The notes below the pieces were generated by a model. That model was not told the DNA's origin. It worked only from the letters and a program-made list of their open reading frames with translations, and did no database searches. A DNA stretch of 64,000 nucleotides, taken from positions 3,534,001 through 3,598,000 of the forward strand of contig NC_079238.1 of the NCBI RefSeq assembly GCF_027921745.1, given 5' to 3'. Both the position numbers and the translations under genes were made by a program. This document shows, one piece after another, positions 1-64,000 of this stretch. This DNA is from Schizosaccharomyces osmophilus. Its lineage: Eukaryota; Ascomycota; Schizosaccharomycetes; Schizosaccharomycetales; Schizosaccharomycetaceae. How positions within the stretch are numbered: the stretch's first letter is position 1; every line of letters begins with the position of its first letter.

Positions 1-458
1 TTATTGAAGTTTCTCCCTTGTATACGGAAGGAGGACCGTGCGTTAGGAGGTAGGTGGTATGGCCTAGTGTACCAAATGGGTAGTAGTAAATAAGGGCTTT
101 ATTTCAAGTTTAAGTTCTTCGATAAACGAAATATCCTTTGATGAATTAAAGGTTTTTAGATTAAATGCTCAAAATTATAAAATGATTGTTTTCTTATTCT
201 AAAAGCGTAGTGAAGCGTATTTCAAACTTTAAGCGTCTACCTTCAAAATGTCTGTCCAAAAATATTATTATTAAATCCCACCTAAATTTCTTAAGCATAA
301 GTGCCAAAATTATTAACATCTAAAAAGCACATTGATAGTTGTACACAAAGGACGATAATAACCTTGTTGACGTTTTACAAATGTGCATACTTATAACCCT
401 CTTAATCCGTTATCCTTTTGTCCTTTTTTTCTATTTAGCTATTGCTAAACGATCAAGT
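1..458. other. Window edge and 3' flank of rpa2
   Basis: AT-rich sequence downstream of the rpa2 stop codon. I find no credible open frame, tRNA or repeat. The first 110 bases are purine-rich and could be the end of a neighbouring transcript lying outside the window, but nothing in them identifies one. Confidence 0.5.
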
Positions 459-3400
459 TTACTTCACGTCTAGCATCATCTTAATGTTCATAGCTGCAAG
501 CTCGGCGGTAAGATAATTGAACACACTGGGAAGTGCAACAAGGGTAGTGTTACTTCCTCCAACAAATTTGTGTCCAGTACCATCTTCCCATGTCAAATTG
601 GCATCTTCTAAACCAGTGGCTGGTTTAGCACAAGCACGGCATTTAACTTCTGAAGAGGCTCCACTGCCACTCATAGAAATCGTAGACATAGGAGAGATGA
701 TAGAGCCACAGTCACGACAAACCCAACTCTGAGCATAATCTGAACAGTTCATCAAACGATCTTGCATCAAGAATGATGTTCCGTGACCAATAACAGCATC
801 ACGTTCCATTTCACCGAAACGGATACCACCAGCACGCTTACGACCTTTAATAGGCTGGCGTGTTAGGTTATGAATAGGACCGGTAGTACGAACCTGGAAT
901 TTATCGTTCACCATGTGACGAAGACGTTGGTAGTAAACAACACCAATATAAATATCAGCCTGCATTTCCTTACCGGTAATACCACTGTACATGGGCTCAT
1001 TTCCGTGATAGTTATAGCCAGATTTTACCAATTGTTCACCAAAATAGTCCGAAGCTGTTTGTTGCTCAGAGAAAATAAATGGTGTACTATCTTGAGCAAG
1101 ACCTTGACAAGCACCAGCTTTACCAGCCAAACTCTCAACAAACATACCGATTGTCATACGCGATGGGAATGCATGAGGATTAATGATAATATCTGGCTGC
1201 ATACCAGTTTCAGTAAAAGGCATGTCAACAGCAGGCCATTTTTGGGAGCAAATACCCTTTTGACCGTGTCTAGAAGAGAACTTATCACCAATAATGGGAC
1301 TGCGGGTAATACGGAACTTGATGTGAATCTGCTGGCATTCAGAATCACCAACATCATTACCAATCAGACGGACTTCATCCACAAAGCCAGGCTCAGTACC
1401 ATGATAACTTTCTACGAAGTTTTGACCAGTTGTTTCATCGTAGTAAGCAACCATAGGATCGCCATCTTCAAGCATTGTACCGACATATGGGAGACCATCA
1501 GCATCAACCTTCTGCTGCCATTCACGACGAGGATTAGAACCAGGGGCAAATCCAAAGTGGTGCACAACAGGCTCACCACGTCTACGCTTTTGGCCTAAAT
1601 CGACAGATTCTCCTTTATAAACGGTACCATAACCGAAACCACGCTCATGAGCTGACTTATTCAAAATCATTGCATCTTCCATATCATAACCGGTATAAGA
1701 GATGACAGCAACGATTGCATTAGTACCGTTAGGATAGTGATCCATTCCGTATGTATTATGCAACTTGGGACGAACAACAGGTGTTTGACCGGTTTGCAAG
1801 CGATATAGCTTGTTATCTGTACGATAGCGTAAAGCAGTTCCAGGAGTACCCATTGTTTGCTTAGCCATCTGACATTGATACATGTTACGGGGAGACTGGT
1901 TAAAGTCAGAGAAAGGGGTCATGTTTGCAACAATTGAAAGTACATTTGTAGGAGAATATTCAACGTGAGTTGAAATCTTTGGAACGATTTCTCTCGGAAA
2001 ACAGGCAACATCCATATAGACTTGTTCAAATGGACCGAGCAAATCCAATTCACCACTTCCGATGTGCTTGACCGGGCGGATCATACGAGCGGTATTGCTA
2101 AACAAATACAAACCGGGGAATTGACCACCATGAGAAGGAGGGACCAAACCGATTTCTAAATCCAAGGGTACCTTGGGCTTCTCAGTCAAAGTTCCGTTGC
2201 GTTCAGCAGCAGCATATTGAATCTTCAAGTCCCGCAAAACGTTGGCAACATGTGCAGCTAATCTATGCGTACACCAGCCAATGATTTTACCATCTAACTG
2301 AACACTTACCCAGTCAGGGTCATGAACCATCGTACTAGGAGGATCCACACCCAATGATAACAAAAGTGAAGGAACGGAACTCACATCTGAGGCATGAGTG
2401 ATAACATCACACTTCCTAGCCAAGTGATTGAGCAAGCCACATGGTGCACCATCAGGAGTATGAACAGGACACATAAAGCCCCATGCTTCAGGTAGTAATT
2501 TACGAACGGTGGTCGTCTTAAGTTCAGCAAAGAAAGCACCACGATGAACCATTCGGAAGTGTGAAAGAAAACGGTAAAAGTTTAGTTTTTCTGCGACAAC
2601 AGTATAGCCAGTAGCCTGTTGTAAATCAAGACCAGTGTTAGATATCAGATTACCAGTACTCAAGAAGTATTGAAGCTTCGAGCCAATATCATTATTAACT
2701 TTGGATAAAACTTTAGTCAAATACTTGCGATCAGAAAAATCAATACCAGGAACATTACGACGAATGTCCATATTAATTTGAGTGCGAATACCGTTTAGCC
2801 AATCCTCTATCTTTTCTTTCAGGATTTGACCATACAAGAAACCACCAAGAAGAATTTCCTGATGCTGAGGAGAATCTGGATTATCAGCACAACATTCACC
2901 TGCAACCAAAGCATATAATTTACGAATCATAAACAACAGAAGTCTAAACTTATCCCTAGGTTCGGACAAGTGAACCAATACTACCTTTTTAATGAGGAAG
3001 CGACCTACTTCGACGTCGGTTAAATCTTCAGCAACGCCAAGGACGACGCGGAATTTGCTACCGAGATACTGAAGAGTCTCAGTCTGTGTATAGAGACCAT
3101 AGGATTTGTATGCGCGAAGCATAAGTTCCACACGATCAGTTAAGAAAGTGTTATCCAAATCATTACCAACAATACCTTCAAAAACCTCTTTGTCGCTAGT
3201 TTCCACCAAAGCTTTGAGAATCATCATGGAGGGAATCAAATATTCGTTTTTGCGCCAGTGGAAACGGAACATAGTGACACCATTATTGAGATAATGAAGA
3301 GTGTTTGTCAAACTAGATTCGTCGGCTCGAACGCAACGAATGGAAAGACCATACTGGCTATAACTATTACCACGATTGGCGAAAGACGGACGGATAAGAG

Positions 3401-3980
3401 CGGTAGGGTGGTTACGCTTGGGGAGAATCAACATACGAATAAGCTTTTCAATTCCGTTTACTATAAAATACCCTCCCATTTCTTCACTTTCTTCTTTATG
3501 AGCAATCAATTCACCGGGAGGCAATCCCTCTAAATGACAACGGTTTGAGCGGACCATAATTGGCAACATGCCCACTTCACGCATCTCGGTTTGTCGGGGA
3601 CCATTGTTCACGGACCAAGATAGCTTCAGGACAAGGCGTGATTTGTAAGATGTCAAGCGCTCTCTTGCTTCAGCAGGATAAACCTTACGGTTGATAGAGG
3701 TACGCTCTCTGCTTGACAACATGGGTTTTGCAATTTGAACCTCGTCCACGCGAAAAGAAAGCTTGTTTCCAAACTTGAGATTGCCATTTTCTTGGGCAAG
3801 AGAGTCAAAAATCGTCTTTTCGCCGATTTCCTTGACTGCAAGGTTCAGCAATCCAGCATCCGTTAGTGCATTAAAGGACTGGACATGAGGCTTCGTAGCA
3901 AATTGCAAATCTGGGAAGCTAGTTCCGTCCGTAGGCGGACACTTGAATGTCTTTTCTCGCTCTAAGGTATGGAATGACAT
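459..3980 (-). CDS. rpa2: DNA-directed RNA polymerase I subunit 2 (RPA135 type)
   Basis: Second-largest subunit of RNA polymerase I, which transcribes pre-rRNA in the nucleolus. The 1173-residue protein has the whole RPB2 family layout: the lobe and protrusion, the hybrid-binding core with GYDMEDAMILNKSAHERGFG, the switch/anchor block GDKFSSRHGQKGICSQKWP, and a C-terminal zinc site (CRDCG then CRACAKP). The zinc site and the absence of Pol II/III-specific inserts support Pol I. The frame is open upstream of the ATG at 3980 but has no other ATG, and MSFHTLERE is a natural start, so I use it. No introns are seen. The next gene, a mitochondrial carrier, lies upstream on the same strand. Confidence 0.95.
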   Translation of the reverse strand: MSFHTLEREKTFKCPPTDGTSFPDLQFATKPHVQSFNALTDAGLLNLAVKEIGEKTIFDSLAQENGNLKFGNKLSFRVDEVQIAKPMLSSRERTSINRKVYPAEARERLTSYKSRLVLKLSWSVNNGPRQTEMREVGMLPIMVRSNRCHLEGLPPGELIAHKEESEEMGGYFIVNGIEKLIRMLILPKRNHPTALIRPSFANRGNSYSQYGLSIRCVRADESSLTNTLHYLNNGVTMFRFHWRKNEYLIPSMMILKALVETSDKEVFEGIVGNDLDNTFLTDRVELMLRAYKSYGLYTQTETLQYLGSKFRVVLGVAEDLTDVEVGRFLIKKVVLVHLSEPRDKFRLLLFMIRKLYALVAGECCADNPDSPQHQEILLGGFLYGQILKEKIEDWLNGIRTQINMDIRRNVPGIDFSDRKYLTKVLSKVNNDIGSKLQYFLSTGNLISNTGLDLQQATGYTVVAEKLNFYRFLSHFRMVHRGAFFAELKTTTVRKLLPEAWGFMCPVHTPDGAPCGLLNHLARKCDVITHASDVSSVPSLLLSLGVDPPSTMVHDPDWVSVQLDGKIIGWCTHRLAAHVANVLRDLKIQYAAAERNGTLTEKPKVPLDLEIGLVPPSHGGQFPGLYLFSNTARMIRPVKHIGSGELDLLGPFEQVYMDVACFPREIVPKISTHVEYSPTNVLSIVANMTPFSDFNQSPRNMYQCQMAKQTMGTPGTALRYRTDNKLYRLQTGQTPVVRPKLHNTYGMDHYPNGTNAIVAVISYTGYDMEDAMILNKSAHERGFGYGTVYKGESVDLGQKRRRGEPVVHHFGFAPGSNPRREWQQKVDADGLPYVGTMLEDGDPMVAYYDETTGQNFVESYHGTEPGFVDEVRLIGNDVGDSECQQIHIKFRITRSPIIGDKFSSRHGQKGICSQKWPAVDMPFTETGMQPDIIINPHAFPSRMTIGMFVESLAGKAGACQGLAQDSTPFIFSEQQTASDYFGEQLVKSGYNYHGNEPMYSGITGKEMQADIYIGVVYYQRLRHMVNDKFQVRTTGPIHNLTRQPIKGRKRAGGIRFGEMERDAVIGHGTSFLMQDRLMNCSDYAQSWVCRDCGSIISPMSTISMSGSGASSEVKCRACAKPATGLEDANLTWEDGTGHKFVGGSNTTLVALPSVFNYLTAELAAMNIKMMLDVK

Positions 3981-4691
3981 CCCAAGTTTGCAAAGAAAAA
4001 TTTGGTAGAAAGCACAAGGATTTTGAGTCAAAATCCCAAATTTTTTCAAGCGACTACGAACGTATGCGTAAGCCCATATAGGGTACTAGAAAGTTGTGGA
4101 TTAACGCTAATAACGCAAGGTAACGCAATACGACGAAATGTAAACAATGGGTGAATAAAGGAGGATGATAGAAGAGAGGATGGATGGCTATTTGCATTTA
4201 CTATAAAAATATGCTGTTGTACATCATGGATTTCATTCCCTTTCCGTTGTTAAATATATAATCCAAAAACTAATTCTCTACTCATTGAAAGGTTCCGTGA
4301 AACGATAATAGAGCTTTAGGCTAAATCGAAAACCCGTAGTTTGAGGTCCAGCTTACTTTTACTTATACTGCTTTACACTGTAAACAAAAAAAAAGTCGAA
4401 GCCAAAAAACTCCCTAACCTGTAATTCGGTAGAATTTGGTTAGTAACTGAAAGGCCCATATCAAAAGTAGTAACAGAAATCGACTCGTAAAGATACGAGC
4501 TTTTGAAAGGCTGAATCGAAAACAGGATTAAAGACAGGGACTTTTGATATCATAAAATTCTCATTATAATGGAATTAAAAAAATAAATATGCGAGCAAAA
4601 AATGATGCTAATTGAAGGCAAGTAAGAGGAGGGAATACAAGATTGATAGACAAAAAGAAGACACGAATAATTTCAAGGATGACTTTAAACT
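3981..4691. other. Intergenic region: rpa2 promoter and carrier 3' flank
   Basis: About 710 bases between two minus-strand genes. It holds the rpa2 5' region and the 3' end of the carrier gene. Two forkhead-type GTAAACA cores lie at 4140-4146 and 4380-4386, the second followed by an A tract. I see no gene here. Confidence 0.5.
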
Positions 4692-5702
4692 CTATGTAGA
4701 TTCGGAGAAATATTTTTTTGTAGCATGATACGTACTTATCATGATAGCACAAGAGGGTGCAACTTTTACACAGCGAGGAAGTGTCCCTTTCCATAGTGCA
4801 CGAGCACCTCCTTTCGAATATAACATTAATAAAATCTGGCCGCGAGTGAGAGTATGACCATGGACTTGTCGAGCGGTCTTGGAAACATCGAATGGTTGAG
4901 TAAGTAAAGTAGCCATTACACCGCTAATTCCTCCACTCATGAAATTCACGTAGAGGTCCTTTTTAGAATTATCTTCCGTCGATGGCTTGAAGGTTGGATG
5001 TTGAAGAAAGAACCAACGTGTACGTTCATACGCCCACCAGTAGAATGCACTAAAGGGAACATCTCGCCAAAGAGTGACACCAACGCCGTTCCATAAACTT
5101 AAATAACCTTTTTGCTGGATCATCCTTTGTAAGCCTTGAAAGACTTCTTTTGCGATATCGCCCGTATGTCCTGGAGGATAGCGACCGCCAGCAGCCTGCA
5201 CCCTTGTCCGAAAAAGCTCAATTGGGGAAACAATGCTAGCTGATACAGTGCGTGCTGAAGCACCGGCAACAGCAGCAGACGCTGGAAAGTTCCAGTCAGC
5301 GTACAAAAGCAACAGCCGCTCATACATCAAGAATTGAACAATGTTAGCTGGAATCATCATTGTCAGCGAAGGGATAAGGCCTCTCCAAAGATTTCGAATG
5401 CCTTCATTGCGAGCTATCTGAAACAATCCCGACACTGGTCCTGTTAAATGTCGTGTTTTCTGGGGACTCTGACCAAGAGAGGTCTTGATTGACGAATGAC
5501 CACCATTGCCTTCCATGGAAGTGAACGCGGACATCGATTCACTTTGCAGACGAGTCTTTACCACATCAAACGGTGTCACAGTTAACGTCGTAAGGAAGCT
5601 TCCAACGCAAGCCGAGACCATTTTGGCCATAGGGTTGACATCGGGCTCTGCATTCACTGACAATTCCGCTTCTGAGCTACTCGTCTGATCTGCTCTTTGC
5701 AT
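4692..5702 (-). CDS. mtm1: Mitochondrial carrier of the Mtm1 / SLC25A39-SLC25A40 type
   Basis: Inner-membrane solute carrier, 336 residues, with three Solcar repeats. Each carries the signature at its first helix: TPFDVVKTRLQ, then SPIELFRTRVQ, then QPFDVSKTARQ. The Ser in place of Asp in the second signature and the Ser-rich, variable loop after the first helix fit the Mtm1/SLC25A39-40 branch. That branch is linked in yeast and man to mitochondrial manganese-SOD activation and glutathione import. I start at the ATG at 5702 (MQRADQTSSS) because the longer frame has no ATG; a GTAAGG further upstream could be the donor of a 5' UTR intron. It is divergent from the small gene at 6001. The exact substrate cannot be read from sequence. 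Confidence 0.8.
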   Translation of the reverse strand: MQRADQTSSSEAELSVNAEPDVNPMAKMVSACVGSFLTTLTVTPFDVVKTRLQSESMSAFTSMEGNGGHSSIKTSLGQSPQKTRHLTGPVSGLFQIARNEGIRNLWRGLIPSLTMMIPANIVQFLMYERLLLLYADWNFPASAAVAGASARTVSASIVSPIELFRTRVQAAGGRYPPGHTGDIAKEVFQGLQRMIQQKGYLSLWNGVGVTLWRDVPFSAFYWWAYERTRWFFLQHPTFKPSTEDNSKKDLYVNFMSGGISGVMATLLTQPFDVSKTARQVHGHTLTRGQILLMLYSKGGARALWKGTLPRCVKVAPSCAIMISTYHATKKYFSEST

Positions 5703-6000
5703 GAATTTAAAGTAGTCACTCAATGCACAATCATTCAACTCATATCTCTTAGTGTAGAGTGTTGCCAAAATCCTTACCAATCAAATACGTTGTACCACGC
5801 TACACACATATAAAGAGTACGAACATATAATCACTTTTCTCCGCTAAGAAACAAAGGAATCAAGAGCATTCAAGCTTTTCATCATTTTTTTCCATTTCTA
5901 TTCTTATTTTGTTTTGTTTTGTTTACGAAAGTAAAACAGCAGTTTAGGCCTTCTTTCTCCATTGATTTGCTAAACGTTTGGTTTTTAGTTGAACTCTACG

Positions 6001-6418
6001 ATGTCTTATTTCCGTAGCGGGTAAGGAATCGTGTAAGGAGACACCTTGCCGAATTTACAGGACTTGAAAACTAACAAGGGTTTTTCTTAGTATCATTGGG
6101 TTTTTGTCTGGCTTGGGTCTTAGTTATGCTGGTGGTGTCCAGTCGTTATTGTCGTCAAGTAAACAAACCCAAACAGAATTGCAGGTTACGACAGAATTAA
6201 TCCAAAAACAAGTAAAATCTCAAAAAGAGTTGGAGAACCGAATTCGATTCTTGGAAGAAACGGCTTCGAGGTACAATACCGAAGAGCAAGTAAAGGAATG
6301 GAAAACAATCGTTCAGAATATGCATCTTGACCAGCTGGAATTACAATCTCGGCAAAAGCAAATAGAGGAGGTTCTTGGACATTTACTACTAGAACGACAA
6401 ACCAAGCTTTTGGTATGA
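6001..6418 (+). CDS. Small predicted membrane protein with coiled coil, two exons
   Basis: I join exon 1 at 6001-6020 to exon 2 at 6091-6418 across an intron with donor GTAAGG, branch CTAAC and acceptor TTTTTCTTAG. The product has 115 residues. It starts MSYFRSGIIGFLSGLGLSYA, giving one glycine-rich hydrophobic helix at about residues 8-27. About 80 residues of Gln/Glu/Lys-rich coiled coil follow. A single short N-terminal helix with few charges ahead of it is typical of small mitochondrial inner-membrane or MICOS-like proteins, but I do not recognise the family. The splice restores a complete first helix, which supports the model. Confidence 0.7.
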
Positions 6419-6541
6419 AAATTGTAACGATAGTAACGAGAACCCTATTTGTTTGAAAAAATTGGATAGAATGACACAAACCCATATTATTCATATTCAT
6501 ATTGTTTCTTTTCTCCCTTCTCTAATTAATGTACATTCTGT

Positions 6542-7873
6542 TTATACCGATGATGGCCTGCGAAGCACCCGTTCCCATGGAACAATTTTCGCTTGGGCAA
6601 ACTCTTCTAAAGAGCTCACTACTTTTTGATAGTCTTCCCAATTATTCAGATTTGTGCATTCCTTCAGTTTTTCCGAAACGGTGTTTGTATACGTGAGCTC
6701 TCCCTGTAAACGTTGATATTCTTCATCCTGCTTTAGCAGCTGTGTCTTCTTTTCCTTCACTTCACTTGTGAAATCGTCAAGCGACTTTAATGTATCAAAC
6801 ACCGCAGGTGGTTCAATATCTTTTGCTGCTTGTAACGTCAATAGAATCTGACTCATCCATTCCGTATTTTTAACAAATCGCGCTGTGCATATTTGCTGCG
6901 GTGTCAATTTGTCCATGATGTCTCCCTTTTCAATTTCAAGATCCTCTGGTGCAATTGGCGGTGTAACCCCATGTGGTACTGTTGTTTTCGCAGCTGCATC
7001 AGGTACTTGATTTGGAGGAACGTTTCCCGAGGGTGCAGCATTCGCAATGGATGGAGTCCGGGAACGCGCCCGTAATTGAGATGCAGCCGCAGCCGCGCTG
7101 GTTTCACGTATCGGCGCTTCTACTGGGACGTTTGCAGCTGGCGTTCTCTGCTCCCTTAATAGAAAAGGAGGAGTTCGTATATCGGGAAGAGGATATTGCC
7201 GTATTTGTGATGGTTTTGCAAGTGAGACATTCGCTGGCACAGAATCATTCTCTGATGCACGAATATAGTGAACTAGCCAGTAATTATCAAACCCAATCCC
7301 AAGCAGACGATAGCGAAACCGAGAATGGACTGTTTTAGGTTCTGATAACGGAAAGAAGCCATGTTTCGCTTCATGAATCTCGAGTACCTATTGTTTTCAC
7401 AGTTAATATCTGTCACCCAACCGTCAAAATAAAGTTCTTGATCCATTTGCTTCTTATTGTTGAGTTTCAATCGATAGTAGATCAGTCATTTCAACAATCT
7501 AGAGAATCCCTCCTCAAACAACACTTACCTTTCCAGTGACCTCTATATTAAAGACACGTTCATTACTCATAAAATGCATACCATCTGGAGGACACGGTAA
7601 CGTTGGAGCTTGCCAGGCTAGAAACAATGTTCCGTCATTGGGTTGATCAACCAGCGTCCAAGAAAACGTAATCTGAATCATTGTAAATACTTTCTTTTCT
7701 TAGACAAGCCATACCTGAGGAAGCGCTTGTGATGCTTTTGTAAGAATATCAACTACCGCAGGAATTGGTAATTGAGGTGCTGGTGGATAGGGCAAATTTG
7801 CACGACACCATACTTGAGACCTGTAATCTAAAGGAATAGACAACAAAGTTTGGGCTGCTGTAGTGGCAGACAT
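6542..7873 (-). CDS. ssr4: SWI/SNF and RSC chromatin-remodelling complex subunit Ssr4
   Basis: Fission-yeast-type subunit shared by the SWI/SNF and RSC remodellers in the nucleus. I build four exons: 7715-7873, 7529-7672, 7417-7452 and 6542-7387, giving 394 residues, which is the length I remember for S. pombe Ssr4. The N-terminal domain (about residues 1-170) has MSATTAAQTLLSIPLDYRSQ at the start, then WTLVDQPNDGTLFLAW and GFDNYWLVHYIRA. The C-terminal half is Pro/Ala-rich with a helical Gln/Glu region near the end. The third intron (7388-7416) is only 29 nt but has a TTAAC branch and is the one arrangement I found that connects the frames. Fungal-restricted family; function assigned by family and neighbourhood (apc2 next door, as in S. 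pombe). Confidence 0.88.
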
Positions 7874-8240
7874 CGCCCTTTTCTATTGCAATGTCGTTTT
7901 ACAATCGTCAAGGCCACAAAGGTGTCGTAGCCCATAATTTAATAACCGAGTGTTACTCTTCAGTATAATATATAAGGAGTTTTTTCACTTTCTTTAATAA
8001 ACATTATCAAGCGATTCTTTGAAATAAGGTAGAAATGTAGATTCATGCCTTTTATTTGTTTTTTAACATTTTATTTCAGTATAAATTTTAAAGGAAATAT
8101 ACAGTTCGACATTAGCACACAAGTTCATTATCCTCACCCTATGCATTAAAAAATCACATAAACTGGCAAAGCATACTTTCATTATATAGGATATTTCGTA
8201 AGGATGAGCGGGAATCGTAAAAATCAAATCAAGAAAGTAA
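7874..8240. other. Intergenic region between apc2 and ssr4
   Basis: This 367-bp stretch separates two minus-strand genes: the ssr4 promoter and the apc2 3' end. It is AT-rich. I see no gene in it. Confidence 0.5.
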
Positions 8241-10381
8241 TCATTTGAGTTTATATGCACCTCCAGTAAACTCCAATTTGTCTTCTTTGACCATCAAAGC
8301 AAGAAACTCTCGTAATTCATTCTGAGTTCGATTGTATCCATTCGGCGGAGGTATAAACATTGTCAACATATTATGAATTCTATCCAGTTCTAAAGAGCCA
8401 AGATTTGTAAGCATACCGACCACAAAAGACCTGATTTTTTGTTAGTATTATAAACATAGATATCAGTCAAAAGTATAGAATCGTACCAGTAAACGCGCAT
8501 TTCTGAAGTTGCTGCTTCCGCTTGTGATTGAACAGCCGAAGCAGGCTCGTCTTCAATAGCTGTATCAATGAAAGTCGCTTCTTCTTGAGTTTCGCGAACG
8601 CGATAGATATCGTCTTTTACCAATGTTAACACTTGATGATGAACCCAAAAGTTCACATGTTTTTTTACAATTTCGATGGGCTGGTCAAGTTGTTCTGCAG
8701 CTTCTTCTAGTCTAAGTGTTGGTGACTCTTCAAAAAAAGATAATAATGTAGCTTGTTCAGGAGTAACGGATACGTTCAACGTTCTGTCCTCAAGCTCAAT
8801 CTCCAATTCCACAGTTCCCAAATTTTGCAAATAGACCAACTCACGCTTGTTTTGTTTTTTAGAAAAATTATTCGCATATTTGTCAAGTTCTTCCTGAATT
8901 GCTTTGGGCACTCGGAATGACCGAACTACAAGATTAGGCCAAAAAATTCTAGATAGAACAGTTGCATGGAACACAGATGATGTATTCTTCCTTTCATGGA
9001 TGAACGCATCAATGCATTTCGATTTTTTTATATCTTCAAGCATGACATTACACATTTGCAATGTGGATTCCCCGAAACGATATTTCAAGAACCCTATATT
9101 CTTTTCCTGTTAAAGTGTTAGTACCATCTAGAGGTGAATACTTACTTCGTGATCATAATTATAATCTGTAATTTGTAGTAAACGTTCCGCAAGCAAGAGC
9201 TGAAGTTCCTTAATGAGGGTTTCCTTGCTATTGAAAATAGATATTAGACTGGCAATAATATCTTTATCCGTTGGTTTTCGAAAGTCAGGAGCCGCATCAA
9301 TGGGATCTGGCATCCATTTAAGGTAATCATTTCGATCGGAAGCAGCATCCACATTACCGGCAGGAAGTTTTGCGAGCTCAGAAGACAAACCATTTTCAGA
9401 CTTGCTGAAAAGAAGATAAACCAATGATTTACTAGTATCATCTCGCTCATTCAGAAAACTACGGATAGGTTTTAAAGCCTTGTCCAGTAAAACACCCGGC
9501 GGGTCCAATGCGAGAAAACACCGTATAGTTGAAACATAAAAGACGAGGATAGAAGAAGTATCTTTGCTTGGTCTCAATATATTGTTTTCACATGTGGACA
9601 TAAACCTTTCTACTAAGTACTGGCGTTGTTCTGGCTGACGAGCAGCGAGTCTCAAGTCTTCAATAGCACCGGATGACTGAGGATAGTCCAAAACTATATC
9701 AAAAATAGAATCGGATCGAAGTCGTCCAAGTAGGTTGGAAACTAACTGATCAAGTTGAGAATGTACGGAAGTTGTCGAAAGGAATGAGACATGTTCAACC
9801 AAAAGGGTAAGCTCACTTCTGATCCATTCTGCTGCTTCCTGATAGACGCCATAAGACCAGTGGGACCCGTAACGTCGATACAAAAGGGTATGAACGTGAT
9901 CTTTCAAGGATAGAGCAAAGGTTTCCTTCAACTCTGAAACCAAACCCAACTGCCTTAGCCTTTCACAAAGATGAAAAAAATCTTCTAAGCCAAAATATGG
10001 GTTGGACTCATTTTCTGACCATAAATTCAATACTTTTTTAAGGTAAGCAAATAAGGGCTTCCGAATTTGGTCAAGCGGTAAGTGCCTTCGACAAAGACTC
10101 CAAAAACATTGCTGGACATGATCAAGATGAATAGTAGGATCTTTTGTGGCGTAATCTCTGTAAGAAAACCAAAAGGCATAGAGGTTTTGGATAAGATTCT
10201 GCAGTTCTTCTATACTAGCAGGACGATTTTCAAACAGCTGCGTATGAATAGAAGAATGAAAATCAGTTCTTAATGTATCTATAAGGGTTGATTCTGATAG
10301 CGTTTCGGTGCTCTCTTGTTGAGAAGGTTGAAAAAATCGAAAACCCTTCAGGATCGATGCAGAACGATCTTTGCATTCCAT
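8241..10381 (-). CDS. apc2: Anaphase-promoting complex subunit 2 (cullin family)
   Basis: Cullin scaffold of the APC/C ubiquitin ligase; with Apc11 it forms the catalytic module. Three exons: 9146-10381, 8487-9106 and 8241-8430, giving 681 residues. Intron 1 (39 nt, GTAAGT donor) and intron 2 (56 nt, ACTAAC branch) both restore frame. The first half is helical cullin-repeat-like. The cullin homology region includes DIKKSKCIDAFIHE and FWPNLVVRSFRVP. The C-terminal winged helix (APC2 type) includes VYWSFVVGMLTNLGSL and ends GGAYKLK. The ATG at 10381 is the first Met. It is divergent from the succinate dehydrogenase assembly gene. Confidence 0.93.
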
Positions 10382-10728
10382 ATTGATAAATACTTTATAG
10401 GAACCCTTCTATTTTTCCCTATAGGTATTCGTTGTGAGTAGAATTATACCAACGTAAAGACAGCAACAATGTAAACAAATCGAGATGAATGAGCGAAAAT
10501 AGTCAGCAAGCGTTACCGAATTCCAATTTGTAAATGTAAAAAAGAGAGTAAACCAGTTAGAAAGGAAAACTGAAGGAAAGTTACATCGAGTAGAGATGAG
10601 CGGGACTGAACGTAAGTGAAGACAACGAGAATGGAGAGTTTCACATCCACCACCAAGCCGAAAACCGGCATTGAAGCTTTCGTTCCTTCGAAGAAAGTAA
10701 ACAAAAGAAGTATTTATAGAATTAGAAA
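10382..10728. other. Divergent promoter region apc2 / ACN9
   Basis: 347 bp between divergent starts. GTAAACA cores lie at 10471-10477 and 10697-10703. I see no gene. Confidence 0.5.
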
Positions 10729-11252
10729 ATGAACGGTGTTACGAATTTGTTGAAAAAAAATGCATTGACACCTCCAATTCCTCTATACCGACGATTGCTG
10801 CGAGCTCATCGAACTATGCTTGGTCCTCAAGAACGGGCTTTGGGTGATGAATATGTAAAAGCAGAATTTCGACGCCATAGGGGTGTCACAAACCCGTTGC
10901 ACCTAGTGGGCTTCTTGACGTCTTGGCAACGCTATGCAGAAACGCTTGAAGTTGATGCATGGAAAAAAACCCAAGTTGACAATAGAGACTTGCTGGAGTC
11001 ATTAAATGAGCAACAGTTAGGACAGGTAAGTATTTCGTCTGTTATGAATTAAAGACATAGTAAGCGAATTGCCTTGTTGGATTTGTTTCAGACGAATTGC
11101 AGGGTTTTGTAACTCTTACTCTTCTATTCATATATATCTATCTAAATTTTGACAATGTAAAGAAAAACACGTGCTAACTTATTCAGCTTTACGAGCTCTT
11201 GAGGGCTCTTCGCGAACAGACAGATTCTGAATCTGATCCGTTGAAGAAGTAG
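10729..11252 (+). CDS. sdh7: Succinate dehydrogenase assembly factor 3 (ACN9/SDHAF3, LYR family)
   Basis: Mitochondrial matrix assembly factor that protects the iron-sulfur subunit of complex II during maturation. Exons 10729-11025 and 11187-11252 give 120 residues. The 161-nt intron has a GTAAGT donor, a GTGCTAACTT branch and an ATTCAG acceptor. The LYR motif is in PIPLYRRLLRAHR (residues 17-29), followed by the family blocks DEYVKAEFRRHR and NPLHLVGFLTSWQRYAE. The second exon adds LYELLRALREQ, the usual C-terminal helix. The family is clear. The symbol follows the yeast SDH7/ACN9 name. Confidence 0.88.
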
Positions 11253-11384
11253 TATTTTTCTCGGTTTGTCCGTTTAGATTTTGAGGTTGATTTTCAGAAG
11301 TTATATTACCTTGCACGCGACTATGAGCAAGTTCTACCAGAAACCTGAGTATATGTTAGTTGACCCGTATTACCAAGAAATGAC

Positions 11385-11666
11385 TTATGCTGTATCAATT
11401 TTCTGTTTTAACCTAGAAAGAAGCGAAAAACAACATCTGTTGATACACTTTTTTTTTTTGAAATGCCTTCCTTACCATGTTAAAGACAACCAAAGACACA
11501 GAGTCAATAGCAAAAGAATTATGCAATGAATGCTTTTTGTACTAATATACAGGGCTAGGAATAAGGCAGCTAGCACTGCACAGGCGGCATGAGCAGACTT
11601 TGCTAATACTGGAGTTACGCCAGGTGTGAAAACGCTCTGCCATAGTTCCTGAAAGTAAGATGCCAT
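11385..11666 (-). CDS. pkr1: V-type ATPase assembly factor Pkr1
   Basis: Small ER membrane protein that helps assemble the Vo sector of the vacuolar ATPase. Exons 11476-11666 and 11385-11412 give 72 residues. The N-terminus MASYFQELWQSVFTPGVTPVL matches the family signature (LWESVFxPG in budding yeast). Two hydrophobic helices follow, at about residues 24-43 and 47-63. The second exon supplies only LKQKIDTA, so the long charged tail of the budding yeast protein is absent. The intron has a GTAAGG donor and a TTTCTAG acceptor but no clean CTAAC branch. It is convergent with the ACN9 gene, with about 130 bp between the stops. Confidence 0.82.
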
Positions 11667-12584
11667 TCTTCTTTTGTAAATGTGAATGAATTAAAATCGA
11701 TACAAAATCAGTTATCCTTTCTTTGCTAATCAATTCAGTTTGAGTATTCAAGATGGCCTTGCTTTTTAGGTATTGAATGCAAGGTTTTTGGTATTGTTAA
11801 AACAAGTGACGTTCAAACTAATTTCCTGGTTAAAATAATATCGATTTAAAACAATTGAAACAGTATGTTGGAGTCTAACATGGAATTGTTTTTTGTTCAT
11901 AAAGTCTTTTACGAATGCTTCCAAAGAGAGGGCTTGTCAATATCGTGTTCTGGTCTTTGTCAATTGCTGAGCGCTGTATAAATGATGAACGAAATAGTTG
12001 AGAAGATTTAGAATTGTACGCTCAAATCAAACAGCAAATAGTTTATGGATATACGAGTGCTCTCATCTAAGCATTCAATTTACAATAATCCATATGGCTT
12101 TTCCTTTTGATTGGAAAGCATGCATTGATGGTGAAACCTGTCAAGGTCGACAGGTTTTGAATTGCTGAGAAACTTTTAATTTTAATAAATTTAAAACACG
12201 AAAAAAAAAAATTATAGAAAGAAAAAGAACACTTTCTTCAAGAGCCTTGAAGACATCATTACTATATGTATATCGTACTACGCTGTATGATGTTTAATTC
12301 TAGCACATATTACCTTTTTCTCGTTATAATTATTCAGTACTTCATTCTATGACTGTGCAAAACTCTTAAGAGGTTTAGCACTCTCGTTATGTGGTTTCGT
12401 TCGAATTTCATTAGATGCTATAGTCCTCTAAGAAACGAAACATAGTTTTGTTTCATACTGGTTTGAATATTGGGACCCTTTTATTTATTTTTTTGTTTAT
12501 TTTTACTAGGAGACAAAATTTCGGTTCTGCGTGGATGGTACATCGTTAAAAACAAGGGCTTGCGTTCGTTTCATGCAATGAATT
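11667..12584. other. Intergenic region upstream of med14 and pkr1
   Basis: 918 bp between divergent starts. It is AT-rich with scattered A and T tracts. I see no credible gene, tRNA or repeat. Confidence 0.5.
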
Positions 12585-15224
12585 ATGGATCCACCTGCGA
12601 TTCCTCATATCACTCAAGGTTTTTATCCTCTATTTAATATTATAGAAACATATTCACGCCATGTGTTGAACGAGCTGGCTTCCTTGGCTGAAATATTACC
12701 ATCTATGTCCAATGTTGACAAGAAGAGAAGCATTTTGGATTGGTTGCTGCGGTCTCGGACGTACACCATTAGGCTGCTTATTTTAGCTAGATGGATTCAC
12801 TTTTCTCCGCTTGTTCATCGTTGCATCGATGTGGTCGCATTCTTGCAAGGTCAAAAGTTTTGCTATCAAAATTTGGTACATGTACTACAAACCATACGCT
12901 ATCAAATGTCTTTTGCTCGTTTACGAAATGCGGACCTTCTAACTGCTTTGGATCTCTTGTCTACAGGAACAAATGTTCGTCTGTTGAATGCTCCCAGCTC
13001 TCGTACATACGTTCTGCCCCGTAATGAAATTTCTACGAAACAGGTTTTGCAAGCACTGCGAACGATAAATATGATTCTTCGAATTCGTCTAGATTTGCAT
13101 GAAGTGATTCCCTCCCCTTTTCGAAAATTCGTGATTAATAACGGACGATGCACGTTTACTGTTCCTAATGAATTTTCGGTTTCAATGACCACTAATTCAC
13201 AAGATCCTACCTCCAATACTTCTTCTTTTCAGTGGTTTGTGGTAGATTTCAATTTTCTACTCCCAAGTTACTCTTCCACCCCTTCTAAATTCAAACAACT
13301 TGTCGAGCATCATGTGAACGAACAAATTGCTTTACGCTTGGCCGAACAAAACCCCATTCTTCCACTCGTTTATAATATTATTCACAAGTTTTGTGTTTTT
13401 CAACAACTAAATATTCTTTCCCAGGAAGCCTTTCAGCTTTCAAGGCAAAGTTGGCTTGGTCACTTACGCACTGTTTACGAGGAAAACGTTTCACAGATTC
13501 GCTTATATTATTGGCCTCAATTTACGACGAGAAAAGACGGAAAAGTAGTCCCATCAAATCATTCTATATGTATTTGTACAGAAACACAGGATACCCCGGC
13601 TCTGGAACGCATCCTAAGTACCAGAAAGTCCAATTGTGATTATGAACATGTAAATCTTAAAGCCAGATGGTATCACGATGAAGAAGTTGAAACAATTTCT
13701 TTGGATGCTTCCGCCAGTACACAGGCATTGTTGTTAAAGGTTACTAAGATGCACGCACGACTAATACTGGGGCAAATTCAAAAAGAGCTGCATCCAAAAA
13801 TTTTCAGTGAGTTGACTGATAATGAACTAAAAATTCGCTTGTTTGATCATGACATTATTGTCAAGGTTAACAGCGTATCAGGAAGACTTGTTCTGCTCAG
13901 ATCTAATTCTCCTTTATCACCACCTCGTTATTTGCGTGCTGCTGAAAAAAACATTGCTTTGAGTTCCCAGTCTGCATCTCAAATCCTTAATCGACTCTAT
14001 TTCTTTTGCATTCAAACTGAACTCACGGAAGTAGCTTTGTGTGCAGACTTGATTTCCGTCCAAGGCTATATTTCTTTTCCAGAACTTGCTTTTACGAAGA
14101 AACTTTGGCGTAGGAGTGATGACTTACTTTGGATTCTGGCTTTCAACGTCGAAACTATGGATTGGTCTGCAAAGTTAGCCAACTTTGCAGGGCAAATTGT
14201 TTTCTCACAAGCAATTTTTACCACTGAAGGAAATCTAAATATAGAAAGCTTCCATCGGTTAGCATATCTTTTGGAAATTCAAAGTTTACTTTACCATGCC
14301 CAAAGAGCCTGCTATGAACGTCGAATTCCTTTTGAATGTATATCTACACCCTCAAAGGCTCTTACTGAAAATAACTATACCCCTTTTGTCAGAACGGGAA
14401 GTTTGAGTATATCTATGCCTACAAACAATGCGGACCTCTGTCCTTTAGTTTTCATCCGAGCACATGATAGTATGATAATATTTGAAGGAAGGATCATGCA
14501 TCGGCCTCCTTTCAAAGTGGAAGAGGAAACTTTCGGAACATGTACAATTAATTGGAAAAAGGGCCGGTTCACGATGCATGCCACAAAGTTTAATGATTTT
14601 GAAAACTTCTGGAATAGGATTTGTAAAGTTTTGTCTTTATCAAAAACAACTTGTTTTGATGTTGATTTGTTTACACTGAGGTTCGTTGATTTTACTTATC
14701 TAAAGCAATACAAGTTCAGAGTGTCTATCACTAATGACGGGGCTTTTTCAATATACTTTTTTGATCCTGAAAGTCCATTTCAATTAATTGCACATTACTT
14801 AAAAAATATATTCGCAGACAACGCATACGACATGCAACCCTTAAAAATCATTATGGATAGAACCAAGGGAGTATTAGAAGCACAAAAAATGGGATATACT
14901 GTTTTGGCTCGTTCACTACGAGAATATCGAATACTATTCTCTCCGAGGCAGGGTATTCAAGTTTCGTTAAATCGTTTTGGATGCCTGCTGCAAGATATTT
15001 ACTCTTTGGTGACGCCGGCTGTAAAATCCGAATATTCACAAAACCCAGTACAACCGTGGGAACCGTGTCAATGGTTGAGCTCAGTTTGGGAAGGCGACTT
15101 AGGCGATGATGAACTGAACGGTCAGGTTGAGGCCTCTCCGGAGTTACACTTACTGAAGACGATGAAGACAGCAGACTTGAGTGCCATCATAAAAAAGATT
15201 TTATCTATTCCACGGAAATATTAG
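12585..15224 (+). CDS. med14: Mediator complex subunit 14 (Rgr1)
   Basis: Backbone subunit of the Mediator coactivator linking head, middle and tail modules to RNA polymerase II. Single exon, 879 residues. The N-terminal MED14 domain is visible at residues 8-70, with FYPLFNIIETYSRHVLNEL and ILDWLLRSRTYTIRLLIL, the helical segment that contacts the middle module. The rest is mixed repeated beta and helical domains, as expected. The ATG at 12585 is the first in frame. It is convergent with pus7. Confidence 0.88.
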   Translation: MDPPAIPHITQGFYPLFNIIETYSRHVLNELASLAEILPSMSNVDKKRSILDWLLRSRTYTIRLLILARWIHFSPLVHRCIDVVAFLQGQKFCYQNLVHVLQTIRYQMSFARLRNADLLTALDLLSTGTNVRLLNAPSSRTYVLPRNEISTKQVLQALRTINMILRIRLDLHEVIPSPFRKFVINNGRCTFTVPNEFSVSMTTNSQDPTSNTSSFQWFVVDFNFLLPSYSSTPSKFKQLVEHHVNEQIALRLAEQNPILPLVYNIIHKFCVFQQLNILSQEAFQLSRQSWLGHLRTVYEENVSQIRLYYWPQFTTRKDGKVVPSNHSICICTETQDTPALERILSTRKSNCDYEHVNLKARWYHDEEVETISLDASASTQALLLKVTKMHARLILGQIQKELHPKIFSELTDNELKIRLFDHDIIVKVNSVSGRLVLLRSNSPLSPPRYLRAAEKNIALSSQSASQILNRLYFFCIQTELTEVALCADLISVQGYISFPELAFTKKLWRRSDDLLWILAFNVETMDWSAKLANFAGQIVFSQAIFTTEGNLNIESFHRLAYLLEIQSLLYHAQRACYERRIPFECISTPSKALTENNYTPFVRTGSLSISMPTNNADLCPLVFIRAHDSMIIFEGRIMHRPPFKVEEETFGTCTINWKKGRFTMHATKFNDFENFWNRICKVLSLSKTTCFDVDLFTLRFVDFTYLKQYKFRVSITNDGAFSIYFFDPESPFQLIAHYLKNIFADNAYDMQPLKIIMDRTKGVLEAQKMGYTVLARSLREYRILFSPRQGIQVSLNRFGCLLQDIYSLVTPAVKSEYSQNPVQPWEPCQWLSSVWEGDLGDDELNGQVEASPELHLLKTMKTADLSAIIKKILSIPRKY

Positions 15225-15475
15225 TTTCCTAAGTTATTCCTATTATCAAATAAAGTCAGACCAAGAAAGCCATTTTGGTTTTATGACGTTTTGAATTCAA
15301 TGTTTAGAGTAGAAAAGTACATATAGACGGTGTTAATGACAATTACAGTTGACGAATTCTACAGGAGAAAGTACACAGTTATCCTGAAATGTATCGATAA
15401 ATTCTTATAATCTTCTTTTAAAACCTAAACCCTTAAACCAAAAATTTTAGCTTTTTATCCCAATTTGATATTCCT

Positions 15476-17509
15476 TCATGACGAAGAATCCCGTAGATTT
15501 GTCATCAAAAAACGCTGATCACCGCTAGATGTAGCACCTCGGGTTGCTTCACGCAAAGCCATTGTGGCATACGAGGATGAAGGAAGCTGAAATTTTAATA
15601 CCAAAGCCCGACTTTTTCCTTCATCAGTAGTAGTTGGAAGTTTATTTTCCAATTCATCTTTGTCGGTAGTGGTAATTTGCTGCTCTAACGAGTCATACTT
15701 TTTAGTGTACCATTCCATATCTTTGGGGCGTACTACTAGTTTACGATAATCGCCAGGTAGAGATAGCTCCCTGTCTTTTCGAGCCATTTGGCAAGGATCA
15801 AGTGAATGCTCACTCATAATCCTTTTGTACGCATCAAACGTTGAATTTTCAGGATATAACACATTACGTCCGGGTAGTGGTAAAACGATGTCATAAATCG
15901 TATAGTTTTGTAACTCGTCCTCTCTCAGACGTCTTGCGATTGGTTTAGAAGTCTGGGGGAGATCTTCAACAACATCTGGTGCTTCAGGATCAACAGGAAT
16001 ATTATCATTAGATTGATTGTCGGTGGGTGATTCCAATACTAAATCACCGGCAACTGGTTTGTCGCCCAATTGCTTGATACGCCAAGAAACTACCTTGTTC
16101 CAAACATACGACTGGTAAGCATGGGGGTAAATACTACGCAAGTGCCTTGGAATTCTTTGAAAAGCACCCAAGAAATCGCTTTGGTTCCCGCTTCGTAGCC
16201 AGGTTTCCAAAATGCTAGTCTCGGCGATAAGGCGACGGGGAAGAATTTTCAAAGTAGCTTCGGCATCATGAGTAGTATGCCATATATGCATGGCTTCACG
16301 AACAGGACCGGTATGCTCAGGACGAGGAGAAAGAATAAGTTCCACGGCTTTTTTCCATTCAGATCGTAAAAGAGCAATTCCGATAGTGTGTGTTCCTACC
16401 GAAGATGTACCAAATCTTTGGAGACCAAAATAATTAATAAATCCATGTTCCTTGATGGAGGACATACAAAGTTCAATTTTGTCTTCAGAGGTTGAAACAT
16501 CACGCAAAACAACTTGGAATTCATTACCTTGCAAGTCACCGAGTTTAAGAGGGAAGTTTTCATAAGAATAATTACCCAAAAGAAAACCGTATGTCGAGTT
16601 AGAAAGAGAGCCAGCATTTAGTTGGGCAAGACGAGAAGCACGAACATGACGGACTGCGGCGCGCTGACAAGTGACACCTCTCCTATCTTTCGTACCAGCA
16701 ATGGAAAGCAATTTCGTAGGAACCTTTAGGAGACGAGCAATTTTGCCTAAGCAATCCATCGAATCGCGGTTTTCTTTGTATAAATGAAAATGGCAATATT
16801 CACCACCCAAGGCTTTCCAACTAAGGCGAGCATCTCTCTTCGGCCTAAGTTGGTTGCTACGGGTGGATTTATGAACTTGAAAAGAACCATCTTGGGTGGT
16901 AGTTGATTCCAATCCTGAAAAGTGTTCGCGAATAAGTTGATGCAGAAGCGTGCGTTTCGTCTTGTCGAGAGGAGAAGAAAATTTTGATGATTCTAAGACT
17001 ACAGATTCGGTTGATTTACCAAGCGAGAGACCTTGAAGAGAACTGAAAAATTGAGATGCCGCATCTTGAGGAATGAATTCTTTGAGCTCTGAAGGCAAGG
17101 GAATTGAGGCAATGGGAGCATCCATCTGTTCTTGTCCTTTTGAAGTAACATTCGAAGGAGGAGCCATGGATTCTTTCTCGATTTTATCCTCTTTGGCCGA
17201 AGAAGATGCTTCCACCTCCGGCATAGGGTCATGAGATTCCATGTCTGTCAAAGCAACAACATTCCCTTTTGAGTCCACTTCATGTACCATAAAGTCTGTA
17301 AAGCGTGCTTTCAAGATCCCATCTATAGCAGGAAGCTTTGCATTTAAGAAGGTCTCAATTCCAGCATCTTCTTCAGTCATGTAGAATCTTTGACTTTCAG
17401 CATTCACAGCATCATTGGCTTCTTGTGGCTTTTCATTGTAAGCCTCTACTTCTGTCTGCGTCAAAGACTCCTCTGTACGAAGTCGTTTTCTGGGCTCTTC
17501 TGCAGACAT
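15476..17509 (-). CDS. pus7: tRNA/snRNA pseudouridine synthase Pus7 (TruD family)
   Basis: Converts uridine to pseudouridine in tRNAs (position 13 and others) and U2 snRNA. The 677-residue protein has the TruD catalytic motif AGTKDRRGVTCQRA, with the nucleophilic Asp in GTKDRR. NYFGLQRFGT comes next, the eukaryotic TruD insertion follows, and ESPTDNQ-type linkers separate the lobes. LVLKFQLPSSSYATMALRE near the C-terminus is typical of the family. I start at the ATG at 17509; the open frame extends four codons upstream without another ATG. The N-terminal 150 residues are low-complexity and acidic. Confidence 0.92.
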   Translation of the reverse strand: MSAEEPRKRLRTEESLTQTEVEAYNEKPQEANDAVNAESQRFYMTEEDAGIETFLNAKLPAIDGILKARFTDFMVHEVDSKGNVVALTDMESHDPMPEVEASSSAKEDKIEKESMAPPSNVTSKGQEQMDAPIASIPLPSELKEFIPQDAASQFFSSLQGLSLGKSTESVVLESSKFSSPLDKTKRTLLHQLIREHFSGLESTTTQDGSFQVHKSTRSNQLRPKRDARLSWKALGGEYCHFHLYKENRDSMDCLGKIARLLKVPTKLLSIAGTKDRRGVTCQRAAVRHVRASRLAQLNAGSLSNSTYGFLLGNYSYENFPLKLGDLQGNEFQVVLRDVSTSEDKIELCMSSIKEHGFINYFGLQRFGTSSVGTHTIGIALLRSEWKKAVELILSPRPEHTGPVREAMHIWHTTHDAEATLKILPRRLIAETSILETWLRSGNQSDFLGAFQRIPRHLRSIYPHAYQSYVWNKVVSWRIKQLGDKPVAGDLVLESPTDNQSNDNIPVDPEAPDVVEDLPQTSKPIARRLREDELQNYTIYDIVLPLPGRNVLYPENSTFDAYKRIMSEHSLDPCQMARKDRELSLPGDYRKLVVRPKDMEWYTKKYDSLEQQITTTDKDELENKLPTTTDEGKSRALVLKFQLPSSSYATMALREATRGATSSGDQRFLMTNLRDSSS

Positions 17510-17973
17510 AGTTGCTGCCAAAGGTGTTGAATTTCTTCTGCAGAAATTGAGTGTTTCAACTACCCAACTTCGTTAAAAGAGTTTACGCTATTTAACGACG
17601 ATATCACAATTTGAAAAGGTCAAGAAATTGAAGAAAATGTAAAAAAACAACATTTTTTATTGTTAAGAAAGGAATATATTGAATAAGGGTCATTCAGTAG
17701 TTTTACACACTCTTTTTCTGTCCCTTCTACGAATAATAGGAATAGGTCATTGATTGTTGATTTACCTAGCGAAAAGCAAGTGTACAAAAGAGAGAAGCAG
17801 CCAAAGAAGCCTCGCAGTAAGCAGGATTTGGCTCTTGTTTCAGTCAACTTTTCAAGAAGTTTTTTGTTTTTACATTATTGGCCTTTTCGTTTTGTAGCGT
17901 TTCGTGCCATAAAAGAGCTAGCTATACCTTCCCCTTGTTCCTCGCGAAGAAGTTTACAAATTTGCAAAATTCA
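17510..17973. other. Divergent promoter region pus7 / COG7-like gene
   Basis: 464 bp between divergent starts. An open frame runs into the downstream gene but has no ATG before 17974. I see no separate gene. Confidence 0.5.
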
Positions 17974-18348
17974 ATGGATCAGAAGAAAAATTGGATAGAT
18001 GAGTTTCATCCTTCATCTTTTACAAATCCTATAGAAAAGCTAAACATACTTCTCCCCAAACAAGGCACTCCGCAACAGTTGGCGACTTCATCTCAGCAAT
18101 TACTCAACCAGTTTCAATCTACGTTAAACAACAATCTTTCTGTTTTAAACCATCAAATTCAGCAAATATGTGGTACTTTACCTCGTTTGCCAACCATGAT
18201 TTCGGCCCTAGATCATGACAGTCGACATCTTTCGGATACTTGCGACTCCTCTCTTTTCAAGGAAGACTCTCTGAACTCTCTTCGGGAAATTGAAACGATT
18301 CGAAAGAACTTAGAACTCACAATTGCTGAGGTTGACAAACAATCTTAG
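17974..18348 (+). CDS. Small helical protein, possible COG7-like Golgi-complex subunit
   Basis: A 124-residue single-exon protein starting MDQKKNWIDEFHPSSFTNPI. It is almost wholly helical, with heptad-like hydrophobic spacing from residue 38 on. The pattern resembles the N-terminus of COG7: an aromatic-rich start (WIDEF), LLPKQGTPQQLATSS, a helix ending LPRLPTMISAL, then SLREIETIRKNLELTIAEVD. COG7 of animals and filamentous fungi has a matching helical start but is several times longer. No continuation with a usable splice is seen in the next 700 bp. The gene lies between pus7 and cct3. The assignment is inference from pattern only. Confidence 0.5.
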   Translation: MDQKKNWIDEFHPSSFTNPIEKLNILLPKQGTPQQLATSSQQLLNQFQSTLNNNLSVLNHQIQQICGTLPRLPTMISALDHDSRHLSDTCDSSLFKEDSLNSLREIETIRKNLELTIAEVDKQS

Positions 18349-19103
18349 CGCATGACTTTTTTATAATGCTGTCCTTATTTGACGATTCTTCGTATAATGA
18401 CTTTCAATTTTACGTTTCATCTTATTTTTGACTGATCTTTCAATCATATTCAATCCTTTGTTGTTTCTTTGACGTTGAATTCATGAAAGCGAAGTTACCC
18501 ATAACCTTTTATTATTAGAGAGCGTATTCCTAATCTATAAACCCGGATTATTGTAGTACTCCGTTAAATTTATGAATAGAAGTTCTTTGGTATTATATTC
18601 TTGAACGCTGCTTTCAGTTACATTTGTGTTTGGGCTTACACGCATATTTCTGTTGCCTTTTCTCCTTTACTAGTCAAGTCATAACCTTCTGCATCTAGAT
18701 CTGTATTATTTTTTTTTTCTCTTTTGGTCTGTAAAAGATATATATGGTTTCCATATCACTTCTATGAGATCCTGAATCCTACAAGTTGTGAAGCAAACTC
18801 TCCATAAATTTCAAGTATCCCAAAAATATCAAGCTTGATTTAGTAGAATTTCAAGCATGAAATAATTCTATAAATGAAATGTAACTAAGATTAGCCAAAT
18901 AGCAGCCTATCGTACTATTGAATGAAAATTGCTTTTTGTTTTCTTCAACACAACTTTGACGTTGTTTTTTTACGTAAAATTCTTTTTTGGTATCTAAGAT
19001 ATCGCACTCTAACGCTGTCACTATAGCGTAGACTTTCTGTGGTAGTTGCTTTAAATAAGGAGCGAACATCGCTGCTGTAGACTTCGTCTGTCCTTCGCCA
19101 AAT
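18349..19103. other. Intergenic region upstream of cct3
   Basis: 755 bp with T tracts and no credible gene. A 133-codon minus-strand open frame here runs across the cct3 first exons and lacks family features, so I treat it as chance. Confidence 0.5.
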
Positions 19104-20796
19104 ATGCAGTCTCCTGTATTTGTGATGAGTAAGTGCAATATATATGGAAAAATGCTAACAAATAGACACAAATGCCAACCGTCAGGTTGGTTACAAGGCA
19201 CAGATGTCGAATATTCAAGCGGCAAAAGCCGTTGCTGATGTATGAGATTCATATGGGTGATTTCCCTCCATTTATAGTGAAAAACACGTAAAAACTAACG
19301 GTAAACAGGTTATTCGAACGTGCTTAGGTCCTCGTGCCATGCTGAAAATGCTTCTTGACCCAATTGGTAGTGTTTTACTGACAAACGATGGACATGCAAT
19401 TTTACGAGAAATCGAGGTCGCTCATCCTGCTGCAAAGAGTATGATTGAACTTGCTCGTACTCAAGACGAGGAAGTTGGTGATGGTACCACATCTGTGATC
19501 ATTTTGGCTGGTGAAATTTTGGCTGCTGCTAGCCCTCTTTTGGAGCGGAAGATTCATCCCGTTGTTATGATTCGCTCATTTAAACAAGCTCTTGAAGATG
19601 CACTGAAGGTTATCGACAAAATTACTTTACCGGTGAACGTTGATGACAATGTTGAAATGTTCCGATTGATTCGTACCTGCATTGGCACAAAACTTGTTGC
19701 TAGATGGAGTGATTTGATGTGTCATTTGGCTCTCCGGGCTGTTCGTACAGTCTTCTCTACTGCTAACGGAAGAATGGAAATTGACATCAAGCGTTATGCC
19801 CGTGTTGAAAAAATCCCTGGTGGAGAGATTGAATCTAGCTGTGTTTTGGACGGTGTAATGCTAAACAAAGATATCACACATCCTAAAATGAGACGCCGTA
19901 TTGAAAATCCCCGCATTGTCTTGTTAGATTGTCCCTTGGAATACCGTAAGGGTGAATCACAAACCAACATTGAAATCAGCAAGGAGTCGGATTGGAGCCG
20001 TGTGTTAGAAATTGAAGAAGAACAAATTAAGTACATGTGCGACTGTGTTATTGCAGTGAAGCCTGATTTAGTAATCACAGAAAAGGGAATTTCTGACCTT
20101 GCCCAGCATTACTTACTTAAAGCAAACATTACTGCAATTCGTCGTACTCGCAAATCAGATAACAATCGTATTGCTCGTGCTACTGGTGCAACTATTGTAA
20201 ACCGTGTCGAAGATTTGCATGAAAAGGATGTTGGAACCGGCTGTGGTTTGTTTTATGTTGATAAACTTGGCGATGAGTATTTTACATTCCTTACTGGTTG
20301 CAAGAACCCTAAAGCTTGCACAATTGTGTTACGAGGTCCTAGTAAAGATATTATTAACGAAGTTGAACGTAACCTTCAAGATGCTATGGCCGTTGCCAGA
20401 AACGTGTTCTTCCATCCAAAGCTTGCTCCTGGTGGTGGTGCTACCGAAATGGCCATCAGTGTTTGTCTGGCAGAAAAGTCTCGTGCCATTGAGGACGTTG
20501 CTCAATGGCCTTATCGTGCTATAGCAGATGCTATTGAAATCATTCCCCGTACTTTGGTTCAGAATTGTGGTGCTAACCCCATCAAATCGTTGACAGAGCT
20601 CCGTGCTAAGCATGCTGAGGGTCATTACACTTTCGGTATTGATGGTGAAACTGGCCGTGTTGTTGACATGCATGAGTACGGTGTTTGGGAGCCTGAGGCT
20701 GTGAAATTGCAATCCATTAAGACTGCCATTGAAAGTGCTTGCTTGCTATTACGTGTTGACGACATCGTCTCTGGTGTCCGCAAGCGTTCCGATTAA
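19104..20796 (+). CDS. cct3: Chaperonin-containing T-complex gamma subunit Cct3
   Basis: Gamma subunit of the cytosolic CCT/TRiC chaperonin, which folds actin and tubulin. Exons 19104-19128, 19166-19239 and 19309-20796 give 528 residues. Intron 1 is 37 nt (GCTAAC branch) and intron 2 is 69 nt (ACTAAC branch). The spliced N-terminus MQSPVFVMN and QAAKAVADVIRTCLGPRAM is the group II chaperonin gamma signature. GDGTTSVIILAGEIL carries the catalytic ATPase Asp. RGPSKDIINEVERNLQDAM and LAPGGGATEMAIS are the other hallmark motifs. The 25-nt first exon leaves only eight codons before the first intron. Confidence 0.96.
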
Positions 20797-21071
20797 GTTA
20801 TTTTAGATTTCAAGTTCCTTGGTTGGGCGGAAAAAAATTCAAATGTGAATGCCATAACTTGCTTGTTAGAGAAACTCATCACATATTTCATATTCAAGCT
20901 GAAATAATCAATATCTCAGTATGTAGCTACATGTAATATTAGTTTTTATTCTGCATGCTTATTGTAACTAAGTTATCCTCTTACTCCAAATACTGTGGTG
21001 TTTATCGCTGTAATGCGTTAAACGGCTAAAACCCAACAAGCGCAGTACTTTTCGTTTGGAACGAACCAACC

Positions 21072-22436
21072 ATGAAAGTAAAAACAATTACTCGGGGGAC
21101 ATCGTTGACGCGTCTCAATGATCAGAATCCTGTGCAAAGAAATTTGGACCCTAATCTCCATCCATTTGAACGCGCTCGTGAATATACGAGGGCACTGAAT
21201 GCAACAAAAATGGATCGGATGTTTGCCGCTCCTTTTCTAGGCCAGATGGGACAAGGACACCAAGATGGTATTTACTCATTAGCACGAGATACCAATTCTT
21301 TAATTGATTGTTCCAGTGGCAGTGGTGATGGTGGTATGTGACTTTTTGGTGTGGATAATAAAGTTCCCATTATTAACGTGTTTTTAGTTGTAAAACTTTG
21401 GAATGCCGGAGAAAGAGAAGAACGGTGGTCTACAAAGGCTCACGATGGCATTGTCCGTGGATTAGTATTTTCTAACAATGGTGATATACTGTCGTGTGCT
21501 TCTGACAAATATGTGAACCTTTATGATAAACAAGATGGTTCTGTTAAAAAATCCTTTTTGGGAGACGCCTCCCTTCTGGACATTGATACATGTAAGAAAG
21601 GTCATAATTTTGCTACTAGTGGTGCGAATGTTTCTGTTTGGGATATTAATCGTGACACGCCTGTATCAAAGTTCGAATGGGGTGTAGATACGTTACCAGT
21701 AGTGAAGTTTAACTATGCTGAAACTTCTATATTGGCTTCCGCTGGCATTGATCGTTCCATCATAATTTACGATTTGAGGACTTCTTCCCCAATAGCTAAA
21801 ATGGTTAATAAACTTCGAACCAATGCTATTTCATGGAACCCTGTTGAGCCATTTAATTTCATTGCCGGTAGTGAAGACCATAATGTTTATTTGCATGACA
21901 TGAGAAATATGAAACGAGCTCTTCATGTTTACAAGGATCATGTGTCTGCCGTTACCAGTGTAGATTTCTCTCCCACAGGACAAGAGTTCGTAAGTGGCTC
22001 TTACGATAAGACTATAAGAATTTATAATGCTCGCGAAGGTCACAGTCGGGATATATATCACACGAAGAGAATGCAGAGGGTTACTAGTGTTCGTTTTTCG
22101 ATGGATTCCCAATACATATTTTCAGGCTCTGATGATAGCAATGTTCGTCTTTGGAGATCTAAAGCATCTTCACGTGCCAGTATACGCTCCACCAGAGAAG
22201 AAAACCGTCTTAAGTACTTGGATGCTTTGCGCGACCGTTACAAACATATTCCTGAAGTTCGTCGTATTGCCCGCCATCGTCATGTTCCTTCAGTCGTGAA
22301 GAAGGCAGGTGAAATCAAGAGAGAAGAAGTTGCTTCACTTAAGCGCCGTGAAGAAAATCGTCGCCGTCATAGCAAGAAAGGTGCAGTGCCTTACGAAAAA
22401 GAACGGGAAAAGCATGTTGTTGCTTTACAAAAGTAG
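21072..22436 (+). CDS. sof1: SSU processome WD-repeat protein Sof1 (DCAF13)
   Basis: Nucleolar U3 snoRNP-associated protein needed for 18S rRNA maturation. Exons 21072-21333 and 21388-22436 give 436 residues, joined across a 54-nt intron with GTATGT donor and TTTTTAG acceptor. The N-terminus MKVKTITRGTSLTRLNDQ is family-typical. Seven WD repeats follow, visible as VKLWNAGE, VSVWDINR, IIIYDLRTSS, VYLHDMRN, IRIYNARE and VRLWRSKAS. The C-terminal Sof1 domain is rich in Arg/Lys (RDRYKHIPEVRRIARHRHVP) and ends KEREKHVVALQK. The complete domain order makes this secure. Confidence 0.95.
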
Positions 22437-22882
22437 TTTGGTTTTGGTAATTTAATGGTGTTAATTCTTGGATTTTATGTTTGTGGACTTGGGGAAAATT
22501 TGTATTTTTTAGGCAAATTATTAATAGAATGATACAATAAGATATGTCTGTATTTAGTTAGAAAGGATAGAAAAGCATTCCAATAAACTGAGCATTTAAT
22601 AAAGATATAATTGAATAACATCCATACCACTGTTATGTAAAGGACCTACCACAGATTAGAGCTATAAACCGCTACGATTCACAGTAACCTACAAAAAATA
22701 CGTTCTCTTTTCTAATAGAGGGGAAGTTTGTTCGTATTTATTGTACATCAGCAGATATAATGCTCTCTGTTTCATGCTAAAATCAAGTTTACATTTTGGA
22801 TAACCGTATAGTAGCTCAATTTCCAAAGGATTACAGGCAAGTATGTATGGTCTTTACATAACAAAGCTAATATTGGTAAAGA
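22437..22882. other. Intergenic region sof1 / tam41
   Basis: 446 bp between tandem plus-strand genes, AT-rich, with no gene seen. Confidence 0.5.
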
Positions 22883-24128
22883 ATGCTTTCAAATAAAGGT
22901 TTACTATCAGCCTCAAGGTACCCGCTGAATTTCGTGAAAACCTATACATGTTTTAACAGAACGTTTTCGATTTCTGATTTAATAAACCAGGATTCCTTAA
23001 AATATGAAAATCAGAAACTGGACGTTCAATCCGATCTAAAAGATCGACTGAAGCGTTTGCTGAAAACATTTAATGCACCTATACAAGTCGCAATAGGATA
23101 TGGCAGCGGTGTGTTTCAGCAGGCGGGTTATGGATCATCTGTAGGTCTACTTTATAGAGAAAAAGCTGACATGTAATTTCGCAGGCGAAACCAATGGTCG
23201 ATTTTATTTTCCAGGTCGATGATCCAGTTCGTTGGCATGAATTGAACATCCAGCAAAATCCATCCCATTATTCTTTATTAAAGTACTTAGGACCAAAAGC
23301 AGTAGCGGAAGTTCAAGAAAATTATGGTGCTAATATTTATTATAATACACAAGTACCTGTGGGGAACAGCATTATCAAATACGGAGTCATAAAAAAGGAA
23401 TCATTGATGGATGATTTGAAAAACTGGAATACTCTTTATACAGCTGGAAGATGTCAAAAACCGGTAAGACTACAGCGTCTAAATGCAAGACTAATCACTA
23501 TGAACAGGTGACTTTATTTCAAGGAGAAGATTTCTTTTACCCACTTAATCGTCAAAATTTAGAACAAGCTACTTCTGCTGCTTTGTTTATGCTTCCAAAT
23601 AAGTTTTCCGAATTCGAATTTTACAGAACTATAGTAAACCTTTCGTATGTAGGCGATATACGCATGCGGCTTTTTGCAGAAAATCCGAAGAAGGTGGATA
23701 ATATTGTTTCAAAACAGCTTTTTTATTTCAGAAAGTTATATTTACCCATCTTAAACTCGCGATTTGCTGTAAACTTCCCCTCTTATAATTCAAAATTACA
23801 TGAGCTAAATGGTCATGATTCTACTTTTCTGTTGGAGATTGAACACGAATCCAATGGAAAGGCCAGTGACTATTTCAATACTTTGCCTATCAACTATAGG
23901 AATTTAATTTTGGCAGCTGCTCGTACACGAGGTTTTAGCGAAAATGATTTATGGTTACGAACATCTATTCAAAATCGACAAATGTTAAGCATAACAGCGT
24001 TGAAACATCTTACCCAAAGGTCAATCTTGACACAGAGCGCCAAGGGTATATTAACTGCCGGTTTATACAGTTCCATAAGTTACTCTTTGGAAAAGCTGAA
24101 AAAGGGATTGTTTCGTTTTTCTAAGTAA
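22883..24128 (+). CDS. tam41: Mitochondrial CDP-diacylglycerol synthase Tam41
   Basis: Matrix-side inner-membrane enzyme making CDP-diacylglycerol from phosphatidate and CTP for cardiolipin synthesis. Exons 22883-23140, 23185-23463 and 23508-24128 give 385 residues; both introns are 44 nt. The nucleotidyltransferase core is visible as AIGYGSGVFQQAGY, then KPMVDFIFQVDD (metal-binding Asp), HWELN-like WHELNIQQNPSHYS and GANIYYNT. The N-terminus is Arg/Lys- and Ser-rich without early acids, as for a mitochondrial presequence. Exon 3 is family-typical (LFQGEDFFYPLNR; FRKLYLPIL). Intron 1 joins GYGSS to AKPMVDF, which fits the family better than reading through. Confidence 0.92.
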
Positions 24129-24500
24129 AATCATTGGCAAAACTTGAAGAATTAAGCACTGTCTTCTGGTTAGGTCTACCTCGATTTTAGAATTCTAACC
24201 TTTAATTAAAGGTAGACTGAAAATTGAAGTTTTTCATTGAATGTCTAGAACGCAGACGAGTATTTTATTCTTGAAAGTCAATGTAAAAACTATTGTGAAA
24301 ATAAAAATATTATTCAAGAATCCTTAAATGTCAATAATTAAAATCCAAAAACTTGTTCACATTCAGTAAAGAACCGTGTTCTTAGTTGAAATCCTCTGTT
24401 AGTCATCTAATAAGACATACAGAAGAAATCTGATAGTTTAATGCAATCCAATAGCAATCGAGCAACATTTTGTAAAAGAATGCATGTAACAAGCAGCTTT
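24129..24500. other. Convergent 3' region tam41 / blt1
   Basis: 372 bp between converging genes. AT-rich, consistent with overlapping 3' UTRs; no gene seen. Confidence 0.5.
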
Positions 24501-26743
24501 TCACATTTTGGAGCTCAAACTGCGGTTTTTAGAAGGAGATGGTATCTTTTTGCTGCTCGGAACGTTTTTCGACTCTGCCTCCTTTTCTTCTGAGTGAGGA
24601 CTCAGTCCCAATGCAACAGCAAAACGTCTTGACCAAGATGGCTTTCTTTTGTCAGATGATGCTGTTGCAGGGCGGTTCACCACTTTCGAGGAGCCCGAAA
24701 ATGATGAGAACCTCTTATTGGGTGTTCGTTGTTGGTCCAATGTCTCCAAATTCGCCGAATTTCTTGTTGTGTTGTAGGGAACACGCTTCTTCTTATTAGT
24801 TAAGCTTGATTGATCAATTGGTGGAGGAGTTACCACACGAGGAATCGGCTCGGAAGATGCATTGTTATTATCTTGCGCGGATGAATTAGTAGACCATTTT
24901 TGTAGCATTCTAAGTCGTTCTTCAAGACGGATACTTCTATTCTCAAGCTCTTGAACGGCAGTCTGTTTTAAGTGAAAGTGACTCTGAACCTTATCGTAGT
25001 CCATATTTAGTTGCGTGTAAGAGAGTTCCAGCTTGTAAATTTTGTCAATTAGGGTAGATTCTCGAACTTCCAGGCTCGCAATATTGTCTAAAAGTGTATT
25101 GTTTCGAAGGGTAAGCGTGGAGTTCAGATGCTCATGGAGTTCCTGGTTATTTTTGTTTGAAACCTTCAGTTCTGGATAATTATTTTCTTTATTAGCTTCT
25201 TCTTGCGTCTGCTCGCCATTTGCCATTAGGAGGCTCAGAGTCTTTGAAGAGAAAGATGACCCGGTGTAAAGCGAAGACATTCTTGATACCTCATCTTTAA
25301 AAGAGTTAAGATATATACTGAGGTCGGTAGTAATAGCTTTTAGATTATTTGAGGTCGTATCTTTAGGCTCTTCAATATATAATTTTCTGTGGAGGAGGGT
25401 TAGAATTTCATAAAGACTTTCACCGGTCGGTAAAGTTGGTGTCTGAAGCTCCTTTTTATCAGAATGGCCCGGATACAACAAACGATCAATGAGGTCTTGG
25501 AGCTTCGTGATTAACGCTTCTTGTTTTGAAGAAAAACCGATACTTCTTTCTTGGTTTTCTAAAGCGGAACCCATATTCTGTTGGACGTTAAGAAGGACCT
25601 GAGTATGTTCCTTCAAAACATTACTAACGTTTTCGTGACCCATTCTCAAGTCCTCAATCCTCTGGGCATACTCGCCATTAGCAAAATATGAAAAACTATT
25701 AACAAGCTTTTCAAGTTCATTATAAGTTGTATGGAACTTGTGCAGTAAATCAGAATCATTTTCGTGAGAAGCCACCACTTCTTTCCAGTTTTCGTACAGC
25801 AAGCTTTGCTTTTGATATAAATCCTCTTGATTTGCTTGATTATGCACGAAGCCCTGTAATTTGCTAATTAAGTCCCTTTGCACATCGGTAGCTTCGTCGG
25901 TAATCATCAGCTTTTGGGTAATAGCATGCAATTGGTTTGTATATTCCGCATTCCTGATTGCAAGGGAATCTAATTCAGTGTTCCTTTCAAAAAGCGACGC
26001 ATTGATACTATTCCACTTTTCTTGAGAAGGAAATACCTGCTGCAAATTGTCACAAATACCTTGTAAAGTTCCTTGTAAAGAATTGAGGTTCTCATTCGTG
26101 CTCTGAACAGATAATAATTCATCTGACTGTTTCTGCAAAGAAGTATTGAGAGCATGATCGATGTCGAGGGCTCCTTTTTTTAGATGAGCAAGGCAAACGC
26201 CTAATTCCTTTCGGATTTCCAAACTTGTAGCTTTGTTCATGTCTTTCACAAGCTCTGATACCTGATGGTTTTGTGTTGATATTTGCGTTTCTAAAAGGTA
26301 ATGAAGATCTTGGACAGATTTTTGAGATTCCACATTTTGAAAGGAGGTATCAGACAATCTCTTTACTACCGTTTGTAGTTCTTGAAGAAAAGAAGCATTG
26401 TCTCTACTCCTTTGAAATAGTTTATTGATTTGGTTGATTATAGAACTGACAGTAATGGAAATATTGTTCAATACTTCTAATGTCCGTGAATCATTTTCAG
26501 ATAAACCTACGTAACCCTTATTGGAATAGGGAGAAATTCTGGTGGATAGATTCGGAAGAGCCGCTGACCTTGGAATAGATGGAATTCCATCTTCTTGTGG
26601 TAGTGGTGGTAAATTCATTGCATGCCTATGCGTGTCGCCTGTATTCCAACTAACGGTTGTTAAAAACCCATATTTTAAATGAAAACTACTACTTACTCGG
26701 TTTCTTTTTTTTGAAGCGGAGCTGCAATTGGTAGCTTGCTCAT
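24501..26743 (-). CDS. blt1: Cortical node coiled-coil protein Blt1
   Basis: Likely the Blt1 scaffold of interphase and cytokinetic nodes, acting with Cdr2, Gef2 and Nod1 at the medial cortex. Exons 26697-26743 and 24501-26649 give 731 residues. The short first exon lies in another frame: MSKLPIAAPLQKKET joins DWNTGDTHRH across a 47-nt intron (GTAAGT, TTAAC, TTAG). The middle 450 residues are long coiled coil rich in Gln, Asn and Glu. The last 120 are Ser/Arg/Lys-rich and basic (KPSWSRRFAVALGLSP), fitting the membrane-binding tail known for Blt1. The name rests on length, layout and position beside tam41 and top2, as I remember for S. pombe. Confidence 0.78.
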
Positions 26744-27304
26744 ACTGAATCCCCGTCAAACGATATAAACAACCTCGAGGGTATTTCGGTGGTGAAGGCA
26801 GATTTTAGATTTTCTCTTAGGAAGGAAGAAGGAGAGTAAATTTGTAGTATAGCAGAGCAGCGATGTATTTCTATTAATAAGTATAGGTTTTTAAAACTTT
26901 TAGTCGTTGTTGTAGTAAATGGGATTGCTTGGGAGTCTCGCGAAATAGCTCAATATCCTGACTAAAGACTCCATCAATCCTCCTTTTTTTCTATAATTTA
27001 TCCTTCCTTTTTAATTAAAATATCTCTTGTCTCTTAGTTTCAATTGCGTAGATAAAGGATGCACTTTGGAATAGCAACCGCAGAGCGCATGATGGGCCCT
27101 TTAAGGCAGAACAAAAGTAAAAGCGAAACACACAAAAAGAATATATATTATTTAATAAATAGAACAAAAGATTAAGGACTATTACACAGTAGGAAAACAT
27201 TGTATTTAAAGGTTGTTCAAGCATAAACCTATGCACACAGGGATCCTAAGACATAAATTTAGAAGAAGTTTGTCCGAAAACAAGAACCCGGTATAGAGAA
27301 ATTC
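26744..27304. other. Intergenic region blt1 / Pex20-like gene
   Basis: 561 bp between two minus-strand genes; it carries the blt1 promoter. AT-rich with no credible gene. Confidence 0.5.
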
Positions 27305-27946
27305 TCATAGATCGTTATAATCAGGATCACAGGCATCGTCATCAGTGGCACCGATAGCTGTTAAGCCAAAAGTCAAATTCATTGATGTGTTGGTCGCATT
27401 ATAAGCCATTGGATTTTGTTTCGTTTCCGTTGCCTGTACAAACTGTTCTGCTTGTTGAAAAGCTAACTGCATATATGAATCGTCGAAATCAGATAATCGA
27501 TTAGTTTCACCATTTTGAAGATGGGAAGAAGAAGATGGGAATTGGTAATTTGATATGGATGGTGAGAAATTTGTTGATTGGTTGTTTTCAGTTGCCAAAT
27601 TGGGATAAGACATCGGGTTCAACGAGGAATGGCTGTTCACGTCGGAGGTATATGTTTCTTGCTTACTATTTTGCAAACTTTTAAACTCATCCGCCCATAA
27701 CGAGTCATTCTTTGGATCATTGGCTTTAGATTGGAACGCGTAAGGAGTATGAGGACGATTCATCTGTATCGGTGAATTGATGGATTCTCGTAATAGTTGG
27801 TACTCTTTAGCAGAAGCACTCTGTTCTCTTGTGATAGCATCATGTAGAAGCCTCTGTTTAGATTTATCAAGACGTTTGGATGTGATGAAGGATTTGGTAT
27901 TGGCGTCTGAAAGTGTCCGTAAATTAGACCCAGAGCAAGAATCCAT
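27305..27946 (-). CDS. Putative PTS2 co-receptor of Pex20/Pex18/Pex21 type
   Basis: A 213-residue, mostly disordered, Ser/Asn-rich protein. Three spaced elements resemble Pex20 and the Pex5 N-terminus: (1) MDSCSGSNLRTL with Cys4, like the conserved C-G-x-x-N-x-L start where co-receptors are monoubiquitinated, then RLDKSKQRLLHD, like the DxxLQxD helix; (2) LWADEF at residues 83-88, a WxxxF motif of the kind that binds Pex14 and Pex13; (3) a C-terminal helix DDSYMQLAFQQAEQF where Pex7 would bind. Such proteins carry Pex7-bound PTS2 cargo into peroxisomes. It lies between blt1 and top2 in the same order as S. pombe, where I recall only an uncharacterised gene. The function is inferred. Confidence 0.6.
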   Translation of the reverse strand: MDSCSGSNLRTLSDANTKSFITSKRLDKSKQRLLHDAITREQSASAKEYQLLRESINSPIQMNRPHTPYAFQSKANDPKNDSLWADEFKSLQNSKQETYTSDVNSHSSLNPMSYPNLATENNQSTNFSPSISNYQFPSSSSHLQNGETNRLSDFDDSYMQLAFQQAEQFVQATETKQNPMAYNATNTSMNLTFGLTAIGATDDDACDPDYNDL

Positions 27947-28496
27947 TGGAAAATCGATTTTTTTTTTTAATGATTGAAAGAACTGTTAAATAGGACAATG
28001 AACTAAAAAGAACAAAATTGTAAAGTCAAGCGCCCAACGTAGTAGATAAGTTATGAAATATTTGGATATTGGAAAGACACCACCATTTGGTGGTAAGTAA
28101 AGACAATCTGTTAGTTTTCGAAAAAAGGAAAAAAGGCCTTTCTTTTACAATATTTATAATAATAACTTTTTTTTCTTGGTTTTTTTGACTTCATCAACAA
28201 ATATTGTGACATGAGCAAAAAATCCATTATGCTTTTACATCTATAGACAACCTTGGATGTTTTGATTGACCAAGAAACAAGCAAACACATTTTTCCTTAT
28301 TTTTAAATAATCTACCCAAATCTTTTAAGCGCAAACATTTTGGATTATTCATTTTAAACAGAACCCATTCAATTTTAATGAGCATAATCAAATTGTACTA
28401 TCATAGCAATAGCTTTTCAAAACTTTTAGAAAGGAAAGAATTAAAGATAGCGGTATGTAGTTGTGGGTAACAGTACTGTATTTTTCTAAAAATATT

Positions 28497-28508
28497 TTCT
28501 TTGTTTAC
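28497..28508 (+). promoter_or_regulatory. TR box fused to a forkhead core
   Basis: TTCTTTGTTT is a full match to the Ste11 TR-box consensus (TTCTTTGTTY), and its last bases run on into TGTTTAC, a forkhead core on the other strand. It lies about 590 bp before top2 and 550 bp before the divergent Pex20-like start. The match is seen; any function is inferred. Confidence 0.4.
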
Positions 28509-28884
28509 ATACTAAATCCAAGTCGCGTTTGCAGACACGAAAAAATGAAAAACGAGAATTAACATACAACTCATATAAAAAACATATTAAAATAATAATC
28601 GCCTTTATTAAAGCTATATTATGGTTAACTTTGTAAATTGGTCAGGAAAGTGAAGAAAGAGTAAACAAAGCATTTCCCTATACTGAAGTAACGTTCCTTC
28701 GAAACCTCGATTTTCTGCCTTCTCCCTATATCGGTATATGGGTTTCATGTAAAGGAGAGTTGCATTCTCCTATCATTTTACGAATATATACAGAATCTTC
28801 CTTTATTGTTTTTGTTCTATATAATCCTCAATCTATAGAATAATAAAGTCGCTCTTTGAAACTTTTGATTTAAAGAACCAAAAG

Positions 28885-28890
28885 ACGCGT
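28885..28890. promoter_or_regulatory. MCB-type ACGCGT site upstream of top2
   Basis: A palindromic ACGCGT, the core of MBF sites that drive G1/S transcription in fission yeast. Only one copy is present, whereas MBF promoters usually hold two or more. Confidence 0.4.
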
Positions 28891-29093
28891 TTTTTATCTT
28901 ACGTTAAAACTTTCTTTCGTTAATTACTTTTAAATTTAAAGGTAAACTCCTTAAATTCATTCGTTCAAATCCAATTGTGCTGTCTACCATTGCGCAATTT
29001 ATCTATTGACTTTTTTTTTTTTTGTCTTTTCGATTTACTTTACTCTCTTTTCTATATTCATCGTTGGAATTTAAAACTTACTAGTTTGCCAAC

Positions 29094-32000
29094 ATGCCTT
29101 CAGACGATGATTTCGTGATGTCCAACTCGGAAGATGAAGTTGTTCCAACGACTGCAAGAAAGGTATGCCAGCGATTCTCGAATTTCGTATTTGCTAACAA
29201 AAATAGAAAACTACCGCCCAATCTCGTGCAAAGAAAGGTTCCCAGAGTAGTAGGAGTGCTTCGCCTTCATCGTCTTCTTCCAATTCCGCCGCCCCTGCAA
29301 CAGATGCAGGAGGTAACGTTGCTACATCAAATGCCTCTTCACAATACCAACGGTTAAGTCCAAGAGAACACGTTCTCAGACGTCCTGATACTTATGTTGG
29401 TAGTATCGACCGTACAACTTCGAACATGTGGGTGTACAATTCCGAGAGCGAAAAGCTCGAATACCGTGAAGTCAACTATGTTCCTGGTCTCTATAAAATT
29501 TTCGACGAAATTATCGTTAATGCTGCTGATAACAAGGTGCGCGATCGAACCATGAATACCTTAAAAGTCAATATAAATCCCGAGTCCAACGTAATTACCG
29601 TTTTCAACAATGGTAAAGGTATTCCCGTTGAAATTCACGACAAGGAACAGATTTATATCCCGGAGTTAATTTTTGGTAATCTACTTACTTCTAGTAATTA
29701 TGATGACAATCAAAAGAAAGTTACCGGCGGTAGAAACGGTTACGGTGCTAAACTTTGCAATATCTTTTCTTCAGAATTTACGGTAGAAACTGCCGATAAA
29801 TTTCAAATGAAAAAGTACAAACAGGTCTGGACTGACAACATGTCAAAAAAGAAAGATCCCATCGTTACGGACATGAAAAGACCCGAGGAATATACGAAAA
29901 TTACATTCAAGCCAGATTTACAAAAGTTCGGTATGTCCGAGATTGACGCCGATATTGTTGCCATTTTAAAACGCCGTGTTTACGATATGGCAGGTACTGT
30001 CCCTGAGACAAAGGTATTTTTAAATGATGAGCGCCTGAAGGTTAGCGGATTTAAAAAGTATGTTGATATGTACCTGTCTTCAAGCACGCCCTCCGATAGC
30101 GAAAGTCCTACTGTCATTTATGAGCAAGTCAATGACCGATGGGAAATTGCGTTTGCTGTATCTGACGAGGAATTCAATCAAGTTTCTTTTGTTAACAACA
30201 TCGCAACAATTCGCGGAGGTACTCATGTCAATTATATTGCGGATCATATTGTGAAAGCGGTCAATGAAGATGTACAGAAAAAAAACAAAGGCGCGCCAAT
30301 TCGTCCCTTTCAGATAAAAAATTTCATTCGCATTTTTGTTAATTGCCAGATTGAAAATCCTTCATTTGACTCACAGACTAAGGAAACCCTTACTACTAAA
30401 GTATCCAATTTTGGTTCGACTTGTACGCCAAGCGCAAGCTTTATGAACCGCGTTAAGAAAACAGAAATTGTAGAAAGAGTTTTGGATTTGGCTCGCTCAA
30501 AAGCTGATAAACAATTAAGTCAAACAGACAGTCGTGGGTCACGTACTCGAATTACTGGCTTGCCCAAACTTGAGGATGCCAATAAAGCTGGTACCAAAGA
30601 GTCTCACAAGTGTGTTTTGGTATTGACAGAAGGTGATTCTGCTCGTTCCCAAGCCCTTTCTGGTTTAAGTGTTGTTGGTCGAGATTATTACGGAATTTTC
30701 CCATTACGAGGTAAGCTACTAAACGTTCGTGAAGCTTCCCATACCCAAATTATGAATAATAAAGAAATTCAAGCCATCAAAAAGATTATGGGACTTGTGC
30801 ACAAGAAAAATTATACAGATGCTAAAGAACTACGATACGGGCATTTGATGATAATGACCGACCAGGATCCTGATGGCTCTCATATTAAAGGTCTAATCAT
30901 CAACTTCTTGGAATCTACTTACCCGTCATTGCTGCAAATCCCAGGATTTTTGATACAGTTCATTACCCCTATCGTCAAGTGCAAACGAAATAGACAAGTC
31001 CTTTCCTTTTATACTCTACCAGAATATGATTATTGGAAAGAAGCAAATAACAACGGTCGTGGCTGGGACATAAAATATTATAAGGGTTTGGGTACAAGTG
31101 ATGCCACTGAAATGAAAAGCTATTTTTCGGATCTCGATCGTCACATGAAGTATTTCCATGAAATAGAAGAGAAGGACAAAGGTTTGATTGAAATGGCATT
31201 TGCCAAAAAGAAGGCCGATTCGCGAAAGGAATGGCTTCGTACATATCATCCCGGTATTTTTATGGATTACACAGTTCCTCAGATCCCGATTGATGATTTC
31301 ATCAACAAGGAACTTATTCAATTCAGTATGGCAGACAATATCCGTTCAATTCCCTCCGTTATAGATGGATTAAAACCCGGTCAGCGAAAGATTATTCATT
31401 ACTGTTTAAAGAAGAATCTCACTCGTCAAATTAAGGTAAGCAGTCTTACAGGATATGTTATGAGTGAGACGGCTTATCATCATGGCGATAGTTCCTTAAC
31501 TCAGACGATTGTTAACTTAGCTCAAAACTTTGTCGGAAGTAACAATATCAATCTTTTAATGCCCCATGGTCAATTTGGAACTCGACTAGAAGGCGGTAAG
31601 GATGCAGCAGCTCCTAGGTATATCAATACTTGTCTCTCTCCTATAGCTAGGAAGTTGTTCAAATCGGAAGATGATCCTTTGATGAATTATCAGAATGAAG
31701 AAGGACAGTGGATCGAGCCTGATTATTACGTCCCAATTATACCAATGCTACTTGTTAACGGTGCTGAGGGAATTGGAACAGGCTGGTCTACTAACATTCC
31801 AAATTATAATCCTAAAGATATTTCTGCTAATTTAAGACGACTTTTGAATAATGAACCCTTGCTTGAGATATCTCCCTGGTACCGCGGTTTCCGTGGTGGT
31901 ATAGAAAAGGTTACACCCGACAGATACAAAGTTAGTGGTATAATTAATCAAATAAGCGATTCAAAAGTTGAAATTACTGAACTGCCTGTTCGATTTTGGA

Positions 32001-33616
32001 CCCAAGATATGAAAGAATACTTAGAAACGGGTATTGCAGGAAGTGATAAAACCAAACCATTTATTAAGGACTATGAAGGCTATCATGGTACGGGTAATGT
32101 ACATTTTCAAGTCACTCTCACAGAACAGGGCATGAGGGAAGCTGTGGCTGAGTCCTTGGAAGCTAAATTCAAAATAGTCCGAAGTCAAGCTACTAGTAAT
32201 ATGATGGCATTTGATCCTTCCGGAAGGATAAAGAAATACGAAAGTGTCGAAGATATTTTGACAGATTTTTTTGAAGTTCGTTTGCGAACTTATCAAAGAC
32301 GCAAAGAACTTTTGGTTGCTGAATTAGAACGCCGCTTCGATATGTTTTCCAATCAAGCGAGATTTGTCCACATGATTATTGAAAATGAACTTGTAGTTTC
32401 GAAAAAGAAGAAGAACATCCTTGTAGCTGAACTCCGCGAAAAAGGATTTCAGCCAATTTCGAAACCTAAGAAAGGTCGTGAGGCTGACATGGAAGCCGAG
32501 CGTGCTCAACTACGTGGCGAAGATCCCGTTGAAGAACAGGATTCTTCGAGTGACTTTAATTACCTTTTGTCTATGGCAATTTGGTCTTTAACATACGAAA
32601 AGTATTTGGAGCTGTTGAAGAAAAGAGATGATGTTATGACAGAACTTGACACGTTAATTAAACTGACTCCTAAGGATTTATACTTGCAAGACTTAGAAGA
32701 ATTTGAATACACTTGGGACAATGTGATGGACGAAATGAACCGGAGCATGTTGGAGGATGAAGAGGCATCAAGAGGGTTTGTTGGGTCTACCAAACCTTCC
32801 ACAACGCGTAGACGAAATACGGGTGCGAAAATGAAAGTGAAGTCCGAAGAACCTGGTGATGACAATACAGGGCCTGGAAGTGGCAGACCACGTGCAAAAA
32901 GCACCGCAAGGCCAACGAAGGTAAAAAGTGAAGAAACAGAACAACCGGCTACAAAGGCTCGCAAGGGAAGTCAGCCAACACTTAGTTTCGCTAAAGAAAA
33001 TGGTTCAACTTCAAATAAACATTTACCAGAGGATAAAGGTACAAAAACCCCCTTTTCTATTGCAAGAGGAAAAGGCAAGAAACCAGACTCCTCAAACTCG
33101 TCGAGCGAAGGTGTTCAAACTAAAAATAAGGGGAAAAAGCGTTCATCTTCTGATTCACCAAGTGATGACGAGGATCCTCAGACTACAAAGAGAGCAGCAT
33201 CTCGGCATGGCCAGTCTAAAGCAACTGAACCTAGGACATTATTTTCTTCCGATGATGAGGAAGACTTACCTTCCGAGACTATATCTGGCAAACTCCAAAG
33301 TAATTTGAAGGGCCCGTTTGTCGACATTACCAATGCTAAAGAGGCCCCATCGAAAGGAAGAACAACTTCGGTTATTGATGATGAGGATTTTGACGATTTA
33401 CCAGACAGTTCCACTCCCAAACCAAATAAGACCGGCATGAACGGAAAAGCAGATGCGGCAGTGTCCCCGACTAGGCCTCGTAGGACAACCACCCGGCGAG
33501 CGGCTACTACGAATAACTCCATTTATGTAGATTCTTCCTTGGATGAATCCAGTTTTCAAGATGATTCATTCGTAGTTGGAGATAATGAAGACGATGATTA
33601 TGAAGAGGATGTCTAA
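29094..33616 (+). CDS. top2: DNA topoisomerase II
   Basis: Essential nuclear type IIA topoisomerase that decatenates chromosomes. Exons 29094-29162 and 29207-33616 give 1492 residues; the 44-nt intron has a TGCTAAC branch and its removal restores the frame into SPREHVLRRPDTYVGS. The GHKL ATPase has IIVNAADNK and GGRNGYGAKL. The TOPRIM domain has EGDSA (Glu about 498) and DQDPDG (Asp about 575-579). The catalytic tyrosine is in AAAPRYINT at about residue 828. The C-terminal 320 residues are acidic, Ser/Lys-rich and poorly conserved, with likely nuclear localisation signals (KKRSSSDSP). The gene is followed by leu1, as in S. pombe. Confidence 0.97.
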
Positions 33617-33935
33617 ACATCATTTATCGTTTAGGAACGAGAAGTATCAAATTTTCTACTATCGTTACCGTCTGTTAGATAAATAAAATTGACCTATCAT
33701 AATATTCTCTTGTAAAAATTTCAGATTGTTAATGATCCAAGGTTGTCTGTTTCATACACGCAGATGCATGCACTCAAAACTACATTTGTTATAACCGCTT
33801 TAAGTATTTTAAAATAAAGGAAGCGATATGTTCGTTATGCCTAGAAGGCCTACCCTAGCGAAAAGTTTGTTACAGATGATAGATATGATAAAAGTATTTC
33901 AACCACTACCATAACCAGACAGCTATTTAGTGAAG
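33617..33935. other. Intergenic region top2 / leu1
   Basis: 319 bp between tandem genes; AT-rich, no gene seen. Confidence 0.5.
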
Positions 33936-35048
33936 ATGTCCGTTAAAAAGATTGTTGTTTTGCCAGGTGATCATATTGGACCCGAAATCGTTTCTTCCGC
34001 TGTCGAAGTTTTAAAGACAGTGGAAAAAAAGTGTTCCGACCTAAAGTTTGAATTTGAGGAACATAAGATTGGCGGTGCCTCAATCGATGCCTATGGTACA
34101 CCTTTGACCGATGAGACAATTAAGGCTTGTTTGGAGGCTGATGGTATTATTTTGGGAGCAGTTGGCGGTCCCGAATGGACAAACCCCAACTGCCGTCCTG
34201 AGCAAGGATTGTTGAAGCTTCGCAAAAGTTTGGGTGTTTGGGCAAATCTTCGTCCATGCACCTTTCCTAGCAAATCTTTGCTTAAGTACAGTCCCTTAAA
34301 GTCCGAGATTGCTGAGGGAGTTGATTTTTGCGTCGTTAGAGAGCTCACCGGTGGTTGCTATTTCGGTGAGCGTACTGAAGATAATGGCTCAGGTCATGCT
34401 ATGGATACCTGGCCTTACAGTGTAGAGGAAGTTACTCGAATTGCTCGTTTAGCTGCCTGGCTTGCACAAACATATAACCCTCCTGCGCCTGTTACTTTGC
34501 TTGACAAAGCTAACGTTTTGGCTACTTCCAGACTTTGGCGTAAAACTGTTGCCAAGGTCTTTAAAGAAGAGTTTCCTCATTTGACATTAAAGAACCAGCT
34601 TATTGATTCTGCTGCCATGCTTATGGTCAAGAGCCCTCGCACTTTAAACGGTGTTGTTTTAACGGACAACTTGTTTGGTGATATTATTTCTGACGAGTCA
34701 TCTGTTATTCCTGGAAGCTTGGGTTTGCTACCTTCCGCTTCTCTTTCCGGAATTTATGGTCAAACGGAGAATCTTAATTGTCTTGTTGAACCCATCCATG
34801 GCAGTGCTCCCGATATTGCTGGCCAAGGGATCGTAAACCCAGTCGGTACCATTTTGTCTGGTGCACTTTTGCTTCGCTACGCTTTGAATGCTCACAAAGA
34901 AGCTGCTGCCATTGAAGCAGCTGTTGAAAAGGTCCTTGACGATACTTCCATCGGTGGCCGAGGTCTCTATACTCGTGATTTGGGCGGTGATGCCAAGACG
35001 GTTGGCATTACTAAAGCTGTTGTTGAGGAACTTGAAAAGATTTTGTAA
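33936..35048 (+). CDS. leu1: 3-isopropylmalate dehydrogenase
   Basis: Leucine biosynthesis enzyme: oxidises and decarboxylates 3-isopropylmalate to 2-oxoisocaproate with NAD. Single exon, 370 residues. Start chosen at the ATG at 33936 (MSVKKIVVLPGDHIGPE); the frame runs two codons upstream without an ATG. Motifs: LPGDHIGPEI at the start, GAVGGPEW, the substrate site VRELTGGCYFGER, NLFGDIISDESS (metal-binding Asp residues), and the NAD loop EPIHGSAPDIAGQGIVNPVG. All key residues look intact, so it should be functional. Confidence 0.97.
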   Translation: MSVKKIVVLPGDHIGPEIVSSAVEVLKTVEKKCSDLKFEFEEHKIGGASIDAYGTPLTDETIKACLEADGIILGAVGGPEWTNPNCRPEQGLLKLRKSLGVWANLRPCTFPSKSLLKYSPLKSEIAEGVDFCVVRELTGGCYFGERTEDNGSGHAMDTWPYSVEEVTRIARLAAWLAQTYNPPAPVTLLDKANVLATSRLWRKTVAKVFKEEFPHLTLKNQLIDSAAMLMVKSPRTLNGVVLTDNLFGDIISDESSVIPGSLGLLPSASLSGIYGQTENLNCLVEPIHGSAPDIAGQGIVNPVGTILSGALLLRYALNAHKEAAAIEAAVEKVLDDTSIGGRGLYTRDLGGDAKTVGITKAVVEELEKIL

Positions 35049-35356
35049 AGCAAGTAACAGTTAACGTTTCTATGTTGCTGCTGTTGAACTTATAGAAGAA
35101 AACACTAATGATAGTTTCCTTTTCCTTACGCGCGGATTGAGTATGGACAAAGATACATTTTTTTTTTTTATTCAACCATAAAGATGAAAAAGGGGATTAA
35201 AAGAGAGGTTTAGCTAGTCTAATATCTTAATGAAATTTTGGATGTATTAGCTTCTTAATAAACTTACAAATATCCGTAGTCTCACAACACATGGGGTCTG
35301 AATCATTAGAAAATAGCAAATTCTTCCTGAGCCGACGGTTCTGCAAAAGAAAGGAA
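35049..35356. other. Convergent 3' region leu1 / apc10
   Basis: 308 bp with a T tract near 35159-35170. No gene seen. Confidence 0.5.
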
Positions 35357-35995
35357 TCACCGTAACTGATTTCGGCTTTTGAATTGATTGCTCGTATATG
35401 GGAGTTCATCAATGGAGAAATTAAAGTGCCTACACTCGATTTAGTATTAACTTTGCTTCAAGCATTTGCATACGTCTCTGGAGCATAAACCTTTATAAGG
35501 CGAACATGACTATCTTTACCATTTTGATGATTGCCAAGAATTTTGACTTCAATGAGATTGGCATCGAGTAGACCATTCCGCCCAAAATCACCCACCGGAA
35601 CATGAACCCAGCCAGTTGGTTCTTCCAGTTGAACGGTGGTGACAAGTTCCAAATCGTGAAATCCTGTGCCCGCTGATATACGAAGTCTGTCTGGAGTGTA
35701 TGATTCATCAAAGGTATATTGTAAATACAGGCTGATGTATTTCACGGAAACTCGCTTCACGAATTTTACGTGAATGTCATGCGGCTGCGACCCGTCTGAT
35801 CTGCAAAACGAAAATAATTAGTACGTTTACTTTGTTAAACTGCTGAGCTTACTGCCAATAAGTCTCGACGTTATCGTCCCGAACCAAGCGTATAGGGAAG
35901 CTACCTTTTTCACTGGAACATGTCCATTGGGCTAGGTTTCCAATGTCTACCAATCCATCTGTCAACTTTTGGGTTTCTGATTTTGAATTTTTCAT
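35357..35995 (-). CDS. apc10: Anaphase-promoting complex subunit 10 (Doc1)
   Basis: Substrate co-receptor of the APC/C with a single DOC beta-barrel. Three exons: 35853-35995, 35474-35800 and 35357-35429, giving 180 residues. NVETYWQSDGSQPHDI (spliced across intron 1), KYISLYLQYTFDESYTP, GWVHVPVGD and VRLIKVYAPE are DOC motifs. Without the third exon the frame ends at YAPETYANA. With a 44-nt intron (GTATGC donor, ACTAAA branch, GTGTAG acceptor) the C-terminus becomes LPYTSNQFKSRNQLR, which matches the family end (FTSxEFxxxxxIR) with LR in place of IR. That tail docks on Cdc27. No earlier in-frame ATG exists. Confidence 0.88.
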
Positions 35996-36506
35996 CTCGA
36001 TCCCGCTATCCAATTTGGGTACAGTAATCCCTTCTCTATGAGTACTTGGTAATGCAACGATGGTTCTACAGTAGTTTCCAAGTAAAAATAATCAGTTTCA
36101 ATGGTATATGCCAAATATATCAGTCTTGCAGATGCAAGTCGAAAAGGCAATTTGCTCAGTTGATTTGTCTTTACCTACAGCAAATCCCAACTACAACTGT
36201 ACTACTTGGACAACTAAAAGAAAGTAAGAAGAAACAAACAAACAAAGAAAATCAATAGTAAACAACGCTACAATAATCGTCTACGTTACACAAAATAAAA
36301 GGGATTAAAATGAAAATTAAATTGATAAATGAATGCTTATATGCTGCTTTATGTAATGATCAAAAAAATGCAAATAATAAAACCCGATGCAAAGTGTGTG
36401 ATAAATCAACAATGTAAATGAAAGACAAATTTCAAAAGATGGTTTGTTTGCTTAGATTTCTGTGGAAGTTTTTAATAAAACAAACATTGTTCCCAATAGG
36501 TTTGGC
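35996..36506. other. Intergenic region apc10 promoter / wall-protein 3' end
   Basis: 511 bp between two minus-strand genes. The minus strand has no ATG for at least 250 bp upstream of apc10, which supports the chosen start. One GTAAACA core lies at 36258-36264. No gene seen. Confidence 0.5.
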
Positions 36507-37295
36507 TTAAAGGAACATGGTGACGGCAGAAACGATACCGATAACAGCAACGACATTATAGCCGGTCTTTATAAGAGGAGAAGCGGCTGAGCTAGAACTA
36601 GAACTAGAGCTAGAACCAGAGCCAGAGGAGGAAGATCCGCTGGTTGACTTGGAAGAACCGGAAGTAGAACTAGATGAGAAACCGCTGCTAGCAGCGCTGG
36701 CGGTCTTTCCACCTTTGGAAAGAATAGATCCGCTCTTAGCAGATGAGGGAGCGGAAGAAGAGTCAGAAGACTTGGAAGAGCTGCCTGACTGGGAAGAACT
36801 GATAGGAGCAGAGGAAGAGGAGGAACCGCTGCTAGACGAAGAGGATGAGGGTTTAGAGGAGGTACTGGAAGCGCTACGAGTGCCAATATTAGAAGCAGCA
36901 ACAGATGTGGCAGACATGGTTCCACTGTAGCTCAAGTCAGTCGTGGAAATGGTACAAGTAGAGCAAGCTTGTAAGCTGAAATACTTGGAATAGCTATCAC
37001 CACCGTCCCAAGAGACGGACAGCAAGTAGTTATTAGCAGAAGGGAAATGGGTAGGAACGTCCCAACTGTAAGTTCCGGTGTTTTTGACATCAGAAGCAAT
37101 TGTCTCGAGAGGAGTCAATTTGTCATTGCTTCCGCTGAGCAAAGTCAAAGTAACGGTATCACTGGTCAAGTTAGACCAAGACACAGTGTAAGCACCACCA
37201 CCTTCTTGGATAACGGCATTTGTTGCAGGAGCAGAAAGGTCGTTGTATGCAAAAGCTGCAGCGAAAAAGCTAGCGACAAAAGGAATGAGCTTCAT
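36507..37295 (-). CDS. GPI-anchored Ser-rich wall protein of the Kre9/Knh1 family
   Basis: A 262-residue secreted protein. The N-terminal signal peptide is MKLIPFVASFFAAAFA. One Kre9/Knh1-type (Ser-Thr-rich GPI-anchored membrane) domain follows, with APATNAVIQEGGGAYTVSWS and GTYSWDVPTHFPSANNYLLSV. About 110 residues of Ser/Ala/Gly-rich stalk, suited to O-mannosylation, lead to a hydrophobic C-terminus (YNVVAVIGIVSAVTMFL) expected of a GPI-attachment signal. Start at the ATG at 37295; the longer frame has no ATG. Family members act in beta-1,6-glucan or wall organisation, but the exact role is unknown. The position after apc10 matches the S. pombe SPBC1E8 block as I recall it. Confidence 0.85.
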   Translation of the reverse strand: MKLIPFVASFFAAAFAYNDLSAPATNAVIQEGGGAYTVSWSNLTSDTVTLTLLSGSNDKLTPLETIASDVKNTGTYSWDVPTHFPSANNYLLSVSWDGGDSYSKYFSLQACSTCTISTTDLSYSGTMSATSVAASNIGTRSASSTSSKPSSSSSSSGSSSSSAPISSSQSGSSSKSSDSSSAPSSAKSGSILSKGGKTASAASSGFSSSSTSGSSKSTSGSSSSGSGSSSSSSSSSAASPLIKTGYNVVAVIGIVSAVTMFL

Positions 37296-38793
37296 AGTGA
37301 AAAGAAAGAATTTCAAAAAAAGTGTATATAACTTGTAGAATTTATATGGTTATATACTATTAGATATTAAGATGTATATCTACCGCGAAAATAAGTTATG
37401 TGTTTTCTTGCACTTTCTTTCGGCGTTCTGGCGCTTTATATACGATTTTTGGACTACCCCGCAGGGTTGCATGTTTGGTATCCATGTGTTCTCGATGAGC
37501 TCGTTTTGTTACTTGGATGCCAGTTCTGGACCTGGTCGGTGGAGTGGACCTCGGAGATTTGGTTCTGAGCCTCATGGAATCCTTAGCTCTCTAATATTAC
37601 AGCGAAGTATGATGTATAGCAATATATAATTTACATATAATCATGAGGAATATCAGCAATCGTCATATTGCAGCGAGAGCGTAGACAGAAAAAGGAAGTA
37701 AGAAAAGAGTAGAATTTATCTTGAAAATGAAAGGAAAGCGAAAAGGTTTGCTGATATTCGAAATTCTTGGTTTTTTGGGGGTTGGGGAAAAGATGCCAAA
37801 CTCTGGTTTGTTTACATATGACGTACCGTAAATGTAAATATAAATAAATGCTTTTTTATTTTTATTTTTATTCATATTTTGTACCAACTAGGATAGATTC
37901 GTCTTACATTGTCTTTTATAAATTTAAATAAAATAAAATAAAAGAATACAAGATAAAAACTCCCTATGCAAGTCCAAAGCTCACATTTGTTTGCTTACAC
38001 TACTTGACTTCCAATTCATCCTCCAAATTTCACTCCACCATAAGCTTGCTTTCTCAATTATTTGCTGTTTCTTGGAAATTGATGTTTGGAATCTATTTCA
38101 TTTTCATTTCTACTTATTTGCATCGAATTCGTTGAATTGTGTTTGTTTACACAACCGTTCCAAGCAATGTGTAATCCCCATATCATACAAAAGTAGGCGA
38201 GACGAAGGCTGTCAGGTTGGACAAAACACAACTCAACCAGTAGCTAGAAACGACTTTAATTTCCATTCTTATTGTCAATTCTTTCATGTCACTAAAGACA
38301 GAAAATCTCTTTTGAATTGTTATTTTTTTTTTTGTTTTCTTCTCTACTTGTTTACTTGCAAGAAAATCACAAACAGTTGCTTTTGCCTTGGACCGTTCTT
38401 TTTTTTTCTTTTTTTTTTTCTTTTGAAGCCATTCTGTTTATGTAAAGTCCGGTAGCCTTTCTACTGCTGCTACTACTACTACTACTACTACTTCTACTCC
38501 TCTCATTCTACTGCCATTACGATTTCGAATCCCTAAACCAGTGCTGCTCCTTCACATTTGTACATTTAAAAAGAAAAAGGAAAATAGGTAAATAGGAAAT
38601 CAAGCCAATTCTGTAAAAGAATCTAATCCTTACTTTGCTTCCTCCTTGCTGCACTCAAACTGGTAGATTCCTCGAAATCCACTTCTGTTGCCGTTGTTTT
38701 ATCTTTTTCACATAGCCCTCCCTTTTTTCTCTCGGGCGTATCATTTTGTGTTTGCAACTGTGTTATGAATTTTTTGTATGTATCCCTTAAGTA
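37296..38793. other. 1.5-kb divergent intergenic region
   Basis: Between the divergent starts of the wall protein and the type II membrane protein. It holds T-rich tracts (38321-38426), the (CTA)n tract and two TGTTTAC cores. Open frames of up to 154 codons (37991-38455) are low-complexity Phe/Leu/Cys strings from pyrimidine-rich DNA and look like chance. A long 5' leader or a non-coding RNA is possible but not shown. Confidence 0.5.
38461..38499. repeat. (CTA)n / (TAC)n trinucleotide tract
   Basis: About 38 bases of imperfect CTA/CTG repeats: ctactgctgc followed by seven or more ctact units. Non-coding and likely length-variable. Confidence 0.85.
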
Positions 38794-40353
38794 ATGGCTA
38801 AAATCATGTTTCGAAAGCGTATTGTGAAAAGGTATCTATTCATCATTGCGCTTTTCATATCTGGCACATTATTTTTACAAAACACACCGGCTTTTAAAAC
38901 CAAGATTCCTTCGCTGGATCTGAAACCGAAAGCCACTCTTTCCACAAAATTTGAAGATTACAAGAACAAGTTTATTTCTTCCCTCGAAAAAGCAAAGCCT
39001 CCTTCCGATACCATCATGTTTACTGCTTACGGTCTGGAATCTCCGACGCATAGTTTGTTCATGCTGGCTTGTGACATGGCTTTCAAATCCAAATCCTCCG
39101 TTAGCTTTTTGCTCATAGAAGACGGCAGCGAGCCTTTGGACTTGTTCGAACTCAACCGGGAGACGGAAGCTTCGTGCCCCCTCAATTTCTTTTTCGTCAA
39201 GGGGATTGACAAACTTACGGATGAACTCCCTTTAAAAGATTTAATTTCTCTTCAATTTCAGCAAGCTTTAAAAAGCATATCTCCCTCCGTAATTGTCACT
39301 TCAAAACAATCTTCTCAAGTCATGAAGGATGCTACTGGCCCTTATCTCGCTAATAACTATTACAGCCATAATGTCATTGATACAAATGCCTTAGACGAAA
39401 ATGCCTGGGTTGCTAGCCTCGACGCAGAATCACTAAAACATTTTCGAACTCCCAGAATTAATGTCGTCCTAATTGCAGAAGAAGACTCCTTCAAGGAAAT
39501 CCCAAATATGCTGTCTGATTTAAAGAAGGACTACCACTCTCCCGATGAGTACCCATATGTCTTCATTCACATATATCTCCTCAAAAAGCTTCCTGACCTA
39601 AAAGCCATACGTAATAAATGGCCTCAAGACCGTCTCTTCATGCAGTTTCATGAAGAAAAGAAGCACCACGAATTTACTGAGCTTTGGGTTCCTCCTAACG
39701 ACTACACTTATGCTCTTTTTGTTGACATGACAAAGGATGTGTCTACTGAACTTTCCTCTAAATTGCTTACATGGTACAAGTTTCTCATTTTAACTACATT
39801 TTATAAAGAAGACTCTTCCATTATTCGAGACAACATTATGTCCATCACTTCATCCAGCGAAGCCGTATCCGACAATCCTATTACATTCTTTCAAAGAAAA
39901 TTGCCAAACGTTTTTTTGTTTACTCCCATAGCTTTCCAAAAGTTTCAAGAATACGTTTTTGCAAGAAAATTTGTTCCCGACTTCAAGGTCACGAATTTCA
40001 TACCAGATGAATACGAAGACGATCCTACTGTATTTCAACAAGTGGGCAACTTACTTACTGAATTTCAGGCGCTACTCGGCCTATACTCTTTAGTTGTCTC
40101 TCCTGCGAACAATGGCCCCCTTGATTCTGTAAAAATTGATAGCGTTATGTCAGATTTTCTAAAGTGTCCTCCCAATATAAGCTTTCCTCAGCTTTCTCTG
40201 GATCCCCTTTTTCACACATTTGACGACCAAATACTGAATTTTTCAAGTGCAAAGAACATGTCAACGGATTTGTATCAAAGCGTTTCTGGGTGTGCTCAAT
40301 CTCACGTACTTTCGGCTTTTCCCATACAATCCATATTTTGTCCAAAAAGCTGA
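38794..40353 (+). CDS. Unidentified type II membrane protein, possible Golgi enzyme
   Basis: A 519-residue protein starting MAKIMFRKRIVKRYLFIIAL. A short basic N-terminus precedes one hydrophobic helix (about residues 14-31), then a Lys-rich stem, so it is a type II membrane protein with a lumenal domain. After the stem comes IMFTAYGLESPTHSLFMLACDMAFKSKSSVSFLLIEDGS, which looks like the first strand-helix-strand of a nucleotide-sugar binding fold. I do not see a DxD motif in the classic setting, and the family is not one I recognise. Several Cys residues lie in the last 60 residues. A Golgi glycosyltransferase or related enzyme is a guess from topology. Confidence 0.6.
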   Translation: MAKIMFRKRIVKRYLFIIALFISGTLFLQNTPAFKTKIPSLDLKPKATLSTKFEDYKNKFISSLEKAKPPSDTIMFTAYGLESPTHSLFMLACDMAFKSKSSVSFLLIEDGSEPLDLFELNRETEASCPLNFFFVKGIDKLTDELPLKDLISLQFQQALKSISPSVIVTSKQSSQVMKDATGPYLANNYYSHNVIDTNALDENAWVASLDAESLKHFRTPRINVVLIAEEDSFKEIPNMLSDLKKDYHSPDEYPYVFIHIYLLKKLPDLKAIRNKWPQDRLFMQFHEEKKHHEFTELWVPPNDYTYALFVDMTKDVSTELSSKLLTWYKFLILTTFYKEDSSIIRDNIMSITSSSEAVSDNPITFFQRKLPNVFLFTPIAFQKFQEYVFARKFVPDFKVTNFIPDEYEDDPTVFQQVGNLLTEFQALLGLYSLVVSPANNGPLDSVKIDSVMSDFLKCPPNISFPQLSLDPLFHTFDDQILNFSSAKNMSTDLYQSVSGCAQSHVLSAFPIQSIFCPKS

Positions 40354-40535
40354 TGATGAATTTAAGTCTTATTTATTTGCTTTCAGTTTGTTGTGTTTAA
40401 AATTTAGAATTGGGCTTTTACTAAATAGCTGTTTATAGTTTAATTTATTGAGGTAATAGGTGTACTAAAGGTTGGTACATATCAAGTCTATAATATTCAT
40501 CGTTATTGGTAGTATCTTTTGTTCAATGTATCCAA

Positions 40536-42314
40536 TTAGCTTCTTGGGACAAAACTTGAAGCAAAAGCAATCATGGTACCCCTTACGGATCTAAGAAACC
40601 TTTGAAGTCGAGTATATTCTGTATCCGTCCTTCTTCGCTGCGTTTCTGAAGTTACGTTTTCTTGATTTTCACTCGGCGGGGCATTCGCAACTTCAATAAC
40701 CTCAGGGTTGCTTCCACTACGACGTTGACGATATTCGTTCTGAACATTTCGAACATATTCCAAAGCTGTTTGCAGTGTTCGATTTTCATTAATAATCGGG
40801 CTAAGTGCGCCAGCCTGTAGAAGAAAAACGAAAGCCATAATGGACGTTAATAGCATGGTATGCGGTAAAGAGTCATTATAAGTAGCCAAGGCACAGAATA
40901 AAGCCAGACGAATAAATAAACGAAAATGTCTTCTTATATTTTCAAAGGTATGGGTAAAAGGAGATAATACACTAGATGTAAATAGTTGGAAGCGTCTCAG
41001 ATTCTGAAAAGTCATTGGTTGCACTTGTAAAGAAGAACGTTCAGAACTTGGGGATAATAAGTATGCGCATTCGCCTGTTTGTTGATTCTGCATAATACCA
41101 TAAGGTGAAATAACAGGGGGAAGTCCCGATCCCACAGGATGAAATGGCAAAGGAGAGAAAGTATTGGTAGAGGGCATTTGCTGTAAATAGTAAGATCCAT
41201 TATAAAATACAGTTTGATAGTATATCGGAAGCAACTGAGGAGCATCTGTAGTAAAGCCACCGGTAGAAGTTAAATTACCACCTGTAAAAGGCAAATTTAG
41301 GGAACCGGCATGTGGATGGGAGTTTACTGAAAAACGTCCGGGTAATTCATTAGGTAGCCTCTGGGGATTACTTGAAACGGGTGGCGAAGAAAAGTTACCA
41401 ACAAAGGAAGGCCTATGGAGATGATCAGTATGCAGAAGATTGTCAACAGTCGGCAATCGTTGTGTATTGCTTTCAGGAGAGGGAGAAGCATGATTTGCGG
41501 GTATTTGGGGGGAGTTTCCTCCATTATTTTGACCAAAAGGAAGGGTGGATATACCATTCGGTATAGGACTTGTATGTGGTGTACCATTTCGACCCTGTAC
41601 GCTTGATGCAACAACCATAGTGACGTTGCGATCGGGAACAGATGTTACGGAAGTTGTAGTCGTAGTAGTTGGGTTGGGGATGGGGATTTGTCGCTGAGAG
41701 CTTAAAAGCTGGATAAAAGGATTCATAGAAGATTCATTAGGAGAAGGTAAATTGTTTGGAATACTGTCTTGGGTTTGTGGCATAGATGGGGCAGATGGCA
41801 CTAGTCCGCTGCTTTCAATACGCTGAATCATATTTGGGAACATTCCGTGAATTCCAGCAGTTCTTCCGACGCGCTGATAATTTGAGAATAAATGTTGAGC
41901 TCGCTCGCGCTGAGAGAGCTCTTCAGGATTCAAACTGGTTATCGTTCGTGATGGCTGAACGGAGAGAGAAGAAGACGAAGGAGGATGAGCTTCTTGTTGT
42001 CTAGGGAATGGAGCCAATTGCGAAAAACTCTGCTCAGTGGGAGCGCTTGAAGACAGAGGTAAGCTACTGATTATGCTTATAACCAGATGAAAAGTTACCA
42101 GATCGGTAACATCATTCAGAATAGTAAATAGAATTGTTTCGTTTCGCAAAACTCTTCCAGCATAAATCAGCTTGAGACGATCGACGGGTGCTTCAAAGGT
42201 AGGAGCGATAATGTTTTTCAGATCCAAAACTGTTTTGTCTCGTGCAACCTGGAAAATTCCCACTTTCTGATCGACAGTAGTCACTCGAATTTTGTACTCA
42301 CTCATTTCCGTCAT
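40536..42314 (-). CDS. Ubiquitin-like domain membrane protein, HERP-like
   Basis: A 592-residue protein. Residues 4-75 form a ubiquitin-like domain (VTTVDQKVGIFQVARDKTV, then RLKLIYAGRVLRN, the usual LIFxGKxL strand). A long Ser/Pro/Asn/Gln-rich disordered middle follows. Two or three hydrophobic helices sit at about residues 465-510, then a charged tail. Ubiquitin-like domain first and membrane segments near the end is the HERPUD1/2 layout, which works in ER-associated degradation with Hrd1-type ligases. S. pombe has one such gene in the same block as I recall. A start at the ATG at 42305 (MSEYK) is an alternative. Confidence 0.78.
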   Translation of the reverse strand: MTEMSEYKIRVTTVDQKVGIFQVARDKTVLDLKNIIAPTFEAPVDRLKLIYAGRVLRNETILFTILNDVTDLVTFHLVISIISSLPLSSSAPTEQSFSQLAPFPRQQEAHPPSSSSLSVQPSRTITSLNPEELSQRERAQHLFSNYQRVGRTAGIHGMFPNMIQRIESSGLVPSAPSMPQTQDSIPNNLPSPNESSMNPFIQLLSSQRQIPIPNPTTTTTTSVTSVPDRNVTMVVASSVQGRNGTPHTSPIPNGISTLPFGQNNGGNSPQIPANHASPSPESNTQRLPTVDNLLHTDHLHRPSFVGNFSSPPVSSNPQRLPNELPGRFSVNSHPHAGSLNLPFTGGNLTSTGGFTTDAPQLLPIYYQTVFYNGSYYLQQMPSTNTFSPLPFHPVGSGLPPVISPYGIMQNQQTGECAYLLSPSSERSSLQVQPMTFQNLRRFQLFTSSVLSPFTHTFENIRRHFRLFIRLALFCALATYNDSLPHTMLLTSIMAFVFLLQAGALSPIINENRTLQTALEYVRNVQNEYRQRRSGSNPEVIEVANAPPSENQENVTSETQRRRTDTEYTRLQRFLRSVRGTMIAFASSFVPRS

Positions 42315-43278
42315 AAGTCAAAAGTAGTAATGTTCATATCAGAGCATGAGATATCAATTTGTCGTGAAATATGGTTCTACGACCATGCGAAGGGTATCCT
42401 CAAATTTAAGAATAACGGTCTGTTTACCAAAATTGAACGTATCTCCTTATTCTACTATGTTTACTTTATCTTATTCATCCTTTTTATAGTATAATAAATG
42501 ACAATTGGATCGATTTTGTTTTATTTTCTATATGAATAGACAATGCATATGCAAAAAGAAGTGAATATTCATTCAAAGTCTAAGATTTGTGCCCCCTCGA
42601 AGGAAACACACTTGTCAGAATTCAAAGACGTGATAAAGCAACGAAACAAGAGGGTCTTGTTGCAAATATTTTCGACATAGGAAATTGAAGTTCTTTATAT
42701 AAAAGAAAGGTTTAAGGATGATTTTGAACCATCCGAATGTTTGTTACGAAAATGCCAAAAACTTGTGCGACGACTGCCTAAACTAAGCGAAACGTAAATT
42801 ATAGTTTATTCGACAACAGTCACAAGAATATATATAAACACATACAGAGCAGCCTTTCCTCTTGTTAAAGTACTTTTCTATTTTAACTTTAGAATGCAGG
42901 TGCATTAATAAATGCTCTTTTTGTTTATGAATGTGTAAAGGTACAAGTCAAACCGTAAAGACATAAAATTTAATCACATGTCTCTTTCTAAACTCTCTTT
43001 GAAGGATAAAAGTGTCGAAGATTGAGTTGGAGGTACCTCTGATGGTATATATAGAGACTAGAAAAAATCTTTGCGCTGTTGAGTACGGTTGCTCCTTATG
43101 GGGTACTCGTAATTTTTTGGGCAAACATGTATTTTGTTATATGCTATATATTATCATAGGATTAAATACCAAAGATTCACGGTCCAAAAAAAAAAGCGAA
43201 AGTAGCTATCATGAGAAGTTTCAGAAAAGTGGGTAAAGTACTAAATAACAAAAGAACGACCTATCTGTAAAGTAAATC
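42315..43278. other. Intergenic region psd1 3' / HERP-like promoter
   Basis: 964 bp, AT-rich, between two minus-strand genes. TGTTTAC cores lie near 42419 and 42459. An open frame of 74 codons at 43012-43236 has no recognisable features. No gene supported. Confidence 0.5.
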
Positions 43279-44592
43279 TCATGGCTCTGGTTTTAAGTTG
43301 CCAAGTGATTGGCCTACTTTTACAGCCTGACCTCGTTGGATGTCAAACTGAAAGTTTGCTGGCGCCTCAAAAACAAGGACAACGGTACTTCCTAGTTCAA
43401 AATTTCCGATTTCCTCGCCCCTCAGTAATGGATGTCCATGTAGAATTGCAGAAGATTTCGTATATACTGCCTCGTCGTATGTACCGGTAGGACCCAGTTT
43501 TCCAAATTGATTTGTACAGAGTTCTTTATCAAAGTTGATGCGGATACTTCCGACATTCGTGGCGCCCACTGGAATCATGCTCATGAATCCATATTTGTAG
43601 CGCCCAAGCATAGCGACTCTTTCATTCAAAACGAAAAGATTTCCCAACTTACTTACCATATAGGGCGAAACACTAAATAATTCCCCAGAAAAGTGTCGTC
43701 TTCGTTCTACGACCCAGTCTGTGGGTGAATGGAATCGATGATAATCACCAGGTGCCAAGTAAATGACGGCGTAATACAAAAGGTTTTGGTCCCGAGAGCG
43801 CAAGAAATCAAATGTAGAGCGCATGGCGACTTTCGTAGAGTTCAGCAAATCGACTTGGTTAGCACTAGCATCTTTAATAGAGTTATGAGAATGCTCCTTA
43901 TCATGCCCCATTAAATCTTGTAAACTATACTCTATACCATTTACAAGAGCGAATTCCTCTTGGCTTATATGTGGAATGTGGTCTGGCGAAGGAATAGCAT
44001 GGGCTTTTTGTAAACGGGCCAAATGCTCTTTTCCCAACAATGCCTCTAGAGAGTAAGTTAATCCCTTGACTTGCTCCAGATGACCTCCCTCGATGACTCC
44101 GTAATTCAGCACTTTCCCATCTGCCGGGCTAACAAGGATGGCCCCAGAATCAATAGGGCGACAACCGGGTTTTAGCTTTCGTGTAAAAAATTCAGCAAGA
44201 TTTCGATATTGTTTTAAATCTTGTATTTCAGCTTCTTTCAAATCGCAGTTGAACAACCATGAGTATAGACGGAATCCGGGATTCCTTAAGTACAGAGGAA
44301 TTTCCACTCGATTCACGTAGCCCCACCACCTAGATAATGTTCTTAAAGGCAAAGTACTCAATACATAAAAGTGCCATGGGCCTTCCACGCTCACGCCGGT
44401 CTTTGTTGGCTTTTTTTCGTGTCGATCTTGATTCCAAGCATACCCAACCAAACCAACAAGACCAAGACCTGCTATACTTAAACCAAGACTTAATGCCTTA
44501 CGCTTTCTTCCGAAATGAACGTTTGTGAAAATGGGTCTGGTTGTATTCAAGGAATGAATTGGAAATCGACGAATTTTATGAGGACGCAGCAT
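43279..44592 (-). CDS. psd1: Phosphatidylserine decarboxylase, mitochondrial
   Basis: Makes phosphatidylethanolamine from phosphatidylserine at the mitochondrial inner membrane. 437 residues. The N-terminus is basic (MLRPHKIRRFPIHSLNTTR), a mitochondrial presequence, and a hydrophobic helix (KALSLGLSIAGLGLVGLVGY) anchors the beta chain. The LGST motif (FELGSTVVLVFEAP) cleaves itself between Gly401 and Ser402; Ser402 becomes the pyruvoyl prosthetic group of the small alpha chain. VSPADGKVLNYG and APGDYHRFHSP are other family marks. It is divergent from rem1, as its S. pombe counterpart is. Confidence 0.94.
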   Translation of the reverse strand: MLRPHKIRRFPIHSLNTTRPIFTNVHFGRKRKALSLGLSIAGLGLVGLVGYAWNQDRHEKKPTKTGVSVEGPWHFYVLSTLPLRTLSRWWGYVNRVEIPLYLRNPGFRLYSWLFNCDLKEAEIQDLKQYRNLAEFFTRKLKPGCRPIDSGAILVSPADGKVLNYGVIEGGHLEQVKGLTYSLEALLGKEHLARLQKAHAIPSPDHIPHISQEEFALVNGIEYSLQDLMGHDKEHSHNSIKDASANQVDLLNSTKVAMRSTFDFLRSRDQNLLYYAVIYLAPGDYHRFHSPTDWVVERRRHFSGELFSVSPYMVSKLGNLFVLNERVAMLGRYKYGFMSMIPVGATNVGSIRINFDKELCTNQFGKLGPTGTYDEAVYTKSSAILHGHPLLRGEEIGNFELGSTVVLVFEAPANFQFDIQRGQAVKVGQSLGNLKPEP

Positions 44593-45037
44593 GATAACCT
44601 TTCTTTCTATCAGCTACGACTAAATGATTATCCTTTTAGCTAGAGGGAAAACCAAACTTTGGTGATAAAACCATAGATTTTGAAATTGTGGCGGGAGTGA
44701 GCCATTCGATTTCGTTTTTTCAAGTCTATATTATTTCTGTAGCTAGACGAGGTTTCCAATATATTATAAAATATGAAGCATCTTTTTATAAATTATTTGC
44801 ATACAATATATAAATAAATTTATCTTTTTTGTTTATTTTATTTTTTGGTTTCTCGTACAATTTGCGGTAAGAGTATGAACAGATAGACCTCTTTATTTTT
44901 TCATAGTACATATTTATTTTCTGTAAAAATAAAAAGGTTATCTATAAATTTTCATTATGCTGAAGAACTAGAAAACGTTTGAGCCTTGTATGTACGGAAT
45001 TTCGCTCATTCGCAAGGGAAACAAACTACTAGGTGTT

Positions 45038-45048
45038 GTAAATAAACA
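45038..45048 (+). promoter_or_regulatory. FLEX-like Mei4 site, distal
   Basis: GTAAATAAACA matches the GTAAAYA core of Mei4 and other fission-yeast forkhead factors. It lies 328 bp before the rem1 ATG. Confidence 0.5.
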
Positions 45049-45197
45049 CACATGCTATCAGACAAATCTAGCTTTTAAGTAGGTTTCCCAAGAATGTAAT
45101 AGTTTCATTGTTTTTAATTTCATGCATCAAATAGCGTTTCTCACAGGTTGTAAATATCACATCCACTACGTAAGCTAACAAACATTATGTCTGAATT

Positions 45198-45210
45198 GTA
45201 AACAAACAAA
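45198..45210 (+). promoter_or_regulatory. FLEX-like Mei4 site, proximal
   Basis: GTAAACAAACAAA is a near-ideal FLEX element. It lies 166 bp before the rem1 ATG. S. pombe rem1 is a Mei4 target, so a functional site is expected here. Confidence 0.65.
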
Positions 45211-45340
45211 CCTTTTGTAAAAACCTGGGTACTCGATCTACGACTCAACAACAATTCAAGGAAAAATAGAAAGAAAGAATATTTTCATCCAACAGCATAT
45301 TGAATTTAACCGCTTATGATTTAAACCGAAACAGAGATAG

Positions 45341-45379
45341 ATGTATATGAAAGAGCCTTGGTTTTTCTATGAAAAATGA
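45341..45379 (+). other. uORF whose stop overlaps the rem1 start
   Basis: ATG at 45341 opens 12 codons and stops at TGA 45377-45379, sharing ATGA with the rem1 start at 45376. The real transcript start is unknown, so the uORF matters only if it lies downstream of the cap. Confidence 0.5.
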
Positions 45380-46622
45380 AAACAAGCCTTGAACGACAAG
45401 CCTTAAAAGAAATCAGCAATCGAGAAAAATCAAACGCTAAAAACTCTACCACAGTTAAAGTGAAAGAGATCAAACCACTATTGTCTGATGATTCGGAGGC
45501 GAGACATCCATATTCGGAAGAAAGAGGAAGATCTACGACAAGAGAAGAAATCAAGAATCAATTCAAAGACATATTCTTTCCGTATACATCTAATGATAAA
45601 TCAATTTTAGAAGAAGCCATCGACTTGACGTTTCAGGGTATTGAGTCGGATGAAGCAGAAACAAGCCCAGAGGATATATTGGAGGATATTAGCGAAGAAA
45701 ACACATTTATCGATGAAACAGAAGTAGAATCGTATATAGAGGAGAAACTAAAGTCCGACTATGAGGCAGATACTACGGTTTCCGTTGAATATGCCAAAGA
45801 GATTTTTTGCCATATGAAACACTTAGAGGTAAGCGTTTTCAAGTGAAAAATAGGAAAGCTAATTTCAATTAACAGAATCGACTCATGCCCGACTATCGAC
45901 ACTTGACTTCTCATCCATTTCATGTTTTGGAAATGAGAACTGTAGTCATATGTTGGATTATAGGGATTCATTACGAAATGAACCTTTTACCAGAAACGCT
46001 GTTTCTAACGATCAACATATTTGACAGATTTTTTTCGTTGAAAAATGTAGCAGTCTCAAAAATGAAACAAATAGCGATGGCCGCCTTACTTTTAGCTTCC
46101 AAATACGAAGAAATCCATCCCCCGAGCAATAAAGAAGCATGTAGCTTGCTTGGAGAGGGAACGGTTGGCGATCTATGCAAAGCAGAAACGTATATATTGA
46201 TCGTACTGCAATATGAGTTAGGGTGGCCGGGTCCTATGCCATACCTACGCTTGCTTAGTATATCGGACAGCTGGGATGCTGATATGCGAATTGCGGTCAA
46301 GTACTTTCTTGAAATTTGTATACTGGATCCGAGATTTCTAAGCCAAAAAGCAAGTCAAGCAGTGGCTACATGTGCGTATACGGCCTATTGTATTTTGCAC
46401 AATGGAAACTGGAGCGGGACATTGTACAAACTGACGGGTTACCACTGCGCAAACGTCGCGCCTTTTATGCATTTACTGCTAGAGTGTTTACAAGATCCAG
46501 CCGAACATCATCGCTGCGTCTATGCAAAATATTCCACAAGGATATCGCGATACATAAGTCAGCGTATTCATGAGTGGATTAGTATTAATATTCAACTATC
46601 CTCGTCGGGGTCGTATTTATGA
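45376..46622 (+). CDS. rem1: Meiosis-specific B-type cyclin Rem1
   Basis: Cyclin partner of Cdc2 for meiosis. Exons 45376-45828 and 45876-46622 give 399 residues. Cyclin box 1 spans the junction: HFMKHLE-type helix 1 ends YAKEIFCHMKHLE, then NRLMPDYRHLTSHPFHV, HYEMNLLPETLFLTINIFDRF and KQIAMAALLLASKYEEIHPP. Box 2 has FLEICILDPRFLSQKASQAVA. Intron 45829-45875 (47 nt; GTAAGC donor, AATTAACAG end) is at the same place as the regulated intron known in S. pombe rem1. If kept, the frame adds five residues and stops, leaving a 156-residue protein of about 17 kDa without the cyclin boxes. It lies next to psd1, as in S. pombe. Confidence 0.92.
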
Positions 46623-48809
46623 AACCATATATAATATCCTATCCCTGTATGAAGTGTCAACACGAGCGAAGGGGTTCTCAAGCTTGGCGAAAGTAAACAC
46701 AGCTAGCTAGTATGGAGAATGAATGAATCGAGTTTGCATTATCCTGATCAACAACTGTATATGGCAAGACCTGCTGTTTGGCTAAAAATACATGCAATTT
46801 GACGCGTCTCGTATCGAAAGTAGATAATTAAAGTCCTACGTCGTAGCTCAAATAAACTATCACTTGAGAGGTGTCACTCGAGAAAGGTCTGTGTAGTATT
46901 TAATCCAAGCAAGTAAAAAAGCGATTCAAATTTCTCTTAATTCTCTTGACAAAAAAAAATATAAAGGGAAAGAGCGATGGAAAAAGAAACGACAGCAACG
47001 GATATTCTTTGGTCAATTCGTCGTTATTGTTCGCTCTGCCTTTCGCTTTGACTTAACCCCACATGCCCCCACGACGTCCCAGAAGACTCGTCTTTGGACT
47101 CGGTTTGCCTTGCTGTATTGCACATATTCCAACACCCCCACATCGGACTTTAGTATGTTTTGGGGTCATACAGTTAGCTACAGGCGAGGTTAGGAACACT
47201 TGGTAGAGAGAAAGAGAAACCACCTAGGCTGGTAAGGGCGGTACTTTCAGTTGGTCATGGGAACCAAAGAAATCAGCATTGGTCCTAGTGAGTATATTGC
47301 TTAAACAAAAGACGCAACAGCAGTTTTCAGGATCACGAAGGAAAGGCCCATGACAGAAAGGTGGGTAACAGTGAAGGAGGGAAAGAAACAAGTCGGTAGT
47401 TTTCTAGTTCCATTTCCCATTTCACATTTCTCATTCCATTTTCATTTTCCTTCAATTTCTTTCATTTGGTTGAAAGGCGCTGACTGGGGAGAACGGAAGG
47501 AGGAAGGAAGGAATCTAAAAGTAACCATGGTGGAGGCTGGGCTAGATAGAATAATCGTAGACACGAAGAAAGAATAAGGAATGACATGATCAAAGTGAGA
47601 AATCATGAATGACGGAGAACAGCCAGCCTCATGCAGAATACCAACAAAAGCAAAAGCAGCAAGCAGAGCAAACCATGATGGTTTCGTCATGATTTCGTTT
47701 GTCTTTTCTCTATTCTACATCATCATTGAATACTCCGGGGAACCACCTAGTTGTTGTCTAGTTATGACGAATATTTATCATTATGTTACTCTCCAAAATA
47801 AGCTACGCTTAATTTTATCTAATCAAGATAAGTCGAAAGAAGTTGATCGCAGCAAGTACGAGCAAGAGAAACAGGGTGGAAACCATCGTGAATACCATGT
47901 ACCTTTCCATGGTTTCCCACAACACAATAGCTAGAATAAAAAAGAACGTTATTATTTATCAACTCTCGATCAAAGGGACTCTTTCCCACGTACAGTGCTG
48001 GAAATAGGTTCATTTCCCATATAAAATTTTAGAGGACAGCGGAAAAATCCCAAACGCTAGCTAGTAGGATGCTGGAAGAACCAAAACCAGACAGTATGAA
48101 ACAACTGAGGCTTTGTCCGTATTTTCTCTTCTACTATCCATAGCACCGCATCAAAAGCTTCCCTGGCTTCGCTGAATTTTCCATCCACCTCGTATTCGCA
48201 GGAATTGGATTACTTGATGATTGCGTCAGTCCATGAAGCCTGACGAGGCAGCAAATTGTATAAGGTGAATAGGATCATTCCAGTCTTAATGAATAGGATC
48301 TTTTTCGTTTCGTTTAAAAGAAGATGACGTTCCAAGTCATACATACAGTGATGTAAGGTATTGTCGAAGCTATATATATGCATGATGAATGCCACGAAAT
48401 ACCTACACAACTCAATCGAAAAGACTATTATTTATCGGGAGAATTTTGGGTTTTTGACTGCTAATACGAAAAAGCAAAGACTCTTTGGTTCCCTCATTGT
48501 TTGATTTCATTCATTAACGAGATCCCTGTTTCCTATTTACCCTTCTACTTATTCCACATAAGGAATTCTACATTAACTTCGTTTATTCCATTGATTCACA
48601 AGTGCTGTGTAGTAATTCTTTTCCATTACAATTTCATCTAATACGATATCGTTTTCATCGAGTTTGATATACAGACTTTTATTTATTTATATATAAACTA
48701 CGGAGTTTCTTGTGATTGTACAAAAAACTTTTTAGTTATTCTAGCTACTATTATTTTTGACGACTGATTTTACACGTTTTTGTTTCCCAACAATTTTTGA
48801 TTGTCGATC
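46623..48809. other. 2.2-kb gene-free region between rem1 and lsd90
   Basis: The longest stretch without a supported gene. It holds an ACGCGT (46802-46807), a palindromic tacgtcgta near 46835, C-rich blocks (47060-47150), a CATTT-rich tract (47409-47472), gctagctag motifs near 46703 and 48056, and a TATATAAAC box near 48690. Small open frames (75-109 codons) have no family features. It is likely a long promoter/leader of lsd90 with possible non-coding RNA; unproven. Confidence 0.5.
47409..47472. repeat. CATTT-type imperfect tandem tract
   Basis: Repeated cattt/ccattt units with small changes (ttccatttcccatttcac, then tctcattccattttc). Non-coding, pyrimidine-rich. Confidence 0.7.
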
Positions 48810-51320
48810 ATGGACGCCCTGAAGAACGCTGGAAAAGTAAACAACGCCAAGGAAGAAGCCAAAAATGTTAGCCAAAAGCCCGGTCAGGCCGCTAAAGGCA
48901 ATGTCGAAGATGTAAAATCCGGCGCTAACAAGAATGTACAGGACCTCAAGAATAATCCCCAAAACGCCGCCAGCAAGGCCAAGGGAGAATATGCCAAGCA
49001 TTCCGCCAAAAACAACTTGAACCAACACATGCCTGGTGGCTTCAACAAGAACGACGAAGATGCCGCTGGTAAAGGCGCCTCTAATGTAGGCGGTCAATCC
49101 GACTCCCCTGACAAGGGTGCCTCTAATGTGGGTGGTCAACCAAGCTCCCCTAGCAGAGGTAGAGAAGTGCAAGGCGCTGAGGGTCTCGGTGCTGGAACTG
49201 GAGCTGGAGCTGGTGCTGGTGCTGGTGCTGGTGCTGGTACTTATGGCGGCCCTCAACGTTCTGCTACCCAACGCGAAACTGGTCATGGATATCCAAGCGT
49301 TCATCGCGAACAGAGCACAAAGTCTAGCCACGGTGGCTATGAAGGATCCCGTTCCGTCTCTGCTAACGGCGGTGACCCACAATTCACCAATGTGAAGATT
49401 ACTGCTACCCAAAACAACATTGATGCCCTTACTGGTGCTCCCGTTCGCATTGTCACTACCACCAATGCCCGTATCCAACCCGACGACAAGTCTCTTCACG
49501 AATTGCTTGAACAAAGACAACGTGCCTTGCGTGAGGCCCGTGAAGCTGAAGAAGAACTTCGTCGTGCCCGCCATTTTAATAACCGTTCTAGTTCCGAGGC
49601 TGCTGGTCTCGAATCCCGTGCCAGACAACGCGCTGAAGCTGCTGAGATCGCTTCTCAACGCGCTCGTGATGCCCAAGCCAACATCGAACGCTCTGCTAGT
49701 CTCAGAGAAAGACAAGCTAAAGAAGAGGCTGACCATGCTCACGCTGTCTTGCGTGAAGCCGAGTTGAAGCACCGTCTTGCTCAAAGAGGTGCCAACCGTG
49801 ATGTTGCCAGATCAAGATTGGAAGTTGCTCTCAGAAATCAGGAGTTGTTGCAAGCTGACAGAGAGAGAAAGGTATCACACCAAAGAGCTATTATTGATAG
49901 CTGCAAGGACGACTTGGATCGCGCCAATCATGACGCTGCTCTTGCCGAAGCTCAGAACAGAAAAATCCAATATGAATTCAGTGCTTTGCTTGCTGAATTG
50001 GAGGAACGCAATGATACCACGCTTCGTACTGCTTCTATCCGTGAGGCTGAAGCCAGAAACTTGGAAGTCCACATGGATGATACTTTGAAGGATGCCAGAA
50101 TGAGAAGCAGAAATGCTACTGAGCAAGTTGACCGCCTCCGTAGTGAAAACAAGGCTAAGTACGCTGAAATTGATACTGGTGTCAACCAAGCTCGCAATGC
50201 TTATGCTCAATATGAGCAAAACATTCCAACCAGACGCCAACAATACGGATCCGAGCTTGACGATGCAGCTGAGGCCTTGAAAGCTGCTCAAGCACGCTTC
50301 GATGCTGCCAAGAGAAGGGTTGACCAATTTGAATCTGAATCTCGTCAACAATTGTCACTTCTCCAAAACAGAATCCGTGATTCTGAAGATGCCGCCAACC
50401 AATTCCGTATTCAAGCCGACAAGAGAGACAAGGAGATTCAATACAGTGTCACTCAAGCTTATGACGCGGTCAAGGCAGCTGAAAAGCGTAATGAAAAGAT
50501 TGCCGAAGCTGCTAGAGCTAAAGAATTGGAAGCTAAGGAATTGTATGCTACTGCTCAAAGCATCACTCAAGGATTAGAAACCAAGCGTGCTCACCCTCCA
50601 TCTCCTGTGAGAGGTAACTTCCAAGCTGAAATTGAACGTGCTCAGCAACGCTACAATATTGAACAATCCAAATTGAGTGAATTGGATACTCGTGAACCTT
50701 CCGACTATGCAAGCGATGTTGAAGCTGCTAGGAATGCATTGAGAGAAGCCGAAAACGCTTATGTAAGTGTTGAACGTGAATACACCAGCGTTAAAGGTAG
50801 CAACGAGAATTTTAAACCCACTAGCTATACTACTGAGCCTAGTAGTAGCGGCAGCTATGAACATCAGAAACCGGAGGAGACTAGTACTACAAACCGTGGT
50901 GCTTCTCAAGCATATCACTACCCAGCAACTACTAATGCTCCCACTACTACTTCTAAGAGTGCTGGTCCTGCTTATGTAGATGCTCCTCATCCCGGCACTG
51001 GTCCATCAGGATCCCACGCTGGTGCTGCTGGAGCCGGTATCTCAACCGTTCCTGGTACTGCTCTTGGTGCAGATAATGTCAGCGGTACTTACGGCGGTGG
51101 TGGTAATCTAGGTGGCAGCGGTGCCAAGGGAACCCAGAATAAGGGTAGCGGCAACGGTCTCAAGGATGACCTTAGCGACTCCGATTCCGAGTCTAGGGAC
51201 ATCTCAAGGAAGAAGAGTGGAAAGTCTGCAAAATCCGACCGTAGAGGCAGCGCCAGCAGTACAACTAGCCGCGGCGGATTGATGTCTAATGTCAAGCACG
51301 CATTGGGCATGGATAAGTAA
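48810..51320 (+). CDS. lsd90: Lsd90-type coiled-coil protein
   Basis: An 836-residue protein. The N-terminus (MDALKNAGKVNNAKEEAKNV) is amphipathic, Lys/Ala/Asn-rich, followed by near-repeats of GASNVGGQ and a Gly-Ala tract (GAGTGAGAGAGAGAGAG, near residues 130-146). Residues 225-660 form a long alpha-helical coiled coil very rich in Arg, Ala, Glu and Gln. The C-terminal 150 residues are Ser/Gly/Thr-rich and end KHALGMDK, another short amphipathic helix. The ATG at 48810 is used; the frame opens three codons earlier without an ATG. Codon use is strongly biased (GCT/GCC, CGT), so it is highly expressed. The name comes from position (rem1-lsd90-zrg17) and layout; S. pombe Lsd90 is linked to the lsd1 fatty-acid-synthase mutant phenotype. 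Biochemical role unknown. Confidence 0.75.
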   Translation: MDALKNAGKVNNAKEEAKNVSQKPGQAAKGNVEDVKSGANKNVQDLKNNPQNAASKAKGEYAKHSAKNNLNQHMPGGFNKNDEDAAGKGASNVGGQSDSPDKGASNVGGQPSSPSRGREVQGAEGLGAGTGAGAGAGAGAGAGTYGGPQRSATQRETGHGYPSVHREQSTKSSHGGYEGSRSVSANGGDPQFTNVKITATQNNIDALTGAPVRIVTTTNARIQPDDKSLHELLEQRQRALREAREAEEELRRARHFNNRSSSEAAGLESRARQRAEAAEIASQRARDAQANIERSASLRERQAKEEADHAHAVLREAELKHRLAQRGANRDVARSRLEVALRNQELLQADRERKVSHQRAIIDSCKDDLDRANHDAALAEAQNRKIQYEFSALLAELEERNDTTLRTASIREAEARNLEVHMDDTLKDARMRSRNATEQVDRLRSENKAKYAEIDTGVNQARNAYAQYEQNIPTRRQQYGSELDDAAEALKAAQARFDAAKRRVDQFESESRQQLSLLQNRIRDSEDAANQFRIQADKRDKEIQYSVTQAYDAVKAAEKRNEKIAEAARAKELEAKELYATAQSITQGLETKRAHPPSPVRGNFQAEIERAQQRYNIEQSKLSELDTREPSDYASDVEAARNALREAENAYVSVEREYTSVKGSNENFKPTSYTTEPSSSGSYEHQKPEETSTTNRGASQAYHYPATTNAPTTTSKSAGPAYVDAPHPGTGPSGSHAGAAGAGISTVPGTALGADNVSGTYGGGGNLGGSGAKGTQNKGSGNGLKDDLSDSDSESRDISRKKSGKSAKSDRRGSASSTTSRGGLMSNVKHALGMDK
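49198..49239 (+). repeat. GGTGCT hexamer tandem repeat in lsd90
   Basis: A GGAGCTGGAGCT run followed by repeated GGTGCT units encodes the Gly-Ala tract of Lsd90. In-frame hexamers can change length without breaking the protein. Confidence 0.85.
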
Positions 51321-51647
51321 GCTGATGTTTATGCTTTAAAAGTTTATTATGAGATCCATGAAGTACCTATATAGGTTTTTATAATTATTTATATGTTTTT
51401 GTGTATATATTAAGTCACTGGCTAGGTAAATTGTAAATGAAAGTTTGCGGTTTATTTGTTTTAATAATTAATCAGAATGACTGTAAAGTAAAAGTATTTC
51501 TTGATTCGTAGTACTTCAAAACAATATATATATAAAAAGAATAAAACATTTAAACATTTGACAGCATTTACATTAGGACTGAATCGTCGATCAAGTAGAA
51601 GCTATTTATCATAATAGGAAGGAAATTTTTGTTAAACTATTAGCTAT
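51321..51647. other. Convergent 3' region lsd90 / HSBP1-like
   Basis: 327 bp of AT-rich sequence, with a TATATATAT stretch near 51525. No gene. Confidence 0.5.
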
Positions 51648-52099
51648 TCATTGCTTCTGGTCTTCTCCTATGGTTGAAGGATTCGACGTAGGATTTGTAG
51701 CAGATGGCGACGCCAATGGTGATGAGCTGAAAGAAGTCCTCATAGAATCCTCCAAGCTGTCAAGTCGGTTGGTCATTGCTTCCACTAAATGCATGGAATA
51801 TTAGCAGAATTTCTCCAATGAAATGAAAAAGAGGTGAATTGCTTACGCTTTTCGACAAACTGTTTTCGCAAGTTTTCAAATTCATTGGACTAGCAATTGT
51901 TAGAAAAGTTTAAAATTTGAAAAATGCTATATATGACCAGTTCATACAACATCGTCCAACAACTTGTTTGTCTACATTGAGTTAGCAACACAATTCATGG
52001 GGACAGGTACAAAAAAGTTGGATTTACCATTGCATTGATCCCGGAACCGGTTTCTGTAGACTCTAAAGGTTCCTGTTTTCCAATTTCTGTTTTACTCAT
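51648..52099 (-). CDS. Heat shock factor-binding protein 1 (HSBP1) homologue, four exons
   Basis: A small coiled-coil protein hidden in short exons: 52028-52099, 51948-51971, 51847-51889 and 51648-51784 (91 residues). Exon 2 is 24 nt, coding TNKLLDDV. Donors GTAAAT, GTATGA and GTAAGC; the acceptors follow GCTAAC, CTAACA and CTAATA branches. The core INAMTNKLLDDVSNEF and LEAMTNRLDSLEDSM align without gaps with human HSBP1 (VVQTLLQQMQDKF; RIDDMSSRIDDLE). HSBP1 trimers restrain heat shock factor in animals and help WASH complex assembly. The remaining 35 residues are Ser/Pro-rich. A matching gene lies beside lsd90 and zrg17 in S. pombe, as I recall. Confidence 0.82.
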
Positions 52100-52623
52100 T
52101 CTTTGCGACCTATATATAACACGGCCCCAGAGGAGAAGACTTTCAATAAAGAGGTATCTTATAATAAACAATCAAATTCTGGAAATACAAAACAAGAAAA
52201 GGCGTCCTTTTACGGAATTTCTAGGTAACCTCAACAATCCACTAGCTAGTTCGTTCTTTTCAAGCGGCCTTCTTACGAAAGTGCGATACAATGAAAGTAA
52301 TGGAATTTTCAGCACGAAAAATTTGTAACCTTTTATTTTCAAGTAAATGAAACAATAAGATTATTTACGAAACCTTATAATGCCGATGTTTGTCTATCCA
52401 TCCTTTCGTTTAAACTGCATGCTGCACACTCTTGCTTAAACGACTTTTTTAACACCAACCTCATCCACAATTATAACCGTGTATGTTTGGCTTTAAATTT
52501 ATGAAAGACCTCTATTTCATTTGAAAATAAGGAAGAAAGGTATAAATTTAAGAGCACTCCTGCGTCATTTATGGAATAGCAAAATTCTGGGTCACCTAGT
52601 TTTATTCTCATACCCAATTGACT
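52100..52623. other. Divergent region HSBP1-like / zrg17
   Basis: 524 bp, AT-rich. An open frame running through 52035-52328 overlaps the first HSBP1 exon on the other strand and has no features. No gene. Confidence 0.5.
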
Positions 52624-53802
52624 ATGCAGAGCCCACCAAAGAGTCCAAAACAATCGTTTACTTCTATAAAATTTCAAGAACCAAACCGAGAAAATTCCAA
52701 CTCTAATGGTTTTGGGGAATCGTCAAAACCAAATTCACAGACAAGTGTGAATAAGCTGCTCAATGTTGATACACGGCCAAGTCACCGAAAAGGGCATCAC
52801 CATAGACATTCCTTATCCCATCAATACTTCCTACCTCCTAAGAATCGAAAGCCCTTAAGCTTCCCTGCCACTTATCCGATCCCTACACTTACAGAAACGT
52901 TTTCAATCCTTACATGGAGACAAAAGCTGAAAATAAGTAGCTCTTTATTATTTTTCTTTGTTTCGGTTTTTGTCTTTCTATCTGGAGATGCTACCGTGTT
53001 GCTTTCACTGTCATGTTCACTTATAGTAGAAGGGGTTTTGATTACATTAAACGTTTGGCGAGAGACCCTGGATTGTTTTGTAGTTTGGCGTAGAACATCA
53101 CTTCGCTATCCTTTTGGTTTGCAGCAAGTAGAACTGTTAGCTGATTTTGCTTTTTGTATCTTATTATTATTTCTTGGACTAAATCTCTTGAAAGAGCCAG
53201 CGGAACATGCTATCGAAGACTGGGGAAATATTCAACATTTAGAACACGCTGGAGTTGAAGGTGCTCATATTCAATCTACCTTTTCTATCTCAGTGGCTTT
53301 ACTTCTTTCGGGAGCTGCACTACTGTTCGACCGCTCTCACATACATAGTCAACGTTTGGATTCACGTTTCTTTCATGGCTTGACATTTGTTCCCTCTTCT
53401 ATCCTTGTTGTCCTCCAAAGTGTTGGCGTTCAAGTTGGCTCCCTACTTAGTCATATTTTTGCCATAAGCATTGCAGTCACCGCTGTAATTGCTGGTTTCT
53501 CCATCGCGAAATCTTTAGCCATGCTTCTTTTGTTGACGTATTCAAACAAAGATAAAGTTTTCCAGTGTATATCTCTCATTAAAGAAGACAGTCGAATAGA
53601 GCAACTTAATTCCGCTACCATTTGGCAGCCTCATTACAATACGTGCATTGCTAATATAAGCATAACGGTTCGAGGAAGTGAGCGTGAACAGATATCTATA
53701 CGTGAAGATGTTACAAAAATCATTCAAAAGACTGTCGGAAGTATATTTGGTACTGGTGTCCAACCGAAATGGGAAATTACTATTGATATTCAAAGGATTT
53801 AA
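52624..53802 (+). CDS. zrg17: Cation diffusion facilitator Zrg17 (ZnT6-like)
   Basis: Subunit of the Golgi/ER zinc importer that works as a heteromer with Cis4 in S. pombe. 392 residues; start at the ATG at 52624. A Ser/Asn-rich cytosolic N-terminus of about 90 residues holds HRKGHHHRHSLSHQ (residues 58-71, metal-binding-like). About six membrane helices follow, for example SSLLFFFVSVFVFLSG and LLADFAFCILLLFLGLNLL, with RYPFGLQQVELLADF the CDF hallmark. The HxxxD metal sites of transporting family members are missing in helices 2 and 5, as in ZnT6 and Zrg17. No introns. Confidence 0.88.
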   Translation: MQSPPKSPKQSFTSIKFQEPNRENSNSNGFGESSKPNSQTSVNKLLNVDTRPSHRKGHHHRHSLSHQYFLPPKNRKPLSFPATYPIPTLTETFSILTWRQKLKISSSLLFFFVSVFVFLSGDATVLLSLSCSLIVEGVLITLNVWRETLDCFVVWRRTSLRYPFGLQQVELLADFAFCILLLFLGLNLLKEPAEHAIEDWGNIQHLEHAGVEGAHIQSTFSISVALLLSGAALLFDRSHIHSQRLDSRFFHGLTFVPSSILVVLQSVGVQVGSLLSHIFAISIAVTAVIAGFSIAKSLAMLLLLTYSNKDKVFQCISLIKEDSRIEQLNSATIWQPHYNTCIANISITVRGSEREQISIREDVTKIIQKTVGSIFGTGVQPKWEITIDIQRI

Positions 53803-54237
53803 TTCGACCTTTTTCTAGGTTAATAATGTTTACTTTGCCATTCAATATTACTCATTCGTTCATGTTTATTAATAACTATTTAAAATGGTGGCTATATGCG
53901 TATCTTTCTATTGTTGTCTAATCTTCTGACTACACTCCAGTTTCTGAAAAGAATATAAATATATAATAAAATAAATAAACAAAAAGCTACATTATTGATA
54001 TCTAAGCAAAATAACGTTGTGAAATTGTTAACTCTATATGTAAAGCAAATATAAAGAATCATGAAATTCAATTGAATGAAATACGACGTAAAGGTATTTT
54101 CCAACTAAAATAAAACGTAAACATAATTAGAAAGACCTCTAATTACGGCACATGCAAACTGCTGACAATAAATTATTTGTGAGTTAGCATGAAAATTTAA
54201 TTAAAGGTCATATAGAACATTAGCGTTGCTAATCCAG
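53803..54237. other. Convergent 3' region zrg17 / ksp1
   Basis: 435 bp between converging stops; AT-rich. One GTAAACA core at 54117-54123. No gene. Confidence 0.5.
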
Positions 54238-55653
54238 TTAAGCGTTATCATTCCATTGCGAAAGCACGTTCCAGTCATCAGCAAGTCCAAAGTCTTTTGC
54301 ATTTATTTCATCAGCGGCTCCAAAATCGTCATGACTGCCAATGCTAAGATTGTCTTCTTCTTCTTCATCCATATCACACCAACTACGTCCAAACTTCAAA
54401 TGATCTTTGTTGCCCTTGATGCTGTTAGGAAAGACGATGGCTGGCGCACTGCACGAGTAGGGAGATCGCTTGGTGTTGACAGGCATAGGAGTAGGCTTAC
54501 TAATATGCATATTTTTCAAGCTTTCGCCGAGCCCAGAGTCATATGAGCGATCGCTGGTGTTAACAGCAGCTGGAGAAATAGGAGACTGGGGGGAAGATAC
54601 AACAGACACATTCTCATCTAAGTCAGAGAGGGGTTGAAGTTTCGAAGGAAGCAATCCACGTTGCATCGTAGCAGCGGGCGTTAGTAAAGAAGGTGTTCGT
54701 AAAGGTTCTCTATCGGATTGTGTACAACGAATGATATTTTCATCAAACAGAAAGTTCGAAGGGCAAAAATCTTCGTCCTCGTTCACAATAGTTTCTAATT
54801 CTTCACCATCCGTCGTCCAATTGTTGACAGCTATTACAGCTTCCCTGGTCTTTTCCAAAGAACGTTTCTCAGGTGTAACGCATAGGCAAGCTCTCAAGAC
54901 TTCGTATGTATCCTGACTGAGAGTAGGGAATACATCAAACAAAGTCATGGGATCAAGTACGTAATCCGCGAAAATAGGATCCCGTTCATTTGGATAAGCA
55001 AAAGGGTTGCGGGCAAAAATAAGATTCAGGAGGCAAATTCCAATGGCCCAGATATCAGCGGCACGGGGACTGTACCCCATATCGTCGACCTCTTCGAATT
55101 GTTCTGGGGCCATATAACGGTCACTCCCGGTGCCATATTCATGAGAAGTGGTATCTCTGCAAGCAAGACCAAAATCACTGATTTTCACAACAAGATCATT
55201 GCCGTCATCAGACAGAGATAATAGAAAGTTTTCTGGTTTCAAATCTCGATGATAAATACCAAGAGAATGCATATGGGAAACACCATCAACGACTTGGAGA
55301 AAAATATCTTTGATCATTTCCGGTTGATTCTTAGCATTTGGGAAGTCGTCATTCAAAATACACTCGTACAAATCACCAAATGGGCAGTACTCAAGCACAA
55401 CGTAGTAATATACATGGTCTTCAAAAGACTCGACAAAGTGAATAATGTTACGATGACGGTAACGAGAGAGTTCCCGAAGGATATTCACTTCATCCAGAAA
55501 AATTGGGGAAGGCTTTTTGATACACTTTATTGCATATTTGCTATCTTTGTACCGAGTAGTACGAAATAAGCGATGCGCCAGGACAACAGTGCCATAGGAC
55601 CCCTTGTTCAAGGGACGTTCCACTTTATAACCTTTCTTTTGCAGAATTTTCAT
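54238..55653 (-). CDS. ksp1: Serine/threonine protein kinase Ksp1 (Ppk20)
   Basis: A 471-residue protein kinase. The kinase domain occupies about residues 10-285. It has LNKGSYGTVVLAHR (Gly loop), YAIKCIKK (ATP-binding Lys), IYHRDLKPENFLLS (catalytic loop), KISDFGLACRDT (DFG), GTGSDRYMAPEQF (activation segment/APE) and a WAIGICLLNLIFARNPF helix. The C-terminal 190 residues are disordered with many Ser-Pro and Thr-Pro sites (SSPQSPISP; LRTPSLLTP) and an acidic end. This matches the Ksp1/Ran1-like group, linked in yeast to nutrient and TOR signalling. The ATG at 55653 is the first Met. Confidence 0.88.
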   Translation of the reverse strand: MKILQKKGYKVERPLNKGSYGTVVLAHRLFRTTRYKDSKYAIKCIKKPSPIFLDEVNILRELSRYRHRNIIHFVESFEDHVYYYVVLEYCPFGDLYECILNDDFPNAKNQPEMIKDIFLQVVDGVSHMHSLGIYHRDLKPENFLLSLSDDGNDLVVKISDFGLACRDTTSHEYGTGSDRYMAPEQFEEVDDMGYSPRAADIWAIGICLLNLIFARNPFAYPNERDPIFADYVLDPMTLFDVFPTLSQDTYEVLRACLCVTPEKRSLEKTREAVIAVNNWTTDGEELETIVNEDEDFCPSNFLFDENIIRCTQSDREPLRTPSLLTPAATMQRGLLPSKLQPLSDLDENVSVVSSPQSPISPAAVNTSDRSYDSGLGESLKNMHISKPTPMPVNTKRSPYSCSAPAIVFPNSIKGNKDHLKFGRSWCDMDEEEEDNLSIGSHDDFGAADEINAKDFGLADDWNVLSQWNDNA

Positions 55654-56946
55654 CGTCAGTAAAACAGATTCCGAGTTTCTCTTTCTTTAACAGATCAATA
55701 ACGATAGGGAGATATATAATCGATGCGACAGAGTGTGGCACAACAGTCAATTCTTTATTTTGAATCTTCTTTTTTTACCAAAAGGGTTTCTTTTGCAAAG
55801 ATTGATATCGATCACAAACAAAAGAAAAAAAGAAAATGTCCAAAGAGAACTAGACAATCAGCAAAACACTCAGTGATCACGAACTGTCACCACCCGTACG
55901 CTAAAGTTTCAAAGATAAAAAAAGGATGTTCTAGCAGAAAAATTTGAATCTTCCTGAGAACGTGAGAGTCGGACCTGGTAGTCTGAAGAGATGGCGGGTA
56001 TGAAAACAGCGGTTTCGCGTTGAGAAGTCAAAAGCAATGTTTCGTCTCAAATATCAATAAAATCTTATGATATTAGCGTTAGACAAATCTTCTCATGATG
56101 ATGCGACAATGGATAAATAAACAGAACCTGCTTTGGCTGTTGTTGGTGGAAGACAAGATTCTACTAGAAGGGTCCGGTATTCAACTAGTAATCTGCGCCC
56201 GGCTGCGCTACCTTACATAACGTAAACAAGGATACTACCATTGTAAACAAATCTTATCGGTAATACACAAATGGTAATTGCTTTAAAGTGGACAACAAAC
56301 AAAAAAAATTGCATTAAAATTTATCAAAGATAAAGTCAAATTTTGATTATAAACAAGTATAAACGGTTTCAAGGTACCTTTTCCAAAGATCGACGATTTC
56401 GTCTATCTTACGTATTCTTTGTTAATTTACTGTTGCCTGCTTCCTGTCGCTGCGTTTTTCAGTATTAATACTTACGGGAAGTGAAACAGTGAATAGTTTG
56501 TTTCAATGGGGTATTGTAGACATGTTTTTGAGTTTAGTTTCCTACCGTTCATTCTTTTGTACGCCCCGATAATGAGCAGAACATCGTACTACAGAGCCTT
56601 TATAGCGATAATGATAATTTCTCTCTCCTTTTGGCAATTGAAGATATGAAAGGTAAAGGGTATGAAAAACTCAATAGGTATGAAGAAGAAAAGAAGTTGG
56701 TCCTTCTTTTTCGTAGGGTACGCTTCTTCAACCTTTCTCTCCCGGTACATTTTAAACTTAGGATAGCATCAATGAATAGAACCTACCGAATTCATCCTTG
56801 CCTTCCGAACAGAGCAATAAAGTCAAACCTCTCATGAAAGCGATAAAGGCGGCAGAAGTTCTTCAAATGTTAGGAAATGATAGAGATCATTTTTTTTATT
56901 GTGAAAAGTCGTATAATAAAGAAGAAATGATAGCAATATACAAGAA
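55654..56946. other. Gene-free region between ksp1 and tRNA-Glu
   Basis: 1293 bp, AT-rich. GTAAACA cores lie at 56222-56228 and 56243-56249. Open frames of 74 and 68 codons (55723, 56631) have no features. A tgatgatg near 56095 recalls a snoRNA C box, but no D box pairs with it. This is probably ksp1 promoter plus non-coding spacer. Confidence 0.5.
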
Positions 56947-57018
56947 TCCGTTGTGGTCCAACGGCTAGGATTCGTCGCTTTCACCGACGCGGCCGGGGTT
57001 CGACTCCCCGCAACGGAA
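56947..57018 (+). tRNA. tRNA-Glu, anticodon UUC
   Basis: 72 nt with no intron. Acceptor stem TCCGTTG pairs with CAACGGA, discriminator A at 57018. The D arm holds the A box TGGTCCAACGG. The anticodon stem CGTCG/CGACG encloses loop CTTTCAC, giving UUC at 56980-56982. The T arm holds the B box GGTTCGACTCC. All four arms pair well. Confidence 0.97.
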
Positions 57019-57021
57019 AAC

Positions 57022-57027
57022 TTTTTT
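57022..57027 (+). terminator. RNA polymerase III terminator of tRNA-Glu
   Basis: Six T residues four bases after the tRNA end, the normal Pol III stop. Confidence 0.9.
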
Positions 57028-57812
57028 CTACCTTTCTACTTTGTTATTTTTTGGATTCTTCTCCTCGGAGGATAAAGGTAAAAAAAAAAAATTTTACAAA
57101 TAAAAAGTAAACAATAATTTGCGAAGAAACATGGGCTTGATGAGTAGGAAGCGTTGCTAGACTTTCATTTCACCAGAGCGTTCATAAAAGTACGAAAGGT
57201 TCAAGAGTATTCAGGCGATGAAAGGAAACTACTTTTCTCATATTTTCTAAAAATCTGTAGCAACCGTTTATGATTGATAAGTATTTTTGCTTTTCCTATA
57301 CCAGAACTACTTTGATTCTAGCGAGAAGCTAATGGTTATGGAAATTGAGTCATCCTTTCAAGTTTATGTGTACCCTCTTTTGTTAGATAAATTTACATGT
57401 ACTTATCTTTTGAAATTACTAGTAGGACTATATTTTAGAATTGTTTATTCAATGCCATCCTGAAGCATTTGTTCTTTCAATACAACTTCTCATGCTGAAT
57501 GCTGATGTATGCCTTGGAGATCACAGATTGACTTTTTTTTCCACGAGCTAGATTCAACTGGCATTGGCAGGTTCGCATCAACAAGAGATTGTATCGTTTC
57601 TATTCTAAAAATCCCGTGAAATAATAAACCAGAGTAGAATAATTTTATTGGCAGATAAAAAATAAGAATTCATAGCTTGTAAGCGGAGTTTCTTTGGTTT
57701 TCATTTTTGCGAGCGAGAAGGCCACGCGAAGCAACGAAAAAAATAAAAGAAAGAAAGATTTACAAAAAAAGAGGAATAAACACTTAATTTGGATTGACTA
57801 CAAACGACTTCA
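57028..57812. other. Intergenic region tRNA-Glu / cyclin gene
   Basis: 785 bp, AT-rich with an A tract near 57080-57090. One GTAAACA core at 57107-57113. No gene seen. Confidence 0.5.
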
Positions 57813-58720
57813 ATGACAGACTCTTTGGTACATGCTTTGGCTTCAGATACACAAATTTTGGCTTTCCAATCTTTTGAACATGCCGAAGAACTTTGTCTTC
57901 TTGGTGCTGAATGGATACAAAAAGCAGGCATATTATTACAGATGTAAGTAAGCGAAATAAGTGCGATAGATCGTATTCTCTCTCTCACATTGCTTCGGCA
58001 AGCTCAACTGAAGAGACAAACATAATTATATAGCTTGGCTTTTTTTAAGAGAGGTTTCTCTATAACATTTGCTAACCCAATTCGTTTAGAAGCCAAAGAT
58101 GCGTCTATACCTCCCTTGTCTTATTTCGTCGTTATTGTACATTATGTCCTCCTAGGGCTGTAGATTTAAACATTTGTGTGATGGCTTGTTTGTATTTAGG
58201 GTGTAAAGCAACCGAAACCGATGTTTCGTCCCAAGATCTGTGTAATATAGGAATCTATTTGAAGGAGCAATTCCTGAACCCAGAAATAGAGTATCAGATT
58301 CACGATTTGTTTAGCACTGAAATGTATACTACAAAAGGAAAAATCAATGATATGGAGTTGGAGATTCTACGAGTTATTGACTTTGACACCCATACTGTAA
58401 TACCTCACAAATTGGCCATTCATTATCTACAGACGTTGGGATTGATCCATGACGAACGCTTCACACAGTGTACGTGGAATCTTTTGAACGATTCTTTACA
58501 TACTTTACTCTGCGTTTCCGTTTTGCCTTTCGGAATAGCTGTCGGCTGTATCGCTCTAGCTAGCCGAGTTTTGAGTCGAAAATTACCTCAGGATTGGTAT
58601 CAGGTTTTTGATAGTTCGGAAGAAGACTTGGAGTTAACAAAAACATCCTTGGAGAGCTTTTATAAAACTTCGGATTCTTTGCATGACAAAACTAGACCCT
58701 TATTTACAGCATCTTCATAG
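57813..58720 (+). CDS. Cyclin of the cyclin L / cyclin Q group
   Basis: A 253-residue transcription-type cyclin. Exons 57813-57943 and 58090-58720 join in phase across a 146-nt intron (GTAAGT donor, GCTAACCC branch). Box 1 has WIQKAGILLQISQRCVYTS and LNICVMACLYLGCKATE; the MELEILRVIDFDTHTVIPH stretch and box 2 TWNLLNDSLHTLLCV, IAVGCIALASRVL and WYQVFDSSEEDL match human cyclin L (AWNYMNDSLRTNVFV) and cyclin Q (WWQVFNDDL). Such cyclins pair with CTD or splicing-linked kinases. It sits beside a mug65-like gene and sxa2, where I recall an S. pombe cyclin L family gene. L versus Q cannot be settled here. Confidence 0.82.
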
Positions 58721-58979
58721 AAGGGACTATCCAAAACAACATTTTTATGAACGAAATGATAATAACTACGAAGACGGTATCTTGACGAGGGATCTATCAT
58801 TCTCAAGAAAAAAGGGAAAAACTAAAGTGTTCCCAGTAAGTAATATAGCAAGAAATGAACAGATAGCCATTTTCCTGCAATATCATGTCGACCGAAAAGG
58901 GTCTTTTTAGGCGTTAAACATGAAGGAGGAGTAAAAATTACATTAAAGTAATAAATCGAATTAACGTTTCGTTGACGGA

Positions 58980-60090
58980 TTATATAGACTCGAGGAAAGA
59001 CCGTGTTTCCTTACCGGGAGTATCAGTTTCATTAGGCTGACCAGCATCGTCTTGCTTTGTTGGTCTGGCATTTAACATTTCTTTCGCTTGACGGCAACTG
59101 CTTTCATACACGAAGCTTTTTATAACTTTTTCTTTCATGTTTATCAGATAATTTATGTCCGGAGAAATAGCAGATTGAAGGAACTTTTGAAGGGTTTCTA
59201 ATTTTTCGCGATCGATTCGGGAATTTTGTAAGGATTGAAGTAACGAAGGAATTGTTGCAACTTCTTCTTCTTCAGTGTCCGTGATGGCTGATAGGCTTCC
59301 AGTATGCTGAGTGCGTATTGGGGGTTTGGTAACCGCGTAAGAGGAAGATATTGTAAAGTAATCATTCATGAGCCTTGGATCATCTCTCAAGCATTCCGTC
59401 TTTGTGGTTAATATTACTGAGATAGAAGTATGAGGAAAGCTTACCTTTTTTCGCTGCCGAATCCATCGACGGCGTCGAACAAACGACTGTAATGATATTG
59501 GTCTTCCATTCCAATTCGAGAAACCGAATGAAAATCCATATTGCCATCCGGACTCATCCACATCTCCATTCATATCGACGTACCAACGTTGCCAGACCTA
59601 CACATCAGAATTGCCTTTCCATATCCAAGAAGCACTCAATGAGTCCTATTGAAGACTCAGTGAACGCTGGAGATGGAAAAACAATAACGGTTAGCAAACC
59701 TTCTCTCAGCAAGTGAATAAAGGAATTGAAAAATGGGAAAAGACTGCGTAAACACGACCATTGGTATCTGGTTTCGGCAATACGCATAAATTCTTGTACC
59801 AGTACATCCTTTAGAAACCGTTTCTCTACTTACCCATTCCCAACTTGGATCCGGACAGGTTGCCGTTTTTATATTGACTGGTGATGCTTTAAAATTCCCG
59901 TCTACCCAAGGAGCAGGATCAAAGTTCAAAAGCGACTTTTCTGAAAAGTAAACAGCTCCACAGAATGTAATCCTAATAACTTTTGTTAGACCTTTTATCC
60001 TTTTTCAATCGTCTTGGTCTTGATTAAAACAAACCCTCGTTGATTTTCGTATAAGACGTCTAATTGTTGGAAAGAATCCGTTTCATCCAT
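58980..60090 (-). CDS. mug65: Dysferlin/Pex23-domain protein, Mug65-like
   Basis: Four exons: 60035-60090, 59834-59972, 59445-59597 and 58980-59399 (255 residues). The split DysF domain is complete only after splicing: LYENQRGITFCGAVYFSEKS, then LLNFDPAPWVDG, then SWEWVWQRWYVDM, DVDESGWQYGFSFG and RRRRWIRQRKK. Intron 1 uses GTTTGT with a GTCTAACA branch; intron 2 is long (236 nt); intron 3 is 45 nt and in frame. The rest is a charged helical tail without membrane helices. DysF-only fungal proteins include Spo73, which shapes the prospore membrane. The next gene is sxa2, the order I recall for S. pombe mug65, a gene induced in meiosis. Confidence 0.82.
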
Positions 60091-60199
60091 CTATGATTTG
60101 CAAACAGCTCTTTTCCATTTAGAAGACAATTCAAAGATAATAATACAATGCAAACAACTATAAAAATACTAAAACCACAAAAGCTGTGATTTTTGGTTG

Positions 60200-60292
60200 T
60201 GTTTACTCAATATGTGCTCTTTATTATTTTGCTTTCTATGGGTTGTGTGTTTCGTAAACAACTTTCGTACATTGAAACGTACGAAGTAAACA
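60200..60292. promoter_or_regulatory. Cluster of three forkhead (GTAAACA) cores
   Basis: TGTTTAC at 60200-60206 and GTAAACA at 60254-60260 and 60286-60292, 110 to 202 bp before the mug65-like start. This spacing fits Mei4-type control of a meiotic gene, but the core is common in this window. Confidence 0.45.
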
Positions 60293-60846
60293 CACAAATG
60301 GGCTGTCATAAATTCCAAAACAAAATTTTTTTTTCCTTGATATCTCTTTAACAAAATATTCTCCAACCGGGCTCACATAAACTAGCTAAAAATGGTTCTC
60401 TATGCTAGATACGTTTTAACATTTATTATCCGCACTTCGCTCCATTGCATTTCTTATATAGTATACCTATATAATTGTAGAGATGTCTACTTGAATATAC
60501 GTCTCATGCAAGAAGGTATAATAACTTTCTGTTTTCGGGACAGGTACAAAATGCTGCATTCTTGTAAAAAACCAATTCCTTACGTTTTATCAATGTGTGC
60601 AAAACAAAGTACATTATTTCCATAGTACGGGCCCTGAAAATGTTTAGAATCCCTTGCTTCATCAATATGCCAGTCTTCCTTGCATATAAGAAAACAAGAT
60701 ACAAAAACGATGGCTCCTTAAAGTCTTCGATCCACACCAATTCTTATCATCTTTTCACTATGGCTGGACAGTTACAAGACTGAAATTGTGCCCCTTTGTT
60801 CTACCAGCCCTACTGGAAAGGAAACCAGCACTTTATTATCATATGT

Positions 60847-60950
60847 AACAAAGAATTACAAAATGTTTTTTTTTTTTCGATTGATTCCTGACAGCCTCTT
60901 CTTTCATTCAACGGCCCTATTGTTGTGATAGTACAATGCGATTCTTTGTC
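60847..60950. promoter_or_regulatory. Two TR-box-like sites upstream of sxa2
   Basis: AACAAAGAA at 60847-60855 is the exact complement of TTCTTTGTT; TTCTTTGTC at 60942-60950 differs by one base. They lie about 500 and 400 bp before sxa2. S. pombe sxa2 is strongly induced by pheromone through Ste11, so these are plausible sites. Confidence 0.45.
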
Positions 60951-61345
60951 TGATATATAATAAGACTTAGTAATGTGTCGTCATGTCACTTTCTTCAATG
61001 AGTTTTTAAACAAGCCTTTTCTATTGTTATTATGTTGTTGTGGTTGACTTTACATGGGATAAGGAAGAACAATTGTTCAATGGGCATTCTTTTTACCAGC
61101 GCTCCATTGTTTGGAATATTATTTATACATTGACAAAATGAACTAGGGAATTGTATGACCTGGTCGTTTTGAAACTCTCTTAATATTTTTGTACGTGTCC
61201 TTTTATGAGTTTACAAAAAACTTGTTCAACAACAATTAATTATGCGTTCTGGATGCCAAGGTGTTATAATTAATACATTGCTGAAATCCTTAGTATCATT
61301 GAGACCGAGAACTAACCATGTAGGAAAAAAAAAACTTAATTCAAA

Positions 61346-62869
61346 ATGAATTTGACTATTCATATTTTGCTCCTGTCATTTTTGCTATACACAGTGCACG
61401 GCCTTCCTGCTTATTCTCCTTGTTCGGCATATTATAATTCTCCTCCAAATAACAATAATGCTTCTTCAGGGTCAACTGCACCAACAAATTATAACACTTC
61501 TAAAAAAGCTGTAAATACGGACCTGGTCACTTCTCTTCCCGAATATGATGGTTCTCTTCCGGAAATGTATTCAGGGTATCTCGGTGCTGAAAATTTGAAA
61601 GAAATTTTCTACACCTTTGCTCCAGCTACCACTTCCACTGATAAATTTATTGTTTGGCTCCAGGGTGGACCGGGCTGTGCTGGAACTTTGGGGTTTTTCA
61701 GCGAAAATGGACCCATCATTCTTGATCCTAACCATCAAACTCCCCAAGACAATCCAAATTCATGGACACGATTTGCTAATATGTTATGGATTGATCAGCC
61801 TTTTGGAACTGGATATTCACAAGGCTCCCCTCTCGCTTCCACAGTGTCTATAGCTACCAGCGACTTCATCCAAACCCTGAAGTCATTCTATGCAAAGTTT
61901 CCTGAAATGAAAGAGAAGGAGTTATACCTAGTGGGTGAGAGTTACGGGAGCGTTTGGGGTGCTTACTTTGCGCAAGCTCTTCGTTCTGACCCAGAATTAC
62001 ATACAATTCCATTTGGAGGTCTTGGTATAATTAGTGGTTTGCTTGCTGACTATGAAACTCAAAATACCATAACTGCTTCCATGTGGTTAGACCATGTAAA
62101 TAAAATGGACCTGTATTATTCAGATGATGCAGCTGAAGTCTCCTCCTTTTTCGCAGCCAAAAATCAACAATGCGGTTATACAGAAGTTTTGGAAAGAATG
62201 CAGTTCCCTGTCGAACAATCCCCGATTCCTAAACCTCAGGTCAATTTAACCAATTCTTTTTCAAAGAGAAAGCGTCAGGCCGATTCTGATTCTAGTAATA
62301 TCCAAGAAGCGTTCCAAATGATTACAGACTGTGATACATATACGCTTACAGACTTTTTATTGTATTTGAAGAATCATTGCATGATTACCTATGATATAAC
62401 GCTTGACTGCAGCTTTAACAGCAACAACGATCCTCTAACGACTTACTTAAACCGAAAGGATGTTCAGCAACAGTTACATGCCACTCGTGTTGAATCAGCA
62501 CTGACATCTTCAAAGGGGATTTTTGGAAACGGCTGCAATTATGATGTTTATGGAGAGATTGTTAAACACGGGGCTCCTTCTATATTAGAGGAAGTTGTTC
62601 CTGAGTTGGTACAAAATAACAAGGTGTCATTTTTAGCCGGTGCTCTAGACTTTCAAATTCTTTGGACTGGTTCATTGTTGGCATTACAAAATACAACTTG
62701 GAATGGATGGCAAGGATTTCAAGAAACCCCGGATTTAAATTCACCTTCTGGATTCACATTAAATGAGCGAAATCTTGCTTTTACACTGTCAAACAATGTG
62801 GGTCATATGGCTCCAAGCAAAGATCCGGCTATGGTCATTGACTGGCTCCAAAAAACATTACTTGATTAA
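61346..62869 (+). CDS. sxa2: Secreted serine carboxypeptidase Sxa2
   Basis: Extracellular serine carboxypeptidase (peptidase S10) that inactivates the P-factor mating pheromone of M cells. 507 residues, the length I recall for S. pombe Sxa2. Signal peptide MNLTIHILLLSFLLYTVHG. Substrate site WLQGGPGCAGTLGFFSENGP; nucleophile Ser199 in GESYG; Asp435 in AGALDFQI; His487 in NVGHMAPSKDP. A dibasic KRKR site near residue 307 could be cut by the Krp1 (Kex2-like) protease into two chains. NNNNASS and other sites offer N-glycosylation. Single exon, start at the first ATG. Confidence 0.93.
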   Translation: MNLTIHILLLSFLLYTVHGLPAYSPCSAYYNSPPNNNNASSGSTAPTNYNTSKKAVNTDLVTSLPEYDGSLPEMYSGYLGAENLKEIFYTFAPATTSTDKFIVWLQGGPGCAGTLGFFSENGPIILDPNHQTPQDNPNSWTRFANMLWIDQPFGTGYSQGSPLASTVSIATSDFIQTLKSFYAKFPEMKEKELYLVGESYGSVWGAYFAQALRSDPELHTIPFGGLGIISGLLADYETQNTITASMWLDHVNKMDLYYSDDAAEVSSFFAAKNQQCGYTEVLERMQFPVEQSPIPKPQVNLTNSFSKRKRQADSDSSNIQEAFQMITDCDTYTLTDFLLYLKNHCMITYDITLDCSFNSNNDPLTTYLNRKDVQQQLHATRVESALTSSKGIFGNGCNYDVYGEIVKHGAPSILEEVVPELVQNNKVSFLAGALDFQILWTGSLLALQNTTWNGWQGFQETPDLNSPSGFTLNERNLAFTLSNNVGHMAPSKDPAMVIDWLQKTLLD

Positions 62870-63322
62870 ACTCAATTCTCTAATAAGGGCTAAAAGTTGT
62901 AAAACTATTATGTATAATTTATTCCTAATGCTGTTCCAAGGGTTTTTGTTTACCAAATCGGTTCAGTGATTTAATTCCCTCTATGATTGTGATTAAACGT
63001 TATGAAAATGTTTTGTTGAATGTTACTGATTTAATTAAGTTATATTAATAAAGAAGTTTGGTTACTATATCTGGATGATTCGTATTGTATGATTTCTAGC
63101 AAAGTAAGATCAATTGATTACAGGAGGAGAATCAAAGTCAGTTTTCGGAAAAAAAAGTTAGACAAAATGATTAACAGTGGTAAGTTGTTGATCATAACAA
63201 TGGTCAATACGTAATGAAAAGACTACAAGGACTTTATCAACAAGTTAATGAATGCAAGAGAATAAAAAAAGTAATGGATATTATAACTACTGAATAATAG
63301 CTGCAGTAAAAAAAAGGAACGA
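62870..63322. other. Convergent 3' region sxa2 / cox4
   Basis: 453 bp of AT-rich sequence between converging stops. No gene seen. Confidence 0.5.
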
Positions 63323-64000
63323 TTAATGATGAGATGCGTGAGGATCACCATTGTACTTCAATTTGTAGACAGAACCACATTCGGGGCAACGGCGAGGCTT
63401 TTGCTCGTTGACAGTCATCCAAACCAAATCGTGAGAGCCAGAGGGACTTCCACTACAGCCAACGTGACGGAAGGGATCAAGAGAAGTGACAATGATAGGT
63501 TCATTTAATGTTCCTTTACGGGAAGCATCCAGAGGCTTCATATCGAAAGCATCTTGACCAGCCAATTCGGCCAAGAGTTCCAAACGTTCCAAACCAGTGG
63601 CTTGTTCAATATCAGTAGGAACTTCGCCTTCATGGCCACCAGGGCCGATCAAATCAGAAGCCTCTTTAGCACTGGCAAGCTCTTGAGCGGCGGACTTTGT
63701 AACTAAGGAAAACTAGTTAGTACCATATATCCTCTTTTCACAGAAAACGCGGTTTCCGCAGAAGAAGACAAATAGAGAAACATATATAGAGAAACTACAG
63801 CATATAGCGATGGGATTGAAAGAAAAAAGTCAGTCGAAAGAAAACCATCAAATGGAAATTGAAGGCATCTACAAGGCAAGGATAAGAAGGGGGGAAATTA
63901 CGATGTGTTTATTCATTTTATGTCTTCTTCATTCGGAGATAATTAGCGTTCCGGCAAACAATCACGTACTTTCTTGATTATTGTTACGACGAAAAGCAGT
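63323..64000 (-). CDS. cox4: Cytochrome c oxidase subunit IV/5b (zinc-binding), partial
   Basis: Nuclear-coded complex IV subunit of the matrix side. Exon 2 is 63323-63702; exon 1 begins at or beyond the window end, with only its last 31 bases (63970-64000, coding TAFRRNNNQE) visible. The 267-nt intron has a GTACGT donor, ACTAAC branch and TTCCTTAG acceptor. The visible mature part shows KEASDLIGPGGHEGEVPTD, PIIVTSLDPFRHVGC and the zinc motif RRCPECGSVYKL, the COX5B/Cox4 hallmark. The upstream residues fit the end of a mitochondrial presequence. It ends PHASHH. Confidence 0.93.

Follow-up and report, generated by a model that had tools for sequence, protein, structure and literature searches.

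Does the rem1 gene of Schizosaccharomyces osmophilus encode two proteins, a cyclin from the spliced transcript and a short protein from an intron-retaining one, or is it a meiotic cyclin gene with an ordinary intron? The first-pass annotation had taken the layout of the locus as a sign that a splicing switch is ancestral and that the short protein has been selected. We analyzed the window, i.e., the whole stretch of 64,000 nucleotides at positions 3,534,001 to 3,598,000 of contig NC_079238.1 (assembly GCF_027921745.1), and coordinates below refer to its first letter.

The precedent comes from S. pombe. According to two reviews, the unspliced rem1 transcript is translated into a truncated Rem1 protein without cyclin box, which has a role in recombination: normal gene conversion depends on it, and in rem1 mutants it rescues recombination (PMC7397238, PMC9745066); its mode of action is stated as unknown (PMC9745066). 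The separate recombination role that had been claimed for the short S. pombe protein is thus indeed reported. Meiosis-specific splicing of rem1 is restated in three further papers (PMC8624252, PMC11178228, PMC4701394), the latter two of which give the S. pombe intron as 80 nt. However, strand-specific RT-PCR in S. pombe revealed no unspliced sense rem1 RNA, the signal being ascribed to antisense RNA, and it confirmed meiosis-specific splicing for crs1, rec8, mek1 and meu13, but not for rem1 (PMC3253116). The authors of that study suggest that the 'splicing' observed upon deletion of fkh2 may represent released sense transcription with constitutive splicing; rem1 was induced upon deletion of fkh2 and mei4, yet remained below their cut-off. 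In addition, Mei4-dependent recruitment of U1-70K, Prp11 and Cdc5 at rem1 has been cited (PMC4795683). The claim that S. pombe rem1 is spliced solely in meiosis is therefore repeated in reviews, but disputed by the strand-specific assay. The work of Moldon 2008 is said to place the control of rem1 splicing in the promoter, not in the transcribed region; if so, the intron layout is the wrong place to look.

Structure of the rem1 gene

The gene consists of two exons and one intron:

45376 to 45828, forward strand: rem1 exon 1, 151 codons long, encodes the N-terminal region and matches no Pfam family at E 0.1
45829 to 45875, forward strand: rem1 intron, 47 nt, phase 0, GTAAGC...CTAAT...CAG; its excision puts exon 1 in the cyclin frame
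45876 to 46622, forward strand: rem1 exon 2, 248 amino acids and stop, Cyclin_N and Cyclin_C folds
45829 to 45846, forward strand: retained-intron tail VSVFK and stop TGA; the 156-residue product is encoded by 45376 to 45846

The start codon is the ATG at 45376 and the exon 2 stop codon is the TGA at 46620-46622. The spliced gene encodes 399 residues with a mass of 45.9 kDa. The gene and its intron represent more than chance, because a complete cyclin fold follows the N-terminal part once the intron has been removed. The intron lies between HLE and NRLMPDYRHL, and the MR of the cyclin core follows 19 residues further on. When the intron is retained, the codons V, S, V, F and K are followed by the stop at 45844-45846, and the product has 156 residues, a mass of 18.1 kDa and a pI of 4.6, as computed from its composition. 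Thus, the exon and intron lengths, the coordinates, the phase and the five additional codons given in the first-pass annotation were all correct; in contrast, its mass of about 17 kDa for the short protein was too low, exon 1 by itself accounting for 17.5 kDa.

A weak splice site was considered as a cause of retention and turned out to be a poor argument: the 5' splice context GAG/GUAAGC (GAG/GTAAGC in the DNA) differs from GUAAGU at position +6 only, and CUAAU is common, being the second of the two commonest branch sites of S. pombe (23%; PMC4701394).

Additional start codons were observed at both exons. A 12-codon upstream ORF (MYMKEPWFFYEK) occupies 45341-45379, its TGA overlapping the rem1 ATG (AUGA), and a second upstream ATG, at 45369 and in another frame, overlaps the rem1 start. 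Translation of rem1 would need leaky scanning or reinitiation if the transcript starts upstream of 45341. Exon 2 also has an in-frame ATG (45885-46622), which follows the 3' splice site by 9 nt and the read-through stop by 38 nt; translation from there would yield a 245-residue cyclin core lacking the destruction box.

Cyclin fold, destruction box and paralogues

Exon 2 matches Cyclin_N with an E value of 7.4e-27 (positions 14-126 of 127) and Cyclin_C with 4.9e-19 (positions 1-108 of 119), and contains nearly the whole CDK-binding fold, in agreement with the earlier statement that most of the cyclin boxes reside there. The best solved relative of exon 2 is cyclin B1 (E 9.8e-25), followed by A2. 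Pfam, the solved relatives and the comparison with paralogues all identify the double fold of B/A-type cyclins.

The 156-residue form does not match any Pfam family at E 0.1, and two thirds of the exon 1 residues belong to the ten types E, D, K, R, S, T, N, Q, P and G. The N-terminus of exon 1, MKTSLERQALKEISN, includes a destruction box, for which RxxLxxIxN is the pattern:

45394 to 45420, forward strand: destruction box RQALKEISN, residues 7-15, fits RxxLxxIxN

Eight Cyclin_N matches were found in the genome, rem1 included. Three of the others are strong, and we take them to be the cdc13-, cig1- and cig2-like cyclins. With rem1 as the query, they are 33-36% identical to it, and they are 39-61% identical among themselves. 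They share with rem1 the double cyclin fold and a destruction-box-like motif (RHALDDVSN in L001, RNALADVSN in L002 and RAPLKSVEN in L003), but each of them is a single open frame without intron, whereas rem1 is split. An intron dividing the N-terminal region from the cyclin core is therefore present according to Pfam and the paralogue comparison within this species.

A weaker, second Cyclin_N match lies in the window at 58091-58390 (E 9.6e-7); judged by eye, its gene may begin near 57813 and may have an intron.

In-frame stop codons in retained introns

The open exon 1 followed by an in-frame stop is one of the features expected if rem1 used a conserved intron-retention switch. In such a switch, sense RNA made before Mei4 appears would keep the intron and encode a selected 156-residue recombination protein, and Mei4 would then recruit the spliceosome, leading to the cyclin. 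We quantified how often introns contain such a stop. Candidate introns were collected from the window and 20 sampled stretches of 10 kb, together 264 kb, with a heuristic finder that used splice signals and GC contrast. Among the 95 candidates are rem1, alternatives that overlap one another and, certainly, some false positives. After 11 candidates with ambiguous phase had been left out and rem1 had been counted in, 64 of 84 contained an in-frame stop; with all 95 candidates and weighted phases the value was 77%. When the rem1 intron was shuffled except for its first six and last three bases, 77% of 20,000 introns contained a stop, and 38% did so by the sixth codon. A stricter finder, which included a codon score, yielded eight candidates, three with an internal stop; it was dropped in favour of the looser one because four of the eight, none with a stop, were regularly spaced in a single L012 ORF.

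An in-frame stop in a retained intron is thus the generic default and is uninformative either way; the rem1 read-through stop does not exceed chance in the candidate introns or in the shuffles. Even an intron without a stop would leave exon 2 in the wrong frame, because the intron length of 47 nt is not divisible by three. The V and S at the start of the five-residue tail are dictated by any GTAAGY splice site that is in frame. The S. pombe intron is given in the literature as 80 nt, versus 47 nt here, and the read-through sequence is therefore not demonstrably common to the two species. The full-length cyclin by itself would account for conservation of exon 1, because exon 1 contains the destruction box and is required by the full cyclin anyway. 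The layout by itself does not show that a second protein has been selected, and the inference of an ancestral switch from the shared open-stop layout is not upheld.

Forkhead sites in the promoter

Upstream of the start codon, three forkhead sites were found on the coding strand:

45038 to 45044, forward strand: forkhead core GTAAATA (FLEX-like GTAAATAAAC), sequence match
45150 to 45156, forward strand: forkhead core GTAAATA, sequence match
45198 to 45210, forward strand: exact FLEX element GTAAACAAACAAA, predicted Mei4/forkhead site, beginning at -178 relative to the ATG

According to PMC9562144, the FLEX consensus is GTAAACAAACA(A/T)A(A/C) and FLEX is conserved in Mei4 targets of S. osmophilus. 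The frequency of the sites was quantified for the 376 nt upstream of 91 ORFs of at least 150 amino acids in the 264 kb sample; these ORFs were called mechanically and do not comprise all genes, and the enrichment test was chosen after the sites had been seen. Only one of the 91 upstream regions, that of rem1, had at least three forkhead cores on the same strand, and only that of rem1 had the exact FLEX 11-mer, which occurs four times in the sample. Three same-strand cores were reached in 0.06% of 20,490 overlapping windows; when both strands were counted, three cores were present in two of the 91 upstream regions. Genome-wide, the FLEX 13-mer occurs 89 times, versus 16 for a reversed control word. 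The genome has four forkhead matches, the same number as the genes of S. pombe (PMC3253116).

A Mei4/FLEX element is thus present at rem1 at the level of sequence, and the cluster is the distinctive feature of the gene here, which supports conserved control of the Mei4 type. Like its S. pombe counterpart, the gene is predicted to be a meiotic cyclin gene with a forkhead/FLEX promoter in which intron retention removes the cyclin box. In contrast to the exact site in S. osmophilus, the functional FLEX of S. pombe rem1 has a core from which the G is missing (PMC4795683).

The promoter sites appear compatible with control by transcription only and with control by transcription and splicing alike, and do not tell them apart. 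The intact FLEX cluster, the reported restoration of recombination by the short S. pombe form and the Mei4-dependent recruitment of the spliceosome cited for S. pombe are what a conserved retention switch would predict. However, unspliced rem1 RNA was absent in the strand-specific S. pombe assay, most introns would provide a stop of this kind, the intron lengths differ, and exon 1 is required by the full cyclin in any case. We therefore consider the switch unlikely.

Gene neighbourhood and orthology

Upstream of rem1, and divergent from it, lies a phosphatidylserine decarboxylase gene (43279-44592, identified with Pfam). S. pombe rem1 is presumably SPBC16E9.17c and psd1 presumably.18, and S. 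pombe lsd90 is SPBC16E9.16c. The gene is probably the rem1 orthologue in a sister fission yeast, with the promoter hallmark of its class; this assignment is based on the paralogue comparison and on the neighbours. A literature search for rem1 together with Schizosaccharomyces octosporus found nothing, and the word 'cyclin' is absent from the main text of PMC3629103, which deals with intron loss and gain.

Downstream, no ORF of at least 130 amino acids was found in the approximately 2.1 kb 3' of rem1 (46623-48740), and the next one, of 836 amino acids (48810-51320), does not match a Pfam family at E 0.01. It may be the lsd90 orthologue, in which case antisense RNA could run from it into rem1; the lsd90 promoter is strong and constitutive in S. 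pombe (PMC4085059). A match to the H/ACA snoRNA snR36 (42977-43130) adjoins the phosphatidylserine decarboxylase gene.

Mmi1-type hexamers

Retention of the intron could also be a route to decay instead of a coding route. A YTH protein would bind U(U/C/G)AAAC hexamers, and stray vegetative rem1 RNA would stay unspliced and be degraded, in the same way as the crs1 and rec8 RNAs of S. pombe. Seven such hexamers were found:

45321, 45430, 45470, 45714, 45815, 46063 and 46620 (45321 to 46625), forward strand: U(U/C/G)AAAC (Mmi1-type) hexamers, suggestive only

The region 45300-46722 contains these seven, versus a mean of 1.7 per window of equal size; 53 of 9384 overlapping windows (rem1 included) and two of 77 sampled ORFs with their flanks are as dense, and the antisense strand of the region contains one TNAAAC. 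The genome has one YTH match, and in S. pombe Mmi1 acts as a block to intron-specific splicing (PMC3203177). However, rem1 is absent by name from the main text of that paper, and none of the hexamers is inside the rem1 intron, the fifth (45815) ending 8 nt before the 5' splice site. With the looser motif TNAAAC, 161 of 9384 windows are as dense as rem1, the density in the coding part is equalled in four of 77 ORFs, and shuffling of synonymous codons reached the observed five coding TNAAAC in 15% of 5000 trials. The density of UNAAAC is suggestive by windows, but not by the synonymous shuffle, and may serve as a lead. The meiotic genes crs1 and rec8 of S. pombe also carry Mmi1-type hexamers near introns, but their meiosis-specific splicing, unlike that of S. 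pombe rem1, is strand-specifically confirmed. In summary, retention as a decay route appears improbable.

The highest TNAAAC density among the 77 ORFs was found in the septin ORF at L013 2193-3068 (seven in 876 nt), which may be meiotic and an Mmi1-type target.

Probable explanation: a Mei4-driven cyclin spliced by default

The explanation that we favour, and regard as probable, is that the gene is the rem1 orthologue, a Mei4-driven, B-type-like meiotic cyclin gene whose transcript is spliced by default once sense RNA is made. Forkhead factors would act on the FLEX cluster located about 180-340 nt upstream: a vegetative, Fkh2-like factor would hold sense transcription off, and Mei4 would switch it on in mid-meiosis. 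The 47 nt intron would then be removed by ordinary splicing as soon as the RNA is made, yielding the 399-residue cyclin with its complete CDK-binding double fold and an N-terminal destruction box that would be recognized by the APC/C. Any RNA that retained the intron would be translated into an acidic N-terminal fragment of 156 residues, which has no domain but keeps the destruction box. We favour this explanation because of the cyclin folds, the destruction box, the FLEX enrichment, the forkhead matches, the neighbouring gene and the strand-specific assay in S. pombe. The following were counted against it: later papers and reviews keep the retention model, spliceosome recruitment at rem1 has been cited (PMC4795683), two of the 91 upstream regions reach three cores when both strands are counted, and rem1 stayed below the cut-off in PMC3253116.

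The retained product could nevertheless be a conserved second protein. Acidic and mostly polar, it keeps the destruction box intact but has no fold for CDK binding, and it could act as a decoy for the APC/C activator in premeiotic S phase. In this way, it could alter when cyclin and securin are turned over, independently of CDK. We give this only a very slight probability; if true, it would supply a testable mechanism for the short Rem1 of S. pombe.

The window contains the promoter elements as well as ordinary splice signals, and a divergent fission yeast offers a natural test of the two views. Conservation of the promoter without the retained-intron protein would strengthen the view that rem1 is controlled by transcription only, whereas conservation of both would favour the view that the gene encodes two proteins.
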